Shown in pieces: positions 1 to 64,000 of a stretch of DNA of 64,000 nt. The notes beneath the pieces were generated by a model. It worked only from the letters and a program-made list of their open reading frames with translations, was not told where the DNA came from and ran no database searches. The stretch is from positions 496,001 through 560,000 of the forward strand of contig LN554852.1 in the NCBI GenBank assembly GCA_000953735.1, given 5' to 3'. Position numbers and translations under genes: made by a program. This DNA is from Moritella viscosa (lineage in GTDB: Bacteria > Pseudomonadota > Gammaproteobacteria > Enterobacterales > Moritellaceae). Numbering within the stretch: position 1 is the first letter of the stretch; every line of letters begins with the position of its first letter.

Positions 1-98
1 TGTTCATCAACATGGTTGAAAGTTAGTTATTTTTAGTTATTTATGCTTTTATCAAAAAGCGAGAGGGGAATGTGGGAGCGAAGAGTGCAGCTGCTTGA

Positions 99-134
99 GA
101 TATAAAAAGCAGCGAGGACGCTGCTTTTTATATC
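99..134. terminator. Bidirectional terminator hairpin downstream of nadB
   Basis: A perfect 16-bp inverted repeat (99-114 and 119-134) with a 4-base AGGA loop. It is GC-rich near the loop and has A and T runs on its outer sides, so it would work as a Rho-independent terminator on both strands. It ends nadB transcripts, which run leftward. Positions 1-98 hold no gene I can support. Confidence 0.85.
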
Positions 135-195
135 TTGTTGTAATCCAATTTTCTGACGAAGTAATTGATTACTTATTTAATGTTATGGGTATAAA

Positions 196-1800
196 TTATA
201 ACTTAGGCTGTAAAATTGTTGGTTTAGGTTCGTCGAATTGCTCTGGATAGTCGAGGGTGTAGTGTAAGCCACGACTTTCTTTGCGATCTAACGCACAACG
301 AATGATCAAGTCTGCAACCGTCACTAGATTTCTTAGTTCCAACAAGTTGTTACTGACACGGAAGTTACTGTAGTACTCGTCAATTTCTTGTTGCAATAGG
401 TTCACACGGCGCAGGGCGCGCTCTAGACGTTTTGTCGTTCTTACAATCCCCACGTAATCCCACATAAATAGACGTAGTTCGTGCCAGTTATGTTGAATAA
501 TGACTTCTTCATCTGAGTTCGTCACTTTACTCTCATCCCAGGCTGGAATACGGTAATCTTTACGGGTTTTATGCAGTTTTGATAAAATATCGTCTGCCGC
601 TGCGTGGGCAAACACAATACATTCTAATAATGAGTTACTGGCTAAACGGTTAGCGCCGTGTAACCCCGTATAAGCGACCTCACCAATGGCGTATAAGCCA
701 CGCATATCGGTTTGACCTGTTAAGTCAGTCATTACACCACCACAGGTATAATGCGCCGCGGGTACTGCAGGGATTGGATCCGTGGTGATATCAATACCTA
801 GCTTCAAGCAACGCTCATAAATAGTCGGGAAATGACCAATAACAAACTCAGCGGGTTTATGGCTGATATCTAAATACACACAATCACTGCCTAGGCGTTT
901 CATTTCAAAGTCTATTGCACGGGCAACAATATCACGCGGTGCTAACTCTGCTCGTTCATCGAAACTTGGCATAAATCGGGTGCCATCGGCATGACGTAAA
1001 TATGCACCTTCACCACGTAATGCTTCAGTTAATAAGAAATTTTTTGCATCTGGGTGAAATAAACAGGTAGGGTGGAATTGATTGAATTCCATATTGGCGA
1101 CACGGCAACCTGCGCGCCATGCCATGGCAATACCGTCACCACTAGAGACATCAGGATTACTGGTATATTGGTAAACCTTACTTGCACCGCCCGTTGCTAA
1201 GATAACAAAGCGTGCTTTAATCACTTCTACTTTCTCGGCTTCTCGGTTCCACACATAAGCACCGACAATACGGTTGGTCGCTTGGTTAAGCTGTTTAGTC
1301 GAAATAAGATCAACCGCGTTAAAACGTTCCATTAAGGTAATGTTAGGATGTTGACTGACATTTTCGATTAACGTAGTTTGTACCGCTTTACCAGTGGCAT
1401 CTGCGGCATGCAAGATACGGCGATGGCTATGACCACCTTCTTTGGTGAGATGATAATGTTGTTCGCCATTATCATCGGCTACTTGATCAAATGGTGCGCC
1501 TTTATCTATTAACCAGTTTAAGCTGGCGGCGGCGCTGCTTGCTGTAAAGCTAACGGTATCTTCATCACATAAACCAGCACCAGCCACAAGGGTATCAGAC
1601 ACATGACCTTCTACACTATCCGCTTCATCAAAAACGGCGGCGATACCACCTTGTGCGTAGAGAGTTGAGCCTTCGGTTAAGCTACTCTTACTTAATACTG
1701 TCACTTTAGCGTGATCAGCAAGTTTTAAAGCAAGTGAGAGTCCTGCGGCACCACTGCCGATAATCAGTACATCGCTTTGGTATTCCGCATTTGTTCTCAT
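196..1800 (-). CDS. nadB: L-aspartate oxidase
   Basis: Flavoenzyme that oxidises L-aspartate to iminoaspartate, the first step of de novo NAD synthesis, in the cytoplasm. The N-terminus carries the FAD dinucleotide-binding motif (Gly15, Gly17, Gly20). The succinate dehydrogenase/fumarate reductase flavoprotein fold follows, with the HRRILHAAD active-site segment near residue 125 and the RLASNSLLE motif near 390. At 534 residues it matches the family length. It is divergent from rpoE, as in E. coli and Vibrio. The ATG start at 1800 leaves 235 bp to rpoE for the two promoters. Confidence 0.97.
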
Positions 1801-1951
1801 AGTTTCCGCTCGATTTGTAGTATGCTGTTATGACTAACTCTAAGTAGGGCATTATAAGCTTTAAATCTCGGGCAATAAAAAGGTATTTTGATTTATTTGT
1901 TCTTATTTTGATTTAATTAGCACAATGGCGAACTTTATTTGGTGTTAAAAC

Positions 1952-1978
1952 GAACTTTATTTATATAACGCAGTCTGA
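1952..1978 (+). promoter_or_regulatory. Sigma-E dependent promoter of rpoE
   Basis: GAACTT at 1952-1957 and TCTGA at 1974-1978, separated by 16 bases, match the E. coli sigma-E consensus (GGAACTT, 15-16 bases, TCTGA). The expected start point is about 1985, giving a leader of about 50 nt. This implies that rpoE-rseABC is autoregulated, as known in E. coli. A second GAACTT at 1930-1935 has no partner -10 element. Confidence 0.8.
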
Positions 1979-2035
1979 AAAATACACATTAGTAATACTA
2001 GTGTCATCAGAATAATAAGAGGTTATGAGTTACTA

Positions 2036-2614
2036 ATGAGTGCAAAAGAGACGGACTTGCAATTAGTTGAGCGAGTTCAAGGCGGTGACAAGGCCGCATT
2101 TAATCTATTGGTGACTAAATACCAACAGAAAGTTGCGAACCTGATTTCACGTTACGTTTCAGCCAGTGGTGATGTTGCAGATGTGACTCAGGAAGTGTTT
2201 ATTAAAGCGTATCGTGCGTTGCCTAATTTTAGAGGTGATAGCGCGTTTTATACTTGGCTATATCGGATTGCCAGTAATACCGCTAAGAATTATTTAATTG
2301 CGCAAAGTCGACGACCGCCTGCGAATGATATTGATGCGGCAGATGCGGAATTTTACGAAGGTAATGATGGCATGCGCGAGTCATCAACACCAGAACGGGT
2401 TATTTTGGCGGAAGAGATGAAAGCGGTTATTTTTTCTGCTATTGACGCGTTACCTGATGAATTACGTACCGCGATAACATTACGTGAAATGGAAGGCATG
2501 AGTTATGACGATATTAGTATTGTTATGAGTTGCCCAGTGGGTACTGTTCGCTCACGTATTTTTCGAGCGCGTGAAGCGATTGAAGTAAAATTAAAACCCT
2601 TACTTCAACAGTAA
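2036..2614 (+). CDS. rpoE: RNA polymerase sigma-E factor
   Basis: Extracytoplasmic-function sigma factor of 192 residues directing the envelope-stress regulon. Region 2 (about residues 20-95, including the DVTQEVFIKAYRALPNFRG stretch) and region 4 (about 130-185, with the helix-turn-helix around SYDDISIVMSCPVGTVRSR) are both intact. It heads the rpoE-rseA-rseB-rseC operon, whose later genes control its release. The SD-like AAGAGG at 2017-2022 is 13 bases from this ATG, and a three-codon frame (2025-2036) lies in between. That spacing is unusual, but no better start exists because the N-terminus MSAKETDLQLVERVQ matches the family. Confidence 0.97.
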   Translation: MSAKETDLQLVERVQGGDKAAFNLLVTKYQQKVANLISRYVSASGDVADVTQEVFIKAYRALPNFRGDSAFYTWLYRIASNTAKNYLIAQSRRPPANDIDAADAEFYEGNDGMRESSTPERVILAEEMKAVIFSAIDALPDELRTAITLREMEGMSYDDISIVMSCPVGTVRSRIFRAREAIEVKLKPLLQQ

Positions 2615-2656
2615 GTTAAACACAGATTACGGACGAGTAAATTTAGGTAATTAATT

Positions 2657-3205
2657 ATGATAGAAAAAGAACGTTTATCCTCCTTAGTAGACAATGAATA
2701 TATTGATGCTGCACTACTTGATGAGCTAGGCAAGGATGAAGCATTGTCTTCAAGTTGGCAGCATTACCACATGATCGGTGATGTGATGCGCGGTGAAACA
2801 CCTACAACGGTTAATTTAGATCTTACCCGTGCAATTACAGCGGCTATCGCCGAAGAACCTGAACTGAGAATGCCAAAAGAAAGTGCAAACGACAGCTCTT
2901 TCTATCAGAAAGTAATTCAGCCTTGGCTAAAAACGGGTGGTCAATTTGCTATTGCCGCATCGGTTGCGTTAATGGTAATTACGGGCGTGCAATACAGTAA
3001 TACCGAAGCACCTGTAACAGGACTTGAGCCAGCACTGAATGTGATGCCGTTTGCCGGTGTTGCATCACCAGTAAGTTTTAGTGTTGAATCACCTGATTCA
3101 CGTCAAGTACAGCCAGAATTTACGGATGAAGAAAAGGTAGAACAAGTGCGTCGTATTAATGCATTTGTACTTGATCATCAATTACAAAAACGCATCCAGC
3201 AATAA
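2657..3205 (+). CDS. rseA: Anti-sigma-E factor RseA
   Basis: Single-pass inner-membrane anti-sigma factor that holds sigma-E inactive until DegS and RseP cleave it. Residues 1-90 form the cytoplasmic sigma-binding domain (with the WQHYHMIGDVMRGE signature near 34-47). A hydrophobic segment at about 95-112 is the membrane anchor, and the remaining about 70 residues are periplasmic and should contact RseB. Length (182) is close to the family's. It lies 42 bp after rpoE in the same operon. Confidence 0.93.
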   Translation: MIEKERLSSLVDNEYIDAALLDELGKDEALSSSWQHYHMIGDVMRGETPTTVNLDLTRAITAAIAEEPELRMPKESANDSSFYQKVIQPWLKTGGQFAIAASVALMVITGVQYSNTEAPVTGLEPALNVMPFAGVASPVSFSVESPDSRQVQPEFTDEEKVEQVRRINAFVLDHQLQKRIQQ

Positions 3206-3218
3206 TAGTGAGCCAGTA

Positions 3219-4259
3219 ATGTTCAAGAAAAGTGTTGGTTTGTGGATAGTGTTGTTTTCATTTTTTACGCCACAGGCATGGAGTGAAGCAACGTCAAGCA
3301 GTAAACAACTCGATAATAGTGTTGCTAATAAGAGTGTTTCAGGACAACCAAAATTATCCGCTGATGCATTGCTAGATAACATGAAAACGGCGTTTAAGCA
3401 GTTAAATTATGATCTGTCTTATGTCGAAATTGAACGTGGTAGAATTACCCCAATGCGTTATAGTCATGGGGTAATTGATGGTGTGTCTGTTGGACATTTA
3501 CTGTCATTAAATGGTAATCCACGTGAATATTTACGTCGCGGTAATATCACCAGTTTCTTTGAAGCTGAGCAGCCTGGTTATTCGTTATCATCAACCGCTA
3601 TTCCAGGGTTATTATTTGATTTAATGGCAACTGAATTGACGCTTGATGATAGCTTATACCAAGCGATTTATGTGGGTGGGAAATCACGCGTGACAGGGCG
3701 TTTAAGTCAAATTGTACGTGTTGTGCCGAATGATAAATATCGTTTTGGTTATTTAATCTGGATAGACTTAACCACCAATTTACCGCTGCGTATTGACATG
3801 ATTAAAGACAGTGGTGAAGTGGTGTTCCAAGTGATGGCTATTTCACTGTATCAATTCCCAGATGTGACGCCTTGGTTAGAGCAGCTTAATGCGGTAAAAT
3901 TGCCACCGGTATTATCAGCAATGCAAACTCAAGCATTAATGCCTAAAGCAACGAAATCGGAGTGGAAAGCCACTTGGATACCTGATGGTTTCAAACAAAT
4001 TATGAGTAACAAACACCAGATCGCAGGTATAGGTCAAACAATTGATTATATGCAGTTTTCTGATGGGTTGGTCGATATATCTATCTATGTTAATACCAAT
4101 GTGAAAGCGGGTAGTTTAAGTCAAGGGTTAGGTGTATCGGGGCAAATTAGTTTACAATCTAAAATTACAGACGATATTGAGATTGTCGTGGTGGGTGAAG
4201 TGCCTAGCTTTACCGCTAAGAAAATTGCTGAATCAGTCGTCCGTAATATTGATAACTAA
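3219..4259 (+). CDS. rseB: Periplasmic sigma-E regulator RseB
   Basis: MucB/RseB family protein that binds the periplasmic part of RseA and shields it from DegS; mislocalised lipopolysaccharide or porins relieve this. I start it at the ATG at 3219, not at the upstream in-frame ATG at 3159. From 3219 the product begins with a clear signal peptide (MFKK, a hydrophobic stretch, then QAWSEA, cleavage near residue 22), and the 3159 extension would lie inside rseA. The mature protein has the N-terminal lipoprotein-like domain and the smaller C-terminal domain. It gives 346 residues, 13 bp after rseA. Confidence 0.92.
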   Translation: MFKKSVGLWIVLFSFFTPQAWSEATSSSKQLDNSVANKSVSGQPKLSADALLDNMKTAFKQLNYDLSYVEIERGRITPMRYSHGVIDGVSVGHLLSLNGNPREYLRRGNITSFFEAEQPGYSLSSTAIPGLLFDLMATELTLDDSLYQAIYVGGKSRVTGRLSQIVRVVPNDKYRFGYLIWIDLTTNLPLRIDMIKDSGEVVFQVMAISLYQFPDVTPWLEQLNAVKLPPVLSAMQTQALMPKATKSEWKATWIPDGFKQIMSNKHQIAGIGQTIDYMQFSDGLVDISIYVNTNVKAGSLSQGLGVSGQISLQSKITDDIEIVVVGEVPSFTAKKIAESVVRNIDN

Positions 4260-4344
4260 TTTTTCTAGCGCGCGTAGCCGTACTTAACAATAAAAGATGA
4301 CTTGTTAAGTCGGTTACGATTGTTTTATATAAGGCATTTACCGT

Positions 4345-4824
4345 ATGATTATTGAAACAGCTATCGTTCAAAGTGTTACTGGTGATCAGGTTTCGGTACA
4401 GTGCGAAAGTCAATCTGCTTGTAACCATTGTCATGCGAGTGATAACTGCGGAACAGGGACAGTAGCCAAAGCATTCCCACATCGGATTCACCGTTTTATG
4501 GTCACTAAAACAGCAGATGTTGTTGCGGGTGACAAAATCGAAATTGGTTTACGTGAAAAAAATTTAGTCACCAGTGCAATGTTGGTTTACTTGTTACCAT
4601 TAGCGGTAATTTTACTCTCACTTGGTCTTGGCCAGTATTTATCACAAGTTTCCCAATTTGAAGGTGAAGGCTTGGTTATTCTCGCGGCTTTTGTTGGTGG
4701 CTACATTGGTTTTAGTTGCACGCGAAAATTAAGCGCTATATTTGATCAACGCTTTGATTTTAAACCTAAAATGCTAGGTGTTGTGGTTCAATCGGAAGTG
4801 ATAGGGCAATGGCGCGCTGATTAA
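4345..4824 (+). CDS. rseC: SoxR-reducing / sigma-E accessory membrane protein RseC
   Basis: Fourth gene of the sigma-E operon; in E. coli RseC is a positive modulator of sigma-E and takes part in reducing SoxR. The N-terminal region has a Cys cluster (Cys20, 26, 29, 35) that could bind an Fe-S centre or metal. Two hydrophobic segments (about 76-97 and 108-125) place it in the inner membrane. Length 159 is typical. Confidence 0.92.
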   Translation: MIIETAIVQSVTGDQVSVQCESQSACNHCHASDNCGTGTVAKAFPHRIHRFMVTKTADVVAGDKIEIGLREKNLVTSAMLVYLLPLAVILLSLGLGQYLSQVSQFEGEGLVILAAFVGGYIGFSCTRKLSAIFDQRFDFKPKMLGVVVQSEVIGQWRAD

Positions 4825-4915
4825 AAGCAATGAAAGATAGCAGTCATCCCTTAAATCCGTTAAAATCCGCCTCATTAAGTGTCATATCTACTAAGTATTG
4901 GATATTATCTAACTC

Positions 4916-6712
4916 ATGAAACACATTCGTAATTTTTCAATTATTGCCCATATCGATCACGGTAAATCTACTTTATCAGATCGTTTGATCTCATTTTGTG
5001 GTGGTTTATCTGACCGTGAAATGGCTGCACAGGTTCTTGACTCAATGGATATTGAGCGTGAGCGTGGCATTACAATTAAAGCACAAAGCGTAACGCTGGA
5101 TTATAAAGCGAAGGATGGTGAAACTTACCAACTTAACTTTATTGATACTCCAGGGCACGTGGACTTCAGCTATGAGGTTTCTCGCTCATTAGCAGCCTGT
5201 GAGGGTGCTTTACTTGTTGTCGACGCTGGTCAAGGCGTAGAAGCACAAACTCTCGCAAACTGTTATACCGCGATGGAGATGGATCTGGAAGTTGTGCCAA
5301 TCCTTAATAAAATCGATTTACCTGCCGCCGATCCTGATCGCGTAGCAGAAGAAATCGAAGATATCATCGGTATCGATGCAATGGAAGCGACGCGTTGCTC
5401 TGCAAAAACTGGTTTAGGTATCGAAGACGTACTTGAAACAATTGTCAGAGAAATTCCATGTCCATCAGAAGGTTCTGAAGACGCACCGCTACAAGCGTTG
5501 ATCATCGATTCATGGTTTGATAACTACCAAGGTGTTGTATCTTTGGTACGTATTACTAACGGTGTATTACGTAAAGGTGACAAGATTACTGTTATGTCTA
5601 CGGGTGAATCTCATCTTGTTGATAAAGCCGGTATCTTCACACCAAAACAAACAGATACAGATATATTACACTGTGGTGAAGTTGGTTTTGTTATCTGCGG
5701 TATTAAAGATATTTTAGGCGCACCAGTAGGTGATACGCTCACAAATACACGTAACCCTGCTGATGCACCCGTACCTGGTTTCAGTAAAGTTAAGCCTCAG
5801 GTTTATGCGGGCATGTTCCCAATTAGCTCTGACGACTATGAAGCGTTCCGTGATGCACTGGGTAAACTCAGTCTTAACGATGCGTCTTTATTCTATGAAC
5901 CAGAAAGTTCTTCAGCACTTGGTTTTGGTTTCCGTTGTGGTTTCTTAGGTCTATTACACATGGAAATCATTCAAGAACGTTTAGAACGTGAATACGATCT
6001 TGAATTGATTACGACTGCACCAACGGTTGTTTACGAAGTAGAAACCAAAAAAGGTGAAGTTATTTACGTTGATAGCCCGGCTAAATTACCAGCAATCAAT
6101 GATATTGAAGAAATCCGCGAACCAATTGCAGAATGTAACATCCTCGTACCACAAGAGTACCTAGGTAATGTAATTACGCTTTGTATTGCTAAGCGTGGTG
6201 TACAAACGAAGATGGATTATCACGGTAAGCAAGTTGCATTAACTTACGAGATCCCGATGGGTGAAGTAGTGATGGACTTCTTTGACCGTTTGAAATCAAC
6301 AAGCCGTGGTTATGCGTCTCTAGATTATTCTTTCATTCACTTTAGTGTTGCTGACATGGTACGTGTTGATGTATTAATCAATACTGACCGTGTTGATGCA
6401 TTAGCGATGATCACTCACCGTGACAATGCGATGAATCGTGGTCGTTTACTGGTTGAAAAGATGAAGGAACTTATTCCTCGTCAAATGTTTAACATTGCAA
6501 TCCAGGCCGTTATTGGTTCACAAGTGATTGCTCGTAGTACCGTTAAACAAATGCGTAAAAACGTAATTGCAAAATGTTATGGTGGTGATATTAGCCGTAA
6601 GAAAAAACTGCTACAGAAGCAAAAAGACGGTAAGAAACGCATGAAGCAAGTAGGTAATGTTGAAGTACCTCAAGAAGCCTTCTTGGCTGTGTTACATATC
6701 GGAAAGGATTAG
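4916..6712 (+). CDS. lepA: Elongation factor 4 (LepA)
   Basis: Translational GTPase of 598 residues that acts on the ribosome (EF4; back-translocation or initiation-related role). The G1 loop AHIDHGKST (about residues 12-20), the DTPGHVDF G3 element and NKIDLP G4 element are intact. The C-terminal lysine-rich LepA-specific domain ends near [14 protein letters not shown]. It is followed after 4 bp by lepB, the conserved lepAB pair. Confidence 0.98.
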
Positions 6713-6716
6713 ATAA

Positions 6717-7631
6717 ATGGCAACCTATTTTTCACTGATATTGGTATTGGTTACTTTCGTTAGCGGTATTATTTGGGCGTTAGATAAACTGATTTGGGAG
6801 AAGGCTCGCGCTGAAAAAGTCGCATTTGCCCAAACTCAAGCGGAATTACCAGCAGAAGCTATTGCAAAATTAGGGCAAGAATCTTTTATTGTTGAAAATG
6901 CAAAATCGATCTTCCCTGTGATTGCAGCAGTGATGGTATTACGTTCATTTTTATACGAACCATTTCAAATTCCATCCGGATCTATGATGCCAACTTTATT
7001 AGTTGGTGATTTTATTCTGGTTGAAAAATTTAGTTATGGCGTTAAAGATCCGGTATTACGTTCTACACTTATCGAAACAGGTAAACCAGAACGTGGCGAT
7101 GTCGCGGTATTTAAATACCCGCCACAGCCAACAATTGATTACATTAAACGTGTGGTCGGTTTGCCGGGTGATCGTATAGCCTATCGTGGAAAGCAGGTTT
7201 TCATTCAACAAGCATGCAGCGGAACAAACTGCGCAGGGTTTAAAAAACTCGATCTGAGTTTAGTCGAAATTGGCAAATTTAAAGATCAAATGGTTGAATT
7301 ACAGCAATATACAGAACAGCTTGGGGATGTTAAACACAATATTTTAATTAATCCTAGCCGTCCTGATCTAGCGCGTGATTTTTATCAGCAAGATAATCCG
7401 CCAACCCGTCAATACGAATGGGTTGTACCGGACGGTCATTATTTCATGATGGGTGATAACCGAGATAATAGTGCTGATAGCCGTTTTTGGGGTTTTGTTC
7501 CGGAAGCAAATTTAGTCGGAAAGGCTGTGTTCATTTGGACGAGTTTCGAATTTGAACGCGACCCTGATTCTTTATTACCTGGTTGGATCCCAACGGGTAT
7601 ACGCTTTAGTCGTATTGGCAAGTTAAAATAA
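6717..7631 (+). CDS. lepB: Signal peptidase I
   Basis: Inner-membrane serine protease that removes signal peptides from exported proteins. Two membrane segments (about 3-22 and 62-78) precede the periplasmic catalytic domain. The Ser/Lys dyad is visible as Ser89 in PSGSM and Lys144 in [12 protein letters not shown], and the [11 protein letters not shown] box follows. At 304 residues it is a little shorter than the E. coli enzyme (324). It is tightly coupled to lepA. Confidence 0.98.
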
Positions 7632-7633
7632 TT

Positions 7634-8305
7634 ATGACCATTATATTAGAAAGATTACAAACTGTATTAGGTTACCAGTATCAAGACGCTAGCCTACTGC
7701 AACAAGCACTGACGCACCGTAGTGCTTATTTCAAGCATAACGAACGCCTTGAATTTTTAGGTGATTCAGTACTTGGTTTTATTATCTCGGATGCATTATT
7801 TTGCAAATTCCCTGAAGTACCAGAAGGTGATTTAAGCCGAATGCGTGCAACCTTAGTGAAAGGGCTAACGCTCGCTGAGATTGCTCGTGAATTTGAACTA
7901 AGTGAATGTTTAATCTTAGGTCCAGGTGAATTAAAAAGTGGTGGGTTCCGTCGAGAATCTATCCTTGCAGATACAGTTGAAGCCTTAATCGGTGCTATGT
8001 ATCTGGATAGCGATATCGAGAAAACACGTGAACGTGTACTGGCTTGGTATGCATCACGTCTAGCAACGATCAAACCTGGTATTGGTCAGAAAGATGCTAA
8101 AACACAACTACAAGAATGGCTGCAAGGACGTAAGCAAGCTCTTCCATTGTATCAAGTAGTGGAAGTTAAAGGTGAAGCTCATAATCAAGAGTTTACTATT
8201 CATTGCGTTATTGAAGGCCTAGAGCAACCTGTTGAAGGTAAAGGTACTAGTCGTCGTAAAGCAGAACAAGAAGCAGCTCAAAAAGCATTGGAGCAATTAC
8301 AATGA
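7634..8305 (+). CDS. rnc: Ribonuclease III
   Basis: Double-strand-specific endoribonuclease that processes rRNA and structured mRNAs. The catalytic signature [11 protein letters not shown] (residues 38-47) carries the metal-binding acidic residues, with the second acidic set in [14 protein letters not shown] double-stranded RNA-binding domain fills the last about 70 residues. It is 223 residues long. Its stop overlaps the era start (ATGA at 8302-8305), indicating translational coupling, and it lies 2 bp after lepB. Confidence 0.98.
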
Positions 8306-9213
8306 GTGATATGACTTATAGCGGCTTTGTTGCTATCGTTGGTCGTCCTAACGTAGGTAAATCAACGTTACTAAACCGCATTTTGGGACAAAAGGTAAGT
8401 ATTACCTCGCGTAAACCACAAACGACTCGTCACCGTATTCTAGGTATTGATACTGAAGAAAATCGTCAAACTGTGTATGTTGATACTCCAGGTCTTCACA
8501 TTGATGAAAAACGTGCAATTAACCGTTTAATGAACCGCGCAGCTAGCAGCTCATTAAAAGATATTGATGTTGATGCTGTGATTTTTGTTGTTGATGGTAC
8601 CCGTTGGACTGAAGACGATGACATGGTATTAAACAAGCTACGTGATATTAAATGTCCAATTTATTTGGCGATTAATAAAACCGATGCGATTAAAGATAAA
8701 GCTGAAGAGCTGATGCCACATTTGCAGGTATTGGCAGCGAAATTTAACTTTACGGAAATTATCCCTATCTCTGCAACGAAAGGGACCAACGTAGAAATGC
8801 TACGTGGTATTTGTTCGCAGCAGTTACAAGAAGGTGATTTTTACTTCCCTGAAGATTATGTAACGGATCGTTCTTCACGTTTCATGGCATCTGAAATCAT
8901 TCGTGAAAAATTGATGCGTTTCACCGGCCAAGAATTACCTTACTCAACCACGGTTGAGATCGAGCAGTTTAAAGTCAGTGAAAACGGCACATTCCATATC
9001 AATGCGTTAATTTTAGTTGAGCGTGATACTCAAAAACGTATGGTTATTGGTAATAAAGGCTCGAAACTAAAAACCATTGGTACCGAAGCTAGACGTGATA
9101 TGGAAACTTTGTTTGATAATAAAGTATTCCTAGAATGTTGGGTGAAAGTGAAATCTGGTTGGGCTGATGATGAACGTGCACTTCGTAGCTTAGGTTACGG
9201 AGATGAAGTGTAA
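8302..9213 (+). CDS. era: GTPase Era
   Basis: Ras-like GTPase that binds the 3' end of 16S rRNA in 30S assembly. The G1 loop GRPNVGKS is at residues 14-21, with DTPGLH (G3) and NKTD (G4) following. The C-terminal KH domain (around [13 protein letters not shown]) binds RNA. 303 residues is the family length. It overlaps rnc by 4 bp. Confidence 0.98.
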
Positions 9214-9226
9214 ATAGCTTTATTGC

Positions 9227-9934
9227 ATGGACTTACAAAACGCTTTTGTACTGCACCGTCGACCTTTTAAGGAGTCGAGTTTACTCATCGACTTCTTTAC
9301 CATTAATGATGGTAAAATTTCGTTAGTGGGACGAGCAGGCCGAGGGCGTAAGAACAGTCAAAGTGCAATTTTACAGCCGTTTACCTTACTTAATATCGCC
9401 TATGCCGGCAAAGGTGGGTTAAAATCCATGCGTCAGGTAGAGGCGGTATCTAATTCATTACCGCTCTCAGGTCGGCATCTCTATGCTAGCTTTTATCTCA
9501 ATGAATTACTCTATCGTTTACTCGCCAGTGAACAAGCGAACCCCGAACTATTCTCCCATTACCAAAATGCATTATTAGCGTTAGCCAAACAACAACCTCT
9601 TGAACCCTTATTGCGTGAATTTGAACTTAATTTAATGCAATGTTTAGGTAACATTGGTGCGTTAAGCTATTGTGCTGATACCATGGATGCTGTGTACCCC
9701 GACCGTATGTATAAATACGTACCACATGTTGGGATTGTGCCATCTATTTATAAAGTTGCAGTGGATAGCTCATTTTTAGGTAAAGATTTACTCGCCTTTG
9801 AGCAAAGACTATTTAACCAAGATAATTTAGCGGCTGCAAAACGCTTTTGCCGACAAATGTTGTTACCCTATTTGGGCAATAAGCCGCTGAAAAGCAGAGA
9901 ACTATTTATTAATAAGGGAATTAAACGTGAATAA
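9227..9934 (+). CDS. recO: DNA repair protein RecO
   Basis: Recombination mediator that, with RecR, loads RecA onto SSB-coated single strands and anneals DNA. The N-terminal OB fold (residues 1-80, with [19 protein letters not shown]) and the helical C-terminal domain are recognisable. 235 residues is usual. It overlaps pdxJ by 8 bp, and lies 13 bp after era. Confidence 0.95.
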
Positions 9935-10664
9935 GATCTTTTTAGGTGTCAACATTGACCATATCGCAACCCTACGCCAAGCTCGAGGCACTACTTACCC
10001 AGATCCTGTGCATGCAGCATCTGTCGCTGAATTAAATGGCGCAGACGGTATTACGGTGCATTTACGTGAAGACCGTCGTCACATTGTTGATCGCGATGTT
10101 CGCGTATTAAAAGAAACCATTCAGACCCGCATGAATCTAGAAATGGCAGTGACTGCTGAAATGCTGGATATTGCGTGTGAGATCAAACCTGAGTTTGTTT
10201 GTTTAGTTCCTGAAAAACGCGAAGAGCTGACAACAGAAGGTGGTTTGGATGTACTCGGCCAACAAGATAAGATAACCCAAGCGGTTAAACGTTTAAGTGA
10301 AGCAGGTATTCTTGTATCGTTATTTATCGATGCTGACAAAGAGCAAATTGATGCAGCGGTTGCCACTGGCGCGCCGTACATTGAAGTACACACTGGTGCT
10401 TATGCGGACGCAGAGTCAGAATCATCGCAACAAGCTGAGTTGAAGAAGATCGCCGCTGGTGTGAGTTATGCGCATAATGCTGGCTTGAAAGTAAACGCAG
10501 GCCATGGTTTACATTACCATAACGTACAACCTATCGCGGCTATTCCTGAAATTTATGAATTGAATATCGGCCATGCAATCATTGCACGTGCGGCATTTGA
10601 TGGTTTAGGTAAAGCGGTTAAAGACATGCAAATCATCATGCAAGAAGCGCGTAATAACAGCTAA
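9927..10664 (+). CDS. pdxJ: Pyridoxine 5'-phosphate synthase
   Basis: Condenses 1-deoxyxylulose 5-phosphate with 3-amino-2-oxopropyl phosphate to give pyridoxine 5'-phosphate (vitamin B6 pathway). The start [14 protein letters not shown], the [12 protein letters not shown] segment and the [16 protein letters not shown] motifs of the TIM barrel are intact. It is 245 residues long. It is the last gene of the operon here: acpS, which normally follows pdxJ, is absent, and a terminator comes next. Confidence 0.98.
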
Positions 10665-10689
10665 GTTATTACCTCGTATACGTATGTAA

Positions 10690-10714
10690 AAAAGGAGCCG
10701 TGGGCTCCTTTTTA
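10690..10714. terminator. Shared terminator between convergent pdxJ and barA
   Basis: AAAGGAGCC and GGCTCCTTT arms around a GTG loop, flanked by an A run on the left and T run on the right. It can end both the rightward pdxJ operon and the leftward barA message. Confidence 0.85.
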
Positions 10715-10746
10715 TTATGTGGTTGTTAATTGATTTAGATTAGCGG

Positions 10747-13482
10747 TTAATTGGGTAAATAGGGCTGTGCTTCCTTAATCACTGTTTCAATAGCTTCTTG
10801 TAACTCAAATATCTCGGGTTCAACATCTTCGATGTCTGCGCCCTTACGTAAACCGCGCTCAATCTGATCGGCTAAATTCTGAATCGGTAATACACCGCAA
10901 CATGCTGCGCCACCGTGGAATTTATGAATGATTTTTTGAAATTCTGAGCGTGACAAACTCCGTGCTAAGACTTGTTCAAGGTGCTCACTGATTTCAGGTA
11001 AGCTATTGATAAACATTTCCAGCATATCTACTGCAAGGTCTTCTTTACCCATTGAACGTTGTAAAGTCAGTGGCCAATCTAAAATATGGTTTTGGACAAT
11101 ATTGTGATCATGTGACGAATTGCTCCATTGTTGCAAGGTACGCTTTAGAATGGACTCATCAATTGGTTTTGTTAAATAATCATCCATGCCTTTACTCAGT
11201 AGACGGTCACGTTCACCACTCATTGCATGTGCGGTTACTGCAATAATTGGTGTTGATTGATTACGACTACCGGAACGAATTGCTCTACAGGCGCTGATAC
11301 CATCCATAATTGGCATTTGAATATCCATAAAGACAATATCAAAATCCATTTTATTGGCTTTGGCAACGGCTTCGGCACCATTGCTGCACATTTCAATGTG
11401 AGTGACTGAATCTGCCAACATTGCACTAATGAGTTTTAGATTCGCTGGATTATCATCGACCGCTAAAATTGACAGGTCAATTTTAGGTTTTGGTTTTTCA
11501 ATTTTCAGTTGTGGTATTGGCTGCTCAGCTGGTTTATCTAAATAGGCTAATGCATTTACAAGCTTACGGTGATTACACGGCTTTGTGAGACAATGTCTTG
11601 CGCCTGCGCTAATTATCTCTTCTTGTAAGCAAGGATCTGAAGAGTTAATTAATACCACTACTGCTGCATCAAGATCATGACTTTGACTCATCTTGTTATA
11701 CATAGGCGTTAGATTGCTTTCATCGTTCTGGGCGATAATTACGCAGTGATATGGTTGCTTGATATAATTCTGCCACTCGGTTTCGTTAGCACAATGCAAG
11801 ACATCCAGATCCCAACTATTCAGTAAGGATATTAACGAGCGTGCGGAGTAATTATCTACTTCATAGAGTAAGACTTGTTTACCTTTAAAATCGTTTACAG
11901 GTAAGGGCTCTGATAACGATGCCGAGGTAACATTGAACTTAAGTGAGAATTTAAAGTTAGAGCCTTGACCTAAATCCGAATCTAGCGATATTTCACCACC
12001 CATAAATTCAACTAAGCGCTGGGTAATAACCAGACCTAATCCGGTACCGCCATAGCGACGCGAGATACTAGTGTCTGCTTGGTTAAAGGCTTCAAAGAGT
12101 TGCGCTTGTTGTTGTTCTGAAATACCAATGCCGGTATCACGGATATTCGTTTGAATGGTGACGCTATTATGTGTGGATTCAAGTAATTCAATATGGATAT
12201 CAATGTTACCGTTTTCGGTGAACTTGATGGCATTGCCCAGTAAGTTAGTGATCACTTGTTGGAATCGGAATGGGTCACCAATAATGCCATCAGGGACATT
12301 CTTATCAACATGTAGAGATAGCTCAAGGCCTTTATCATGCACTGTCGGTGCGAGTAATATGGCGGCTTCTTCAATTGTGTCCCGTAGGTTGAATGGGATC
12401 TGCTCTAGGGTTAACTTACCCGCCTCAAGCTTAGAAAAGTCGAGAATGTCATTGATGATGCTAAGTAAGTTCTTGGCTGACTTTTCAATGGTCTGCAAGT
12501 AATCTGTTTGATTCGGGCTTAGTGATGTTTTTAATAGCTGGCGAGAGAAGCCAATCACCCCATTTAGCGGCGTTCTTAATTCATGACTCATATTAGCCAA
12601 GAATTCAGACTTCACGCGTGCAGCTGCTTGCGCACGTTTTTTTGCCATATCCAGTTCAATATTTTGGATTTCAATTTGCTCTAAGGTTTCACGTAGATCT
12701 GAAGTCGCTTGGTCAATATTTTGCTGCATTTCTTCATGGTAGGCTGATAACGATTTGGCCATCGAGTTAATACCATTTTTTAGCAGGGCTAACTCACCCG
12801 TATGTTCGCCTATTACTCTGGCATCGAGCCGACCTTCTCTGATCCGATCGACAACAGTGACCATGTCGGTAATGGGCTGGGTTACGTTTTTCACTAGTCG
12901 CCAAGAGAAGATAAGCGCGGTAAAAAAGCCCAGTAATACAATAAATACCGACACGGTTGTATCGCGGTATTGCAGTAATATCGCTTTATCACGAATGAGC
13001 TGTATAGATAAATAACCGAGGATCTGTTCCGGGTTTTCTAAACTTAACGGGAAATTGGTATTGTCAATTTCAGCAATAATGGGAGAACGTAAAATGATGT
13101 AATCATCAAGTACTTCAACTTGGGTGGTTTCCGGCAGTTTACTTTTGTCAGGGTTCTTAAGAACGGAAAAATTACGGTGATAATTGCTGGTTACAAACAG
13201 CTTATTATTGTTATCAAAAATGGCGATGCTTTTAATCGTCGGCGCAAACTTGCGGTGAGTTAAACCGAGCAGTTTTTTAAGCGATTCACGGCTGTTTTGT
13301 AACATGCCGTACTCACTCGCGATGGCCAGTGGCTCAATGATATTGATACCCTGTTCAATAAGCACGGTCTCTAGCTGCTGATAGCGGTTAAAGGTGAAAT
13401 AGCTGGCTAATAATGTACCGATCAAAACTGTTGGTAAAATCGTCAGTGCCATTACTTTGGCACGAAGTCCGTATTTAGTCAT
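10747..13482 (-). CDS. barA: Hybrid sensor histidine kinase BarA
   Basis: Tripartite membrane kinase of the BarA/UvrY (GacS/GacA) system that controls CsrA-binding small RNAs. A membrane segment at about 10-30, a periplasmic sensor loop, a second membrane segment near 175-195 and HAMP come first. They are followed by the dimerisation domain with phospho-His300 ([10 protein letters not shown]), the ATPase domain (GTGLGLVIT), a degenerate receiver-like region, a true receiver with Asp720 (FMDIQMP) and a C-terminal HPt domain with His853 (IHKFHGG). 911 residues agrees with family length. Its position between pdxJ and rlmD-relA is the usual one. Confidence 0.95.
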
Positions 13483-13601
13483 AAAGTCATCTTATTGGTA
13501 TCTGGTTTAATGCCATCTACAGAAGTTATTTAAAGTATAAAGCGGGAAAGCAGGTTAGAATAATACCCTAATGATGACATAGGCAATAGTTGTATATCAA
13601 T

Positions 13602-14936
13602 ATGGCGCAAATTTTTAAAGCAAAAAAAGTACAAAAAACTCCGAGTAAAGCGGTCGAGATCACTATTGAAAAGTTAGATCATCAAGGCTTAGGCTTGGGG
13701 CGTCTTGATGGCAAAGCGGTATTTGTTGCTGGTGGATTACCTGGTGAACGCGTATCAGTGAATATTATTGAACAAAAAAAACAATACGCAAAAGCGATCT
13801 TAAGAAAAGTAATAACGCCATCAGAGCAAAGAATCGAGCCTGCCTGTCTGCATTATGCAATGTGTGGCGGCTGTAGTTTACAAACACTAGATAGCCATGT
13901 TCAGGCTAATTATAAGCAAACTGCATTGTTTAGTTTATTACAGAACTTCAGTAAAAATGATGATATTGAATTTGCTGAGCCTATATTATCCAAGCCTTGG
14001 CAATATCGTCGTACCGCACGTTTAAGTGTGATGTTCGATCGTAAAGCCAAGCAATTGGTATTTGGCTTTCGTGAACGTAACAGTAAATCCCTAGTAGCAA
14101 TTAATCAGTGTCCAGTATTAGTACCAGCCTTGTCAGCCTTGATTCAACCTTTACGCGAATTACTTGCTACGCTTAGTGTACGCCGTGATTTGGGCCATAT
14201 TGAGTTATTTGCGGTAGATTCTGGCATTATTTGTTTGTTCCGTATCTTGAAACCTTTGAAGGATAAAGACCAAGCTTTACTGCAAGCCTTTGCTGGTGAA
14301 CATCAGTTAAGTATTTACTTACAACCTGAGCCTGAATCGATACTTAAATTAACACCTGATACGCCAGCTGCTTGGTATCAACTCGCCGATGGTGAATTTG
14401 AATTAAGTTTTACACCGGGTAACTTTATTCAAGTTAACCCTGTGGTTAATAACCAAATGGTGGCGCAAGCACTCGATTGGCTCGATTTAAGTCCTGAAGA
14501 CAGAGTATTAGATCTGTTTTGTGGTGGTGGCAACTTTAGTTTACCAGTTGCGCGTTTATGCCATTCAGTCGTGGGTGTGGAAGGTGTTGATGAAATGGTG
14601 CGTCAGGCACAAGTCAATGCAATCGCGAATAATGTCGATAATACGCAATTCTACCAAGCGGACTTATCGACTGACTTCTCTAAGCTATCTTGGGCAAAAA
14701 GTAGGTTCGATAAAGTATTATTAGATCCTGCTCGAGCGGGAGCTGCAGAAACAGTGCAATATTTACATAAACTAAAAGTGAATAAAATTGTCTATGTATC
14801 TTGCAATCCCGCAACATTAGCGCGAGACTCGAAGTTGTTGATGGAAAAGCATTATAAATTAACACGCCTTGGTATGATTGATATGTTCCCACAAACGGGG
14901 CATGTTGAGTCAATGGCGTTATTTGAACGCGTTTAG
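13602..14936 (+). CDS. rlmD: 23S rRNA (uracil-1939-C5)-methyltransferase
   Basis: S-adenosylmethionine-dependent enzyme that methylates U1939 of 23S rRNA. An N-terminal TRAM domain is followed by the iron-sulfur Cys set (C-x5-CGGC around residues 79-88). The methyltransferase core with DLFCGGGNFSLP and the catalytic-Cys motif VSCNPATLARD comes next. I choose the ATG at 13602, giving MAQIFKAKK (E. coli begins MAQFYSAKR), over the TTG at 13590. The product is 444 residues. It precedes relA by 40 bp, as in E. coli. Confidence 0.95.
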   Translation: MAQIFKAKKVQKTPSKAVEITIEKLDHQGLGLGRLDGKAVFVAGGLPGERVSVNIIEQKKQYAKAILRKVITPSEQRIEPACLHYAMCGGCSLQTLDSHVQANYKQTALFSLLQNFSKNDDIEFAEPILSKPWQYRRTARLSVMFDRKAKQLVFGFRERNSKSLVAINQCPVLVPALSALIQPLRELLATLSVRRDLGHIELFAVDSGIICLFRILKPLKDKDQALLQAFAGEHQLSIYLQPEPESILKLTPDTPAAWYQLADGEFELSFTPGNFIQVNPVVNNQMVAQALDWLDLSPEDRVLDLFCGGGNFSLPVARLCHSVVGVEGVDEMVRQAQVNAIANNVDNTQFYQADLSTDFSKLSWAKSRFDKVLLDPARAGAAETVQYLHKLKVNKIVYVSCNPATLARDSKLLMEKHYKLTRLGMIDMFPQTGHVESMALFERV

Positions 14937-14976
14937 CGCGTGTATTTTTTGGTTTAATCTTGTTAGGAATTAAGAC

Positions 14977-17223
14977 ATGGTTGCGGTACGTGATTCTCAT
15001 TTGACCAACCCGGAAGACTTTGATGCGAAAACCTGGACGTCTTCGTTAGCACTCACCTCGACAGAGCAAGATGAATTATTTGAGTTGTATTCTCAATTAG
15101 CATTAAAAGAAACTGCTGACCCCCTAATGGATGAAGCCGTTCCTGATTTCCCGTTACTTGCTTACGGGGTGGAAATGGTCGAAATATTGATGACCATGGA
15201 TATGGACATGGATACCTTAAAGGTCGCTTTACTGTATCCGTTTTTTCATGCAAAGTTATATGATAACGAACAAATTGAAACCTTGTTTGGCTGTAAACTC
15301 TTACCCTTATTAATTGCCGTTGTAGAGATGGATGCGATCCGTACACTACAAGCAAAATCACAGAAACCATCAGAAAGCCAGGTGGATAATCTACGCCGTA
15401 TGTTAATGGCGATTGTGGATGATGTACGCGCAATCGTGATCAAATTAGCTGAGCGTATTTGTCATCTTCGTCAGGTCAAAAATGAATCTGAAGAAGAACG
15501 CGTATTGGCTGCGAAAGAAATTTCAGATATTTACGCGCCTTTAGCCAACCGATTAGGTATTGGCCAACTAAAGTGGGAATTGGAAGATCTCTCATTTCGT
15601 TATTCTCACCCTGATACTTACAAGCAAATAGCTAAATTATTACTTGAGCGTCGTATTGATCGTGAAGAGTTTATCGACAGCTTTGTAGCGCAAGTTAAAA
15701 CGGGCGTTGAAGCTGCTGGGGGGAAAGTTGAAGTTTACGGTCGTCCCAAGCATATCTACAGCATTTGGAAAAAAATGCAGAAGAAAAACTTGGATTTCAC
15801 CGGTCTCTATGACGTGCGCGCAGTACGTGTGATAGCCGCTGAATTACAAGATTGTTATGCTGCTCTGGGTGTTATTCATAATTTATTCCGTCCTATTCCC
15901 AGTGAATTTGATGACTATGTGGCAAATCCAAAAGCCAATGGTTATCAATCGATTCATACTGTTGTCGCGGTTGGTGACGAGAATAAAGCGGTTGAGGTGC
16001 AGATCCGTACTAAACAAATGCACGATGACGCTGAGTTAGGTGTTGCTGCGCATTGGCGTTACAAAGAAGGTGCTGATACCACCAAAAAAGGCAGCTACGA
16101 AGAAAAAATTGCTTGGTTACGTAAGTTATTAGCGTGGCAAGATGACATGACTGAAAGCGGTAGCTTAGTAGATGAGTTACGTAGTCAGGTATTTGATGAT
16201 CGCGTGTACGTGTTTACGCCAAAAGGTGATGTGGTTGATATGCCACAAGGGTCAACGCCGTTAGATTTTGCTTATTACGTGCATAGTATGGTGGGTCATC
16301 GCTGTATCGGTGCCAAGATCAGTGGTCGTATTGTCCCGTTCACGTATGAACTACAGACTGGCGACCAGATTGAAATTATAACTCAGAAAAATCCAAATCC
16401 AAGTCGTGATTGGTTATTACCGAATCTCGGTTATGTGAAATCTGCGCGCGCAAGAGCTAAGATTAATACATACTTTAAGCGTCTTGATCGCGATAAGAAT
16501 GTCGCTGCTGGTAAAGACATGCTAGAAGGTGAATTGCATAAACTTAAGCTTCAGCTGTCTGATGCAAGCTGTGCTTTCGAGCGTTTTAACTCTAATACGC
16601 TAGAAGATTTATTGGCCCAGGTTGGTAGTGGTGATGCACGTCTTAATCAAGTGATTAACCATATTAAAGTACTGCTATTACAGCCAAGTGCGGAAGAAGA
16701 AGATAAGCTTGCGCTAGAGTTAGTTGACCAGCAAGTACAAAAATCACAAAACCAGCCGAAGAAAAAACGTAATAAAGATCATATTGTAGTGGAAGGTATG
16801 GGGAATTTGATGACCCATATTGCGAATTGTTGTCAGCCGATACCTGGTGATGACATTGTCGGTTATATTACGCAAGGACGTGGTATCTCGATCCACCGTA
16901 ATGGTTGTTTACAGTATGCGGATTTAAGTAATCGCCAACCAGAACGTATTATTGATGCGGTTTGGGGCGACGATTTTAGTGGCGGTTATCGTGTCACACT
17001 GGTGGTACACGCGACGGATCGTAGAGGTTTATTACGTGACTTAACGACTATCTTTGCTAATGATCGTATCCATGTGGTTGGTATGAATACTCGGACGGAT
17101 ACTAAGTTACAAACAGCGACGTTAGAAATTAATATCGAGCTTTATAATATTGATACTCTGAGCCATTTGACCAACCGTATGAGTCAGGTTAAAGGTGTAA
17201 TTTACGCTAAGCGTTTAAGATAA
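14977..17223 (+). CDS. relA: (p)ppGpp synthetase RelA
   Basis: Ribosome-associated enzyme that makes the alarmone (p)ppGpp when uncharged tRNA enters the A site. The N-terminal hydrolase-like domain lacks an HD pair, as in RelA rather than SpoT. The synthetase domain contains the GRPKHIYSIWKKM and YDVRAVRV segments. A TGS domain (VYVFTPKGDVVDMP), a zinc-finger-like region (CCQPIPGDDIVGY) and a C-terminal ACT domain follow. 748 residues is very close to E. coli RelA. Confidence 0.97.
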   Translation: MVAVRDSHLTNPEDFDAKTWTSSLALTSTEQDELFELYSQLALKETADPLMDEAVPDFPLLAYGVEMVEILMTMDMDMDTLKVALLYPFFHAKLYDNEQIETLFGCKLLPLLIAVVEMDAIRTLQAKSQKPSESQVDNLRRMLMAIVDDVRAIVIKLAERICHLRQVKNESEEERVLAAKEISDIYAPLANRLGIGQLKWELEDLSFRYSHPDTYKQIAKLLLERRIDREEFIDSFVAQVKTGVEAAGGKVEVYGRPKHIYSIWKKMQKKNLDFTGLYDVRAVRVIAAELQDCYAALGVIHNLFRPIPSEFDDYVANPKANGYQSIHTVVAVGDENKAVEVQIRTKQMHDDAELGVAAHWRYKEGADTTKKGSYEEKIAWLRKLLAWQDDMTESGSLVDELRSQVFDDRVYVFTPKGDVVDMPQGSTPLDFAYYVHSMVGHRCIGAKISGRIVPFTYELQTGDQIEIITQKNPNPSRDWLLPNLGYVKSARARAKINTYFKRLDRDKNVAAGKDMLEGELHKLKLQLSDASCAFERFNSNTLEDLLAQVGSGDARLNQVINHIKVLLLQPSAEEEDKLALELVDQQVQKSQNQPKKKRNKDHIVVEGMGNLMTHIANCCQPIPGDDIVGYITQGRGISIHRNGCLQYADLSNRQPERIIDAVWGDDFSGGYRVTLVVHATDRRGLLRDLTTIFANDRIHVVGMNTRTDTKLQTATLEINIELYNIDTLSHLTNRMSQVKGVIYAKRLR

Positions 17224-17579
17224 CTGATTACGTAAAATATGTATCTGTAATTTAGTTATTTATAAAGCCGGCATTGTTATTTCAATACCGGCTTTTACCT
17301 TAGAAATAATAAATAGTGATTATTCCAACCGATCGCTGCTTCAAGTATCGCTCTACTCACAAAGTTATTTCCTTTTACTAAATAAAAATAGCACCAAAAA
17401 CATACTTTAATCCACATATTAGAAATTCTGATCACTTCATTCCTTGATGTATATCTCATTCCCTTTATTTTTCTCGAATACTTTTTCTAATTAGACAGAG
17501 TGTTCTGTTTATTTGCGGTAGCGTATGAAAAACATGCTTTAAAGTTGTATAAAGTAATTGAATTTAGGGATGAATTTTG
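17224..17579. other. Intergenic region relA to HD-GYP gene
   Basis: 356 bp without a gene. The first 75 bp hold the relA terminator. The rest is AT-rich (many A/T tracts) and must carry the promoter of the HD-GYP gene; I could not pick a convincing -35/-10 pair. E. coli has mazEF downstream of relA; no trace of a toxin-antitoxin pair is seen here. Confidence 0.6.
17264..17296 (+). terminator. relA terminator
   Basis: AAAGCCGG...CCGGCTTTT arms (17264-17271 and 17288-17295) with an inner ATTG/CAAT extension broken by one mismatch, followed by T residues; 41 bp after the relA stop. Confidence 0.75.
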
Positions 17580-20500
17580 ATGAAACTAAGGAAGTTTTCA
17601 CTGCGCTTTACTGTCGGCACCATGTTTGTGCTTGCTACACTTATCACTGGATTTGTTGCGGTATCTTTGCAATATCATTTCAGCAAAAAAATGGCGATGG
17701 AACACACGCTGCAAAGTTTATCTAAGGCATCTTTCGATTTATCCGCATATATACAAAATTTAGAACGTGATGCCTCTAATACAGCACGCTTATTGGTTGC
17801 GATGAACCAGATGTTTGATATCCAATCTAATGAGATAGAGCTTAGTAACATTCTTGCCGAAATAATGATTGAAAATTCATTATTTTACAGTATCTATGTT
17901 GGCTCAGAGAATGATGATTTTTATCAATTGATTAATCTCGACTCTTCACCGATTGTACGAGAAAAGCTTGCTGCAAACCGGGATGATCGCTGGGTTGTTA
18001 TCAAGATAACGGGTGATAGACAGAATCGAGTACGTGGTACTTATTATTACGATAGTCATTTTGTATTACGAGACGTAAGTATTAGTGAGAGTAATTATTT
18101 TCCAACCGAAAGACCTTGGTATGTAGCTGCGAATACAGATTCGGTATTTAAAACCAAGCCCTACTTATTTCAACATTTAAAAATTACGGGTCAAACTTAT
18201 TCACTTAAATTTAAAGACAAAAATAACCAAGATAAAAGTAGCATCCTAGGTATTGATATTGTGTTGTCTTCTATCGCAGAAAAGTTGTCGAATAATTCAT
18301 TTGATTTAAGTGATATTAGCGAAATTGAGTCTTATCTATACATAAAATCTGGCGAAATTATTTCTTCAAGCCGTCAAGCTGCTAAGCATATTACTATCCC
18401 CGAATCTGATATGTTGGCGTTAACATCGCAGCAGCGTAGCGTTATTAGCACAGCTGCGACAATAAAGATATCAAACCAAAATGACTGGGTGCCGCTTGAT
18501 TTTTCTTTAGCCGGAAAACCTCAAGGATATGCTATCGATTTATTGCTGTTGATTGAAGAAATGACGGGGATTGACTTTGAGTTTATTAATGGTTTTTCTT
18601 GGTCTGAATTAATCGACAAGTATAACAACGATTCTTTAGATGGATTACATTCATTACTGCAGAATCAAAACAATAGATATTCAGGTGTATATAGTGATCC
18701 TATTTATGAGTTTAATTTTGCTTTGGTGACGCGTACGAGTAGTGCGGATGTTCATAATTATGCCGAATTGGCAGGACTGAAAGTTGCGATTTTATCGGGT
18801 TGGCCTATGACAGCTAAATTACGCCGAGATTTCCCTCACATTGAGTTGATTGAATTTGTGGATCGAAATGCTGCATTTAAATCTGTTTCGGAGGGGGACA
18901 CTGACGCATTATTAGATGTTAAACCGGTACTCATTTCTGGATTATCGCAATATTTCTATAAAAATCTTAAGTTGCATGATGATATTATTGATTTAGCAGA
19001 ACAATTTTCTTCAGCGTTTTACATCTTGCTTAAATCCGAGCATGAGGACCTGATTCCCATTATTAATGCTGCTATAGCTAATATTAGTGCTAACCAGCGA
19101 GCGGTACTTGCGAGTAAGTGGCTTGGGAATAAAGTCATATACGACAATATTATGGTGCCTTATCAAGACTTAGTATCGTTAGCTGGATTGCAAGGTCATC
19201 ATGATCAAATTATTGATCGTGTCATCGAAGGTGAGGAAAAATTAGTTTATATCAGTCCTGTTAAAGTTGGCGTCAGTTCGGAAGAGTTCTTCGCTGTAGT
19301 CATCCCGAAAAAAGTGATTTATCAGAAGGTGAATGAGCAGGTAAAAATAGCTATTTTTGTGACCGTTATTTTCATGTTATTGATGTTGCCTTTAGCTTGG
19401 TTGTTTGGTGCTCCGATTGTCAGACCAATTCGACAATTACGAATTGAAACGAGAAAAGTACAAGAGCGGCGCTATGATGAAGTGCAATTAGTGGATACGG
19501 CGATAAAAGAAGTCTGGGAATTATCTGAAGCAATGATGGATATGTCAAAAGACTTACAGCAATATGAAGCGGCACAAAAAGAATTCTTAGAAGCGTTTAT
19601 TAAGCTTATTGCACAAGCCATTGATGATAAATCGAAATACACGGCTGGTCATTGTAACCGTGTACCAGAGCTTGGCATAATGTTAGCAGAGGTTACTGAG
19701 CAATGTGATTCTGCGTTATTTAAAGATTTTAAATTTGCCAACGCGGATGAGAAACGTGAATTTAGAATTGCGGCTTGGCTGCATGATTGTGGCAAGATCA
19801 CTACACCTGAATATATTGTCGATAAGGGCACTAAATTAGAGGCAAATTACAACCGTATTCATGAAGTTAGAACGCGGTTTGAAGTGCTGTGGCGTGATGC
19901 TGAAATTACCGCGCTCAAACAAAAAATAGCATTACCAGAGCATAAGAGTTCGATTGATGCAGCGCTTAAAGAAAAGCATAAAAAACTGATTGATGATTTT
20001 GCGTTTATTGCGGCATCTAATGTTGGCGGTGAGTTTATGAGTGATGATAAAGTTGCCCGTGTGAAGGCTCTATCTGAACAGACATGGCTACGCCATTTTG
20101 ATGATACTTTAGGGCTCTCTTCGGTTGAAGAATTGGTGAAAAAAGAAGCGTTAAACCCCCATTTCCCCGTTATTGAAAAATTGCTTTCAGATAAAGCTGA
20201 ACATATTGTTGAGCGAGATCGTAAAGTAGAATTTGACCCTAAATTTGGTATTAAAATGGATGTTCCAGAGCATCAGTATAACTTAGGTGAAGTCTATAAT
20301 TTAACGATTAGTCGCGGCACGTTAACTGCGGAAGACAGGTATAAGATCAACGAACATATGATCAGTACGATTAAGATGTTAGACAACCTCCCCTTTCCGC
20401 CTGAACTAAGTCGTGTCCCGCGTTATGCTTCAACCCACCATGAAACATTAAAAGGCACGGGTTATCCGCGTAAACTGACTGCCGATGATCTTTCTATTCC

Positions 20501-20786
20501 AGAACGTATCTTAGTGATCGCTGATATCTTTGAAGCCCTGACAGCGTCTGACCGTCCTTATAAGAAAGCTAAACCAGTCAGTGTTGCAGTTGATATCATG
20601 TATAAGATGGCCTTGGATCAGCATTTAGATATTGAGTTGTTTAGATTATTTTTACAAAGCGGTACGCATATTAAATATGCGCAAAAATATTTGAAGTCTG
20701 AACAAATTGATGAGATTGATTTAAGTAAATATCTGCAACCAGAACAGTTAGGTGAGGTTGATTTAAGTAAAAAATTGACTGCTTAA
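17580..20786 (+). CDS. Membrane sensor with Cache, solute-binding, HAMP and HD-GYP domains
   Basis: Probable c-di-GMP phosphodiesterase, 1068 residues from the ATG at 17580 (SD AGGGA at 17566-17570; a TTG directly before it is less likely). A membrane segment at about 11-31 is followed by a dCache-type periplasmic region to about 285. A bacterial extracellular solute-binding (SBP_bac_3-like) stretch covers about 290-515, and a short Cache-like tail (around VYISPVKVG and FAVVIPKKV) covers about 540-580. A second membrane segment (about 590-615) and HAMP precede the HD-GYP domain, which has His735-Asp736 in HDCGK and Gly961-Tyr962-Pro963. About 150 residues separate the HD motif from the later HD-GYP conserved blocks, a longer insert than in minimal HD-GYP proteins. 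The C-terminus ends in a duplicated 14-residue unit. The ligand is unknown; the solute-binding lobe suggests an amino acid or small polar compound. It is a single-gene unit between relA and mazG. Confidence 0.85.
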   Translation: MKLRKFSLRFTVGTMFVLATLITGFVAVSLQYHFSKKMAMEHTLQSLSKASFDLSAYIQNLERDASNTARLLVAMNQMFDIQSNEIELSNILAEIMIENSLFYSIYVGSENDDFYQLINLDSSPIVREKLAANRDDRWVVIKITGDRQNRVRGTYYYDSHFVLRDVSISESNYFPTERPWYVAANTDSVFKTKPYLFQHLKITGQTYSLKFKDKNNQDKSSILGIDIVLSSIAEKLSNNSFDLSDISEIESYLYIKSGEIISSSRQAAKHITIPESDMLALTSQQRSVISTAATIKISNQNDWVPLDFSLAGKPQGYAIDLLLLIEEMTGIDFEFINGFSWSELIDKYNNDSLDGLHSLLQNQNNRYSGVYSDPIYEFNFALVTRTSSADVHNYAELAGLKVAILSGWPMTAKLRRDFPHIELIEFVDRNAAFKSVSEGDTDALLDVKPVLISGLSQYFYKNLKLHDDIIDLAEQFSSAFYILLKSEHEDLIPIINAAIANISANQRAVLASKWLGNKVIYDNIMVPYQDLVSLAGLQGHHDQIIDRVIEGEEKLVYISPVKVGVSSEEFFAVVIPKKVIYQKVNEQVKIAIFVTVIFMLLMLPLAWLFGAPIVRPIRQLRIETRKVQERRYDEVQLVDTAIKEVWELSEAMMDMSKDLQQYEAAQKEFLEAFIKLIAQAIDDKSKYTAGHCNRVPELGIMLAEVTEQCDSALFKDFKFANADEKREFRIAAWLHDCGKITTPEYIVDKGTKLEANYNRIHEVRTRFEVLWRDAEITALKQKIALPEHKSSIDAALKEKHKKLIDDFAFIAASNVGGEFMSDDKVARVKALSEQTWLRHFDDTLGLSSVEELVKKEALNPHFPVIEKLLSDKAEHIVERDRKVEFDPKFGIKMDVPEHQYNLGEVYNLTISRGTLTAEDRYKINEHMISTIKMLDNLPFPPELSRVPRYASTHHETLKGTGYPRKLTADDLSIPERILVIADIFEALTASDRPYKKAKPVSVAVDIMYKMALDQHLDIELFRLFLQSGTHIKYAQKYLKSEQIDEIDLSKYLQPEQLGEVDLSKKLTA
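20701..20784 (+). repeat. 42-bp tandem duplication at the 3' end of the HD-GYP gene
   Basis: Two in-frame 42-bp units (20701-20742 and 20743-20784) encode EQIDEIDLSKYLQP and EQLGEVDLSKKLTA. The core GATTTAAGTAAA is identical and the rest is diverged. Confidence 0.8.
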
Positions 20787-20799
20787 TGGCTATCATAAT

Positions 20800-20837
20800 G
20801 TACTGTGGATAATCATGAGATGATCCACAGTACTTTT
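20800..20837 (+). terminator. Terminator of the HD-GYP gene
   Basis: Perfect 11-bp arms GTACTGTGGAT (20800-20810) and ATCCACAGTAC (20823-20833), 12-base loop, then TTTT. It lies 13 bp after the stop codon. Confidence 0.75.
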
Positions 20838-20993
20838 AAACCCTTCCTCGTTCATTTGTCATGCCTCTCCAAACGTAATGAATATCATTATATACTCACT
20901 AACAAATCATTTAATCTCAGTTTATGGTTCTATTTAACGTAATGAGTCAAGATCTCGAGATTTCGCAGAAAAATTGAATTAATAGGATTTATC

Positions 20994-21788
20994 TTGAAAG
21001 AAAAGTACACGATCAATGATTTACAGCATATGGTTGAACAGTTACGTAATCCAGATACAGGCTGTCCTTGGAACCTGCAGCAAGACTTTGCGTCGATAGC
21101 TAAATTTACGTTAGAAGAAGCCTATGAAGTGGTTGATGCTATTGAAAATAATGATGTAAAAGGTCTCGAGGGTGAAGTTGGTGATTTGCTTTACCACGTA
21201 CTCTACTATACCCAATTAGGGCATGAACAGGCGTTATTCAGCTTTGATAGCGTTATTCAACAGCTTGCAGAGAAATTAACTCAACGTCACCCATATGTTT
21301 TTGGTGAAATAAAACTACAACACGAATCTGAAGTTATTGCTGCATGGCAAAAACAAAAGTCGAAAGAGCGTGTTGAAAATCATGAAGAATCGGATCAACA
21401 CAGTGCATTAGACAACATTCCTAATGCATTACCAGCACTAGTTAGAGCGACTAAAATACAACAGCGTGCCGCTGATGTTAAATTTGATTTTGAATCCTAT
21501 AAGCAAGCATTATCAAAGGTTTATGAGGAAATTGGTGAGGTTGTTGAGGAGGCGGATGCTAGGGTGGTTGATCAGGCTAAACTTGAAGAGGAGTTAGGGG
21601 ATCTATTGTTCTCTGTTGTGAATGTAACACGCCATCTAAAACACGACCCAGAGCAAGCACTTCGCAAGGCAAATGAAAAGTTTGAAAAAAGATTTAGGCA
21701 GGTTGAAGTACTTGCATTACAGAACGGTAAGTCACTAAGTGATTGTTCTATAGGTGAAATGGAGTCGCTTTGGTTGAAAGTGAAATAA
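20994..21788 (+). CDS. mazG: Nucleoside triphosphate pyrophosphohydrolase MazG
   Basis: Hydrolyses NTPs and dNTPs to the monophosphate and pyrophosphate, housecleaning and, in E. coli, tempering (p)ppGpp effects. It has two tandem MazG domains, each with the EExxE...ExxD metal motif: LEEAYEVVDAIE with GEVGDLLY near 42-70, and YEEIGEVVEEAD with EELGDLLF near 180-205. The start is TTG with AGGAT 7 bp upstream; the N-terminus matches the family. 264 residues. It stands upstream of pyrG as in E. coli. Confidence 0.95.
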   Translation: MKEKYTINDLQHMVEQLRNPDTGCPWNLQQDFASIAKFTLEEAYEVVDAIENNDVKGLEGEVGDLLYHVLYYTQLGHEQALFSFDSVIQQLAEKLTQRHPYVFGEIKLQHESEVIAAWQKQKSKERVENHEESDQHSALDNIPNALPALVRATKIQQRAADVKFDFESYKQALSKVYEEIGEVVEEADARVVDQAKLEEELGDLLFSVVNVTRHLKHDPEQALRKANEKFEKRFRQVEVLALQNGKSLSDCSIGEMESLWLKVK

Positions 21789-21877
21789 AATTACAACACA
21801 TGATCTACCGCACAGTTATCAAAAAACGGTAATGCTATACTTGTCAACATTGTGGGATGAGGGGGATTTGTTTATAA

Positions 21878-23578
<1,701 letters not shown>

Positions 23579-23597
23579 TCAGAGATTTTAATATTAG

Positions 23598-24949
<1,352 letters not shown>

Positions 24950-24980
24950 TTTGCTTAACTGTTAATTCTGAATAGATTAA

Positions 24981-25008
24981 AAAACCCGCTTTTTAGCGGG
25001 TTTTTTTT
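24981..25008 (+). terminator. eno terminator
   Basis: AAAACCCGCT and AGCGGGTTTT arms around TTTT, with an 8-T run. A classic Rho-independent terminator 31 bp after the eno stop. Confidence 0.92.
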
Positions 25009-25065
25009 ATGTATACGCTAACCAAACTCCGCATTATATGTGACAATAACTGATTAATTTACAGG

Positions 25066-25353
25066 ATGATTGTCATGCGCCTTCTTTATTTTGTATTAAT
25101 CTCCATACTCAGCTTGCTGATCTATCATTTTATTGCCGGTAATAACGGGGTGATGGATTACACACGTATCGAACGTGAAGTAATTGTCCAGCAAATGAAT
25201 AATCAAGTTTTAATCGATCGTAATACTGCGTTAAAAAATGAAATATTAGATTTACGTAATGGGTATGATGCGATAGAAGAGCGAACCCGGAATGAACTTG
25301 GTATGATTAAAGAGGGTGAAACCTTTTACCGTATTATTAATGATGACAATTAG
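25066..25353 (+). CDS. ftsB: Cell division protein FtsB
   Basis: Small bitopic divisome protein that forms the FtsQBL complex. A single membrane helix (about residues 3-22) is followed by a coiled coil (about 32-70) and the C-terminal ERTRNELGMIKEGETFYR segment, which is diagnostic of the family. 95 residues from the ATG at 25066; the in-frame ATG at 25075 is an alternative. It sits between eno and ispD as in E. coli. Confidence 0.93.
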   Translation: MIVMRLLYFVLISILSLLIYHFIAGNNGVMDYTRIEREVIVQQMNNQVLIDRNTALKNEILDLRNGYDAIEERTRNELGMIKEGETFYRIINDDN

Positions 25354-25362
25354 GTTACCGAG

Positions 25363-26055
25363 ATGACAGAACAATTCATTGCGGTTGTCCCAGCCGCTGG
25401 TGTCGGCGCCAGAATGGGCGCGAGTATACCCAAACAATATTTAATGCTGCAAGGTAAAACAGTGATTGAACACACGTTAACTGTGTTATTAAGTCACCCT
25501 CGTATTGCGAAAGTTGTTGTGGCTCTCGGTCCGGAAGATGGCTGGTTTAGTGATATTGCTATCGCCAAAGATCCGGCTATTATCCGTGTTAATGGCGGTA
25601 AAGAGCGTGCTGATTCGGTACTCGCAGGATTACAGGCTTGTCAATCGTATAATTGGGTTCTGGTACATGATGCAGCACGGCCTTGTCTTACTCATACTGA
25701 TGTAGACTGTCTGATTACAGGCGCACTTGCATCTGAATATGGTGCTATTTTAGGGTGTCAGGTTCGCGATACAATGAAACGTACTGATGCTAATGGTAAT
25801 ATTATTGCGACGGTCGAGCGTGATTTATTATGGCATGCGTTAACACCACAAATGTTTCCCGTTAAATTGTTAACCGATGCGTTAACAGCGGGATTAGCGG
25901 ATAATGCGAATATTACCGATGAGGCTTCAGCCATTGAACGATTAGGTTTAATGCCTAAAATTGTCGTAGGTCGCGCGGATAATATTAAAATTACACGTCC
26001 AGAAGACATGCCGTTAGCAACACTGTATCTACAACAGTCTGTGAAAAATAAATAG
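25363..26055 (+). CDS. ispD: 2-C-methyl-D-erythritol 4-phosphate cytidylyltransferase
   Basis: Third step of the MEP isoprenoid pathway: transfers CMP from CTP to methylerythritol phosphate. The N-terminal PAAGVGARMGASIPKQYL nucleotide-binding loop and VHDAARPC motif are present. 230 residues. It lies 9 bp after ftsB and 12 bp before ispF, so one operon is likely. Confidence 0.97.
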   Translation: MTEQFIAVVPAAGVGARMGASIPKQYLMLQGKTVIEHTLTVLLSHPRIAKVVVALGPEDGWFSDIAIAKDPAIIRVNGGKERADSVLAGLQACQSYNWVLVHDAARPCLTHTDVDCLITGALASEYGAILGCQVRDTMKRTDANGNIIATVERDLLWHALTPQMFPVKLLTDALTAGLADNANITDEASAIERLGLMPKIVVGRADNIKITRPEDMPLATLYLQQSVKNK

Positions 26056-26067
26056 GGAAAATATTTA

Positions 26068-26547
26068 ATGTTTAGAATTGGTCATGGTTTTGATGTGCAC
26101 AAATTTGGTAATGCTGGCCCTGTTATGATTAATGGTGTAGCAATCCCTTATAAGCAAGGTTTTCTGGCTCACTCAGATGGTGATGTGGCGTTACATGCGA
26201 TTTGCGATGCGCTACTTGGTGCTTTAGCGCTTGGTGATATCGGCCATCATTTTCCAGATACGTCGGCGGAATTCGAAAATATTGATAGCCGTATTTTATT
26301 ACGCGATGTGTTTAGCAAAGTAAAAGAGCTAGGTTATCGCATTGGTAATTTAGACGTCACTATTATTGCACAAGCACCTAAGATTGCCCCGCATATTCAA
26401 GCAATGCGTGCAGTATTAAGCACGGATCTTGAAACTGAATTGTCAGCGGTGAATGTGAAAGCTACGACGACTGAAAAACTAGGCTTCACTGGTCGTAAAG
26501 AAGGCGTGGCATGCGAAGCTGTCGTACTGTTAATGAAAAATACATAA
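26068..26547 (+). CDS. ispF: 2-C-methyl-D-erythritol 2,4-cyclodiphosphate synthase
   Basis: Cyclises CDP-methylerythritol 2-phosphate to the 2,4-cyclodiphosphate with release of CMP. The zinc ligands Asp8 and His10 (FDVHKF) and the [19 protein letters not shown] and [10 protein letters not shown] segments are intact. 159 residues. It is paired with ispD. Confidence 0.97.
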
Positions 26548-26594
26548 TAAGTGAACATAAATTAATGCAAACTAATCCTAATGCGGAGACATCA

Positions 26595-27650
26595 ATGCTT
26601 CCTGAATTTGAATACTTATGTGGCAAACCTAACGTAACTGGTTTTATTAAGCAGGAAGCTGCCGATTTTGTGGTTATTGAAGACCTTGGTTTTGAATTAA
26701 CCGGTGAAGGTGAACACATCTTTATTTCCATCCGTAAAATAGGTGAAAATACGCAATATGTTGCCCGTGCATTAGCCAAAGCTGCAGGTGTTTCAGGCAA
26801 GGATGTGAGTTATGCAGGGCTTAAAGATCGCCATGCTATTACTGAGCAATGGTTTGGTATTCACATGGCGGGTAAAGAAACCCCCGATTTTTCTGTTATT
26901 GAAACAGCGCAAATTAAAATATTAAAAATTGTTCGTCATAACAAAAAATTACGTACTGGTGCATTAAAAGGTAATCAATTCACATTAAAATTAACGGACC
27001 TAAGCAGTATTGATGGATTAGTCGAGCGTTTAGACAAAATTAAAACCATAGGCGTGCCAAACTATTTCGGTGAACAGCGATTTGGTCAAAACGGTAATAA
27101 CATTGTGCGTGCACAAGCGATGTTTGCGGGTGAAAAAGTAAAAGATCGTAATAAGCGTAGTTTTTATATTTCAGCTGCACGGAGTTTGATATTTAATCAC
27201 GTTGTTAGTGAACGTATTAAACAAGGTAAATGGCAAACTGCGATGCCAGGCGATTGCTTCATTTTACAGGGGTCTAATTCTTTTTTTGTGGAAGAAACCT
27301 TAACTGACGACATTATTGAACGAGTTGCCCAAGGCGCACTACAATTATCGGCTCCGTTAGTTGGTAAAGGTAACTGCAGTGCGACGAACGAAGCGCTAGC
27401 ATTTGAAAGCAGCATCATCGCGCAATATCCAGAATTGCTTGAAGGCTTAATTGCAGCGGGTCTTCGCCAGGAACGTAAAGCGTTAATATTACGTCCTCAA
27501 AACTTTAGTTACCAGTTAACTGAAGATAGCTTAACAGTGAGTTTCTATCTGCCATCGGGCTGTTTTGCGACAAGTGTTGTGCGTGAATTGATTGAAGAAA
27601 AAGTCGTTATTCGTCATTTTGACCAAGCGCCAACATCAGGAACTGTATGA
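26595..27650 (+). CDS. truD: tRNA pseudouridine-13 synthase
   Basis: Makes pseudouridine 13 in tRNA-Glu. The catalytic Asp is in the [12 protein letters not shown] motif, and the [12 protein letters not shown] segment follows. I start at the ATG at 26595 (GGAGA at 26585-26589, and [12 protein letters not shown] aligns with the E. coli start), not at 26511 inside ispF. The product is 351 residues. Its TGA overlaps the pcm ATG (ATGA at 27647-27650); surE, which normally lies between them, is missing. Confidence 0.95.
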
Positions 27651-28288
27651 TTGAATTGGGTAATACAGGAGTAGCAGGGCAGCGTATAAAAGCGCTGCTT
27701 GAAGAACAAGGAATTCGAGAACCGAGTGTGTTAGCTGCAATGCAAAATACACCTCGAAACTATTTTGTTGAAGAAGCGCTGGCGTTACAGGCATGGGGGA
27801 ACCAGGCCTTACCAATTGGGGCTGGACAAACTATCTCTCAGCCTTATATCGTCGCCCGAATGACAGAACTGTTATTGCAAACTAAGCCAAACAAAGTATT
27901 GGAAATAGGTACGGGTTCTGGTTATCAAACGGCTATTTTAGCACAGGTATTTCCACATATTTATTCGGTGGAACGGATCCAAGCGTTGCAATGGCAAGCG
28001 AAGCGTCGGTTAAAGAATCTCGATCTGCATAATGTGATGATGAAATATGGTGATGGTTGGCAAGGTTGGCAGAGCAAAGGACCTTTCGATGCAATTATTG
28101 TGACAGCTGCCCCCGCTTCCGTTCCGCAAGCATTACTGACGCAATTAGTTGATGGCGGGCAACTAATTTTACCATTAGGTGTCGAATCTCAGGTATTACA
28201 AGTGATCACGCGTAATGGTAAAACTTATACCAGTCAAAATATTGAAAATGTAAGATTTGTGCCATTAATTATCGGCGATTTAGCGTGA
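27647..28288 (+). CDS. pcm: Protein-L-isoaspartate O-methyltransferase
   Basis: Repairs isoaspartyl residues in aged proteins using S-adenosylmethionine. The [19 protein letters not shown] motif, the SAM-binding loop [16 protein letters not shown] and the IIVTAAP segment are intact. 213 residues. It overlaps truD by 4 bp and precedes nlpD-rpoS, the conserved pcm-nlpD-rpoS order. Confidence 0.97.
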
Positions 28289-28399
28289 TTTTTTCCAAGC
28301 TTGTGGAGTACGGTACTTTTAACTGTTTGTTATTGGCCGTGGCGTTGCGGTTCTTGCTGTGTTACTGAGTATTTAAATGAGATTAGGGAGAATTAAGCG

Positions 28400-29341
28400 G
28401 TGACCATCAGTAACTGGCATTTACGTAATATACGCCGATACCATTTATGGCCTTGTATTGCTCTTGTCTTTTTTTTAGTTCAGTTAGCTGGTTGTTCTAC
28501 TGCTAATCGTAGTCCCGCGCCTGTCACGAGTGTTCAGGGCTATAAAACAGAGTTAAAATCAACTATCAGTACATCCACGTACCGGGTTAAAAAAGGGGAT
28601 ACATTATATGCAATTGCGTGGCGTAGTAATCAAGATTTCAAGTATCTCGCAGCATTAAATAAGATCCCTAAATCGTTTCAAATTTACCCTGGACAACTAC
28701 TTAAGCTGAAAGGAAAAATCCCGCCTTCATCTTATAGAAAGCCAAAACTAGTGACAGTGGTTAAAACAAGCAGGACTAAAACCAGTATTAAAGCACCCAC
28801 TAGGCCATTAGCTAAACCGGTGCCGATAAAAACTGTTACGGCTAAAGTAACTCCTCCGGTAAAAGTTAAAGCACCAGTGAAAGCAAAACCAGTTGTTGCC
28901 AAAGTCTCGAAATCAAAACCAAAACCAAAACCAAAACCAAAACCAAAACAGGTTGTTCGTAATAATAAATTGTCATGGGCATGGCCTACGTCGGGTAAAT
29001 TAATTAGCACTTATTCCAGCAGTAAGTCGGGACAACAAGGGATTAACATCGGTGGTTCATTAGGGCGTAACGTACTGGCTTCTGAATCCGGTCGAGTGGT
29101 TTATTCTGGTAATGGTCTGCGTGGTTATGGCAACCTTATTATCATTAAACACAACGATGATTATCTAAGTGCTTATGCCTATAATAAAAAGTTATTAGTT
29201 AAAGAACAGCAATGGGTTAAGGCTGGGCAGAAGATTGCAAGTATGGGGAACACGGGACCTAATTCGGGTGCTGAGCTGTACTTCGAAATTCGTTATCGTG
29301 GTAAACCCGTTAATCCGATGCGTTACTTGCCCAAACGTTAA
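28400..29341 (+). CDS. nlpD: Lipoprotein NlpD, amidase activator with LysM and degenerate LytM domains
   Basis: Outer-membrane lipoprotein that in E. coli activates the amidase AmiC for daughter-cell separation. The signal sequence ends in the lipobox LAGC with Cys32. A LysM domain (YRVKKGDTLYAIAWRS onward, about 54-98) binds peptidoglycan. A long Lys/Pro-rich linker includes a KPKPKPKP tract. The C-terminal M23-type domain (about 195-310) lacks the His and Asp metal ligands (GINIGG in place of the HxGxD-like site), as expected for a non-enzymatic activator. The start is GTG with AGGGAG 11 bases upstream. The main rpoS promoter of E. coli lies within nlpD; I did not identify one here. Confidence 0.94.
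   Translation: MTISNWHLRNIRRYHLWPCIALVFFLVQLAGCSTANRSPAPVTSVQGYKTELKSTISTSTYRVKKGDTLYAIAWRSNQDFKYLAALNKIPKSFQIYPGQLLKLKGKIPPSSYRKPKLVTVVKTSRTKTSIKAPTRPLAKPVPIKTVTAKVTPPVKVKAPVKAKPVVAKVSKSKPKPKPKPKPKQVVRNNKLSWAWPTSGKLISTYSSSKSGQQGINIGGSLGRNVLASESGRVVYSGNGLRGYGNLIIIKHNDDYLSAYAYNKKLLVKEQQWVKAGQKIASMGNTGPNSGAELYFEIRYRGKPVNPMRYLPKR
28915..28950 (+). repeat. AAAACC hexanucleotide repeat in nlpD
   Basis: Five perfect AAAACC units plus a sixth AAAACA. They encode alternating Lys-Pro in the linker between LysM and LytM domains. Slippage would change linker length by Lys-Pro steps without a frameshift. Confidence 0.85.
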
Positions 29342-29410
29342 GCCCGACCGAAAGTTGTTTATTAGGCTAATCTTAATAGGCTATTTACTTCAGTCAGGGG
29401 CCTATACCTA

Positions 29411-30370
29411 ATGAGCAAGATAACTGATGCAGATAAGTTAGACGTTAAAGATCATGATGTATCTGAAAACGATAAAAAAGCAAAGCCAGGGATGGATATA
29501 TTTAACGATGAACACCTTATCCCTAACGATGCGAAAAGCTTAGATGCAACACAGCTTTATCTTGGGGAAATCGGGTTTTCACCGTTATTGACCGCAGAAG
29601 AAGAAGTTTTTTATGCTCGTCGAGCGCTACGCGGTGATGCCAGCTCACGAAAGCGTATGATTGAGAGTAATCTGCGTTTAGTTGTTAAGATCGCTAGACG
29701 TTATAATAACCGTGGTTTAGCCTTGCTTGATTTAATTGAGGAAGGTAATCTCGGGTTGATCCGCGCGGTCGAAAAATTCGATCCAGAGCGGGGGTTTCGT
29801 TTTTCCACTTATGCAACATGGTGGATTAGACAAACAATTGAACGCGCCATCATGAACCAAACCCGCACCATTCGCTTACCGATCCATGTCGTTAAAGAAC
29901 TTAATGTTTATCTTCGTGCTGCACGTGAACTCGCGCATGAGTTAGATCATGAGCCGACAGCTGAGGACATAGCAGACAAATTAGATAAACCAGTTGCAGA
30001 CGTCAGTAAAATGCTGCGTTTAAATGAGCGTATCAGCTCTGTCGATACGCCCATAGGCGGCGATTCAGAAAAAGCGTTATTGGATATTATTTCGGATGAT
30101 AAAGGCGATGGTCCTGAGCGCTGCACACAGAACGACGATATTAAATTTAGTATTGTGCGTTGGCTTGAAGAGCTAAACCCGAAGCAACGTGAAGTACTCG
30201 CAAGGCGTTTTGGCTTGTTAGGCTATGATGCCTCGACACTCGAGGATGTTGGTCGTGAAATTGGCTTAACCCGTGAACGCGTTCGTCAAATTCAGGTGGA
30301 AGCATTACGACGTTTACGGGAATTATTAGCACAGCAAGGACTCTCTGTTGAAGCCTTGTTTAGGTTATAA
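29411..30370 (+). CDS. rpoS: RNA polymerase sigma factor RpoS
   Basis: Stationary-phase and general-stress sigma factor, 319 residues. Region 1.2 ([21 protein letters not shown]), region 2 ([31 protein letters not shown] and [10 protein letters not shown]), region 3 and region 4 (the [16 protein letters not shown] helix-turn-helix) are intact. It follows nlpD by 69 bp. Confidence 0.97.
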
Positions 30371-30540
30371 AGTACTGCTAAATAACCTTATTGAGTTGTT
30401 AATCATTAAGCTATTCCCTAGTCTTAGTTATTAACACTTTAATCAACCTTTAGTCTGATTTTATTAAAATCAGTCATACTATTTATTCCTTTCTAGTATC
30501 TTGTTAACCCTCTATAAACAAGGATTGTTTAAGGACGGTT

Positions 30541-31221
30541 ATGCTATCTATTCATTATTTCATTAAATTATTTTTGACAGTTAGTTTTGTTTTATTTGTC
30601 ACATCTTGCTCAATACAGCGATTATTTGTTAATAGTGATTTTCCTGCCATCGCGAGTGATGCTAAATTGATTGTATTGCCAACAGACATACACGGTTTAT
30701 CGGGCTTAAGATCAGATAAAGAAATGATTTTTTATGAGTCGTTTAAAACTGCATTTGGTGAGCAAGCAATAGATACCCCCCAGCTTACTGCACGCTTAAA
30801 AGAGAAGGGGTATGCAGATATATCCTGGAAAATGAGTCATGCTATGCATCGTCTTGTAACCAAGAGTGAGGGTTTTAGTTATACAGATGCGTATCACTCA
30901 GCGCTTAATAATGGTGAGACGGGAAGTAAATTCAGAACACTCGATAATGAACTATATCATTTAAGCCAATGGTTACTGCAAGCCTATCAACTATCTGCTG
31001 TGCCAGAATATATTGCTGTCGCACATATCGATAGTATGGGTGTGTCACAAGCAAGGAATTTGATTAAATATCGGGTGATTGCGGGGATGTATTCTACCCA
31101 GCGACAGGCGTTAGAGCGGGTGGTGACTTACGTAGCTGAAAGCCCAAATAATCATACCGCTATTTTGCATGATTTAGATAATCTGGGCTTTTTGATTTAT
31201 CGTGAACTATTTAATATTTGA
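30541..31221 (+). CDS. Putative lipoprotein of unknown function
   Basis: I do not recognise this 226-residue protein. Its N-terminus is a lipoprotein signal: a hydrophobic run (residues 7-20) then VTSC with Cys23. The remainder looks soluble and helical, with no catalytic motif I can name; the YHLSQWLLQAYQLSAVPEYIAVAHIDSMGVSQARNLIKYR region is the most regular. An SD-like AAGGA lies 5-9 bp upstream. It occupies the rpoS-mutS interval, which is known as a variable region in enterobacteria, and runs toward the 3' end of mutS. Expect envelope location; function unknown. Confidence 0.75.
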   Translation: MLSIHYFIKLFLTVSFVLFVTSCSIQRLFVNSDFPAIASDAKLIVLPTDIHGLSGLRSDKEMIFYESFKTAFGEQAIDTPQLTARLKEKGYADISWKMSHAMHRLVTKSEGFSYTDAYHSALNNGETGSKFRTLDNELYHLSQWLLQAYQLSAVPEYIAVAHIDSMGVSQARNLIKYRVIAGMYSTQRQALERVVTYVAESPNNHTAILHDLDNLGFLIYRELFNI

Positions 31222-31230
31222 ATATAGCAA

Positions 31231-33798
31231 TTAAAGTTGTTCTTTTAAACGGTATAACACATCCAGTGCTTCCCGTGGTGTCATATTATCGATATTTAAC
31301 GCACTGAGATCGTCGATTACTGGGTGAGAAACGGGCGTCGCTACAACTTTTGGGCGTTCACCTGCTACAACAGGTTGGTGTGAGTTTAGTTCTAATTCAT
31401 TTAGCTTAATTTTAGCCGCATGAATAACCGTTTTTGGGACGCCTGCTAATGCCGCAACTTGCAAGCCATAGCTGCGATCTGCTGCACCGTCCTGCACTGC
31501 GTGCATAAATACGATTGAGTCACCATGTTCAACGGCATCGAGATGCACATTGACTAAACTCGGGTGTTGTTCTGTTAACGTAGTTAGCTCAAAGTAGTGC
31601 GTTGCAAAGAGGGTATAAGCCTGGATCTTATTCGTTAGGTATTCGGCACATGCCCAAGCTAATGATAAGCCATCGTAGGTACTGGTACCACGACCAATTT
31701 CATCCATCAATACCAAACTATTCGCCGTTGCATTGTGCAAGATATTAGCTGTCTCGGTCATTTCAACCATAAACGTCGAGCGACCCGATGCGAGATCGTC
31801 TGATGCACCAATACGCGTAAAGATACGGTCTATTAATGACGTTGTTACTTGCTCTGCGGGCACGAAACTACCAATGTGAGCCATCAGGGTAATCAAGGCT
31901 GTTTGACGCATGTAGGTCGATTTACCACCCATATTAGGTCCGGTGATGATCAGCATACGGCGTTCAGGGTTGAGCTGCACAGGGTTAGCGATGAAAGGTT
32001 CCGTCATTACTTGCTCTACCACTGGGTGACGCCCATTCGTAATGTCGATACCTGGTTTGACACTAATTGTTGGTCGACAATAATGTAAAGTTTCTGCGCG
32101 TTCAGCAAAGTTACACAATACATCAAGTTCTGATAATGCCGCAGCGCTGTCTTGTAGTGCGGGAATATACGGTAACAATTTATCCAATAATTGCTCATAA
32201 AGTTGTTTCTCTAGTGCCAGCGACTTGCCTTGGCTACTGAGTACTTTATCTTCGTGTTCTTTCAGCTCTGGGATGATGTAACGTTCGGTATTTTTCAGCG
32301 TTTGACGTCTGATATATGTTGCTGGCACTTGATCTGACTGCAGGCGACTTACTTCGATGAAGTAACCGTGAACTCGGTTATAACCGACTTTTAAGGTCGG
32401 GATACCAGTTTGCTGTTTTTCTCGCTCTTCTAAAGCTTCTAGATAATCTGTGGCGCCTTTGCTTAGCGTGCGCCATTCATCTAACTCTTGGTTATAACCG
32501 GGTGCTATTACACCACCGTCACGGATTAATACTGGTGGGTTGTCGATAACGGCGAAAGTTAGCAGCTGTTCTAGTTCACTGAACTCACCAGCTAACTGCT
32601 GTAATGAGTTTAAGTGTTCGGCATTGTGCTCTGCTAACAGTTTTTGTAACTCGGGTAACTGCTGGAAGGCATTACGTAAACGCACAAGATCACGCGGGCG
32701 TGCAGAGCGTAATGATAAACGCGCAATAATACGTTCAATATCACCAATTGTACGTAGTACCGGCTGGATATCGTTTAATGCACCCACATCAAGTAAGGAT
32801 TGGATGCTTGATTGGCGTTGTTGTAATACTAAACTGTCACGAATCGGTTGATGTAACCAACGTTTTAATAAACGGCTACCCATTGGCGTTGAAGTATGAT
32901 CAAGTACTGCTGCAAGTGTATTATCAAAACCACCAGATAGGTTTTGTGTCAGTTCTAGGTTACGGCGAGTTGCTGCATCCATGACGACCATTTGTTCGGT
33001 TTGTTCAAGTTTGATCGCGCGAATATGTGGTAGTGCGGTACGTTGGGTTTCTTTCACATATTGCATTAAACAGCCCGCTGCACATAATGCCACGGGTGAG
33101 TTTTCAACCCCAAAACCGATCAGATCTTTGGTGCCAAACTGTTGGCATAAAACGTTGCGACCGGTTTGTAAATCAAACTCCCATTCAGGACGGCGACGTA
33201 AGCCTTTAAGTTGGTTGATATGTTGCATTGATTCAAATGATTCGCAATACAACAGCTCTGCAGGGGCGGTACGTTGCAGTTCTGCCTGTAGCGTTTCTTC
33301 TGACGTAAATTGATTGATCAGGAAACGGCCACTGCCCATATCTAACGTCGCATAACCAAAAGTAATGCCATCATGGAATAATGCTGCTAATAAATTGTCA
33401 TTTTTTTCGGTGAGTAAGGCTTCGTCACTGACAGTACCAGGTGTCACAATGCGTACTACTTTACGCTCAACAGGACCTTTGGATGTCGCTGGATCGCCAA
33501 TTTGTTCACAGATCGCTACCGATTCACCACTACGTACTAGCTTTGCTAAATAACCTTCCAATGAATGGTAAGGGATACCAGCCATTGGGATAGGGTTACC
33601 ATTTGACTTACCACGCTTGGTCAGAGATATACCTAATAATTGCGACGCTTTTTTGGCATCATCATAAAATAACTCATAAAAATCGCCCATACGATAAAAG
33701 AGTAAGATCTCTGGTTGCTCAGCTTTTAACTTAAAGAATTGCTGCATCATAGGGGTGTGATTGGTTAAGTCTTGAGGTGCAAGAAAGTTAGGTTGCAT
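31231..33798 (-). CDS. mutS: DNA mismatch repair protein MutS
   Basis: ATPase that recognises base mismatches and recruits MutL and MutH (mutH is also in this window). The mismatch-contact motif DFYELF is at Phe40-Glu42, and the Walker [10 protein letters not shown] and the [12 protein letters not shown] Walker B/signature region are in the C-terminal ATPase. I start at the ATG at 33798 (855 residues, near E. coli's 853) rather than the GTG 30 bp upstream. It is divergent from recA with about 196 bp between them. Confidence 0.97.
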
Positions 33799-33922
33799 AG
33801 CGGCTCGGTTTAAAAATAATAGTTGCACCTATAATAACAATGCTAAAGCACGGTGGCGACTGTATTTTTTGTACGTAAGTATGAGCCACTAATAATAATT
33901 AAAAAAAATATTCGTTTATTAC

Positions 33923-33950
33923 TTGATACTGTATGAACGAACAGTATACT
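33923..33950 (+). promoter_or_regulatory. recA promoter with embedded LexA (SOS) box
   Basis: The -35 TTGATA (33923-33928) and -10 TATACT (33945-33950) are separated by exactly 16 bp, and that spacer is a perfect CTGT-N8-ACAG LexA operator (33929-33944). This is the same arrangement as in E. coli recA. LexA binding would block the polymerase, so recA is SOS-induced. Confidence 0.93.
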
Positions 33951-33994
33951 TGTGCCTATAAATTAAATACTCGATTATGCCTCAGGGGAATAAA

Positions 33995-35035
33995 ATGGAC
34001 GCGAATAAAGAAAAAGCCTTAGCTGCAGCACTTGGACAAATTGAAAAACAATTTGGTAAAGGTTCTATCATGAAGCTAGGTGATAACCGTACCATGGACG
34101 TAGAAACTGTTTCTACAGGTTCACTTTCTCTTGATATTGCGTTGGGAGCTGGTGGCTTACCGATGGGGCGTATCGTAGAGATCTACGGTCCTGAATCAAG
34201 TGGTAAAACGACGCTAACATTAGAAGTTATCGCATCAGCACAACGTGAAGGTAAAATTTGTGCCTTTATTGATGCAGAGCATGCACTTGACCCTATTTAT
34301 GCGGGTAAACTTGGCGTTGATATTAATGAACTATTAGTCTCTCAACCTGATACGGGTGAGCAAGCATTAGAAATATGTGACATGCTAGCACGCTCTGGCG
34401 CTGTTGACATTATCGTAGTCGATTCTGTTGCTGCACTAACTCCGAAAGCGGAAATTGAAGGTAACATGGGCGATAGCCACATGGGTCTGCAAGCACGTAT
34501 GTTATCGCAAGCAATGCGTAAATTAACGGGTAATTTAAAAACGACTAACACCATGTGTATCTTCATTAACCAAATTCGTATGAAGATTGGTGTGATGTTT
34601 GGTTCACCAGAAACTACAACTGGTGGTAACGCTCTTAAATTCTACGCGTCAGTACGTTTAGATATCCGTCGTATTGGTTCGGTTAAAGATGGCGACGAGA
34701 TCACAGGTAATGAAACGCGTGTTAAAGTTGTGAAAAATAAAATTGCAGCACCGTTTAGACAAGCTGAATTTCAAATTTTATACGGTAAAGGCTTTAACCG
34801 TAATGGTGAGTTAGTCGATCTAGGTGTTAAAGAAAAACTTATTGAAAAAGCCGGTGCTTGGTACTCATATAAAGGTGACAAAATTGGTCAAGGTAAAGCG
34901 AAAGCATCGCAGTATCTTGCTGACAATCAGAATATTGCCGCTGAAATTGACGGTATGATCCGTGCTAACCTGTTGGGTAATAAAGAGCTGGATGTGGCTG
35001 AAGTTGCTACTGAAGAAACGGAAACAGAATTTTAA
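33995..35035 (+). CDS. recA: Recombinase RecA
   Basis: Strand-exchange protein and co-protease for LexA. The Walker A GPESSGKT is at residues 65-72, and the DNA-binding loop L1/L2 regions ([12 protein letters not shown] and [15 protein letters not shown]) are present. The acidic C-terminal tail ends EETETEF. I start at ATG 33995 (SD CAGGGGAA at 33983-33990; [20 protein letters not shown] aligns with E. coli), not 33977, since that start would overlap the SD. The product is 346 residues. recX, the usual next gene, is absent. Confidence 0.97.
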
Positions 35036-35069
35036 TTCTGAGGTTAATGACACAAATATGAATTGAAAC

Positions 35070-35103
35070 AAAGGCAGGTATGGCTAACATACCTGCCTTT
35101 GTT
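35070..35103. terminator. recA terminator, shared with the convergent PepSY gene
   Basis: Perfect 13-bp arms (35070-35082 and 35088-35100: AAAGGCAGGTATG / CATACCTGCCTTT) with a 5-base loop. T-rich on both outer sides when read on either strand. Confidence 0.88.
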
Positions 35104-35710
35104 ATTTTATAGTTGTCGATGATTTTTTGATCATGACAATACCAGTTAGCGCCATCAGTACCAATAATCCTAAGCCGACGTACCCAAACCACTGATCAAA
35201 CGTTTTATTCCCTGTCCAGCGTAGATAGTGAATATCATACATAGTGTTAAAAATACGACTGTCCAGACCTTGTTGGCGTAGGCTTAAGTGCGACCAATCA
35301 AATATGAGCTTTACGCCGGAATCAGTAAATGCGATACCATCTTTGTAGTTTAAAACTAAACCATAGCGTTGTGGATTATGCTTTACAGCATCTTGTAATA
35401 AACTAATTATACTTTGTGCACTTGGTTCTGGCAGTATTTGGTTATTGAGCGGGTTAATATGCTGCCACTTATTCTCTATTTGAACACGGTAATGACTACC
35501 TAAGATTGTTTGGTTTATTGCTACTGCTTGCCACTCTGGTTCAGGAGAAAGCTGTAAAATAGAGGACAGCGGATTGCGAGTTATTTGCAATTGTTCGTAG
35601 GCATCTTTATAACCAGGCTTAATTAAAAAAAACGCACCAGTGAAGGCCCATAGTGTTACCGGCAGAATTAATAAATAGCCAAGGTAGCGATGTAGCTGAT
35701 AAGTATTCAT
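35102..35710 (-). CDS. PepSY-type membrane protein
   Basis: A 202-residue protein with an N-terminal membrane segment (about 10-30, LGYLLILPVTLWAFTGAFFLI), a central extracytoplasmic part, and a C-terminal membrane segment (about 175-195). The HRYLGYLLILP and FNTMYDIHYLRWTGNKTFDQWFGYVGLGLLVLMALTGI segments are typical of PepSY-associated transmembrane proteins, which often accompany iron or siderophore uptake. No such genes are next to it here, so its role is open. It faces recA and ends just inside the shared terminator. Confidence 0.7.
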   Translation of the reverse strand: MNTYQLHRYLGYLLILPVTLWAFTGAFFLIKPGYKDAYEQLQITRNPLSSILQLSPEPEWQAVAINQTILGSHYRVQIENKWQHINPLNNQILPEPSAQSIISLLQDAVKHNPQRYGLVLNYKDGIAFTDSGVKLIFDWSHLSLRQQGLDSRIFNTMYDIHYLRWTGNKTFDQWFGYVGLGLLVLMALTGIVMIKKSSTTIK

Positions 35711-35756
35711 TGTTGTCTATCTAAGAACGTGAATATGCTATTTTACGGTTTAATAA

Positions 35757-35790
35757 TATCAAAAGCACCTTATGGAAGGTGCTTTTGATA
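35757..35790. terminator. Terminator downstream of the TraF-like gene
   Basis: Perfect 15-bp arms TATCAAAAGCACCTT / AAGGTGCTTTTGATA around ATGG. For the leftward TraF-like transcript the stem is followed by TATTATT. It separates that gene from the PepSY gene. Confidence 0.8.
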
Positions 35791-35862
35791 TACATTAATG
35801 TAACGTGTCTAAATATTGGCGCTTAATATGACATTATTATTTATATGATAAATATAAAAAAC

Positions 35863-37167
35863 TTAGAATTTAGCCGATACTTGTAAGATAAAACCGTCGA
35901 TACCATAGACGGCTTCATCACCTGTTGAACGGGCTGAATTAAGTCCGCTATCGTTAAATTCACCGTTTTGATAAATACCATAAGCGCCATTTTTGCTAAC
36001 GGTAGCGGCTAGGTCAATATGTACTAGATCCATCGGAGATATACCAAAACCTAAGGTGAATAGGTCCTCACGGACATCATTTAGATCATGGCGAATACCT
36101 GCGCGTAATTGTAAGAAATCAAATAGATTAGCTTCAATACCTGCGCGGGCATAACGTGATTCACTGTTGCTTTCAAACCCTATAGCATCATTTAAATCCA
36201 TTTCTGCTGTCAGTGTTGCGTAATCATGGTGTAATGCAAAACCTGCCGTCACGAGTGGTGCTAACGTGAAAACCATTTTCTCATTTGTTTGGTTGATACC
36301 TTTGTATGCCGTTGTTTCTACTTTAAGATTTTTCTTAAGCATGTTACGGCCACTGACTGCAACGCGGAAGGTATCGTAAAAATCAAAGGCAATACCGGCA
36401 TCGAGATTGAAATGGCTTTGTTTATCTAACCCATCAAGAAAGCCATCTTCAAACTCACGTAGGCCGTCGTCATTAATTGAAATATCATAACTATACGTGT
36501 CGATACGTTGATATTTTGGTGATATACCAATCGATACTTTAGCGATTTTGGCATCCCAGTTCATTGATAGTGCCAAACCAAGATCAGAAACCGATACTCC
36601 TGCCAGATTAACTTTGCTATCAAGGTCATCTAAGGTTTGGTTATTTGCTGAATCAATATCATTTTTACTCACTTTTGCTGTCGCGACACTGGTCATATAA
36701 GCGTTGCCAAAAAAGGCCACTGATAATGCACTGCTGGGTAATACAATCGCGAAACTGGTACCGACATTAGCGCCCATGCGTTGACCATCAAAATTGCCAA
36801 GCGCATAGGCATAAGCTGCAGCCGTTATTGTATTTTTGTTATTGTCATAAGCGTCTTGCGCAGTTTTAACATTCTCTAAGGCACCTAAAAACGCATCCGA
36901 TGTTTCGGTTTGAACACCAAAAGAGGTGGGGGCATAGCGGGTATTACCATTATCACTGTATGGAATTGCTGGCAGAATGAGACCAATATAATTATCTTTG
37001 CCTTGACCTAATAATGCAGGGTTTACAAAAGCTGCAGTAACAAAGTCCGAAGACGCGACACCAGCTCCCCCCATTGCATCATTACGGGCATCAAAATACA
37101 GCTGAGAAGCAAAAGTGGTTGGTGCGATAGCGCACGTTAGTGCTGAAATAATAAATATACGTTTCAT
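35863..37167 (-). CDS. TraF-like outer-membrane beta-barrel protein
   Basis: A 434-residue exported protein with a clear signal peptide (MKRIFIISALTCAIAPTTFAS, cleavage near residue 20). The mature start QLYFDARNDAMGGAGVASSDFVTAAFVNPALLG resembles chromosomal proteins annotated as conjugal transfer TraF and the OmpP1/FadL barrel group. Alternating aromatic/hydrophobic strands run throughout, and the chain ends in Phe (VSAKF), a barrel C-terminal signature. No conjugation genes are nearby, so a transfer role is unlikely. A hydrophobic-compound porin is possible; that is inference. Confidence 0.75.
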   Translation of the reverse strand: MKRIFIISALTCAIAPTTFASQLYFDARNDAMGGAGVASSDFVTAAFVNPALLGQGKDNYIGLILPAIPYSDNGNTRYAPTSFGVQTETSDAFLGALENVKTAQDAYDNNKNTITAAAYAYALGNFDGQRMGANVGTSFAIVLPSSALSVAFFGNAYMTSVATAKVSKNDIDSANNQTLDDLDSKVNLAGVSVSDLGLALSMNWDAKIAKVSIGISPKYQRIDTYSYDISINDDGLREFEDGFLDGLDKQSHFNLDAGIAFDFYDTFRVAVSGRNMLKKNLKVETTAYKGINQTNEKMVFTLAPLVTAGFALHHDYATLTAEMDLNDAIGFESNSESRYARAGIEANLFDFLQLRAGIRHDLNDVREDLFTLGFGISPMDLVHIDLAATVSKNGAYGIYQNGEFNDSGLNSARSTGDEAVYGIDGFILQVSAKF

Positions 37168-37719
37168 ATCAATCCCTGATTTTTATACGGTGCCATGTTT
37201 GTTAGATAAGCGTTTATTAGGTAAATAATTAATGCGAAAATATGTTGATTAATCCTTTAATCAACGAGCTATATCGCTTGATGTATGGTTAATGATATCG
37301 GTTGTTCGATAGATCAATATTAGCACTGGATGAGATGAACTTAAGTTTGATGTTAAGTACTAGATTACAAGAATGAATTTGTGATCCTGATCTTTTCAAT
37401 GTAATTAACGACGATTTAGTTAGATTGGTTTTCTCAGCCTTGTATCTCACTAATATAGCGCGTATAAATAGCTGCACTTATACTGAGATAATCAGTAAAG
37501 CAATATAAAAAACTTATCGCGCGGTTTGCTAAAGCGGTAAATGAAGTAGCAAAGCATTAGGTTGTTTTCTCATGCTTTGCTCGGCTAATCGATAGCACCA
37601 TTGTTTTCATGACTGGAAACGGTAGAAAGATGTAGGTCTTTAGCTAAATATCACCATCAAGTTTGGTTATATTTAGCTATTATAGAAAGAATAAAAACAA
37701 TAAATAAGAGGCTATTTTT
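37168..37719. other. Intergenic region TraF-like gene to yjaG
   Basis: 552 bp without a convincing gene; the short frames here lack start signals and family resemblance. It must hold divergent promoters for the TraF-like gene and yjaG. Between 37548 and 37581 lies a perfect 10-bp inverted repeat, AGCAAAGCAT / ATGCTTTGCT, with a 14-base loop and no T run. This makes an mRNA leader structure or regulator site more likely than a terminator. Confidence 0.5.
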
Positions 37720-38304
37720 GTGCTTGAAGAAAACTATGAACAGCAATTAACAAAATTATTACCTTGGCAGAAAGTGAGTTTTATTGCGTCACTTGCTGAG
37801 CGCTGCTTTCCGAATTACAAATTATTTTCTGAAGCTTGTGAAACCGGTGATGCAAAGCAGTTCCGTTTATCATTAGATCTGTTTTGGGAGTCATTAACGG
37901 TTAAGAACAGCAAAATTAATTTTACTATTCAATTTGATCGCTTCGAACCGATTATTCCAAATGTAGACAAATTTGATGTTTATGGTGTTTACCCTGCACT
38001 GGATGCATGCGTGACTTTAAACAGTGCTTTTAATAGTTTAGTAGGCCCTGATCCGGATGTGAATGAAGCGATTAATGCGTCGCGAGTATCAATTGGAACT
38101 GTTGCAAGTTATTTAGAAGCGTTGGCTGGTGAAGAGCTTGAGGACGAGGTGATTTTCGCTGACGAGTTAATGCAAGAAGAGCTTGAATTTCAGCAAGCGG
38201 TGTTGGATTTACTTACGGTACAGAAATCACCAGAGAGCATGAAGACGTTACGTCAGTTTGCTAAAAATGATGGTATTTCTAATATTGGTATTACCTTAGA
38301 TTAA
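37720..38304 (+). CDS. yjaG: YjaG family protein (DUF416)
   Basis: Conserved gammaproteobacterial cytoplasmic protein of 194 residues with no known biochemical function. The LPWQKVSFIASLAERCFPNY start and DVYGVYPALDACVTLNSAF centre match the family. The start is GTG with AAGAGG at 37706-37711. It precedes a HU gene, as yjaG precedes hupA in E. coli, which supports the assignment. Confidence 0.88.
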   Translation: MLEENYEQQLTKLLPWQKVSFIASLAERCFPNYKLFSEACETGDAKQFRLSLDLFWESLTVKNSKINFTIQFDRFEPIIPNVDKFDVYGVYPALDACVTLNSAFNSLVGPDPDVNEAINASRVSIGTVASYLEALAGEELEDEVIFADELMQEELEFQQAVLDLLTVQKSPESMKTLRQFAKNDGISNIGITLD

Positions 38305-38558
38305 TTGTTTGAAATTTCATTTAATAGGCGTCATCACTGGTGAGACGGCAGTCTAGGGCTGGCTTAAAAGGTATTTTCCCATCTTTTTTATGGTGTTTTT
38401 TTGTACATAGAATGAGATTAGTGTGAGCGCTACCCCATTTGTTGATTATTCTCTCAGCAATTGACTTAATTAAGGCGATAAATCCTTTGCGGTCAACGGT
38501 TTTTTTGAATACAGTGTTTAACAGTTTAATGTTATTGAATAGTGGAAAGGACATTCTT

Positions 38559-38843
38559 ATGAATAAAACTCAATTAATCGATGCAGTTGCAGCGAAAGCA
38601 GATTTAACTAAAGTACAAGCTAAAGCAGCACTAGAAGAGATCCTAAATGCGATCACTGATAGCCTTAAAGAAAAAGAAGCTGTACAGCTAATTGGTTTCG
38701 GTACTTTTAAAGTAAGCGAACGTTCAGCACGTATTGGCCGTAACCCACAAACGGGTGAAGAAATTCAAATTTCTGCAGCTACAATTCCTGCATTCGTTGC
38801 TGGTAAAGCACTGAAAGATGCGGTTAAAAACGCAAACAAATAA
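38559..38843 (+). CDS. hupA: DNA-binding protein HU-alpha
   Basis: Nucleoid protein of 94 residues that bends and compacts DNA. It begins [20 protein letters not shown], and has the DNA-binding arm motif [10 protein letters not shown] and the [11 protein letters not shown] end. I use the ATG at 38559 (GGAAAGG SD at 38544-38550), not the longer frame from 38439. The yjaG neighbour suggests the HU-alpha type. Confidence 0.96.
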
Positions 38844-38874
38844 GCATTATCTTTTATTAATTTAAAACGTAATG

Positions 38875-38903
38875 AAAAAAGCACCTAACTTAGGTGCTTT
38901 TTT
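38875..38903. terminator. hupA terminator, shared with the convergent CBS-domain gene
   Basis: Perfect 13-bp arms AAAAAAGCACCTA / TAGGTGCTTTTTT with a 3-base loop. Bidirectional in form. Confidence 0.9.
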
Positions 38904-38941
38904 ATTATCTGTGATTTATGTCATTATAAAATATAAGCAGA

Positions 38942-40234
38942 CTAAAAGGTGATTTTAGGCTTCTTTTTATCAGCAGGTTGAACGCGCACACGTTGAATCA
39001 CATTGTTTTCGATCTCTAGTACTTCCAATGGGTGACCTGCAATTTTTAAGCTGATATTCGATTCTGGGATTTCTTCCAAATACTCCAAAATCAAACCATT
39101 CAATGTTTTCGGACCATTGGTTGGAAAGTGCCAGTTCATCTCTTTATTAATATCACGCACGTTTGCCGTACCATCAATAATATAACTGCCGTCAGGTTGC
39201 GCCTCAATTTCTTCACTCGCTGAAGGTGCCATGGTCGTGGTAAAGTCACCTACAATTTCTTCTAAGATATCTTCGAGTGTCACCAAGCCTTGGATGTCAC
39301 CGTATTCATCAACAATTAAGCCGATACGTTCTTTTTTACGTTGGAATTTTAATAACTGTACGTTAAGCGGTGTTGCTTCAGGAATGAAGTACAGCTCTTT
39401 TACAGCTCTGAGTAGCGTTGTTTTATCAAACTGTTCTTTCAGTAATAGACGTAATGCATCCCGGGTATGCACAAAACCGACTGCATCATCGATAGTGTCA
39501 CGGTATAGCAATACCCTTGTATGTGAAATATTACGTAATTGGCGTAACAGGGTTTCCCAATCATCGTTAATATCAATGGCGATGATCTCGTTACGTGGCA
39601 CCATTATGTCATCTACTGTTACTTTTTCTAGGTCAAGAATACTGATCAGCATATCTTGGTGACGTTGAGGGATCATTGCCCCCGCTTCATGCACAACGGT
39701 ACGTAACTCTTCTGAGCTCAGGGCTCCATTGTCATTATGATTGACATTAACGCGCAATAGGCTCAACAGGCCATTAGAGATGATGTTTACCAGCCATACC
39801 AATGGATAAAATAAGGTTAGCATCGGGCGTAATAATAATGAGCTTGGAAATGCGACTTTTTCTGGGTGCAGTGCCGCTAATGTTTTAGGCGTCACTTCAG
39901 CAAAAATAAGGATAACGATCGTTAAGAGGCCTGTTGATACGGCTAAACCAAGCGCTTCATTTTCTGCAAATAAACGCATACCAATAATCGTTGCGATGGA
40001 AGAAGCTAAGATGTTAACTAGGTTGTTACCAATAAGAATAAGACCAATTAAGCGATCTGGTCTGTCGAGGAGTTTTTCTACACGTTTCGCACCCGTATGG
40101 TTACTTTTAACCAGGTGCTTAAGCCTGTAACGATTGAGGGACATCATGCCAGTTTCTGAGCTAGAGAAATAAGCTGATATAAGAATTAAAATAGTCAGGA
40201 GACCAAACAAGGTCCCCGTTGATATGTCGTCCAA
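38942..40234 (-). CDS. yfjD: CNNM-type membrane protein with DUF21, paired CBS and CorC/HlyC domains
   Basis: Inner-membrane protein of 430 residues. An N-terminal DUF21 region has about four hydrophobic segments (residues 5-155). A pair of CBS domains (about 210-330; MVPRNEIIAIDINDDW and GLIVDEYGDIQGLVTLEDILEEIVGDF) and a C-terminal CorC_HlyC domain (about 345-425) follow. Related proteins take part in magnesium or cobalt efflux. It is the partner of the ypjD-like gene upstream, the same arrangement as beside ffh in E. coli. The symbol is by synteny. Confidence 0.88.
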   Translation of the reverse strand: MDDISTGTLFGLLTILILISAYFSSSETGMMSLNRYRLKHLVKSNHTGAKRVEKLLDRPDRLIGLILIGNNLVNILASSIATIIGMRLFAENEALGLAVSTGLLTIVILIFAEVTPKTLAALHPEKVAFPSSLLLRPMLTLFYPLVWLVNIISNGLLSLLRVNVNHNDNGALSSEELRTVVHEAGAMIPQRHQDMLISILDLEKVTVDDIMVPRNEIIAIDINDDWETLLRQLRNISHTRVLLYRDTIDDAVGFVHTRDALRLLLKEQFDKTTLLRAVKELYFIPEATPLNVQLLKFQRKKERIGLIVDEYGDIQGLVTLEDILEEIVGDFTTTMAPSASEEIEAQPDGSYIIDGTANVRDINKEMNWHFPTNGPKTLNGLILEYLEEIPESNISLKIAGHPLEVLEIENNVIQRVRVQPADKKKPKITF

Positions 40235-40300
40235 GTGTTATCCTTTGATTACGCGAGTGTATAATAATTAATAGATGTCTGTTATCTGTGTCGCTAAGTA

Positions 40301-41101
40301 TTAATGGAGGAGAACCTCTTTTACAAAGCGAGATCCGAAATAGGCCAGTGACAGCAGTACAGAACCAAATAATGTACCAAAAGCAATCTTATTACTACGC
40401 CAGCCTTGTTTAAAGTGACCCCAGAGTAAGACTGCATAAAAAAACCAAGCTAAAATAGATAGTATGGTTTTATGTGCTTGAGTGTGGGTAAATGCATCTT
40501 CAAAAAAGACAAAACTTGTCACTATTGCAATTGATAGCAGAATTAGGCCAATAGTTAATAACCTGATGAGTTGTTTTTCTATGGTCATTAACGATGGCAG
40601 TGCTGGGTGCATTGCGATTGGACGTTTGTGCTTGAGCTGATAATCTAAGTAAGCCATTTGCAGGGCGAGTAAGCTTGCAACAATGAAAGCGGCATATGCA
40701 AATAGGATCACGATAATATGGACAACAAGTGGCGTATTATTACTTAAGTTGGATATGTAAATCGTTGGTAACAAATAGCTTATAGCAATGACAATGGTCG
40801 AAAAACCATACACGATAGGTAATAAAGGTAATATTTTAAATTTATTGATCGACAGTGTCATGATAATCGAGATTAGCAAACTGATGAGTGCTGCTACATT
40901 GACAATGCTCAGGTTAATCCCTGCGGTCGTCACAATATCAAAGCCCATCCAGAATAGATGGCAAAGTGTCGCACCTGCGCCTAAGGTAAAAATAGTACGT
41001 ATACTTACCTGCTGTTCTATAGTTAAGGCTTTAATGCAATGATAAATTGCAGCTATATAGAAAATAATAGCGCCAAGAGCAAACAGTTCCATAGGGCTCA
41101 C
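40301..41101 (-). CDS. ypjD: Cytochrome c assembly-like inner-membrane protein YpjD
   Basis: Polytopic membrane protein (266 residues, about eight hydrophobic segments) of the CcsA/CcmC-like superfamily. The C-terminal HKTILSILAWFFYAVLLWGHFKQGWRSNK stretch carries the conserved His and WGH of the YpjD branch. Its function is not established. It is divergent from ffh (210 bp apart) and probably co-transcribed with the CNNM-type gene 66 bp downstream. Confidence 0.87.
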   Translation of the reverse strand: MSPMELFALGAIIFYIAAIYHCIKALTIEQQVSIRTIFTLGAGATLCHLFWMGFDIVTTAGINLSIVNVAALISLLISIIMTLSINKFKILPLLPIVYGFSTIVIAISYLLPTIYISNLSNNTPLVVHIIVILFAYAAFIVASLLALQMAYLDYQLKHKRPIAMHPALPSLMTIEKQLIRLLTIGLILLSIAIVTSFVFFEDAFTHTQAHKTILSILAWFFYAVLLWGHFKQGWRSNKIAFGTLFGSVLLSLAYFGSRFVKEVLLH

Positions 41102-41310
41102 TTTAATGTTGATTTATATGTAATTATGCAGTCCAGTATACGCTTGCTGTACCTATAGAGCTATATTCAAATGCATTATTTGGAAAGGAAAATATTATTT
41201 TTTTATAAAACAATACCTAGCCACACCTTGAGAGTGTGATTTTTGCCCTCAAATAGGGTTATAATCATTAGCAAGAATTGAATTTAATCTAATTTAAAAC
41301 GGATAACGTC

Positions 41311-42711
41311 ATGTTTGAGAATTTAACCGATCGCTTATCGGCCACGCTGAAAAACGTCAGCGGCCGTGGTCGTTTGACTGAAGATAACGTCAAAGACACA
41401 CTACGTGAAGTACGCATGGCGTTACTCGAAGCGGATGTTGCTTTACCTGTCGTACGCGCATTTATTAAAAATGTGAAAGAAAATGCCTTAGGGCAAGATG
41501 TATCTAAGAGTCTGAATCCAGGCCAAGCCTTCATTAAAATTGTTCAAGCAGAGCTTGAGTCGGCTATGGGTGACGCCAACGAAATATTAAATCTTGCTGC
41601 GCAACCGCCAGCAGTACTAATGATGGCAGGTTTACAAGGTGCGGGTAAAACCACGTCTGTAGCCAAATTATCACGCTTCTTAAAAGAACGTGAGAAAAAG
41701 TCAGTATTGGTTGTAAGTGCTGACGTTTATCGTCCAGCGGCAATCAAACAACTAGAAACATTAGCAGCAGAAGTTGATGTTGAATTCTTCCCAAGTAATA
41801 TCGACCAAAAACCGGTTGATATTGCGAATGCAGCAATCGAATACGCACGTAAGTCATTTATTGATGTTGTGATTGTCGATACTGCGGGTCGTTTACATGT
41901 CGATTCTGACATGATGAAAGAGATCCAAGACTTACACGCTGCGATTAACCCCGTTGAAACACTGTTTGTTGTGGATGCGATGACAGGTCAAGATGCGGCA
42001 AACACAGCTGCGGCATTTAATGAGACTTTACCATTAACGGGTATTATCTTAACAAAAGCAGATGGTGATGCGCGTGGTGGTGCTGCATTATCTATTCGTC
42101 ATATTACGGGTAAACCTATTAAGTTTATCGGTATGGGCGAAAAAATTGATGCATTAGAACCTTTCCATCCAGAACGTATTGCGTCTCGTATTTTGGGCAT
42201 GGGTGATGTGCTATCACTTATCGAAGAAGTTGAGCGTAAAGTAGATAAAGACAAAGCGGAAAAACTGGCGAAAAAAGTTCAAAAAGGTAAAGGCTTTGAC
42301 TTAGAAGATTTCCGTGATCAGCTTGTGCAAATGAAAAGCATGGGTGGCATGATGGGCATGATGGATAAGTTACCGGGTATGAACCAGGTTCCAGATGCTG
42401 TCAAAGACCAAATGGATGATAAGTTAACTAATCGTATGGAAGCTATTATTAACTCTATGACTCCCGCAGAGCGCAAACGTCCAGAGATTATTAAAGGTTC
42501 ACGTAAGCGTCGTATCGCGGTGGGCTCTGGTACACAGATCCAAGATGTGAATAAGCTGCTTAAACAGTTTACGCAAATGCAAAAGATGATGAAAAAAATG
42601 TCGGGTAAAGGCGGCATGAAAAAAATGATGGGTAAAATGAAAGGTATGATGCCACCAGGAATGGGCGGCGGCATGGGCGGTATGGGCGGTGGTAAAGGAC
42701 CGTTTGGTTAA
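41311..42711 (+). CDS. ffh: Signal recognition particle protein Ffh
   Basis: GTPase of the signal recognition particle that targets inner-membrane proteins co-translationally with 4.5S RNA and FtsY. The N domain is followed by the G domain with G1 GLQGAGKTT (about 107-115), DTAGR and TKADGDARGG. The methionine-rich M domain from about 325 ends in a Gly/Met tail. 466 residues. Confidence 0.98.
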   Translation: MFENLTDRLSATLKNVSGRGRLTEDNVKDTLREVRMALLEADVALPVVRAFIKNVKENALGQDVSKSLNPGQAFIKIVQAELESAMGDANEILNLAAQPPAVLMMAGLQGAGKTTSVAKLSRFLKEREKKSVLVVSADVYRPAAIKQLETLAAEVDVEFFPSNIDQKPVDIANAAIEYARKSFIDVVIVDTAGRLHVDSDMMKEIQDLHAAINPVETLFVVDAMTGQDAANTAAAFNETLPLTGIILTKADGDARGGAALSIRHITGKPIKFIGMGEKIDALEPFHPERIASRILGMGDVLSLIEEVERKVDKDKAEKLAKKVQKGKGFDLEDFRDQLVQMKSMGGMMGMMDKLPGMNQVPDAVKDQMDDKLTNRMEAIINSMTPAERKRPEIIKGSRKRRIAVGSGTQIQDVNKLLKQFTQMQKMMKKMSGKGGMKKMMGKMKGMMPPGMGGGMGGMGGGKGPFG

Positions 42712-43020
42712 CAACACCGTGGTTTAATCCCTTCCTTATATATGTATTTTTATTCGAGGCCTTGCTCATTAATAGCAGGGCTTTTTTATTTCCGCAGATT
42801 CTTGCTAACCTGCTTTGATTGGTGTAATTGCAACATAATGATTGTTTATAGTATAAATAGCGCTAACTAAAGTGATCATGGCACACAATAAGGTTGCATT
42901 TAGTTAAAATAAGAGTAAAATTGCGCGACTTCGAATCGTCTCATTCGTGAGTACTATTTGAACTATGGGACCTTGTCAGTGCAAGGTCGGAATACACATT
43001 TAATTTATAAAGAGGACGAT
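42712..43020. other. ffh to rpsP intergenic region: terminator, candidate promoter, structured leader
   Basis: 309 bp. The ffh terminator lies at 42759-42787. A candidate promoter, TTGCAA (42828-42833) and TATAAA (42852-42857) with an 18-bp spacer, could drive the rpsP operon. Downstream are two small perfect hairpins: CGAAT/ATTCG at 42932-42947 and GACCTTG/CAAGGTC at 42969-42988. They would lie in the rpsP leader 33-90 nt before the start codon. Confidence 0.5.
42759..42787 (+). terminator. ffh terminator
   Basis: GCCTTGCT / AGCAGGGC arms (one G-T pair) with a 7-base loop and a six-T run. Confidence 0.85.
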
Positions 43021-43269
43021 ATGGTAACTATTCGTTTATCTCGTGGTGGTTCTAAGAAATCACCTTTCTACACAGTTGTTGTTACAGACAGCCGTAATGC
43101 TCGTGATGGTAAATTCATCGAGAAGCTAGGTTTCTTTAACCCAATGGCTGCTGGTCAAGAAGAACGTGTTCGTCTTGACAACGTGAAAATTGAAGCTTGG
43201 GTTGCTAAAGGCGCTACAGTTTCAAACACAGTTGCTAAGTTAATCAAAGACGCTGCTAAAGCTGCTTAA
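43021..43269 (+). CDS. rpsP: Small ribosomal subunit protein bS16
   Basis: 30S protein of 82 residues, the family length. It begins [26 protein letters not shown] use the ATG at 43021, with SD AAGAGGA at 43010-43016; the frame from 42958 would add 21 residues not found in bS16. It is the first gene of the rpsP-rimM-trmD-rplS operon. Confidence 0.98.
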
Positions 43270-43292
43270 TTATCTTAAGGTAAGGAGATCTT

Positions 43293-43820
43293 GTGAGTTC
43301 AACTGACAAACCTATGGTAGTTGGTCGTCTTGGTGCTGTTTACGGCATTAAAGGCTGGATGAAAATCAACTCCTTTACCGATATTCCTGAAGGAATCTTT
43401 AACTATTCACCTTGGCTCATTGAGCAAAAAGGCGAATGGGTTGAAGTGGCGATTGAAGATTGCAAACGCCATGGCAAAGGTTTAATTGCTAAGTTAGTCG
43501 GCATTGATGTTCGTGAAGAAGCGCAGTCCCTTACGGGTGCTGAAATCGCTATTCATGCGGATCAACTTCCAGATTTAGAAGATGAATATTACTGGCGTGA
43601 CATTATTGGCTGCTCTGTTGAGACAGACAAGGGTTACACGTTAGGTAAAGTCACTGATATGATGGAAACCGGTTCTAACGACGTATTAGTAATTAAAGCG
43701 AATGCAACAGATGCCTTCGGAAAAAAAGAACGGTTAATCCCGTATCTTGAAGGGCAGGTAATTATCAATGTTGATATTACAGCTCAAAAAATTATTGTTA
43801 ATTGGGATCCGAGTTTTTAA
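43293..43820 (+). CDS. rimM: Ribosome maturation factor RimM
   Basis: Assists 30S head assembly by binding uS19. The N-terminal barrel domain ([22 protein letters not shown]) and the C-terminal PRC-barrel ([22 protein letters not shown] and IPYLEGQVI) are present. It is 175 residues from a GTG start with a strong SD (AAGGAGA at 43282-43288). It is co-transcribed with rpsP and trmD. Confidence 0.97.
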
Positions 43821-43844
43821 GACTCGTTGTCAGCGGAGGCTAGT

Positions 43845-44591
43845 ATGTGGTTAGGGGTTATAAGCCTTTTTCCAGAGATGTTTGATGCCATCACTGAGCA
43901 AGGAGTTATCGGTCGAGCAATAAAACGCGATCTGCTTAAGTTCCAAACATGGAACCCTAGGGATTTTGCCCACGATAAACATAAGACGGTCGATGATCGC
44001 CCTTATGGTGGTGGCCCAGGCATGTTGATGATGGTTCAACCATTACGAGATGCTATCCATGCAGCAAAACAGGCAGCAGGTGGTGAGGCGAAAGTTATTT
44101 ATCTTTCACCGCAAGGACGTAAATTGGATCAAGCTGGCGTACTGGACTTGGCAACAAATGAGAAGATGATTTTTATTTGTGGCCGTTATGAAGGTATTGA
44201 TGAGCGTATCATCCAATCGGAAGTTGATGAAGAGTGGTCTATCGGTGACTTTGTGTTAACTGGTGGAGAACTTGCCGCAATGACGATTATTGATGCTGTC
44301 TCACGCATGATTCCTGGTGTTTTAGGCACTCAGGCATCCGCAGAGCAAGATTCGTTTGCAGATGGTCTTTTAGATTGTCCGCATTATACGCGTCCGGAAG
44401 TGTTAGATGGTATGGCTGTTCCTAAGGTTCTCCTTAGTGGCAATCATAGTAAAATTAGCCAATATAGACAGAAACAGTCTTTAGCTCGAACGTTAGAACG
44501 ACGACCTGATTTATTAAGTAACCTAGCTCTGACTGATCTGCAAGAAAAACTTCTTGTTGAGATCGTTCGCGAAAGTCGCGAGTTAAAGTAG
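43845..44591 (+). CDS. trmD: tRNA (guanine-37-N1)-methyltransferase
   Basis: Methylates G37 beside the anticodon and prevents +1 frameshifting. The SPOUT knot motifs are intact ([22 protein letters not shown] and [15 protein letters not shown]). I start at ATG 43845 ([13 protein letters not shown] aligns with E. coli; GCGGAGG at 43833-43839), not at the TTG at 43827. 248 residues. Confidence 0.97.
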
Positions 44592-44621
44592 AGTTTTTCA
44601 GTTTATTCTAGGGTATAGAAA

Positions 44622-44987
44622 ATGAGCAACATTATTGCACAGCTCGAACAAGAGCAAATGAAAACAGATCTACCAACTTTTGGCCCTGGTGCTACTGTTG
44701 TAGTACAAGTAAAAGTTGTTGAAGGTGATAAATCACGTCTACAGGCTTTTGAAGGCGTAGTTATCGCTAAACGTAACCGTGGTCTGCACTCTGCATTCAC
44801 AGTTCGTAAAATCACTTCAAACGGTGAAGGTGTGGAACGTGTATTCCAAACACATTCTCCAGTGGTAGCAAGCATCACTGTTAAGCGTCACGGCGATGTT
44901 CGTCAAGCTAAGCTATACTACCTACGTGGTCTTACTGGTAAAGCTGCACGTATTAAAGAAAAATTGGGTAAGCGTAAAAGCAAATAA
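44622..44987 (+). CDS. rplS: Large ribosomal subunit protein bL19
   Basis: 50S protein at the subunit interface, 121 residues. The [18 protein letters not shown] start, [13 protein letters not shown] and [18 protein letters not shown] end are characteristic. Last gene of the trmD operon, 30 bp after trmD. Confidence 0.98.
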
Positions 44988-45006
44988 TCCATTTTTCATG
45001 CAGTTT

Positions 45007-45036
45007 AAGGTCCGTCTTCTGACGGGCCTTTTTTTT
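45007..45036 (+). terminator. rplS operon terminator
   Basis: AAGGTCCGTC / GACGGGCCTT arms (one G-T pair), TTCT loop, then T run. It ends the rpsP operon 19 bp after rplS. Confidence 0.9.
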
Positions 45037-45069
45037 GCCTGCGATTTATCATCATCACATTTTGATAGA

Positions 45070-45747
45070 TTAGATATTAAAGTGTTTTTTGAGTAGCTGA
45101 TGCGTAAAGGCCTTTTTAAGATAGAAGCCACGCGGTCGTACCTGAATGATCTCTCCCTCGCTGCCATACGCCTTTGTACGGACCTTATTATTTGCTGCCT
45201 TAGGGCGAAGCTGTAAATATTTACCGTGACGTGCAGTGATCTGTTCTACCTGTCCAAGTGCGATCATATCCATCAGCTCTTCCCAATCTTCTTGTAATTG
45301 CATATTTTCAAGTGCATCGGGCTGCCATAGTAGAGGTGAGCCTACGATACGTTCTGCGATCGGAATATCGCGTTCACCGAGTACTGGTATCCATAGCACT
45401 TGTTTTAGCTTATTAGCCACATTACAGGTTGACCAAGTAACGCCGTGATTACCGGTTAAAGGGGCTACGCAGACGAAGGTTGTTTCAAGTGGTTTACCTT
45501 GTGTGTTAATTGGAATAGTTTTCAATTCTACCCCTAATTCAGGGAAATCTTGAATTGGTTTACTGCCCGCGGTTGCCCCAAGGTGCAGTTCTAAGAGTTG
45601 TCCAATCCAGCCTTTTTCTTTACGCAGATCACGGGGCACACTGAGTTGGTGTAATGTGGCTATTTGTTGCAAGTTGAATCCGGCAATGGCTTGTGCGCGA
45701 TCCATAAGCTCATTGATATCACGGGGTTCGTTAATTAGTGCAGGCAT
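45070..45747 (-). CDS. mutH: DNA mismatch repair endonuclease MutH
   Basis: Nicks the unmethylated strand at hemimethylated GATC sites once activated by MutS and MutL. The catalytic Asp67, Glu74 and Lys76 ([12 protein letters not shown]) are in place. 225 residues. mutS is also in this window and mutH implies Dam-directed repair in this organism. It is divergent from rppH, as in E. coli, but an insertion sequence now begins about 190 bp upstream of its start. Confidence 0.97.
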
Positions 45748-45923
45748 ATCAAGTTATTCTTATATCTCAAGGTTTCTACTAGCAGAATAACACTTTTAAA
45801 TCTAGCTGTTAACGGTCGTTTTTCATACAAAGTGAGATAAGGATCTTGTTTTTATGTTACGTAGATGTTTCAAGTGAACGGTTTGTTTTAAGTTGTTGTT
45901 TTAAATGGTTTTTTATTATCGTT

Positions 45924-45939
45924 ATGATGAGTGTGGATA
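45924..45939 (+). repeat. Left copy of the 16-bp target-site duplication
   Basis: ATGATGAGTGTGGATA, identical to 47432-47447 and directly repeated. It abuts the left end (TGTTAA) of the insertion sequence. Confidence 0.9.
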
Positions 45940-45966
45940 TGTTAACCCAATATAGTAATGTCACAT
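45940..45966 (+). repeat. Left terminal inverted repeat of the IS
   Basis: Starts TGTTAACCCAA and ends in the ATGTCACAT motif. Imperfect match to the complement of 47405-47431; a second ATGTCACAT is at 45982-45990. Confidence 0.85.
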
Positions 45967-46037
45967 TTCCCCAACTTAGAGATGTCACATTCTGATAGGA
46001 TCTGTTCCATTAATAATCCTCTTCAGAGCTATGTGTC

Positions 46038-47375
46038 ATGCTATTTGCTATGAGCCAAAAAGAATTAAATCGTGTTGATGTTATTCGTGACGTTTGTGAA
46101 AAGCGTTTAACCCAAGTAAATGCTTCAAATATCCTTAACTTAACGCGACGGCAGGTTCAGCGGTTAGTAAACAACTTTCGTAAAAATGGGGCGCAAGGGT
46201 TAGCCTCATTGAGAAGAGGAAAACCAAGTAATCGACAGTTTTCACCTGCGTTTAAACAAAATGCACTGCGTATTATCAAAGATAAATACGCAGATTTTGG
46301 CCCTACCTTTGCAAATGAAAAGCTACTCGAACAGCACGGTATTAAGCTTTCAGCAGAGACGTTACGTCACTGGATGATTGGTGAGGGCTTATGGAAATCC
46401 CGAGCAAAGCCTAAGAAAAAGACCTACCAGCCCAGGTATAGACGAGAATCTTTAGGTGAGCTTGTTCAGATTGATGGTTCACATCATGACTGGTTCGAAG
46501 GCCGCGCCGAAAAATGTTGTCTGCTGGTATTTATTGATGATGCCACCGGTAGATTAATGACATTACGCTTCAGTGAGGTAGAGTCAACATACGACTACAT
46601 GAATGCGACGCGAGAATATATTGAGCAACATGGAAAGCCAGTGGCTTTTTACAGTGACAAGCATTCCGTCTTTAGAATCAATAAGAAAGCGCCTCTTAGT
46701 GGTAATCAGATGACACAATACGGTCGTGCGTTGTATGAATTAAATATCGATTTAATTTGTGCTAACAGCTCTCAAGCTAAGGGGCGTGTTGAAAGGGCAA
46801 ACAAAACCCTGCAAGACCGGCTAATCAAAGAAATGCGACTTGCAGGTATTGATTCAATGGAGCAAGCGAACGCATGGCTGCCTATTTTTATTGAAGATTT
46901 CAATCACCGCTTTGGTCGAGCACCGCATAGTTTAGAAGAAGCACACCGCCTATTACGGGAAAGTTCAGAAGAGCTAGACGACATATTTGCGCGTCAAAAG
47001 ACCCGTAAGGTATCGAACGCGTTAACATTGCAATACGACAAAGTGGTTTACCTGATAGAGCCTACGGATGCGACAGCGCGTTTAGCAGGTAAGAACGTCA
47101 TGATATATGACTACCCGGATGGCACGTTGAGCATAAAGCATTGTGGTAAGGCATTGCCTTATCAAGTCTTCGATAAGCTGCGACAGGTGAATCAGGGGAC
47201 TGTTGTTGATAATAAACGGTTGGGAGCAGCGTTGTCTTTTGCTAAACGAAGTCGGGAAGAAAGAAATGACACGTTGGAGCGAACGAGAAGCGCGAAAACA
47301 TTCAGCCGAACAGCACAAAAAAGAGCACGACAAATCAATCCTATTTTACGCGAATCACTAGAACCGGATAAATAA
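46038..47375 (+). CDS. IS transposase, DDE superfamily
   Basis: A 445-residue transposase. Residues 5-120 hold a helix-turn-helix region (ASNILNLTRRQVQRLVNNFRKNG). The rve-type integrase core carries Asp146 (LVQIDGSHHDW), Asp207 (FYSDKHSVF) and Glu252 (GRVERANKTLQ), a plausible DDE triad. A C-terminal domain follows from about 320. It starts at the ATG at 46038 (AGAG 9 bases upstream); the in-frame ATG at 46050 (MSQKELNR) fits the usual family N-terminus and is a good alternative. The frame is intact, so the element may be active. Confidence 0.93.
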   Translation: MLFAMSQKELNRVDVIRDVCEKRLTQVNASNILNLTRRQVQRLVNNFRKNGAQGLASLRRGKPSNRQFSPAFKQNALRIIKDKYADFGPTFANEKLLEQHGIKLSAETLRHWMIGEGLWKSRAKPKKKTYQPRYRRESLGELVQIDGSHHDWFEGRAEKCCLLVFIDDATGRLMTLRFSEVESTYDYMNATREYIEQHGKPVAFYSDKHSVFRINKKAPLSGNQMTQYGRALYELNIDLICANSSQAKGRVERANKTLQDRLIKEMRLAGIDSMEQANAWLPIFIEDFNHRFGRAPHSLEEAHRLLRESSEELDDIFARQKTRKVSNALTLQYDKVVYLIEPTDATARLAGKNVMIYDYPDGTLSIKHCGKALPYQVFDKLRQVNQGTVVDNKRLGAALSFAKRSREERNDTLERTRSAKTFSRTAQKRARQINPILRESLEPDK

Positions 47376-47404
47376 CAAATGTGACATTTCTACTTTGGTA
47401 AACT

Positions 47405-47431
47405 ATGTGACATTTCTAACTTGCTTTTACA
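47405..47431 (-). repeat. Right terminal inverted repeat of the IS
   Basis: Read on the minus strand it begins TGTAAAAGCAAG and ends in ATGTCACAT, pairing with 45940-45966. The inner copy of the motif is at 47379-47387. Confidence 0.85.
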
Positions 47432-47447
47432 ATGATGAGTGTGGATA
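47432..47447 (+). repeat. Right copy of the 16-bp target-site duplication
   Basis: ATGATGAGTGTGGATA, identical to 45924-45939. Its last eight bases plus the next A form a consensus DnaA box. Confidence 0.9.
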
Positions 47448-47648
47448 ATTTCACCCTTTTTTTATTATGTTAAATGGTAATAATGTAAACACCTCACAAG
47501 GTTATCCACAGAAAAGGTGGATAACTTGCTATTTTGCCCCCTGCATTTGTTAATAAATATCGAAAGTAGCGATTAATAAGACTACTTATCTCGGTTTTTA
47601 TTACTTTTCCACACATGTAATGTGTATAACTATGCATATTGTGGATGA
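47440..47648. promoter_or_regulatory. DnaA-box cluster (possible DARS2 counterpart)
   Basis: Three perfect TTATNCACA boxes: 47440-47448 (minus), 47502-47510 (plus) and 47621-47629 (minus). Three one-mismatch boxes: 47516-47524 (minus), 47605-47613 (plus) and 47640-47648 (minus). The 47502 and 47516 boxes face each other 5 bp apart within the palindrome GTTATCCAC / GTGGATAAC (47501-47525). In E. coli the DnaA-reactivating site DARS2 lies, as I recall, in the same mutH-rppH (ygdP) gap. Function here is inferred from position and box density. Confidence 0.65.
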
Positions 47649-47959
47649 GGAGGGATATTATTGGCATACTGGTGTTTTATTAGTCAACTGAGCGTAAGGT
47701 AAATGCCAATACATTGGAATTAAAAGTAGAATTTTACTTTTCATCTCATGTTTCTTTTAAGCTATTTATCATACATGGTTCCATGTAAAGAAAGGGGAGT
47801 TGTTTTAACAAAGCCGCTTAGAAGTTCTAAATTAGAGTGAAATAGGCGGTATTTTGTCTTTGTAAATAGATCTTTGGTAAAACTGCAGGTGTAAATTTGC
47901 TGCTCATTGATTTATATGAAACAATCAAGTTAACTAAGTTCTACCCTTAAGGTGCTAAT

Positions 47960-48466
47960 GTGATTGATAGCGATGGCTATCGTCTTAATGTAGGCATCCT
48001 AATTTGTAATCGTGAAGGTCAAGTTTTATGGGCTAAACGTTGTGGGCAACATTCTTGGCAATTTCCGCAAGGTGGTGTAGATAATGGAGAGTCTGCAGAG
48101 CAAGCAATGTATCGAGAACTATATGAAGAAGTTGGACTCAAAGCGAAACATGTTTCGATTCTAGCCACTTCTAAAACATGGTTGAAATATAAATTACCAA
48201 AGCGATTAGTCAGATGGGATAGCAAACCAGTCTGCATTGGGCAAAAGCAAAAATGGTTTTTACTGCGTCTGGAAGCGGATGACAGTCAAATCGACTTCAA
48301 ATGCACAGGACACCCTGAATTTGATGATTGGCGTTGGGTCAGTTATTGGTATCCTGTACGTCAGGTTGTATCGTTTAAAAAAGACGTTTATCGTCGTGTT
48401 ATGAAAGAGTTTGCACCTGTGGCATTACCTTTTTTACGCAAAGACATTAAACGTAAACGACGTTAA
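47960..48466 (+). CDS. rppH: RNA pyrophosphohydrolase
   Basis: Nudix hydrolase that removes pyrophosphate from mRNA 5' ends, exposing them to RNase E. A perfect Nudix box spans residues 38-60 (Gly38, Glu44, Arg52, Glu53, Glu56, Glu57, Gly59). The [22 protein letters not shown] and [15 protein letters not shown] segments identify RppH. It is 168 residues, starting at GTG with TAAGGTG just upstream. It is divergent from mutH. ptsP, normally next, is absent. Confidence 0.97.
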
Positions 48467-48474
48467 TGTTAAAT

Positions 48475-48519
48475 AATGCCTGCGTATTGAATTGTGATAC
48501 GATTCAATGCAAAGGCATT
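48475..48519 (+). other. Structured hairpin after rppH
   Basis: AATGCCT (48475-48481) pairs with AGGCATT (48513-48519), and ATTGAAT / ATTCAAT pair inside. There is no T run, so this may stabilise the rppH 3' end or mark the point where ptsP has been lost. The rest of the 296-bp rppH-lgt gap shows no gene. Confidence 0.5.
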
Positions 48520-48762
48520 ACTTATTCACTGAACTTTTCTCCATTCCAGTACTCCTAATTTCTCTCTCTCATGCTTTGGTTTAATTTATCTTACTTTACC
48601 GATTCTGTTGCGGCTAATTCTATGTTGTGGCAAAAATTTGGTGTAAGGTGTCTTTTATAAATAATAACGAATGTATTAATATATAAATGCATGACTTACG
48701 TTATTTTGTAACTTCATTGCCTTAGCATAGGTGATCACTTTCTTTTACTCAGGAACTCAATA

Positions 48763-49578
48763 ATGTCGCAGACATATCTACAATATCCAGAAATTGATCC
48801 TATTGCGATCAGTCTTGGCCCGATTAATGTTTACTGGTACGGGTTAATGTATTTACTTGGCTTTTTATTTGCTAATTGGATGGGTAATCGACAAGCAGCT
48901 AAACCAGGTAGTAGTTGGGATAAAGAAGAAGTGGGTGACTTATTATTTTACGGTTTCCTTGGGGTGATTCTTGGTGGTCGTATTGGTTACGTGCTGTTTT
49001 ATAACTTTGGTTTATTCCTTGATGATCCAATGTATTTATTCCGTATTACGGATGGTGGCATGTCATTCCATGGCGGCCTGATTGGTGTATTGTTAGCGTT
49101 TGCTTATTTTGGTCGTAAGACCCAGCGTTCATTCTTTGTTATTGCCGATTTTATTGCCCCTATGGTACCGTTTGGCTTAGCGGCTGGACGTATTGGTAAC
49201 TTTATCAATGGCGAGTTATGGGGACGAGTGACAGATGTGCCTTGGGCTATGATCTTCCCAACTGGTGGTGATTTACCGCGTCATCCGAGTCAGTTATATC
49301 AGTTCGCAATGGAAGGTGTATTACTGCTTATTATCTTGCAAGTGTTTGCACGTAAACCACGTCCAGTTGGTGCTATCTCTGGTCTGTTCTTATTCGGTTA
49401 CGGTATTTTCCGCTTTGTTGCCGAGTACTTCCGTCAACCAGACTCACAACTAGGGTTGTATTTTGATTTGATTAGTATGGGACAGATTCTATCGACACCG
49501 ATGATCTTCCTTGGTGCGCTTATTATGTTTATTGCTTACAAAAAGCCAACCTTGTTTACAGGTAAACAAAGCAAATAA
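48763..49578 (+). CDS. lgt: Prolipoprotein diacylglyceryl transferase
   Basis: First enzyme of lipoprotein maturation: moves diacylglycerol from phosphatidylglycerol to the lipobox Cys. A polytopic inner-membrane protein (about seven segments) with the signature [14 protein letters not shown] near residues 143-156 and the [11 protein letters not shown] segment. 271 residues. The partner lspA is also in this window. Confidence 0.97.
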
Positions 49579-49601
49579 TTGGTTTACACAGATAAAGAAT
49601 G

Positions 49602-49637
49602 AAAAAGGTGTTAACTAAATTTAGTTAACACCTTTTT
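49602..49637. terminator. Terminator shared by convergent lgt and thyA
   Basis: A perfect 36-bp palindrome: AAAAAGGTGTTAACTAAA (49602-49619) and its complement (49620-49637). Flanking A/T runs serve both strands. Confidence 0.9.
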
Positions 49638-49658
49638 ATTTTAACTATCTATCAGTGT

Positions 49659-50510
49659 TTACACTGAAAATGGATATTTGATCACATCATGATGCTGATA
49701 ATCAGTCACCTCGAAATCGTCCAACGTCACCCATGTCTCTAGATCTTCTAGTGTTTTAATTTTTGGATTAATGTGTAATTTTGGCAGTGGTAACGGCTCG
49801 CGTTTTAATTGTACGTCACGCATCAGTTCTAACTGATCTTCATAAATATGCGCGTTAACAATCTTATGGTATGCCTGACCGGCTTTATGACCAGTGATTT
49901 GTGCCACTAACGCTAATAATACATGTACTTGTACCATATTAAAGTTTAGGCCTAGGGGCACGTCACACGAACGTTGAGTACTGTTTAGGTATAACGTATC
50001 ACCGAGCAGTGAGAAATGGTGGCTGTACATGCAAGGACGTAAACAACCCAGTTCAAATGCACCCGGATTAAAGAAGGTTAAAATCTCGCCGCGGTTATCA
50101 ATGCCGTTTGATAGGTCATCGATGATTTGGCGTAGTAAGTCGACTGTACCGCCTTGTGGTTTTACCCAGTTACGTGCACACGCACCGTACACATAGCCCA
50201 TGTCGTCTTCACCTTTACGGTGTGGGCTTGCCAACCAAACTGGATTTTCATTGGCATTTGCATCCCAGGTTTTGGTACCTAATGCACGAAAGTCTGCGGC
50301 ATTATCATAACCACGGATGTAACCAATTATCTCGGCAATGGCTGATTTCCAAAAGCTTTTTCGCGTGGTGACTAATGGAAATACATTATTCGCCACGTCA
50401 TAAGTGAGATCAGCATTGATTACAGTTAAACAGCGTTTTCCGGTACGTTCATTTTCAACCCACACACCCTGTTCCACGATTCGTGTACATAAATCAAGAT
50501 ACTGTTTCAT
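49659..50510 (-). CDS. thyA: Thymidylate synthase
   Basis: Methylates dUMP to dTMP with methylenetetrahydrofolate. The catalytic Cys is in [11 protein letters not shown], and the [15 protein letters not shown] and [13 protein letters not shown] segments are intact. At 283 residues it is the longer form found in some marine relatives (E. coli 264). It is opposite to lgt, whereas in E. coli lgt and thyA run the same way. Confidence 0.97.
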
Positions 50511-50676
50511 CGACTACTACCCTATTCTTATTGTTATACATTAATTATTGTGCATTAATTTGCGTGGACGGGATCTTTACATAGATTAGCAGGGGTTACA
50601 AATCGGATTTATCAAAGACAAGCAATTATCGCTGACTTAATATCAGCGATAACGAAGATGTTGTAGATAAGCGGTA

Positions 50677-51414
50677 TTAGCGGTGTTCGAGTTGCAGCGC
50701 TTGTGCATTAAAACGTTTTTTGTTTTTATCAGTGAATTGAGCGAGGTCTAATACGATCAAACCATCAATACAATGATTAAAACTGGGATCAATATTGAAA
50801 TCAAAGATCTGTACACCACCAGGTTTACACAATTTGATATATTGCTTAAAGAGTGTCGGTACACTAAACCCCATGTGGTTGAGCTGGGCCTTTAGGATGG
50901 TCATACCTTCTTCGGCATCGACATCAGCAAATAAATCCGTTAAACGTGTATTTGCTTCTTCCGACAATCGGAATGGCATAGTGGCACTCGCGACATTGGT
51001 ATTGTTACCGTAGAAATGTTGATAATAATAGACCAGAAGTTCTTTCGCGGGCTGTGAGTAACTGTTACTGATACTCACAGTACCAAACAAGTAGCGACAA
51101 CCGCTGTGTTGAATGATGTATTCCATGATCCCTTGCCATAGGTATTCAAGGCTGCGGGTTCCCCAGTATTTGGGTTGAATAAAGCTACGGCCCAGCTCAA
51201 TTCCGGTTGCCAAATAAGGTGTCATTGCTGCATGGTAATCAAATAATGTAGCACTATAGAGTTGCTGCTTTACGTTGATGCTCTCAATCTTATTTGTTTC
51301 TAATAAGCGATAGGCGCCGATTAACTCCAGTTCCTTATCATCCCACAATAGAATGTGGACATAAGAATTATCGTAGATATCCACATCACGACGCTCGCCA
51401 GTGCCTTCTCCCAC
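50677..51414 (-). CDS. GNAT-type N-acyltransferase half of a split acyltransferase (OlsF-like C-terminal part)
   Basis: A 245-residue frame with the hemolysin/OlsB-like acetyltransferase fold: GAYRLLETNK, ELGRSFIQPKYWGTRSLEYLWQGI and FGTVSISNSYSQPAKELL. Such proteins transfer an acyl chain from acyl carrier protein to an amine. It is in the same frame as the preceding acyltransferase gene (51418-52425); only TGA-TTA separates that stop from this GTG. In related species the two parts form one protein, continuous through REIGRLRE...GEGTGKRRD (from memory). Either translation restarts at the GTG at 51414 (an AGAGAAGAG stretch lies 12 bases upstream) or the C-terminal half is not made. Confidence 0.7.
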   Translation of the reverse strand: MGEGTGERRDVDIYDNSYVHILLWDDKELELIGAYRLLETNKIESINVKQQLYSATLFDYHAAMTPYLATGIELGRSFIQPKYWGTRSLEYLWQGIMEYIIQHSGCRYLFGTVSISNSYSQPAKELLVYYYQHFYGNNTNVASATMPFRLSEEANTRLTDLFADVDAEEGMTILKAQLNHMGFSVPTLFKQYIKLCKPGGVQIFDFNIDPSFNHCIDGLIVLDLAQFTDKNKKRFNAQALQLEHR

Positions 51415-51417
51415 TAA

Positions 51418-52425
51418 TCAAAATGACTCTTCTCTTAATCTGCCAATTTCGCGCATTATGGTGGAGTTTGCTTGATGGCGGTAGCAGTATATTTGTTTCC
51501 CATCGCGGCTTTCACTGATCTGCTGGCAGGCGTGTATTTCACTGCGTAATAATGCTTTATTTTCTGGATGAGCAATGGCTGATTGCGTATTGAAAATTGA
51601 AGGTTTGTCTTTGGTTAAGCGGTATAAATGTTTACGAAACAATGCTGTTTTGGTATTAATGGGCAAATCTAGCGACTGGTAAGTTTGATAATTAATCTGC
51701 TCGCCAATACGGATTGAGACGCAGTTATGAGCATGTTTAAACATTTCACGAATCAACCACAAGGTCGAAATAGGTTTTGATAACATGGACAAGCTATAAA
51801 AAAATAATGAATTTTTAGCATTGATATAAATAGGGATGATAGGCGCTTGGACACTGCCCGCAATACGCAAAAAACCATTACGCCATTTACCGTCTTTCAC
51901 ACCCTGTGGGCTAATGCGTGAGACTTCGCCCGCCGGGAACATAATTATCACACCTTCATCCTTGAGATGCGTTTTTATCGCTTGTAAACGGTCGCTAGCG
52001 GTCCCCCCATTCATGTTATCAACTGGTAATAAATAATCTCTTACTGGCTTGATGATCATGAGCATATCATTGGCAACGACCTTGACGTCTGGACGGACTT
52101 TACTGACCATTTTGAGTAGTGCCATGCCATCTAGTGTGCCGATTGGGTGGTTGGCTATGATTACTGCTTTACCTGTCGCCGGAATTCGTTCTATTTCGTT
52201 AGGGCGAACTGAGTAGCTAAAGCTGAAGTGATCAAATACTTGCTCGATAAATTCGATACCTGTGAGGTGTGCATAGGTTTCACCAAATTGGCGTAATTCA
52301 CGTTCATGAAAGAGCAGTCTAAGTGTTGCCAGCATAGGTTTGGCAATGAGACGGGTACTTTTTTTATGAAAAAAATCCGGATAACGTTGGTTTATTTCCG
52401 CTTCTATGTTGAGCATAATCTTCAT
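51418..52425 (-). CDS. PlsC-type lysophospholipid acyltransferase half of a split acyltransferase (OlsF-like N-terminal part)
   Basis: A 335-residue frame with the glycerolipid acyltransferase motifs: NHPIGTLDG with His93 and Asp99, the FPAGEVSRISPQG substrate block, and IIPIYI. It would acylate a lysolipid hydroxyl. The product ends MREIGRLREESF at a TGA (51418-51420). The open frame continues without a shift into the GNAT half, giving 582 codons in all. Together the order O-acyltransferase then N-acyltransferase resembles the bifunctional ornithine-lipid synthase OlsF. The single stop may be a nonsense mutation, a split operon or a sequencing error. Confidence 0.78.
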   Translation of the reverse strand: MKIMLNIEAEINQRYPDFFHKKSTRLIAKPMLATLRLLFHERELRQFGETYAHLTGIEFIEQVFDHFSFSYSVRPNEIERIPATGKAVIIANHPIGTLDGMALLKMVSKVRPDVKVVANDMLMIIKPVRDYLLPVDNMNGGTASDRLQAIKTHLKDEGVIIMFPAGEVSRISPQGVKDGKWRNGFLRIAGSVQAPIIPIYINAKNSLFFYSLSMLSKPISTLWLIREMFKHAHNCVSIRIGEQINYQTYQSLDLPINTKTALFRKHLYRLTKDKPSIFNTQSAIAHPENKALLRSEIHACQQISESRDGKQIYCYRHQANSTIMREIGRLREESF

Positions 52426-52482
52426 CCTTTAGATTATTGTTTGTTGTTATCATAGAAGCTTGCTGTGACATTTTTAGTGGTT

Positions 52483-53319
52483 TTATATGGCAGTTGAGTG
52501 ACTGCTCAGAATTGGATGTGTGATCCAGCGCAATATTTTATCGCAGATCCACTTACTGTCATCTAAGGGTAAGTCGTGACCTGCTGTGGGGTGATAGTAG
52601 ATTGGACAATGCCATTGTGCGGCGATGGCACTACTACAATGAACATCAACTAACTGATCATGCTGGCTCGCGAGTAATAAAATATTGTCAATGGGAGGCT
52701 GTGGAGGGGGGCTAAAACGGCTGGCTGCATACAGTTGGCGCAAGGCGTTTTGGCGGCTGACGGGTTGCAGCTCTGCATAATTAGCCCAACGTTGAGACAA
52801 TGTGTGATTATTGTGTTGGGTATGGCTGGTCATATTTAAAATAAGTTGTTCTTGCTGTAAAGGAGAACTGGATAGTATTCGGATCAGGGTGGTGAGTTTG
52901 CTGAATTTTAAACGCTGATAAATAGGACTGAATTGTTTAAAACTGGTATTAATAAAAACCATATGTTCAATTTCGTTAGGAAAGCGATTTGCCCATTCAG
53001 TGCAAATCATACCGCCCATCGAAATACCTAACAACCGGATAGGGTAGGATACATCCGGGTTTTGCTGCCTAAATTGTTGTCTAAGTTGCAGGGTGATGTC
53101 GGTGATGGATGCGGGTGTTACTCGCTGCCATTCAGTACCTGTGCCTGGTATGTCACAACATAACACTTGACTGTTAAGTTGCTGCGCTAATTTGATCGGA
53201 AAGTCTTCCCAGTGTAGCTGCTGTCGACATAGGCCTCGTACTAATAGCCAAGTTGGTGCGCTGCTATGTTGTCTTGATGAAGTCCTATTCTGTATACCAG
53301 AGTGATGTTGCATCGGCAT
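52483..53319 (-). CDS. Alpha/beta hydrolase
   Basis: A 278-residue predicted serine hydrolase. The nucleophile elbow GISMGG has Ser100. A plausible triad is completed by Asp221 (SQHDQLVD) and His248 (TAGHDLP). The substrate is unknown. The gene starts inside the end of the upstream carboxypeptidase-like gene (35-bp overlap), so the two are translationally coupled. A Met two codons in (53313) is an alternative start. Confidence 0.82.
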   Translation of the reverse strand: MPMQHHSGIQNRTSSRQHSSAPTWLLVRGLCRQQLHWEDFPIKLAQQLNSQVLCCDIPGTGTEWQRVTPASITDITLQLRQQFRQQNPDVSYPIRLLGISMGGMICTEWANRFPNEIEHMVFINTSFKQFSPIYQRLKFSKLTTLIRILSSSPLQQEQLILNMTSHTQHNNHTLSQRWANYAELQPVSRQNALRQLYAASRFSPPPQPPIDNILLLASQHDQLVDVHCSSAIAAQWHCPIYYHPTAGHDLPLDDSKWICDKILRWITHPILSSHSTAI

Positions 53320-54310
53320 GGCTACGTTCCTTGTTTAGTTGCGGTAACCAGTGTGCATAAGACCCAGTTACTTTGATCAAAAATTCCATTAGGACATGAT
53401 GCTGTCGTAATACGCGTTTAATACGGTGAGGCTGGATTGGATGGAAAATACCACTAGATTTGAACACTTGCAGTGGGTTTTTTTTGATCCAGGTCCAGGA
53501 GCCCATTTCTAGTGTTAGCGGGAGAAAAGTGGTATTGAGTTCCAGTGATTGGTCATATAAGTAATCCCATAAATCACCATGGGTCATATAATTACGCGCT
53601 TGTGGTTCGAATATATAGTCTTGGTGTGGATAGGTTTCGATAAGCATTTTACGCAGCTTAAATATTTCGGCTAGATGGGGAATAGGCTGTTTTGATTTAG
53701 CATAAGGAAACCATATCTGATTATCAAAACCAAAACCAGAATGACAATCTAGCGCAATACTAAAAGGGGCCGTTAATAATTGTTGGCGAATATGCTCTAC
53801 CAATACCCGGGATTCAGGTTGCATTGCCTTGCCTTTTTTACCGCGATACCAAGGCAGTATATTACTAATGCGTTGCCCTCCCACGAGCCAGGGCACGTTA
53901 CCAACAGCATCGACTGGCGCGTTACGCATTAAATCCACACCATTACCATTGGCGCGACTATTGTTTAGCATACCGATAGGGTTCATGAGTGGCAGAAATA
54001 GCAGTTTTACATGACTGAGTTCTTGATGCAGTGATTGATCCCATTTTAATCGCCTAATGAGGCTCTCAAACAACGCTAAGATAACTTGTGTGCCAATACG
54101 CTCTACACCATGGATACCACCAATAAAGGCAATGACAGGTACATTAGGTTCTTGTGAGCCCATACTGATTGAATACAAGGGGTAGCTGGATTTTTTATAA
54201 GACACATGCGTCAAAATTTGACTGTGTAAGTGTTTACCGCCTAATTCGATCAATGTCTCCAGTTGCATTAATTCGGGTAATGATTGCTGTAGTTGGAATT
54301 TTAAGGGCAT
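53285..54310 (-). CDS. M14-family zinc carboxypeptidase-like protein
   Basis: A 341-residue cytoplasmic (no signal peptide) metallopeptidase or amidohydrolase of the M14 fold. Zinc ligands are His67 and Glu70 (GGIHGVE) and His190 (LDCHSGFG). Substrate-binding Arg/Asn lie in NNSRANGNGVDLMRN (119-130), and the general-base candidate is Glu268 (LEMGSW). The substrate is unknown: peptide, amino-acid amide or succinyl-type conjugate are all possible. It is coupled to the downstream hydrolase. Confidence 0.8.
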   Translation of the reverse strand: MPLKFQLQQSLPELMQLETLIELGGKHLHSQILTHVSYKKSSYPLYSISMGSQEPNVPVIAFIGGIHGVERIGTQVILALFESLIRRLKWDQSLHQELSHVKLLFLPLMNPIGMLNNSRANGNGVDLMRNAPVDAVGNVPWLVGGQRISNILPWYRGKKGKAMQPESRVLVEHIRQQLLTAPFSIALDCHSGFGFDNQIWFPYAKSKQPIPHLAEIFKLRKMLIETYPHQDYIFEPQARNYMTHGDLWDYLYDQSLELNTTFLPLTLEMGSWTWIKKNPLQVFKSSGIFHPIQPHRIKRVLRQHHVLMEFLIKVTGSYAHWLPQLNKERSHADATSLWYTE

Positions 54311-54469
54311 TAATAATTACCTAAATAAGTTAAATATAAAGATTAATGTCTACCAATATAGCGAAATTAATAAATTTAAAGGTTAAATCTTTGTGAACTT
54401 TCTATACTAGATCTATGTGGTTGATTATTCATTGGATATAAATTCCCGATAATAAGCAAGGAGACTCAT

Positions 54470-55687
54470 TTGTATAAATCCTTAACGCAATTTCTTCGTA
54501 CTGAATCCTCAGGCGGTGTATTACTTATCATTGCGGCTATATTGGCGATGATTATTGCTAATTCTCCCTTTTCCGATGTGTATCTGGGATTTTTACATAC
54601 CGAAATTCAAGTTCGCGTTGCTGATATTGATATAAATAAATCATTCAGTCATTGGATCAACGATGGTCTCATGGCGATATTCTTTTTACTTATTGGTTTA
54701 GAAGTAAAGCAAGAGCTTGTTGAAGGTTCGTTGGCGAGTCGTAAAAAATCCCTATTTCCAATTATCGCTGCGGCTGGTGGTATGCTAGCGCCTGCATTAG
54801 TCTATTTAAGTTTGAATGCCGCTAATCCAGACGCAATCAAGGGGTGGGCTATCCCTGCCGCGACTGATATCGCCTTTGCATTAGGGGTATTGTCGTTATT
54901 GGGTAAACGCGTCCCTGTTAATTTAAAAGTTTTCTTATTGGCGTTGGCTATCATGGATGATCTCGGCGTGATCATCATTATTACCTTGTTTTATACTGCC
55001 GATATGTCGGTATTATCATTGAGCTTAGCGTGCGCGTGTATCAGTATATTGTGGCTAATGCACCGTTACAACATCATGAGTTTAACGCCTTACCTCATTG
55101 TTGGCGGGTTATTGTGGGTGGCAGTACTTAAATCGGGCGTACATGCAACTTTGGCTGGTGTAGTGATTGGTTTTGCCATTCCTATGTACCGTAAAGATAA
55201 TAAAAATGATGTTGAAAACCCGCACTCACCAGCGAAAACGCTAGCTCGTTGGCTACATCCTTGGACTAAGTATTATATTTTACCCTTGTTTGCATTTGCG
55301 AATGCGGGGGTGTCGTTAACTAACATCCAATTATCGGATATGACTTCAGCTTTACCGATAGGTGTCGCGTTGGGGCTATTGATTGGCAAACCTTTGGGTA
55401 TTTTCAGTATTAGTTGGTTAGCGGTGAAGCTGAAAATTGCGACATTACCCGATGGGATTAACTTTAAACAAATTTTTGCTGTGTCAGTGCTGTGCGGAAT
55501 TGGCTTTACGATGTCGATGTTTATTACGTCATTAGCATTTACGGATTCGGTGATGGCGGATCTAGCACGTTTGGGGATATTAATGGGTTCTACATTGGCT
55601 GCAGTGCTGGGCTATTATTTACTCGCCTGTGCGACAACAATAAAAGATAAGGTAGAAGTTGAGGGGGAATTAGTGGATAAAGGTTGA
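54470..55687 (+). CDS. nhaA: Na+/H+ antiporter NhaA
   Basis: Inner-membrane sodium/proton antiporter for sodium and alkaline-pH homeostasis, 405 residues with about twelve membrane segments. The paired ion-binding Asp residues are in AIMDDLGVI, and the [10 protein letters not shown] motif is present. The start is TTG, set by a perfect AAGGAG at 54458-54463 six bases upstream and by the usual N-terminus. It suits a marine organism. Confidence 0.96.
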
Positions 55688-55728
55688 CTAAGTTGAAATA
55701 GTACTGAAACCATATTTTTTAGATATAA

Positions 55729-55752
55729 AAAAACCAGCCGAAGCTGGTTTTT
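55729..55752. terminator. Terminator between convergent nhaA and rpsT
   Basis: AAAAACCAGC / GCTGGTTTTT arms with a CGAA tetraloop. Bidirectional. Confidence 0.9.
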
Positions 55753-55774
55753 CATTATCGTATTAAAGCAATAA

Positions 55775-56035
55775 TTAAAGTGCTTTGATCTTAGCAGAAA
55801 GACGGCTCTTAATACGAGCAGCTTTGTTTGCGTGGATCAGACCTTTACAAGCCATACGATCAAGAATCGGTTGTGCAGCAACAAATGCAGCAGTCGCTTC
55901 TTCTTTATTACCAGCAGCGATAGCTACGATAATTTTCTTAGTTAGTGTACGCATCATTGAACGACGTGAAGTGTTGTGCTTACGGCGTTTTTCAGATTGG
56001 ATTGCGCGTTTTTTAGCAGACTTGATATTAGCCAA
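55775..56035 (-). CDS. rpsT: Small ribosomal subunit protein bS20
   Basis: 30S protein of 86 residues. [21 protein letters not shown] and the [18 protein letters not shown] end identify it. It is divergent from murJ, with 200 bp between them for both promoters. Confidence 0.98.
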
Positions 56036-56235
56036 GGTCCTACTCCTAAATGTCTAAAGACGTTAATTTTATAAAGGCGAGGAATATGCCTTGCCTAACG
56101 AAATTTGTCAATATTTTTTGTGTAAATAACAGGCAAAATATTGGCAACTAACTGCAATGACAGTTAAGATGTGGGACATATTTTAGCAGCAAATGCGCCC
56201 CACGAACAGGGTTTGATTGACATAAAAGGTATTTC

Positions 56236-57795
56236 TTGAGTAATAAATTAATAAAATCTGGCCTTATCGTCAGTTCAATGACCATGATCTCGCGTATTTT
56301 AGGTTTAGTTCGAGATGTTATTGTTGCAAATCTAATGGGCGCGGGGGCGGCAGCCGATGTTTTCTTCTTTGCCAATAAAATCCCTAATTTTTTACGTCGA
56401 CTCTTCGCTGAAGGTGCATTTGCACAGGCTTTTGTACCTGTTCTTACTGAATATCAACAAACTGGTGATAAACAAAAAGTACGACAGTTGATCGCTTCAG
56501 TATCCGGTACCTTAGGGGTATTAGTGACCATTGTTACCTTGTTTGGGGTAATCGGTTCGCCATTAATCACGATTCTCTTTGGTGCGGGTTGGTTTGTGGA
56601 TTGGCTCAACAATGGACCTGATGCACACAAGTTTGAACTTGCTTCATTTATGCTAAAAATTACTTTTCCTTATTTGTGGTTTATTACTTTTACGGCATTA
56701 TCTGGTGCAATTTTGAACACTTTGGGTAAATTTGCTGTTGCGGCCTTTACGCCAGTGTTTTTAAATATTGCTATTATTGGTGCGGCATTGTTCATTGCAC
56801 CTAATTTAGCACAGCCAGAAATAGGACTCGCTATCGGGGTCTTTATCGGCGGTGCAATTCAGTTTTTATTCCAAATTCCGTTTTTAGCAAAACAGAATAT
56901 GTTGGTGAAACCACGTTGGGGTTGGCGAGATCCTGGTGTGACAAAAATTAGAAAACTAATGATACCGGCAATGTTTGGTGTATCAGTGAGCCAGATTAAC
57001 TTATTGTTTGATACGTTTATTGCCAGCTTCTTAATGACAGGGTCAATTAGTTGGTTGTATTACTCAGACCGTTTATTAGAATTTCCACTTGGTTTGTTCG
57101 GTATTGCGATCGCGACCGTTATTTTACCAGCCCTTTCTCGAACTCATTCAGCCCGCTCTGATAACCAATTTAAACAAACTATGGATTGGGGAGTAAGAGT
57201 AGTTCTATTACTGGGAACGCCAGCGATGATGGGTATGATAGTGCTTGCCAGCCCAATGCTTAAGGTATTGTTTATGCGTGGTGAATTTGGCGCTGATGAT
57301 GTTTCTATGGCTTCGATGAGCTTGATGGCTTATGGCTCCGGTTTACTCAGCTTTATGCTAATTAAGGTATTGGCGCCAGGTTATTATGCGCGCCAAGATA
57401 CTCGTACGCCAGTTAAGTTTGGCATCATCGCTATGATCAGTAATATGGGATTTAACATTATTTTAGCTATTCCGTTTGGTTATGTTGGTTTAGCACTAGC
57501 CACAGCGGGTTCTGCGACATTAAATGCTAGCTTGCTCTATTGGGGGTTACACAAGGAAGGTGTATACAAGATTAATAGGGATACTGGCATTGTCGTAGTT
57601 AAATTGTTCGCTTCTGCAGGTTTGATGGCAGCCTTAGTGCAATACGCCAAACCAGACATGCAGCAATGGTATGAATGGGGTTTATTAGACAGTAGTTTAT
57701 GCCTGTTAGGCTTAATTGGACTCGCGGTAATAAGCTATTTTATGGCTTTATTGGTGTTTGGTTTACGTCTGCAACATTTTAAAATTACTGACTGA
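56236..57795 (+). CDS. murJ: Lipid II flippase MurJ
   Basis: MOP-superfamily protein with about fourteen membrane segments that moves lipid II across the inner membrane for peptidoglycan synthesis. The N-terminus SMTMISRILGLVRDVIVANLMGAG and FFFANKIPNFLRRLFAEGAFAQAFVPV are diagnostic. The start is TTG (56236) with AAAGGT upstream. 519 residues. It leads into ribF, the order seen in many relatives. Confidence 0.97.
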   Translation: MSNKLIKSGLIVSSMTMISRILGLVRDVIVANLMGAGAAADVFFFANKIPNFLRRLFAEGAFAQAFVPVLTEYQQTGDKQKVRQLIASVSGTLGVLVTIVTLFGVIGSPLITILFGAGWFVDWLNNGPDAHKFELASFMLKITFPYLWFITFTALSGAILNTLGKFAVAAFTPVFLNIAIIGAALFIAPNLAQPEIGLAIGVFIGGAIQFLFQIPFLAKQNMLVKPRWGWRDPGVTKIRKLMIPAMFGVSVSQINLLFDTFIASFLMTGSISWLYYSDRLLEFPLGLFGIAIATVILPALSRTHSARSDNQFKQTMDWGVRVVLLLGTPAMMGMIVLASPMLKVLFMRGEFGADDVSMASMSLMAYGSGLLSFMLIKVLAPGYYARQDTRTPVKFGIIAMISNMGFNIILAIPFGYVGLALATAGSATLNASLLYWGLHKEGVYKINRDTGIVVVKLFASAGLMAALVQYAKPDMQQWYEWGLLDSSLCLLGLIGLAVISYFMALLVFGLRLQHFKITD

Positions 57796-57868
57796 GTACA
57801 AATTGTTGCTGACCCTGTGCGTTGACTAAGTTATAATTTGTCGTTTTAGTGGAATAGTTGGCAAAGAC

Positions 57869-58801
57869 ATGGAGCTTATTCGAGGCATTCACAATTTGAA
57901 GCCACACCATCAAGGGTGTGTTTTAACTATCGGTAACTTTGATGGCGTTCATCTTGGGCACCAATCGGTATTACGACAGTTAATCGAAAAAGCGAACCAA
58001 TTGAATTTGCCTGCAACGGTAATGACATTTGAGCCGCAGCCACTAGAGATGATTATTGGCGATAAAGCGCCTGCGCGATTAACACGCTTACGTGATAAGT
58101 ATGCAGCGTTAAAAGATCAAAATATTGACCAGTTATTATGTGTTAATTTTAATCGCAAGTTTGCAGCACTATCAGCGGATGAATTTATTACCCAGTTGTT
58201 AGTGAATAAATTAGGCGTTAAATATTTAGTTGTTGGTGATGATTTCCGCTTTGGGCATAAGCGCACTGGTGACTTTGCAATGTTGCAAGCGGCGGGTGCA
58301 AAATATGGCTTTGATGTGGTGAGCATGGATACGTTTAGCGTTGCACAAGCACGTGTTAGTAGTACTATGATCCGCGAAGCGTTAACGCAAGATAAACTTG
58401 ATTTAGCAGCCGAATTACTTGGCCGACCATTTAGTATTTTTGGTAAAGTGTCTCACGGTGCTAAATTAGGACGAACTATCGGTTTTCCAACCGCGAATAT
58501 ACCCTTGAAACGCTGCGTAGACCCAATTAATGGCGTGTATGTGGTTGAAGTGTTAGGCATCAGTGATGGTGTGATACTGGGCGTTGCAAACATTGGCAAG
58601 CGTCCTACAGTTGGTGGTGTACGTACCCAGCTGGAAGTGAATTTATTTAATTTTGATGGTGACCTTTACGGCAAACAGCTAGAGGTTGTCTTGAAGAAAA
58701 AATTACGCGGTGAACAGAAATTTGCATCTTTTGATGTACTTCGCCAGCAAATAGAACGAGATGTCATTGCAGCCAAAACCTATTTTGGCCTGTCAGTTTA
58801 A
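57869..58801 (+). CDS. ribF: Bifunctional riboflavin kinase / FAD synthetase
   Basis: Makes FMN and then FAD from riboflavin. The N-terminal adenylyltransferase domain has the IGNFDGVHLGH and SSTMIREAL motifs. The C-terminal kinase domain has GRTIGFPTANI. 310 residues. No FMN riboswitch is visible upstream. It is followed by ileS after 34 bp. Confidence 0.97.
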   Translation: MELIRGIHNLKPHHQGCVLTIGNFDGVHLGHQSVLRQLIEKANQLNLPATVMTFEPQPLEMIIGDKAPARLTRLRDKYAALKDQNIDQLLCVNFNRKFAALSADEFITQLLVNKLGVKYLVVGDDFRFGHKRTGDFAMLQAAGAKYGFDVVSMDTFSVAQARVSSTMIREALTQDKLDLAAELLGRPFSIFGKVSHGAKLGRTIGFPTANIPLKRCVDPINGVYVVEVLGISDGVILGVANIGKRPTVGGVRTQLEVNLFNFDGDLYGKQLEVVLKKKLRGEQKFASFDVLRQQIERDVIAAKTYFGLSV

Positions 58802-58835
58802 TTTTTATGAATACCAATAACGGAAATTAGGATAC

Positions 58836-61655
58836 ATGAGCGAATATAAAAAAACGCTGAACCTGCCGAAAACGGGCTTTGCGATGCGCGCTAACTTAGC
58901 GAACCGCGAACCAAATATGTTGAAGCAGTGGAATACTGATGATTTATACGGAAAAATCCGTGCCGCTAAGAAAGGTAAAAAAACCTTTATTCTGCACGAT
59001 GGTCCTCCTTATGCGAATGGTAGCATTCATATTGGTCACTCAGTTAACAAGATCCTGAAAGACGTTATTATTAAAGCCAAAGGCTTGTCTGGATTTGATG
59101 CACCTTACATCCCTGGTTGGGATTGCCACGGTCTACCTATCGAATTAATGGTAGAAAAGAAAGTGGGCAAACCAGGCCGTAAAGTAACAGCTGCACAGTT
59201 CCGTGAAGAATGTCGTAAATATGCGACAAAACAAGTTAACGGTCAACGTGAAGACTTTATCCGTCTTGGTGTATTGGGTGATTGGCAGAATCCGTACCTA
59301 ACAATGGATTTCAGCACAGAAGCAAACATCATTCGTGCTTTAGGTAAAATTGTCGAAAATGGTCACTTACAAAAAGGTTCTAAGCCTGTTCATTGGTGTA
59401 CAGACTGTGGTTCAGCACTTGCTGAAGCTGAAGTAGAATACGAAGATAAGAAATCACCTGCTATCTACGTGCGTTTCACTGCACAAGATCAAGCTGCTGT
59501 TAAAGCCGTATTTGGTAGTGATGTTGAAGGTTTAGTATCGACAGTTATCTGGACTACAACACCTTGGACATTACCTGCTAACCGTGCAGTTGCACTTGCT
59601 GAGCGCGTTGAATACTCGCTAGTTAACATGGTAACTGAATCTGGTTCACAGCAACTAATTTTAGCAACAGACTTAATTGAATCTTGCATGGCTGCATTTG
59701 CACCTGAAAGCTTCACTACGTTAGGTACTTGTACTGGTGCTGCACTAGAGAATTTACGCTTTAACCACCCGTTTTATGATTTCGACGTACCAGCAATTTT
59801 AGCTGATCACGTAACGACTGAAGCGGGTACGGGTGTTGTTCACACTGCACCTGGTCACGGTCAAGAAGACTATGTGGCTGGTCTACGTTATAACCTTGAA
59901 GTCGCAAACCCAGTTGGTAACAACGGTGTTTACCTTGAAGATACACCTTTATTTGCTGGTCAACATGTATTTAAAGCAAATGATAATGTGATTGAAGTAC
60001 TTACAGAAAAAGGTGCGTTACTAAACCACCAAGTAATAAAACACAGCTATCCACATTGCTGGCGCCACAAAACGCCAATTATTTTCCGTGCTACACCACA
60101 ATGGTTTATCAGCATGGAACAAAATGGCCTGCGTAACGCTGCAATGAAAGAAATTAAAGATGTGCAATGGGTTCCTTCTTGGGGTCGAGAGCGTATCGAA
60201 AGTATGGTAACTAACCGTCCTGACTGGTGTATTTCTCGTCAGCGTACGTGGGGCGTGCCAATTTCTTTATTCGTACATAACGAAACACAAGAACCGCATC
60301 CTCGTTCAGCTGAACTAATGGAAGATGTTGCTAATTTAGTTGAGCAGAAAGGCATTCAAGCGTGGTGGGATCTTGATCCTGCAGACTTACTTGGTGATGA
60401 CGCGGTAAATTACACTAAAGCACCGGATACATTAGACGTATGGTTCGATTCGGGCTCAACACACTTTTCTGTTGTTGACGCACGCAAAGAATACGCGGGC
60501 GCAGAAATCGATCTTTACCTTGAAGGTTCTGATCAACACCGTGGTTGGTTCCAATCATCATTGATGATCTCGACTGCTATTCACGGTAAAGCACCTTACA
60601 AAGACGTGTTAACCCACGGTTTCGTTGTAGATGCGAAAGGCCGTAAGATGTCTAAATCGATCGGTAACGTAATGGCTCCACAAGACGTAATGAACCGTCT
60701 TGGTGGTGATATCCTACGCTGGTGGGTTGCAAGTACTGATTACACAGGTGAAATGACAGTATCTGATGAGATCTTAGATCGCAGTGCTGATGCTTACCGT
60801 CGTATCCGTAATACTGCGCGTTTCTTATTGTCTAACTTAGAAGGTTTTAACCCAGAAACTGATATTGTAGCGACAGAAGATATGGTCGCTCTAGATCGTT
60901 GGGCTGTGGGTCGTGCACACGCACTACAAACTGAAATTCTAGCTGATTATGAAAGCTATCAAATGCAGAATGTGACGCAAAAGCTAATGACATTCTGTTC
61001 AATTGAAATGGGTAGCTTCTACTTAGATATCATCAAAGATCGTCAGTACACTGCAAAATCAGATGGTATTGCACGTCGTAGCTGTCAAACTGCGATGTTC
61101 CATATCTTAGAAGCTATGGTTCGTTGGACTGCGCCTATCTTAAGCTTTACAGCGTTTGAGATCTGGAATGCAATGCCTGGTGAACGTGCTGAGTATGTAT
61201 TTACTGAAGAGTGGTACACTGGTCTAACACCACTTGCTGATGATGCTGAGCTAAACAATGCTTACTGGAGCAAGTTACAAGCTGTTCGTAGTGAAGTGAA
61301 CAAAACTGTTGAACTAGCACGTAACAATGCGGTTGTTGGTGGTTCTTTACAAGCTGACGTTACTTTATATGCGAATGCTGAACTTGCAGCTGACCTTGAC
61401 AAATTAGGTAACGAATTACGCTTCTTACTACTGACGTCAAACACGAAAGTGGTAGCAGTAATAGAAGCACCTGCAGACGTCGAAGCAAGTGCTATCGACG
61501 GTCTATGGGTGAGTGTTGCTAAGAGTGATGCTGAGAAATGTGAGCGTTGCTGGCACCATAACGAAACCGTAGGTCAGTCAGAAACGCACCCTACTATTTG
61601 TGTGCGTTGTGAAGATAATATCGATGGTGAAGGCGAACAACGTCAATTTGCTTAA
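58836..61655 (+). CDS. ileS: Isoleucyl-tRNA synthetase
   Basis: Class I synthetase of 939 residues. The HIGH motif is in [13 protein letters not shown] (about 58-70) and KMSKS is near 602. The editing domain includes [14 protein letters not shown]. The C-terminal zinc-binding set CERCWHH...CVRCEDN is complete. Its codon use resembles a highly expressed gene. A terminator follows, so lspA is less tightly linked than in E. coli. Confidence 0.98.
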
Positions 61656-61730
61656 TCGTTAGTGTGTTCATCACATTTAGCGAGTAAAGGAAGGTAATAA
61701 CCATTAAGTTGTTATTATCCTTCACATAGA

Positions 61731-61786
61731 ATGCCTACTGTGAACTGGTTAGCTTAATCAGTATAAACACAGTAGGCATTTTTTTA
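61731..61786 (+). terminator. Terminator between ileS and lspA
   Basis: Perfect 12-bp arms ATGCCTACTGTG (61731-61742) / CACAGTAGGCAT (61768-61779), a 25-base loop with an inner ACTG/CAGT pair, then seven T. A weaker bulged hairpin (about 61690-61723) precedes it. Confidence 0.85.
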
Positions 61787-61923
61787 TGGATAAATGCTTA
61801 ACCCGTGTCATGAAAATGATATGATTGCTAATAATCTATTCAAATATACTGGATTGATACCAATAACAATGCAGTCGTCGCATTATATTTATCGTCATCA
61901 CATTGACGTATCAGAGGATAATA

Positions 61924-62436
61924 ATGACCGTAGGCACAACAAAGAGAACTGGATTAATTTGGCTGTGGCTAGCCGTTGTCGTATTTTTTATTGATTTGGG
62001 TACCAAGACTTTTGTGGTGAACAACTTTCAATTAGGTGAATCGATAAATGTGTTGCCTGTGTTTAATTTTACCTATGCACGTAACTATGGTGCGGCATTT
62101 AGTATGCTTGCAGATGCAGACGGCTGGCAGCGTTGGTTTTTTGGCGTAATCGCGGTATCAGTTTCCGGCTTGTTGATTTATTGGTTAAAGAAACAAGCGG
62201 CTCAGCAGTATTGGAGCAATATTGCTTACGCACTTATTTTAGGTGGTGCGTTAGGTAATTTATATGATCGTATTATTCATGGCTATGTAATTGATTTTTT
62301 ACATGTGTACTGGGATACAAGCCATTTCCCTATCTTCAATTTAGCAGATACTTGGATCTGTATTGGTGCCGCGATGTTAATCTTGGAAGCCATTATGGAA
62401 AGTAAAAATGACAAGGAATCATCAAATGACAGTTAA
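61924..62436 (+). CDS. lspA: Lipoprotein signal peptidase II
   Basis: Aspartic membrane peptidase that cleaves the lipoprotein signal after Lgt has acted. Four membrane segments are visible. The catalytic Asp pair is in NLYDRIIHGYVIDF and FNLADTWICIG. I use the ATG at 61924 (AGAGGA at 61913-61918) rather than the TTG at 61903. The product is 170 residues. It overlaps fkpB. Confidence 0.95.
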   Translation: MTVGTTKRTGLIWLWLAVVVFFIDLGTKTFVVNNFQLGESINVLPVFNFTYARNYGAAFSMLADADGWQRWFFGVIAVSVSGLLIYWLKKQAAQQYWSNIAYALILGGALGNLYDRIIHGYVIDFLHVYWDTSHFPIFNLADTWICIGAAMLILEAIMESKNDKESSNDS

Positions 62437-62872
62437 CGTAGCAACAATTGGTAACGATAGCCAAGTACTAATGCATTTTACTATTACCTTAGCAGATGGC
62501 TCTGTTGCTGATAGTACTGAACTACAAGGTAAGCCTGCCAAGTTAGTGATTGGTGATGGTAGCTTAACGCCTAATTTTGAACGCTGTTTATTAGGTTTAA
62601 CTGTCGGTGATAAAAACAAGTTTGAGCTGCAACCTGAAGATGCATTCGGACAGCCTAATCCAGATAATATTTATTATTTAGACCGCGCTAAATTTACCGA
62701 AGTAAAAGCGGAAGTCGGTTTGATTGTTGGCTTTACTCAGCCAGACGGTGCTGAATTACCAGGTATGATCCGTGATGTGATTGGTGACTCGGTAACTGTC
62801 GATTTTAATCATCCGTTAGCTGGACAAGTTGTAACGTTTAAAGTTGAAATTTTAGAAATTAATGTAGAATAA
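62426..62872 (+). CDS. fkpB: FKBP-type peptidyl-prolyl isomerase FkpB (SlpA)
   Basis: Short FKBP with an insert-in-flap domain, with isomerase and chaperone activity. The VLMHFTITLADGSVADST start, the LLGLTVGDKNKFEL core and the VDFNHPLAGQVVTF end match E. coli SlpA. I start at ATG 62426 (AAGGA at 62413-62417) rather than 62408. The product is 148 residues. It overlaps lspA by 11 bp and precedes ispH by 12 bp. Confidence 0.93.
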   Translation: MTVNVATIGNDSQVLMHFTITLADGSVADSTELQGKPAKLVIGDGSLTPNFERCLLGLTVGDKNKFELQPEDAFGQPNPDNIYYLDRAKFTEVKAEVGLIVGFTQPDGAELPGMIRDVIGDSVTVDFNHPLAGQVVTFKVEILEINVE

Positions 62873-62884
62873 ATAAGGTTTATG

Positions 62885-63829
62885 ATGGAAATTTTACTCG
62901 CGAACCCTCGTGGCTTCTGTGCTGGTGTTGACCGTGCTATTAGTATTGTTGAACGTGCGCTTGAGCTGTTTGAAACCCCTGTTTATGTACGTCACGAAGT
63001 CGTGCATAACCGCTATGTGGTGGATGGCTTAAAAGAGAACGGTGCTATTTTTGTCGAAGAACTTGATGAAGTACCAGACGGTCGAGTGGTTATTTTTAGT
63101 GCGCATGGCGTATCTAAAGCGGTACAAGCCGAAGCTAAACGTCGTGACCTAAAAGTATTTGATGCAACTTGTCCGCTTGTGACAAAAGTACATATGGAAG
63201 TGACTCGTGCGAGTCGCCGTGGTATTGAATGTGTATTGATTGGTCATAAGGGTCACCCTGAAGTCGAAGGTACTATGGGTCAGTATGACAATGCTGATGG
63301 TGGTATGTATCTGGTTGAGTCGATTGCGGATGTTGCCGTTTTAGATGTTAAAGATGTGACAAACCTAACTTATAGCTCACAGACTACGTTATCGGTAGAT
63401 GATTGCTCAGCTATTATTGACGCACTGCGTGAACGTTTCCCAGAAATTAGGGGACCACGTAAAGATGATATTTGTTACGCAACACAGAATCGTCAGGATG
63501 CGGTATCTAAACTAGCAAGCATGGTTGATATTATGTTTGTGGTTGGTTCTAAAAATTCATCAAACTCGAACCGTCTACGTGAAAAATCTGAAAACCTTGG
63601 TGTCCCGTCTTACCTTATTGATAATGCAGGTGATATTGACCCTGTATTATTGGAAGGTAAAGCTAAGATTGGTGTTACAGCAGGCGCGTCTGCACCTAAA
63701 GTGTTGATCGATCAGGTTGTTGAAAAGCTCCAAGAATACGGAGGTAAACTGGTGACTGAAGTCGAAGGGCGTCCAGAAAATACGATATTTGAAGTGCCAG
63801 CCGAATTACGTGTTAAGCAAGTAAATTAA
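62885..63829 (+). CDS. ispH: 4-hydroxy-3-methylbut-2-enyl diphosphate reductase
   Basis: Last MEP-pathway enzyme: reduces HMBPP to IPP and DMAPP with a [4Fe-4S] cluster. Cluster Cys residues appear in [23 protein letters not shown] and [12 protein letters not shown] prefer the second of two adjacent ATGs (62885; 314 residues), which fits the [10 protein letters not shown] start and the SD spacing better. ispD and ispF of the same pathway are also in the window. Confidence 0.97.
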
Positions 63830-63845
63830 CTCGCGCTATTGATAG

Positions 63846-63876
63846 GCTCGTTTAGTCATCGACTCGACGAGCTTTA
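63846..63876 (+). terminator. Weak hairpin after ispH
   Basis: GCTCGT (63846-63851) / ACGAGC (63867-63872) arms with a 15-base loop and a short T stretch. A possible terminator only. No gene is seen from here to 64000. Confidence 0.4.
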
Positions 63877-64000
63877 TCCACTCATAAACTCTTTTTAACT
63901 AATATCTAATATCTCGCCTCTATACCCTATAATTTTATTTGAATACCTACTTGGTTTGCTACCGCATTGAATCATTGATTTAATTAATGCTGAGTCTCAC

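Follow-up and report, generated by a model that had tools for sequence, protein, structure and literature searches.

The window analysed here, a 64,000-nucleotide stretch of DNA that corresponds to C1:496001–560000 of a 5.09-Mb Moritella genome, contains a cluster of DnaA boxes in the intergenic region between mutH and rppH, which are encoded divergently on the minus and plus strands, respectively. This gap is interrupted by an insertion sequence that belongs to the ISNCY family, as judged from the match of its transposase to the curated family model and from the direct repeats flanking the element. With the insertion and its target duplication removed the gap measures 704 bp, in agreement with the value of about 704 bp given in an earlier, sequence-only reading of this DNA. 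That reading had also described how the element meets the first box, and this was found as described: the right target copy covers eight of the nine bases of the box at 47440, which stays whole, and the left copy gives ATATCCACA, with one mismatch. The coordinates of all features are compiled in Table 1.

Table 1. Features of the mutH–rppH gap and its borders (window coordinates; offsets in brackets are relative to box II)
Feature	Position	Strand	Basis and remarks
mutH	45070..45747	-	NCBIfam NF003458, 359.6 bits; left gap border
Predicted mutH promoter, TTAACA-17-TATTCT	45784..45812	-	Consensus scan; 28/29 columns invariant in 10 genomes
Predicted IHF-like site, TAAGTTGTTGTTT	45889..45901	+	One mismatch to TAANNNNTTGATW; 105 bp from box II once the insertion is taken out
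Left 16-bp target copy, ATGATGAGTGTGGATA	45924..45939		Identical to right copy
Insertion sequence, ISNCY family	45940..47431	+	1,492 bp; ends and target duplication
ISNCY transposase, open frame of 445 aa	46038..47375	+	NF033594, 496 bits against a cut-off of 250
Right 16-bp target copy, ATGATGAGTGTGGATA	47432..47447		Identical to left copy
DnaA box (-62), TTATCCACA	47440..47448	-	Overlaps target duplication, intact; mean column identity 0.98
DnaA box III, degenerate, CACCTCACA	47490..47498	+	CACA retained in 10/10 aligned genomes
DnaA box II, TTATCCACA	47502..47510	+	Perfect
DnaA box I, TTATCCACC	47516..47524	-	One mismatch; head-to-head with box II
Box-like TTATTAACA (+46)	47548..47556	-	Starts 32 bp past box I; 9/9 columns invariant in 10 genomes
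DnaA box TTTTCCACA (+103)	47605..47613	+	9/9 columns invariant
DnaA box TTATACACA (+119)	47621..47629	-	Perfect; 119 bp past box II
DnaA box TCATCCACA	47640..47648	-	One mismatch; aligned across the genus
rppH	47960..48466	+	NCBIfam NF001934, 320.7 bits; right gap border

Three perfect TTATNCACA boxes had been claimed and all three were recovered, at 47440 (-), 47502 (+) and 47621 (-), as was the palindrome at 47501–47525; one-mismatch boxes are likewise present, their number being four (47516, 47548, 47605 and 47640) and not the three first counted. The box at 47605 has no mismatch under the pattern TTWTNCACA. Counted over the whole window with one mismatch allowed, boxes are not enriched (89 observed against 97 expected), and because they occur at chance level the box count alone was dropped as evidence. 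Perfect boxes show a mild excess genome-wide (271, against 201 for the reversed pattern), and a simple Poisson estimate gives an expectation of just about 0.014 triples within 190 bp for the genome, so that the cluster is an unusual one. DARS2 serves to recharge DnaA, the initiator of replication. The boxes at 47490, 47502 and 47516 adopt the arrangement of a DARS2 core, III(+)-12-II(+)-14-I(-), with box I opposed to the other two and with box III carrying four mismatches in the window and two to four across the genus. The core of E. coli K-12 DARS2, deduced from the K-12 sequence and the deletion primers quoted in PMC4585315, consists of TTCTTCACA (+), CTATCCACA (+) 12 bp further on and TTATTCACC (-) after another 14 bp, and E. 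coli DARS1 has an identical layout when read on the opposite strand; equal box spacing in DARS1 and DARS2, with box I opposite to II and III, is stated in the portion of PMC5742627 consulted. The box at 47548 was tried as box III and rejected, since the primers quoted in PMC4585315 and the DARS1 sequence place box III 12 bp upstream of box II. This genome has only three inverted pairs at the 14-bp offset when a single mismatch is tolerated, namely here, upstream of uvrB and at C1:1407760. A second, weaker triple that includes the +119 box (3, 2 and 0 mismatches; +104/+105) can be read in G000 (the genome of the window), G004, G009 and G006, and was left uncounted as its middle box is below the cut-off.

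The transposase has three full-length matches in the genome at 100% identity (rounded), the window copy included, and a 16-bp duplication also flanks the copy near C1:3396901. Given two further copies at this identity, one of them with its 16-bp duplication, the insertion looks like a recent event. The left flanks of the other two full-length copies (L012 and L013) resemble an IS end and are adjoined by related transposase matches, and no right IS end was recovered for L013; the element may have a preference for IS-end-like targets. An effect of the insertion on mutH expression, raised as a possibility by the sequence-only reading, is less likely, since the element leaves the predicted mutH promoter intact, 127 bp away in a nearly invariant block; the consensus scan behind this prediction gave a total near the shuffled mean (9 against 6.5).

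The genus was sampled with 11 Moritella genomes, ten of which were aligned over the gap, G010 being left out. The triplet is retained in 9 of the 10 other genus genomes. Mean column identity reaches 0.96–1.0 in boxes II and I and in those at -62, +46, +103 and +119, and 0.88 in box III, whose fifth base (free in the DnaA-box consensus) is variable and whose CACA is constant. Four spacers have identities of 0.61–0.71 and four other unnamed stretches 0.81–0.88, so conservation extends beyond the boxes; the unnamed stretches from -52 to -14 and from -180 to -126 are at 0.88, equal to the IHF-like block. In G010 the gap is 375 bp long and the triplet is absent, with the other two inverted pairs still present. 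Comparison of this gap (L056) with that of G006 shows about 328 bp missing, including the IHF-like site and the triplet, and a slippage deletion is likely from the short TTTTCC repeat seen by eye at the ends. Six genus genomes (L057 and L059–L063) have a gene of 470 aa between the cluster and rppH, and G007 and G008 an extra open frame of 333–334 aa in the same place. Matches above cut-off to the models of IHF alpha (TIGR00987) and Fis (NF001659) were found in all 11 genomes.

The survey was then extended over the order, where mutH was detected in 286 of 295 genomes. We fetched 59 distinct gaps, hand-picked for family coverage among the matches listed and thus not a random sample, and added 80 named mutH loci, with four named Moritella loci left out of the order-wide count. 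Six fetched gaps were dropped because rppH was absent from the stretch (five from f27 without a triplet and one from f8 with one), and addition of E. coli K-12 gave 130 gaps, of which 83 remained after deduplication by shared 11-mers. The 12/14 triplet is present in 78 of the 83 gaps, compared with 1 of 830 shuffles, and the five gaps without it are f6 gaps of just 110–378 bp. Other box geometries mostly occur in 0–12 gaps; the higher counts of 10/14 (42 gaps) and 14/14 (35 gaps) we attribute to the two-base period of CACA under the loose limit on box III. Opposed boxes at the 14-bp offset recur in 74 of the 83 gaps, which also argues against the suggestion that the palindrome, taken as 47499–47527, is a transcription terminator among incidental boxes: a terminator scan does flag a stem of 11 pairs there, but its tail GCTATTTTGC is T-poor and terminator-like sites are not above shuffles (1 against 1.6), so that we regard this as very improbable.

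Two triplets more than 100 bp apart were found in 22 of the 83 gaps, 21 of them with a separation of 266–355 bp, and in none of 830 shuffles; the remaining gap, f21_G238, has a separation of 218 bp and does not hold the usual pair. Under looser limits 76 gaps have an rppH-side triplet (hand-set in four of the gaps), 45 have a mutH-side one and 43 have both, and in f16_G101 and f18_G129 a weakened rppH-side triplet that misses the cut-off is visible. Eleven f21 gaps have the rppH-side triplet only and are similar to the named Photobacterium gaps, and from these sequences we infer that f21 represents Vibrionaceae; one named Photobacterium (L227) has both triplets. A minus-strand box with up to one mismatch lies 32–33 bp past box I in the rppH-side cores, at +46 in 43 of 76 and at +47 in 9 of 76; a tally that forced the 32-bp spacing was not used as evidence for it. 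The sequence of the spacer between box I and the +46 box is variable in these cores. DARS2, as predicted from the box patterns, is often a tandem pair made of the canonical rppH-side core and a mutH-side core. Neither a second triplet nor an insertion sequence in DARS2 is mentioned in the text consulted of open-licence PMC papers.

The order-wide pattern also bears on whether the cluster simply serves for DnaA titration, or for transcriptional control of mutH or rppH, with no nucleotide exchange involved. Several strong boxes placed close together between divergent genes would suit such a role, and datA, according to the text of PMC5742627, is an example of a box cluster with IHF; against it, the DARS geometry is retained across the order while several spacers drift, and the cluster is kept in the six genus genomes despite the 470-aa gene that separates it from rppH. 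We consider this role improbable. The claim of the sequence-only reading that the cluster is the counterpart of E. coli DARS2 is, on the other hand, well supported by the gap, the gene order, the III-12-II-14-I geometry and the conservation in IS-free members of the genus, and on this comparison of box geometry, conservation and synteny the mutH–rppH gap is very probably the DARS2 locus of Moritella.

The identity of the locus stands, and what has to be amended is the position of the triplet within it. Across the order, rppH-side triplets lie 140–256 bp from rppH and 417–607 bp from mutH (5–95% ranges), and mutH-side triplets 458–707 bp from rppH and 105–318 bp from mutH. The Moritella triplet is found 455–458 bp from rppH in the four short gaps, about 2.0–3.5 kb from it in the six genomes with the extra gene, and 245–247 bp from mutH, and so occupies the mutH-side position and not the canonical one at 140–256 bp from rppH. 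No rppH-side triplet was found in the ten Moritella gaps scanned, where the best triple more than 200 bp past box II has 7–11 mismatches. Box II is followed by a minus-strand box at a distance of 119 bp, or of 118 bp in certain species, an arrangement shared with E. coli and many others. Scored by log-odds over 35 bp (in-sample), the Moritella triplet gives values between 0.8 and 5.3 in nine genomes and a value of -3.7 in the tenth, against medians of 13.9 (10–90% range 2.5 to 16.7) for rppH-side and -10.5 (-16.3 to -6.3) for mutH-side triplets, so that eight of the ten fall towards the bottom of the rppH-side range and the mutH-side range contains none of them. In the +46 zone seven of the ten are rppH-like and the remaining three are shifted by one base, whereas the +119 zone is mutH-like in nine, six of them scoring below -5. 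Assignment of the triplet to a single class by sequence thus failed, as the zones and the distances conflict, and we conclude that it is mutH-side by position and appears hybrid by sequence. Such a hybrid could have arisen via gene conversion, or an rppH-side core could have been shifted by two compensating indels.

IHF sites were scanned for with the consensus TAANNNNTTGATW as given in the text of PMC8682772, with one mismatch allowed, and Fis sites with the exact consensus GNNYANNNNNTRNNC. Of these two kinds of site, both named in the sequence-only reading, an IHF-like match was found at 45889–45901 (+), and exact Fis consensus sites are absent from the G000 gap. About 1.5 one-mismatch IHF matches are expected by chance per 700 bp. 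The match recurs at -105/-106 in eight of the ten Moritella genomes (G004 and G005 fail the one-mismatch cut), and its block has a mean column identity of 0.88 against 0.64 and 0.61 in the spacers on either side. Across the order, one-mismatch matches on the plus strand are most frequent between -110 and -90, counted from box II of the rppH-side triplet. Between -125 and -80, plus-strand matches precede 28 of 76 rppH-side and 15 of 45 mutH-side triplets; the corresponding minus-strand counts are 3 and 1, and 48 of 76 and 30 of 45 triplets have no match at this threshold. The peak at about 95–110 bp on one strand is common to both triplet types and present in a minority of gaps. The commonest offsets elsewhere are -99 and -108/-109, and the Moritella offset of -105 falls between them. 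In E. coli the matches fall at -99 (+) and -83 (-) with 3 bp between them, which is the spacing described for IBS1 and IBS2 of E. coli DARS2 in the text of PMC4245941. A second triplet with an IHF-like site of its own would help to explain the well-kept boxes outside the E. coli core.

The insertion sequence enters at -70 to -55 and, with 1,508 bp inserted in total, increases the distance between the IHF-like site and the triplet from 105 to 1,613 bp. The right end of the element offers only a two-mismatch IHF site, at -169 and on the opposite strand. Shifts of 5 or 10 bp in the position of its IHF sites lowered the activity of E. coli DARS2 in vitro, as reported in the sections of PMC4245941 drawn on here, and by analogy with this sensitivity IHF-dependent activation has probably been lost or much reduced in this genome. 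We judge it slightly better than an even chance that the insertion uncouples IHF from the triplet. An effect on DnaA recycling, suggested by the sequence-only reading, remains plausible, with the route now being separation of the triplet from a conserved IHF-like site. A reading in which the element lies outside the module was abandoned after the IHF survey. The insertion might instead be neutral in a genuine DARS2, with the true accessory sites on the rppH side and the IHF-like site due to chance or serving mutH. The boxes from -62 to +138 are indeed contiguous, with the triplet and everything on its rppH side in native register, and the IHF-like site is weak; yet its block is conserved between two variable spacers, and a matching position and strand recur in other families. 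Neutrality is accordingly the less likely outcome, although it deserves appreciable weight.

The other two inverted pairs of this genome are part of DARS-like sites. At C1:3240684 (L069) a DARS triplet lies upstream of uvrB, which is the position of DARS1, and a similar inverted pair is present in 10 of the 11 genus genomes, the uvrB linkage being seen in G000. At C1:1407760 (L066) a DARS-type triplet consists of taacacaca-TGG-TTATCCACA and a perfect opposed box, and has CACATGGTTATCCACAG in common with E. coli DARS1; 10 of the 11 genomes again contain such a perfect pair, accompanied by a similar box III, and the gene adjoining the site in G000 gives below-cut-off matches to rRNA methyltransferases. 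A speculated DARS3 is mentioned in the part of PMC4585315 consulted. In G003 both the uvrB-linked and the third site are absent at two mismatches. With oriC assumed to be at the start of C1, beside a gene judged by eye to be mnmG, the DARS2 site is located 543 kb from the origin, at about 0.21 of the replichore, and the uvrB-linked site would belong to the opposite arm, in keeping with E. coli, whose two DARS sites are likewise divided between the arms according to the text of PMC4585315.

In the E. coli scheme, as far as it is given in the portions of PMC10380432 and PMC5742627 used, DnaA-ADP bound head to head on boxes I and II frees ADP, box III assists, and IHF and Fis activate. By analogy, two DnaA-ADP molecules would bind boxes II and I of the Moritella site head to head and release ADP with the help of box III, and DNA bending by IHF, at a site about 100 bp towards mutH, would activate the complex. 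Binding of DnaA and of IHF, the exchange of nucleotide and the consequences of the insertion are all deduced from this analogy: the intact Moritella site would be expected to release ADP, and the allele with the insertion would retain the triplet and lose its control by IHF. The explanation as a whole, a DARS2 locus activated by IHF in which the insertion separates the IHF-like site from the triplet, is in our judgement reasonably probable. E. coli lacking DARS2 is viable in the account available from PMC4585315, and survival of strains with a damaged DARS2 is therefore expected. Two lesions found in Moritella, namely the insertion that parts the triplet from the IHF-like site and the deletion that removes them together, parallel in nature the IHF-site and core mutants made in the laboratory.

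A more tentative proposal, which we would put at somewhat under even, concerns the origin of the arrangement. Ancestral DARS2 may have been a tandem of complete modules, each with an IHF site followed about 100 bp on by a III-II-I triplet, the halves of which were kept, weakened or lost according to lineage. The mutH-side half would have decayed in E. coli, most sampled Vibrionaceae would have the rppH-side half only, and Moritella would rely on the mutH-side module, as the sole surveyed lineage without a visible rppH-side one. The insertion would then unhook IHF in the present genome, and the module would have been deleted in another Moritella, leaving DnaA recharging to DARS1 and the third, DARS1-like site. 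The proposal is weakened by the Moritella triplet sequence, which leans to the rppH-side class.

The DARS2 experiments drawn on here are all from E. coli, and the E. coli site is one of the closest known systems against which the Moritella locus can be set. The two have in common the gap, the gene order, the III-12-II-14-I triplet, a minus-strand box 119 bp past a TTATCCACA plus-strand box, a further box 32 bp past box I and a predicted IHF-like site about 100 bp to the mutH side. By our reading, boxes VI and V of E. coli are, respectively, the plus-strand box at position 189 and the minus-strand box at position 308 of the gap, the box at 47621 being the counterpart of the latter; boxes IV–VI are reported to be dispensable in E. 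coli (Kasho 2014, PMC4245941). The E. coli locus differs in that a distance of 180 bp separates its strong triplet from rppH and its mutH-side triplet is degenerate (box II perfect, box I with three mismatches), whereas the sole Moritella triplet is 455–458 bp from rppH in the short gaps and the locus is split by an insertion sequence in the present genome. E. coli DARS1 has the same triplet geometry at a different locus, the bioD–uvrB gap, and is active in vitro without added factors, as stated in the text seen of PMC5742627; Moritella has a uvrB-linked site of its own at the DARS1 position. The datA locus is also a DnaA-box cluster with IHF, but PMC5742627 describes datA as a promoter of the hydrolysis of ATP bound to DnaA, for the most part on head-to-tail oligomers, whereas the site in the window has an opposed pair. 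Conservation of DARS2 across gamma-proteobacteria is already reported in the parts of PMC4245941 and PMC8682772 consulted, the latter describing homologues in Vibrio cholerae, Shewanella denitrificans and others as related gamma-proteobacteria with a conserved core, FBS2-3 and box V; the text consulted makes no mention of a second triplet.
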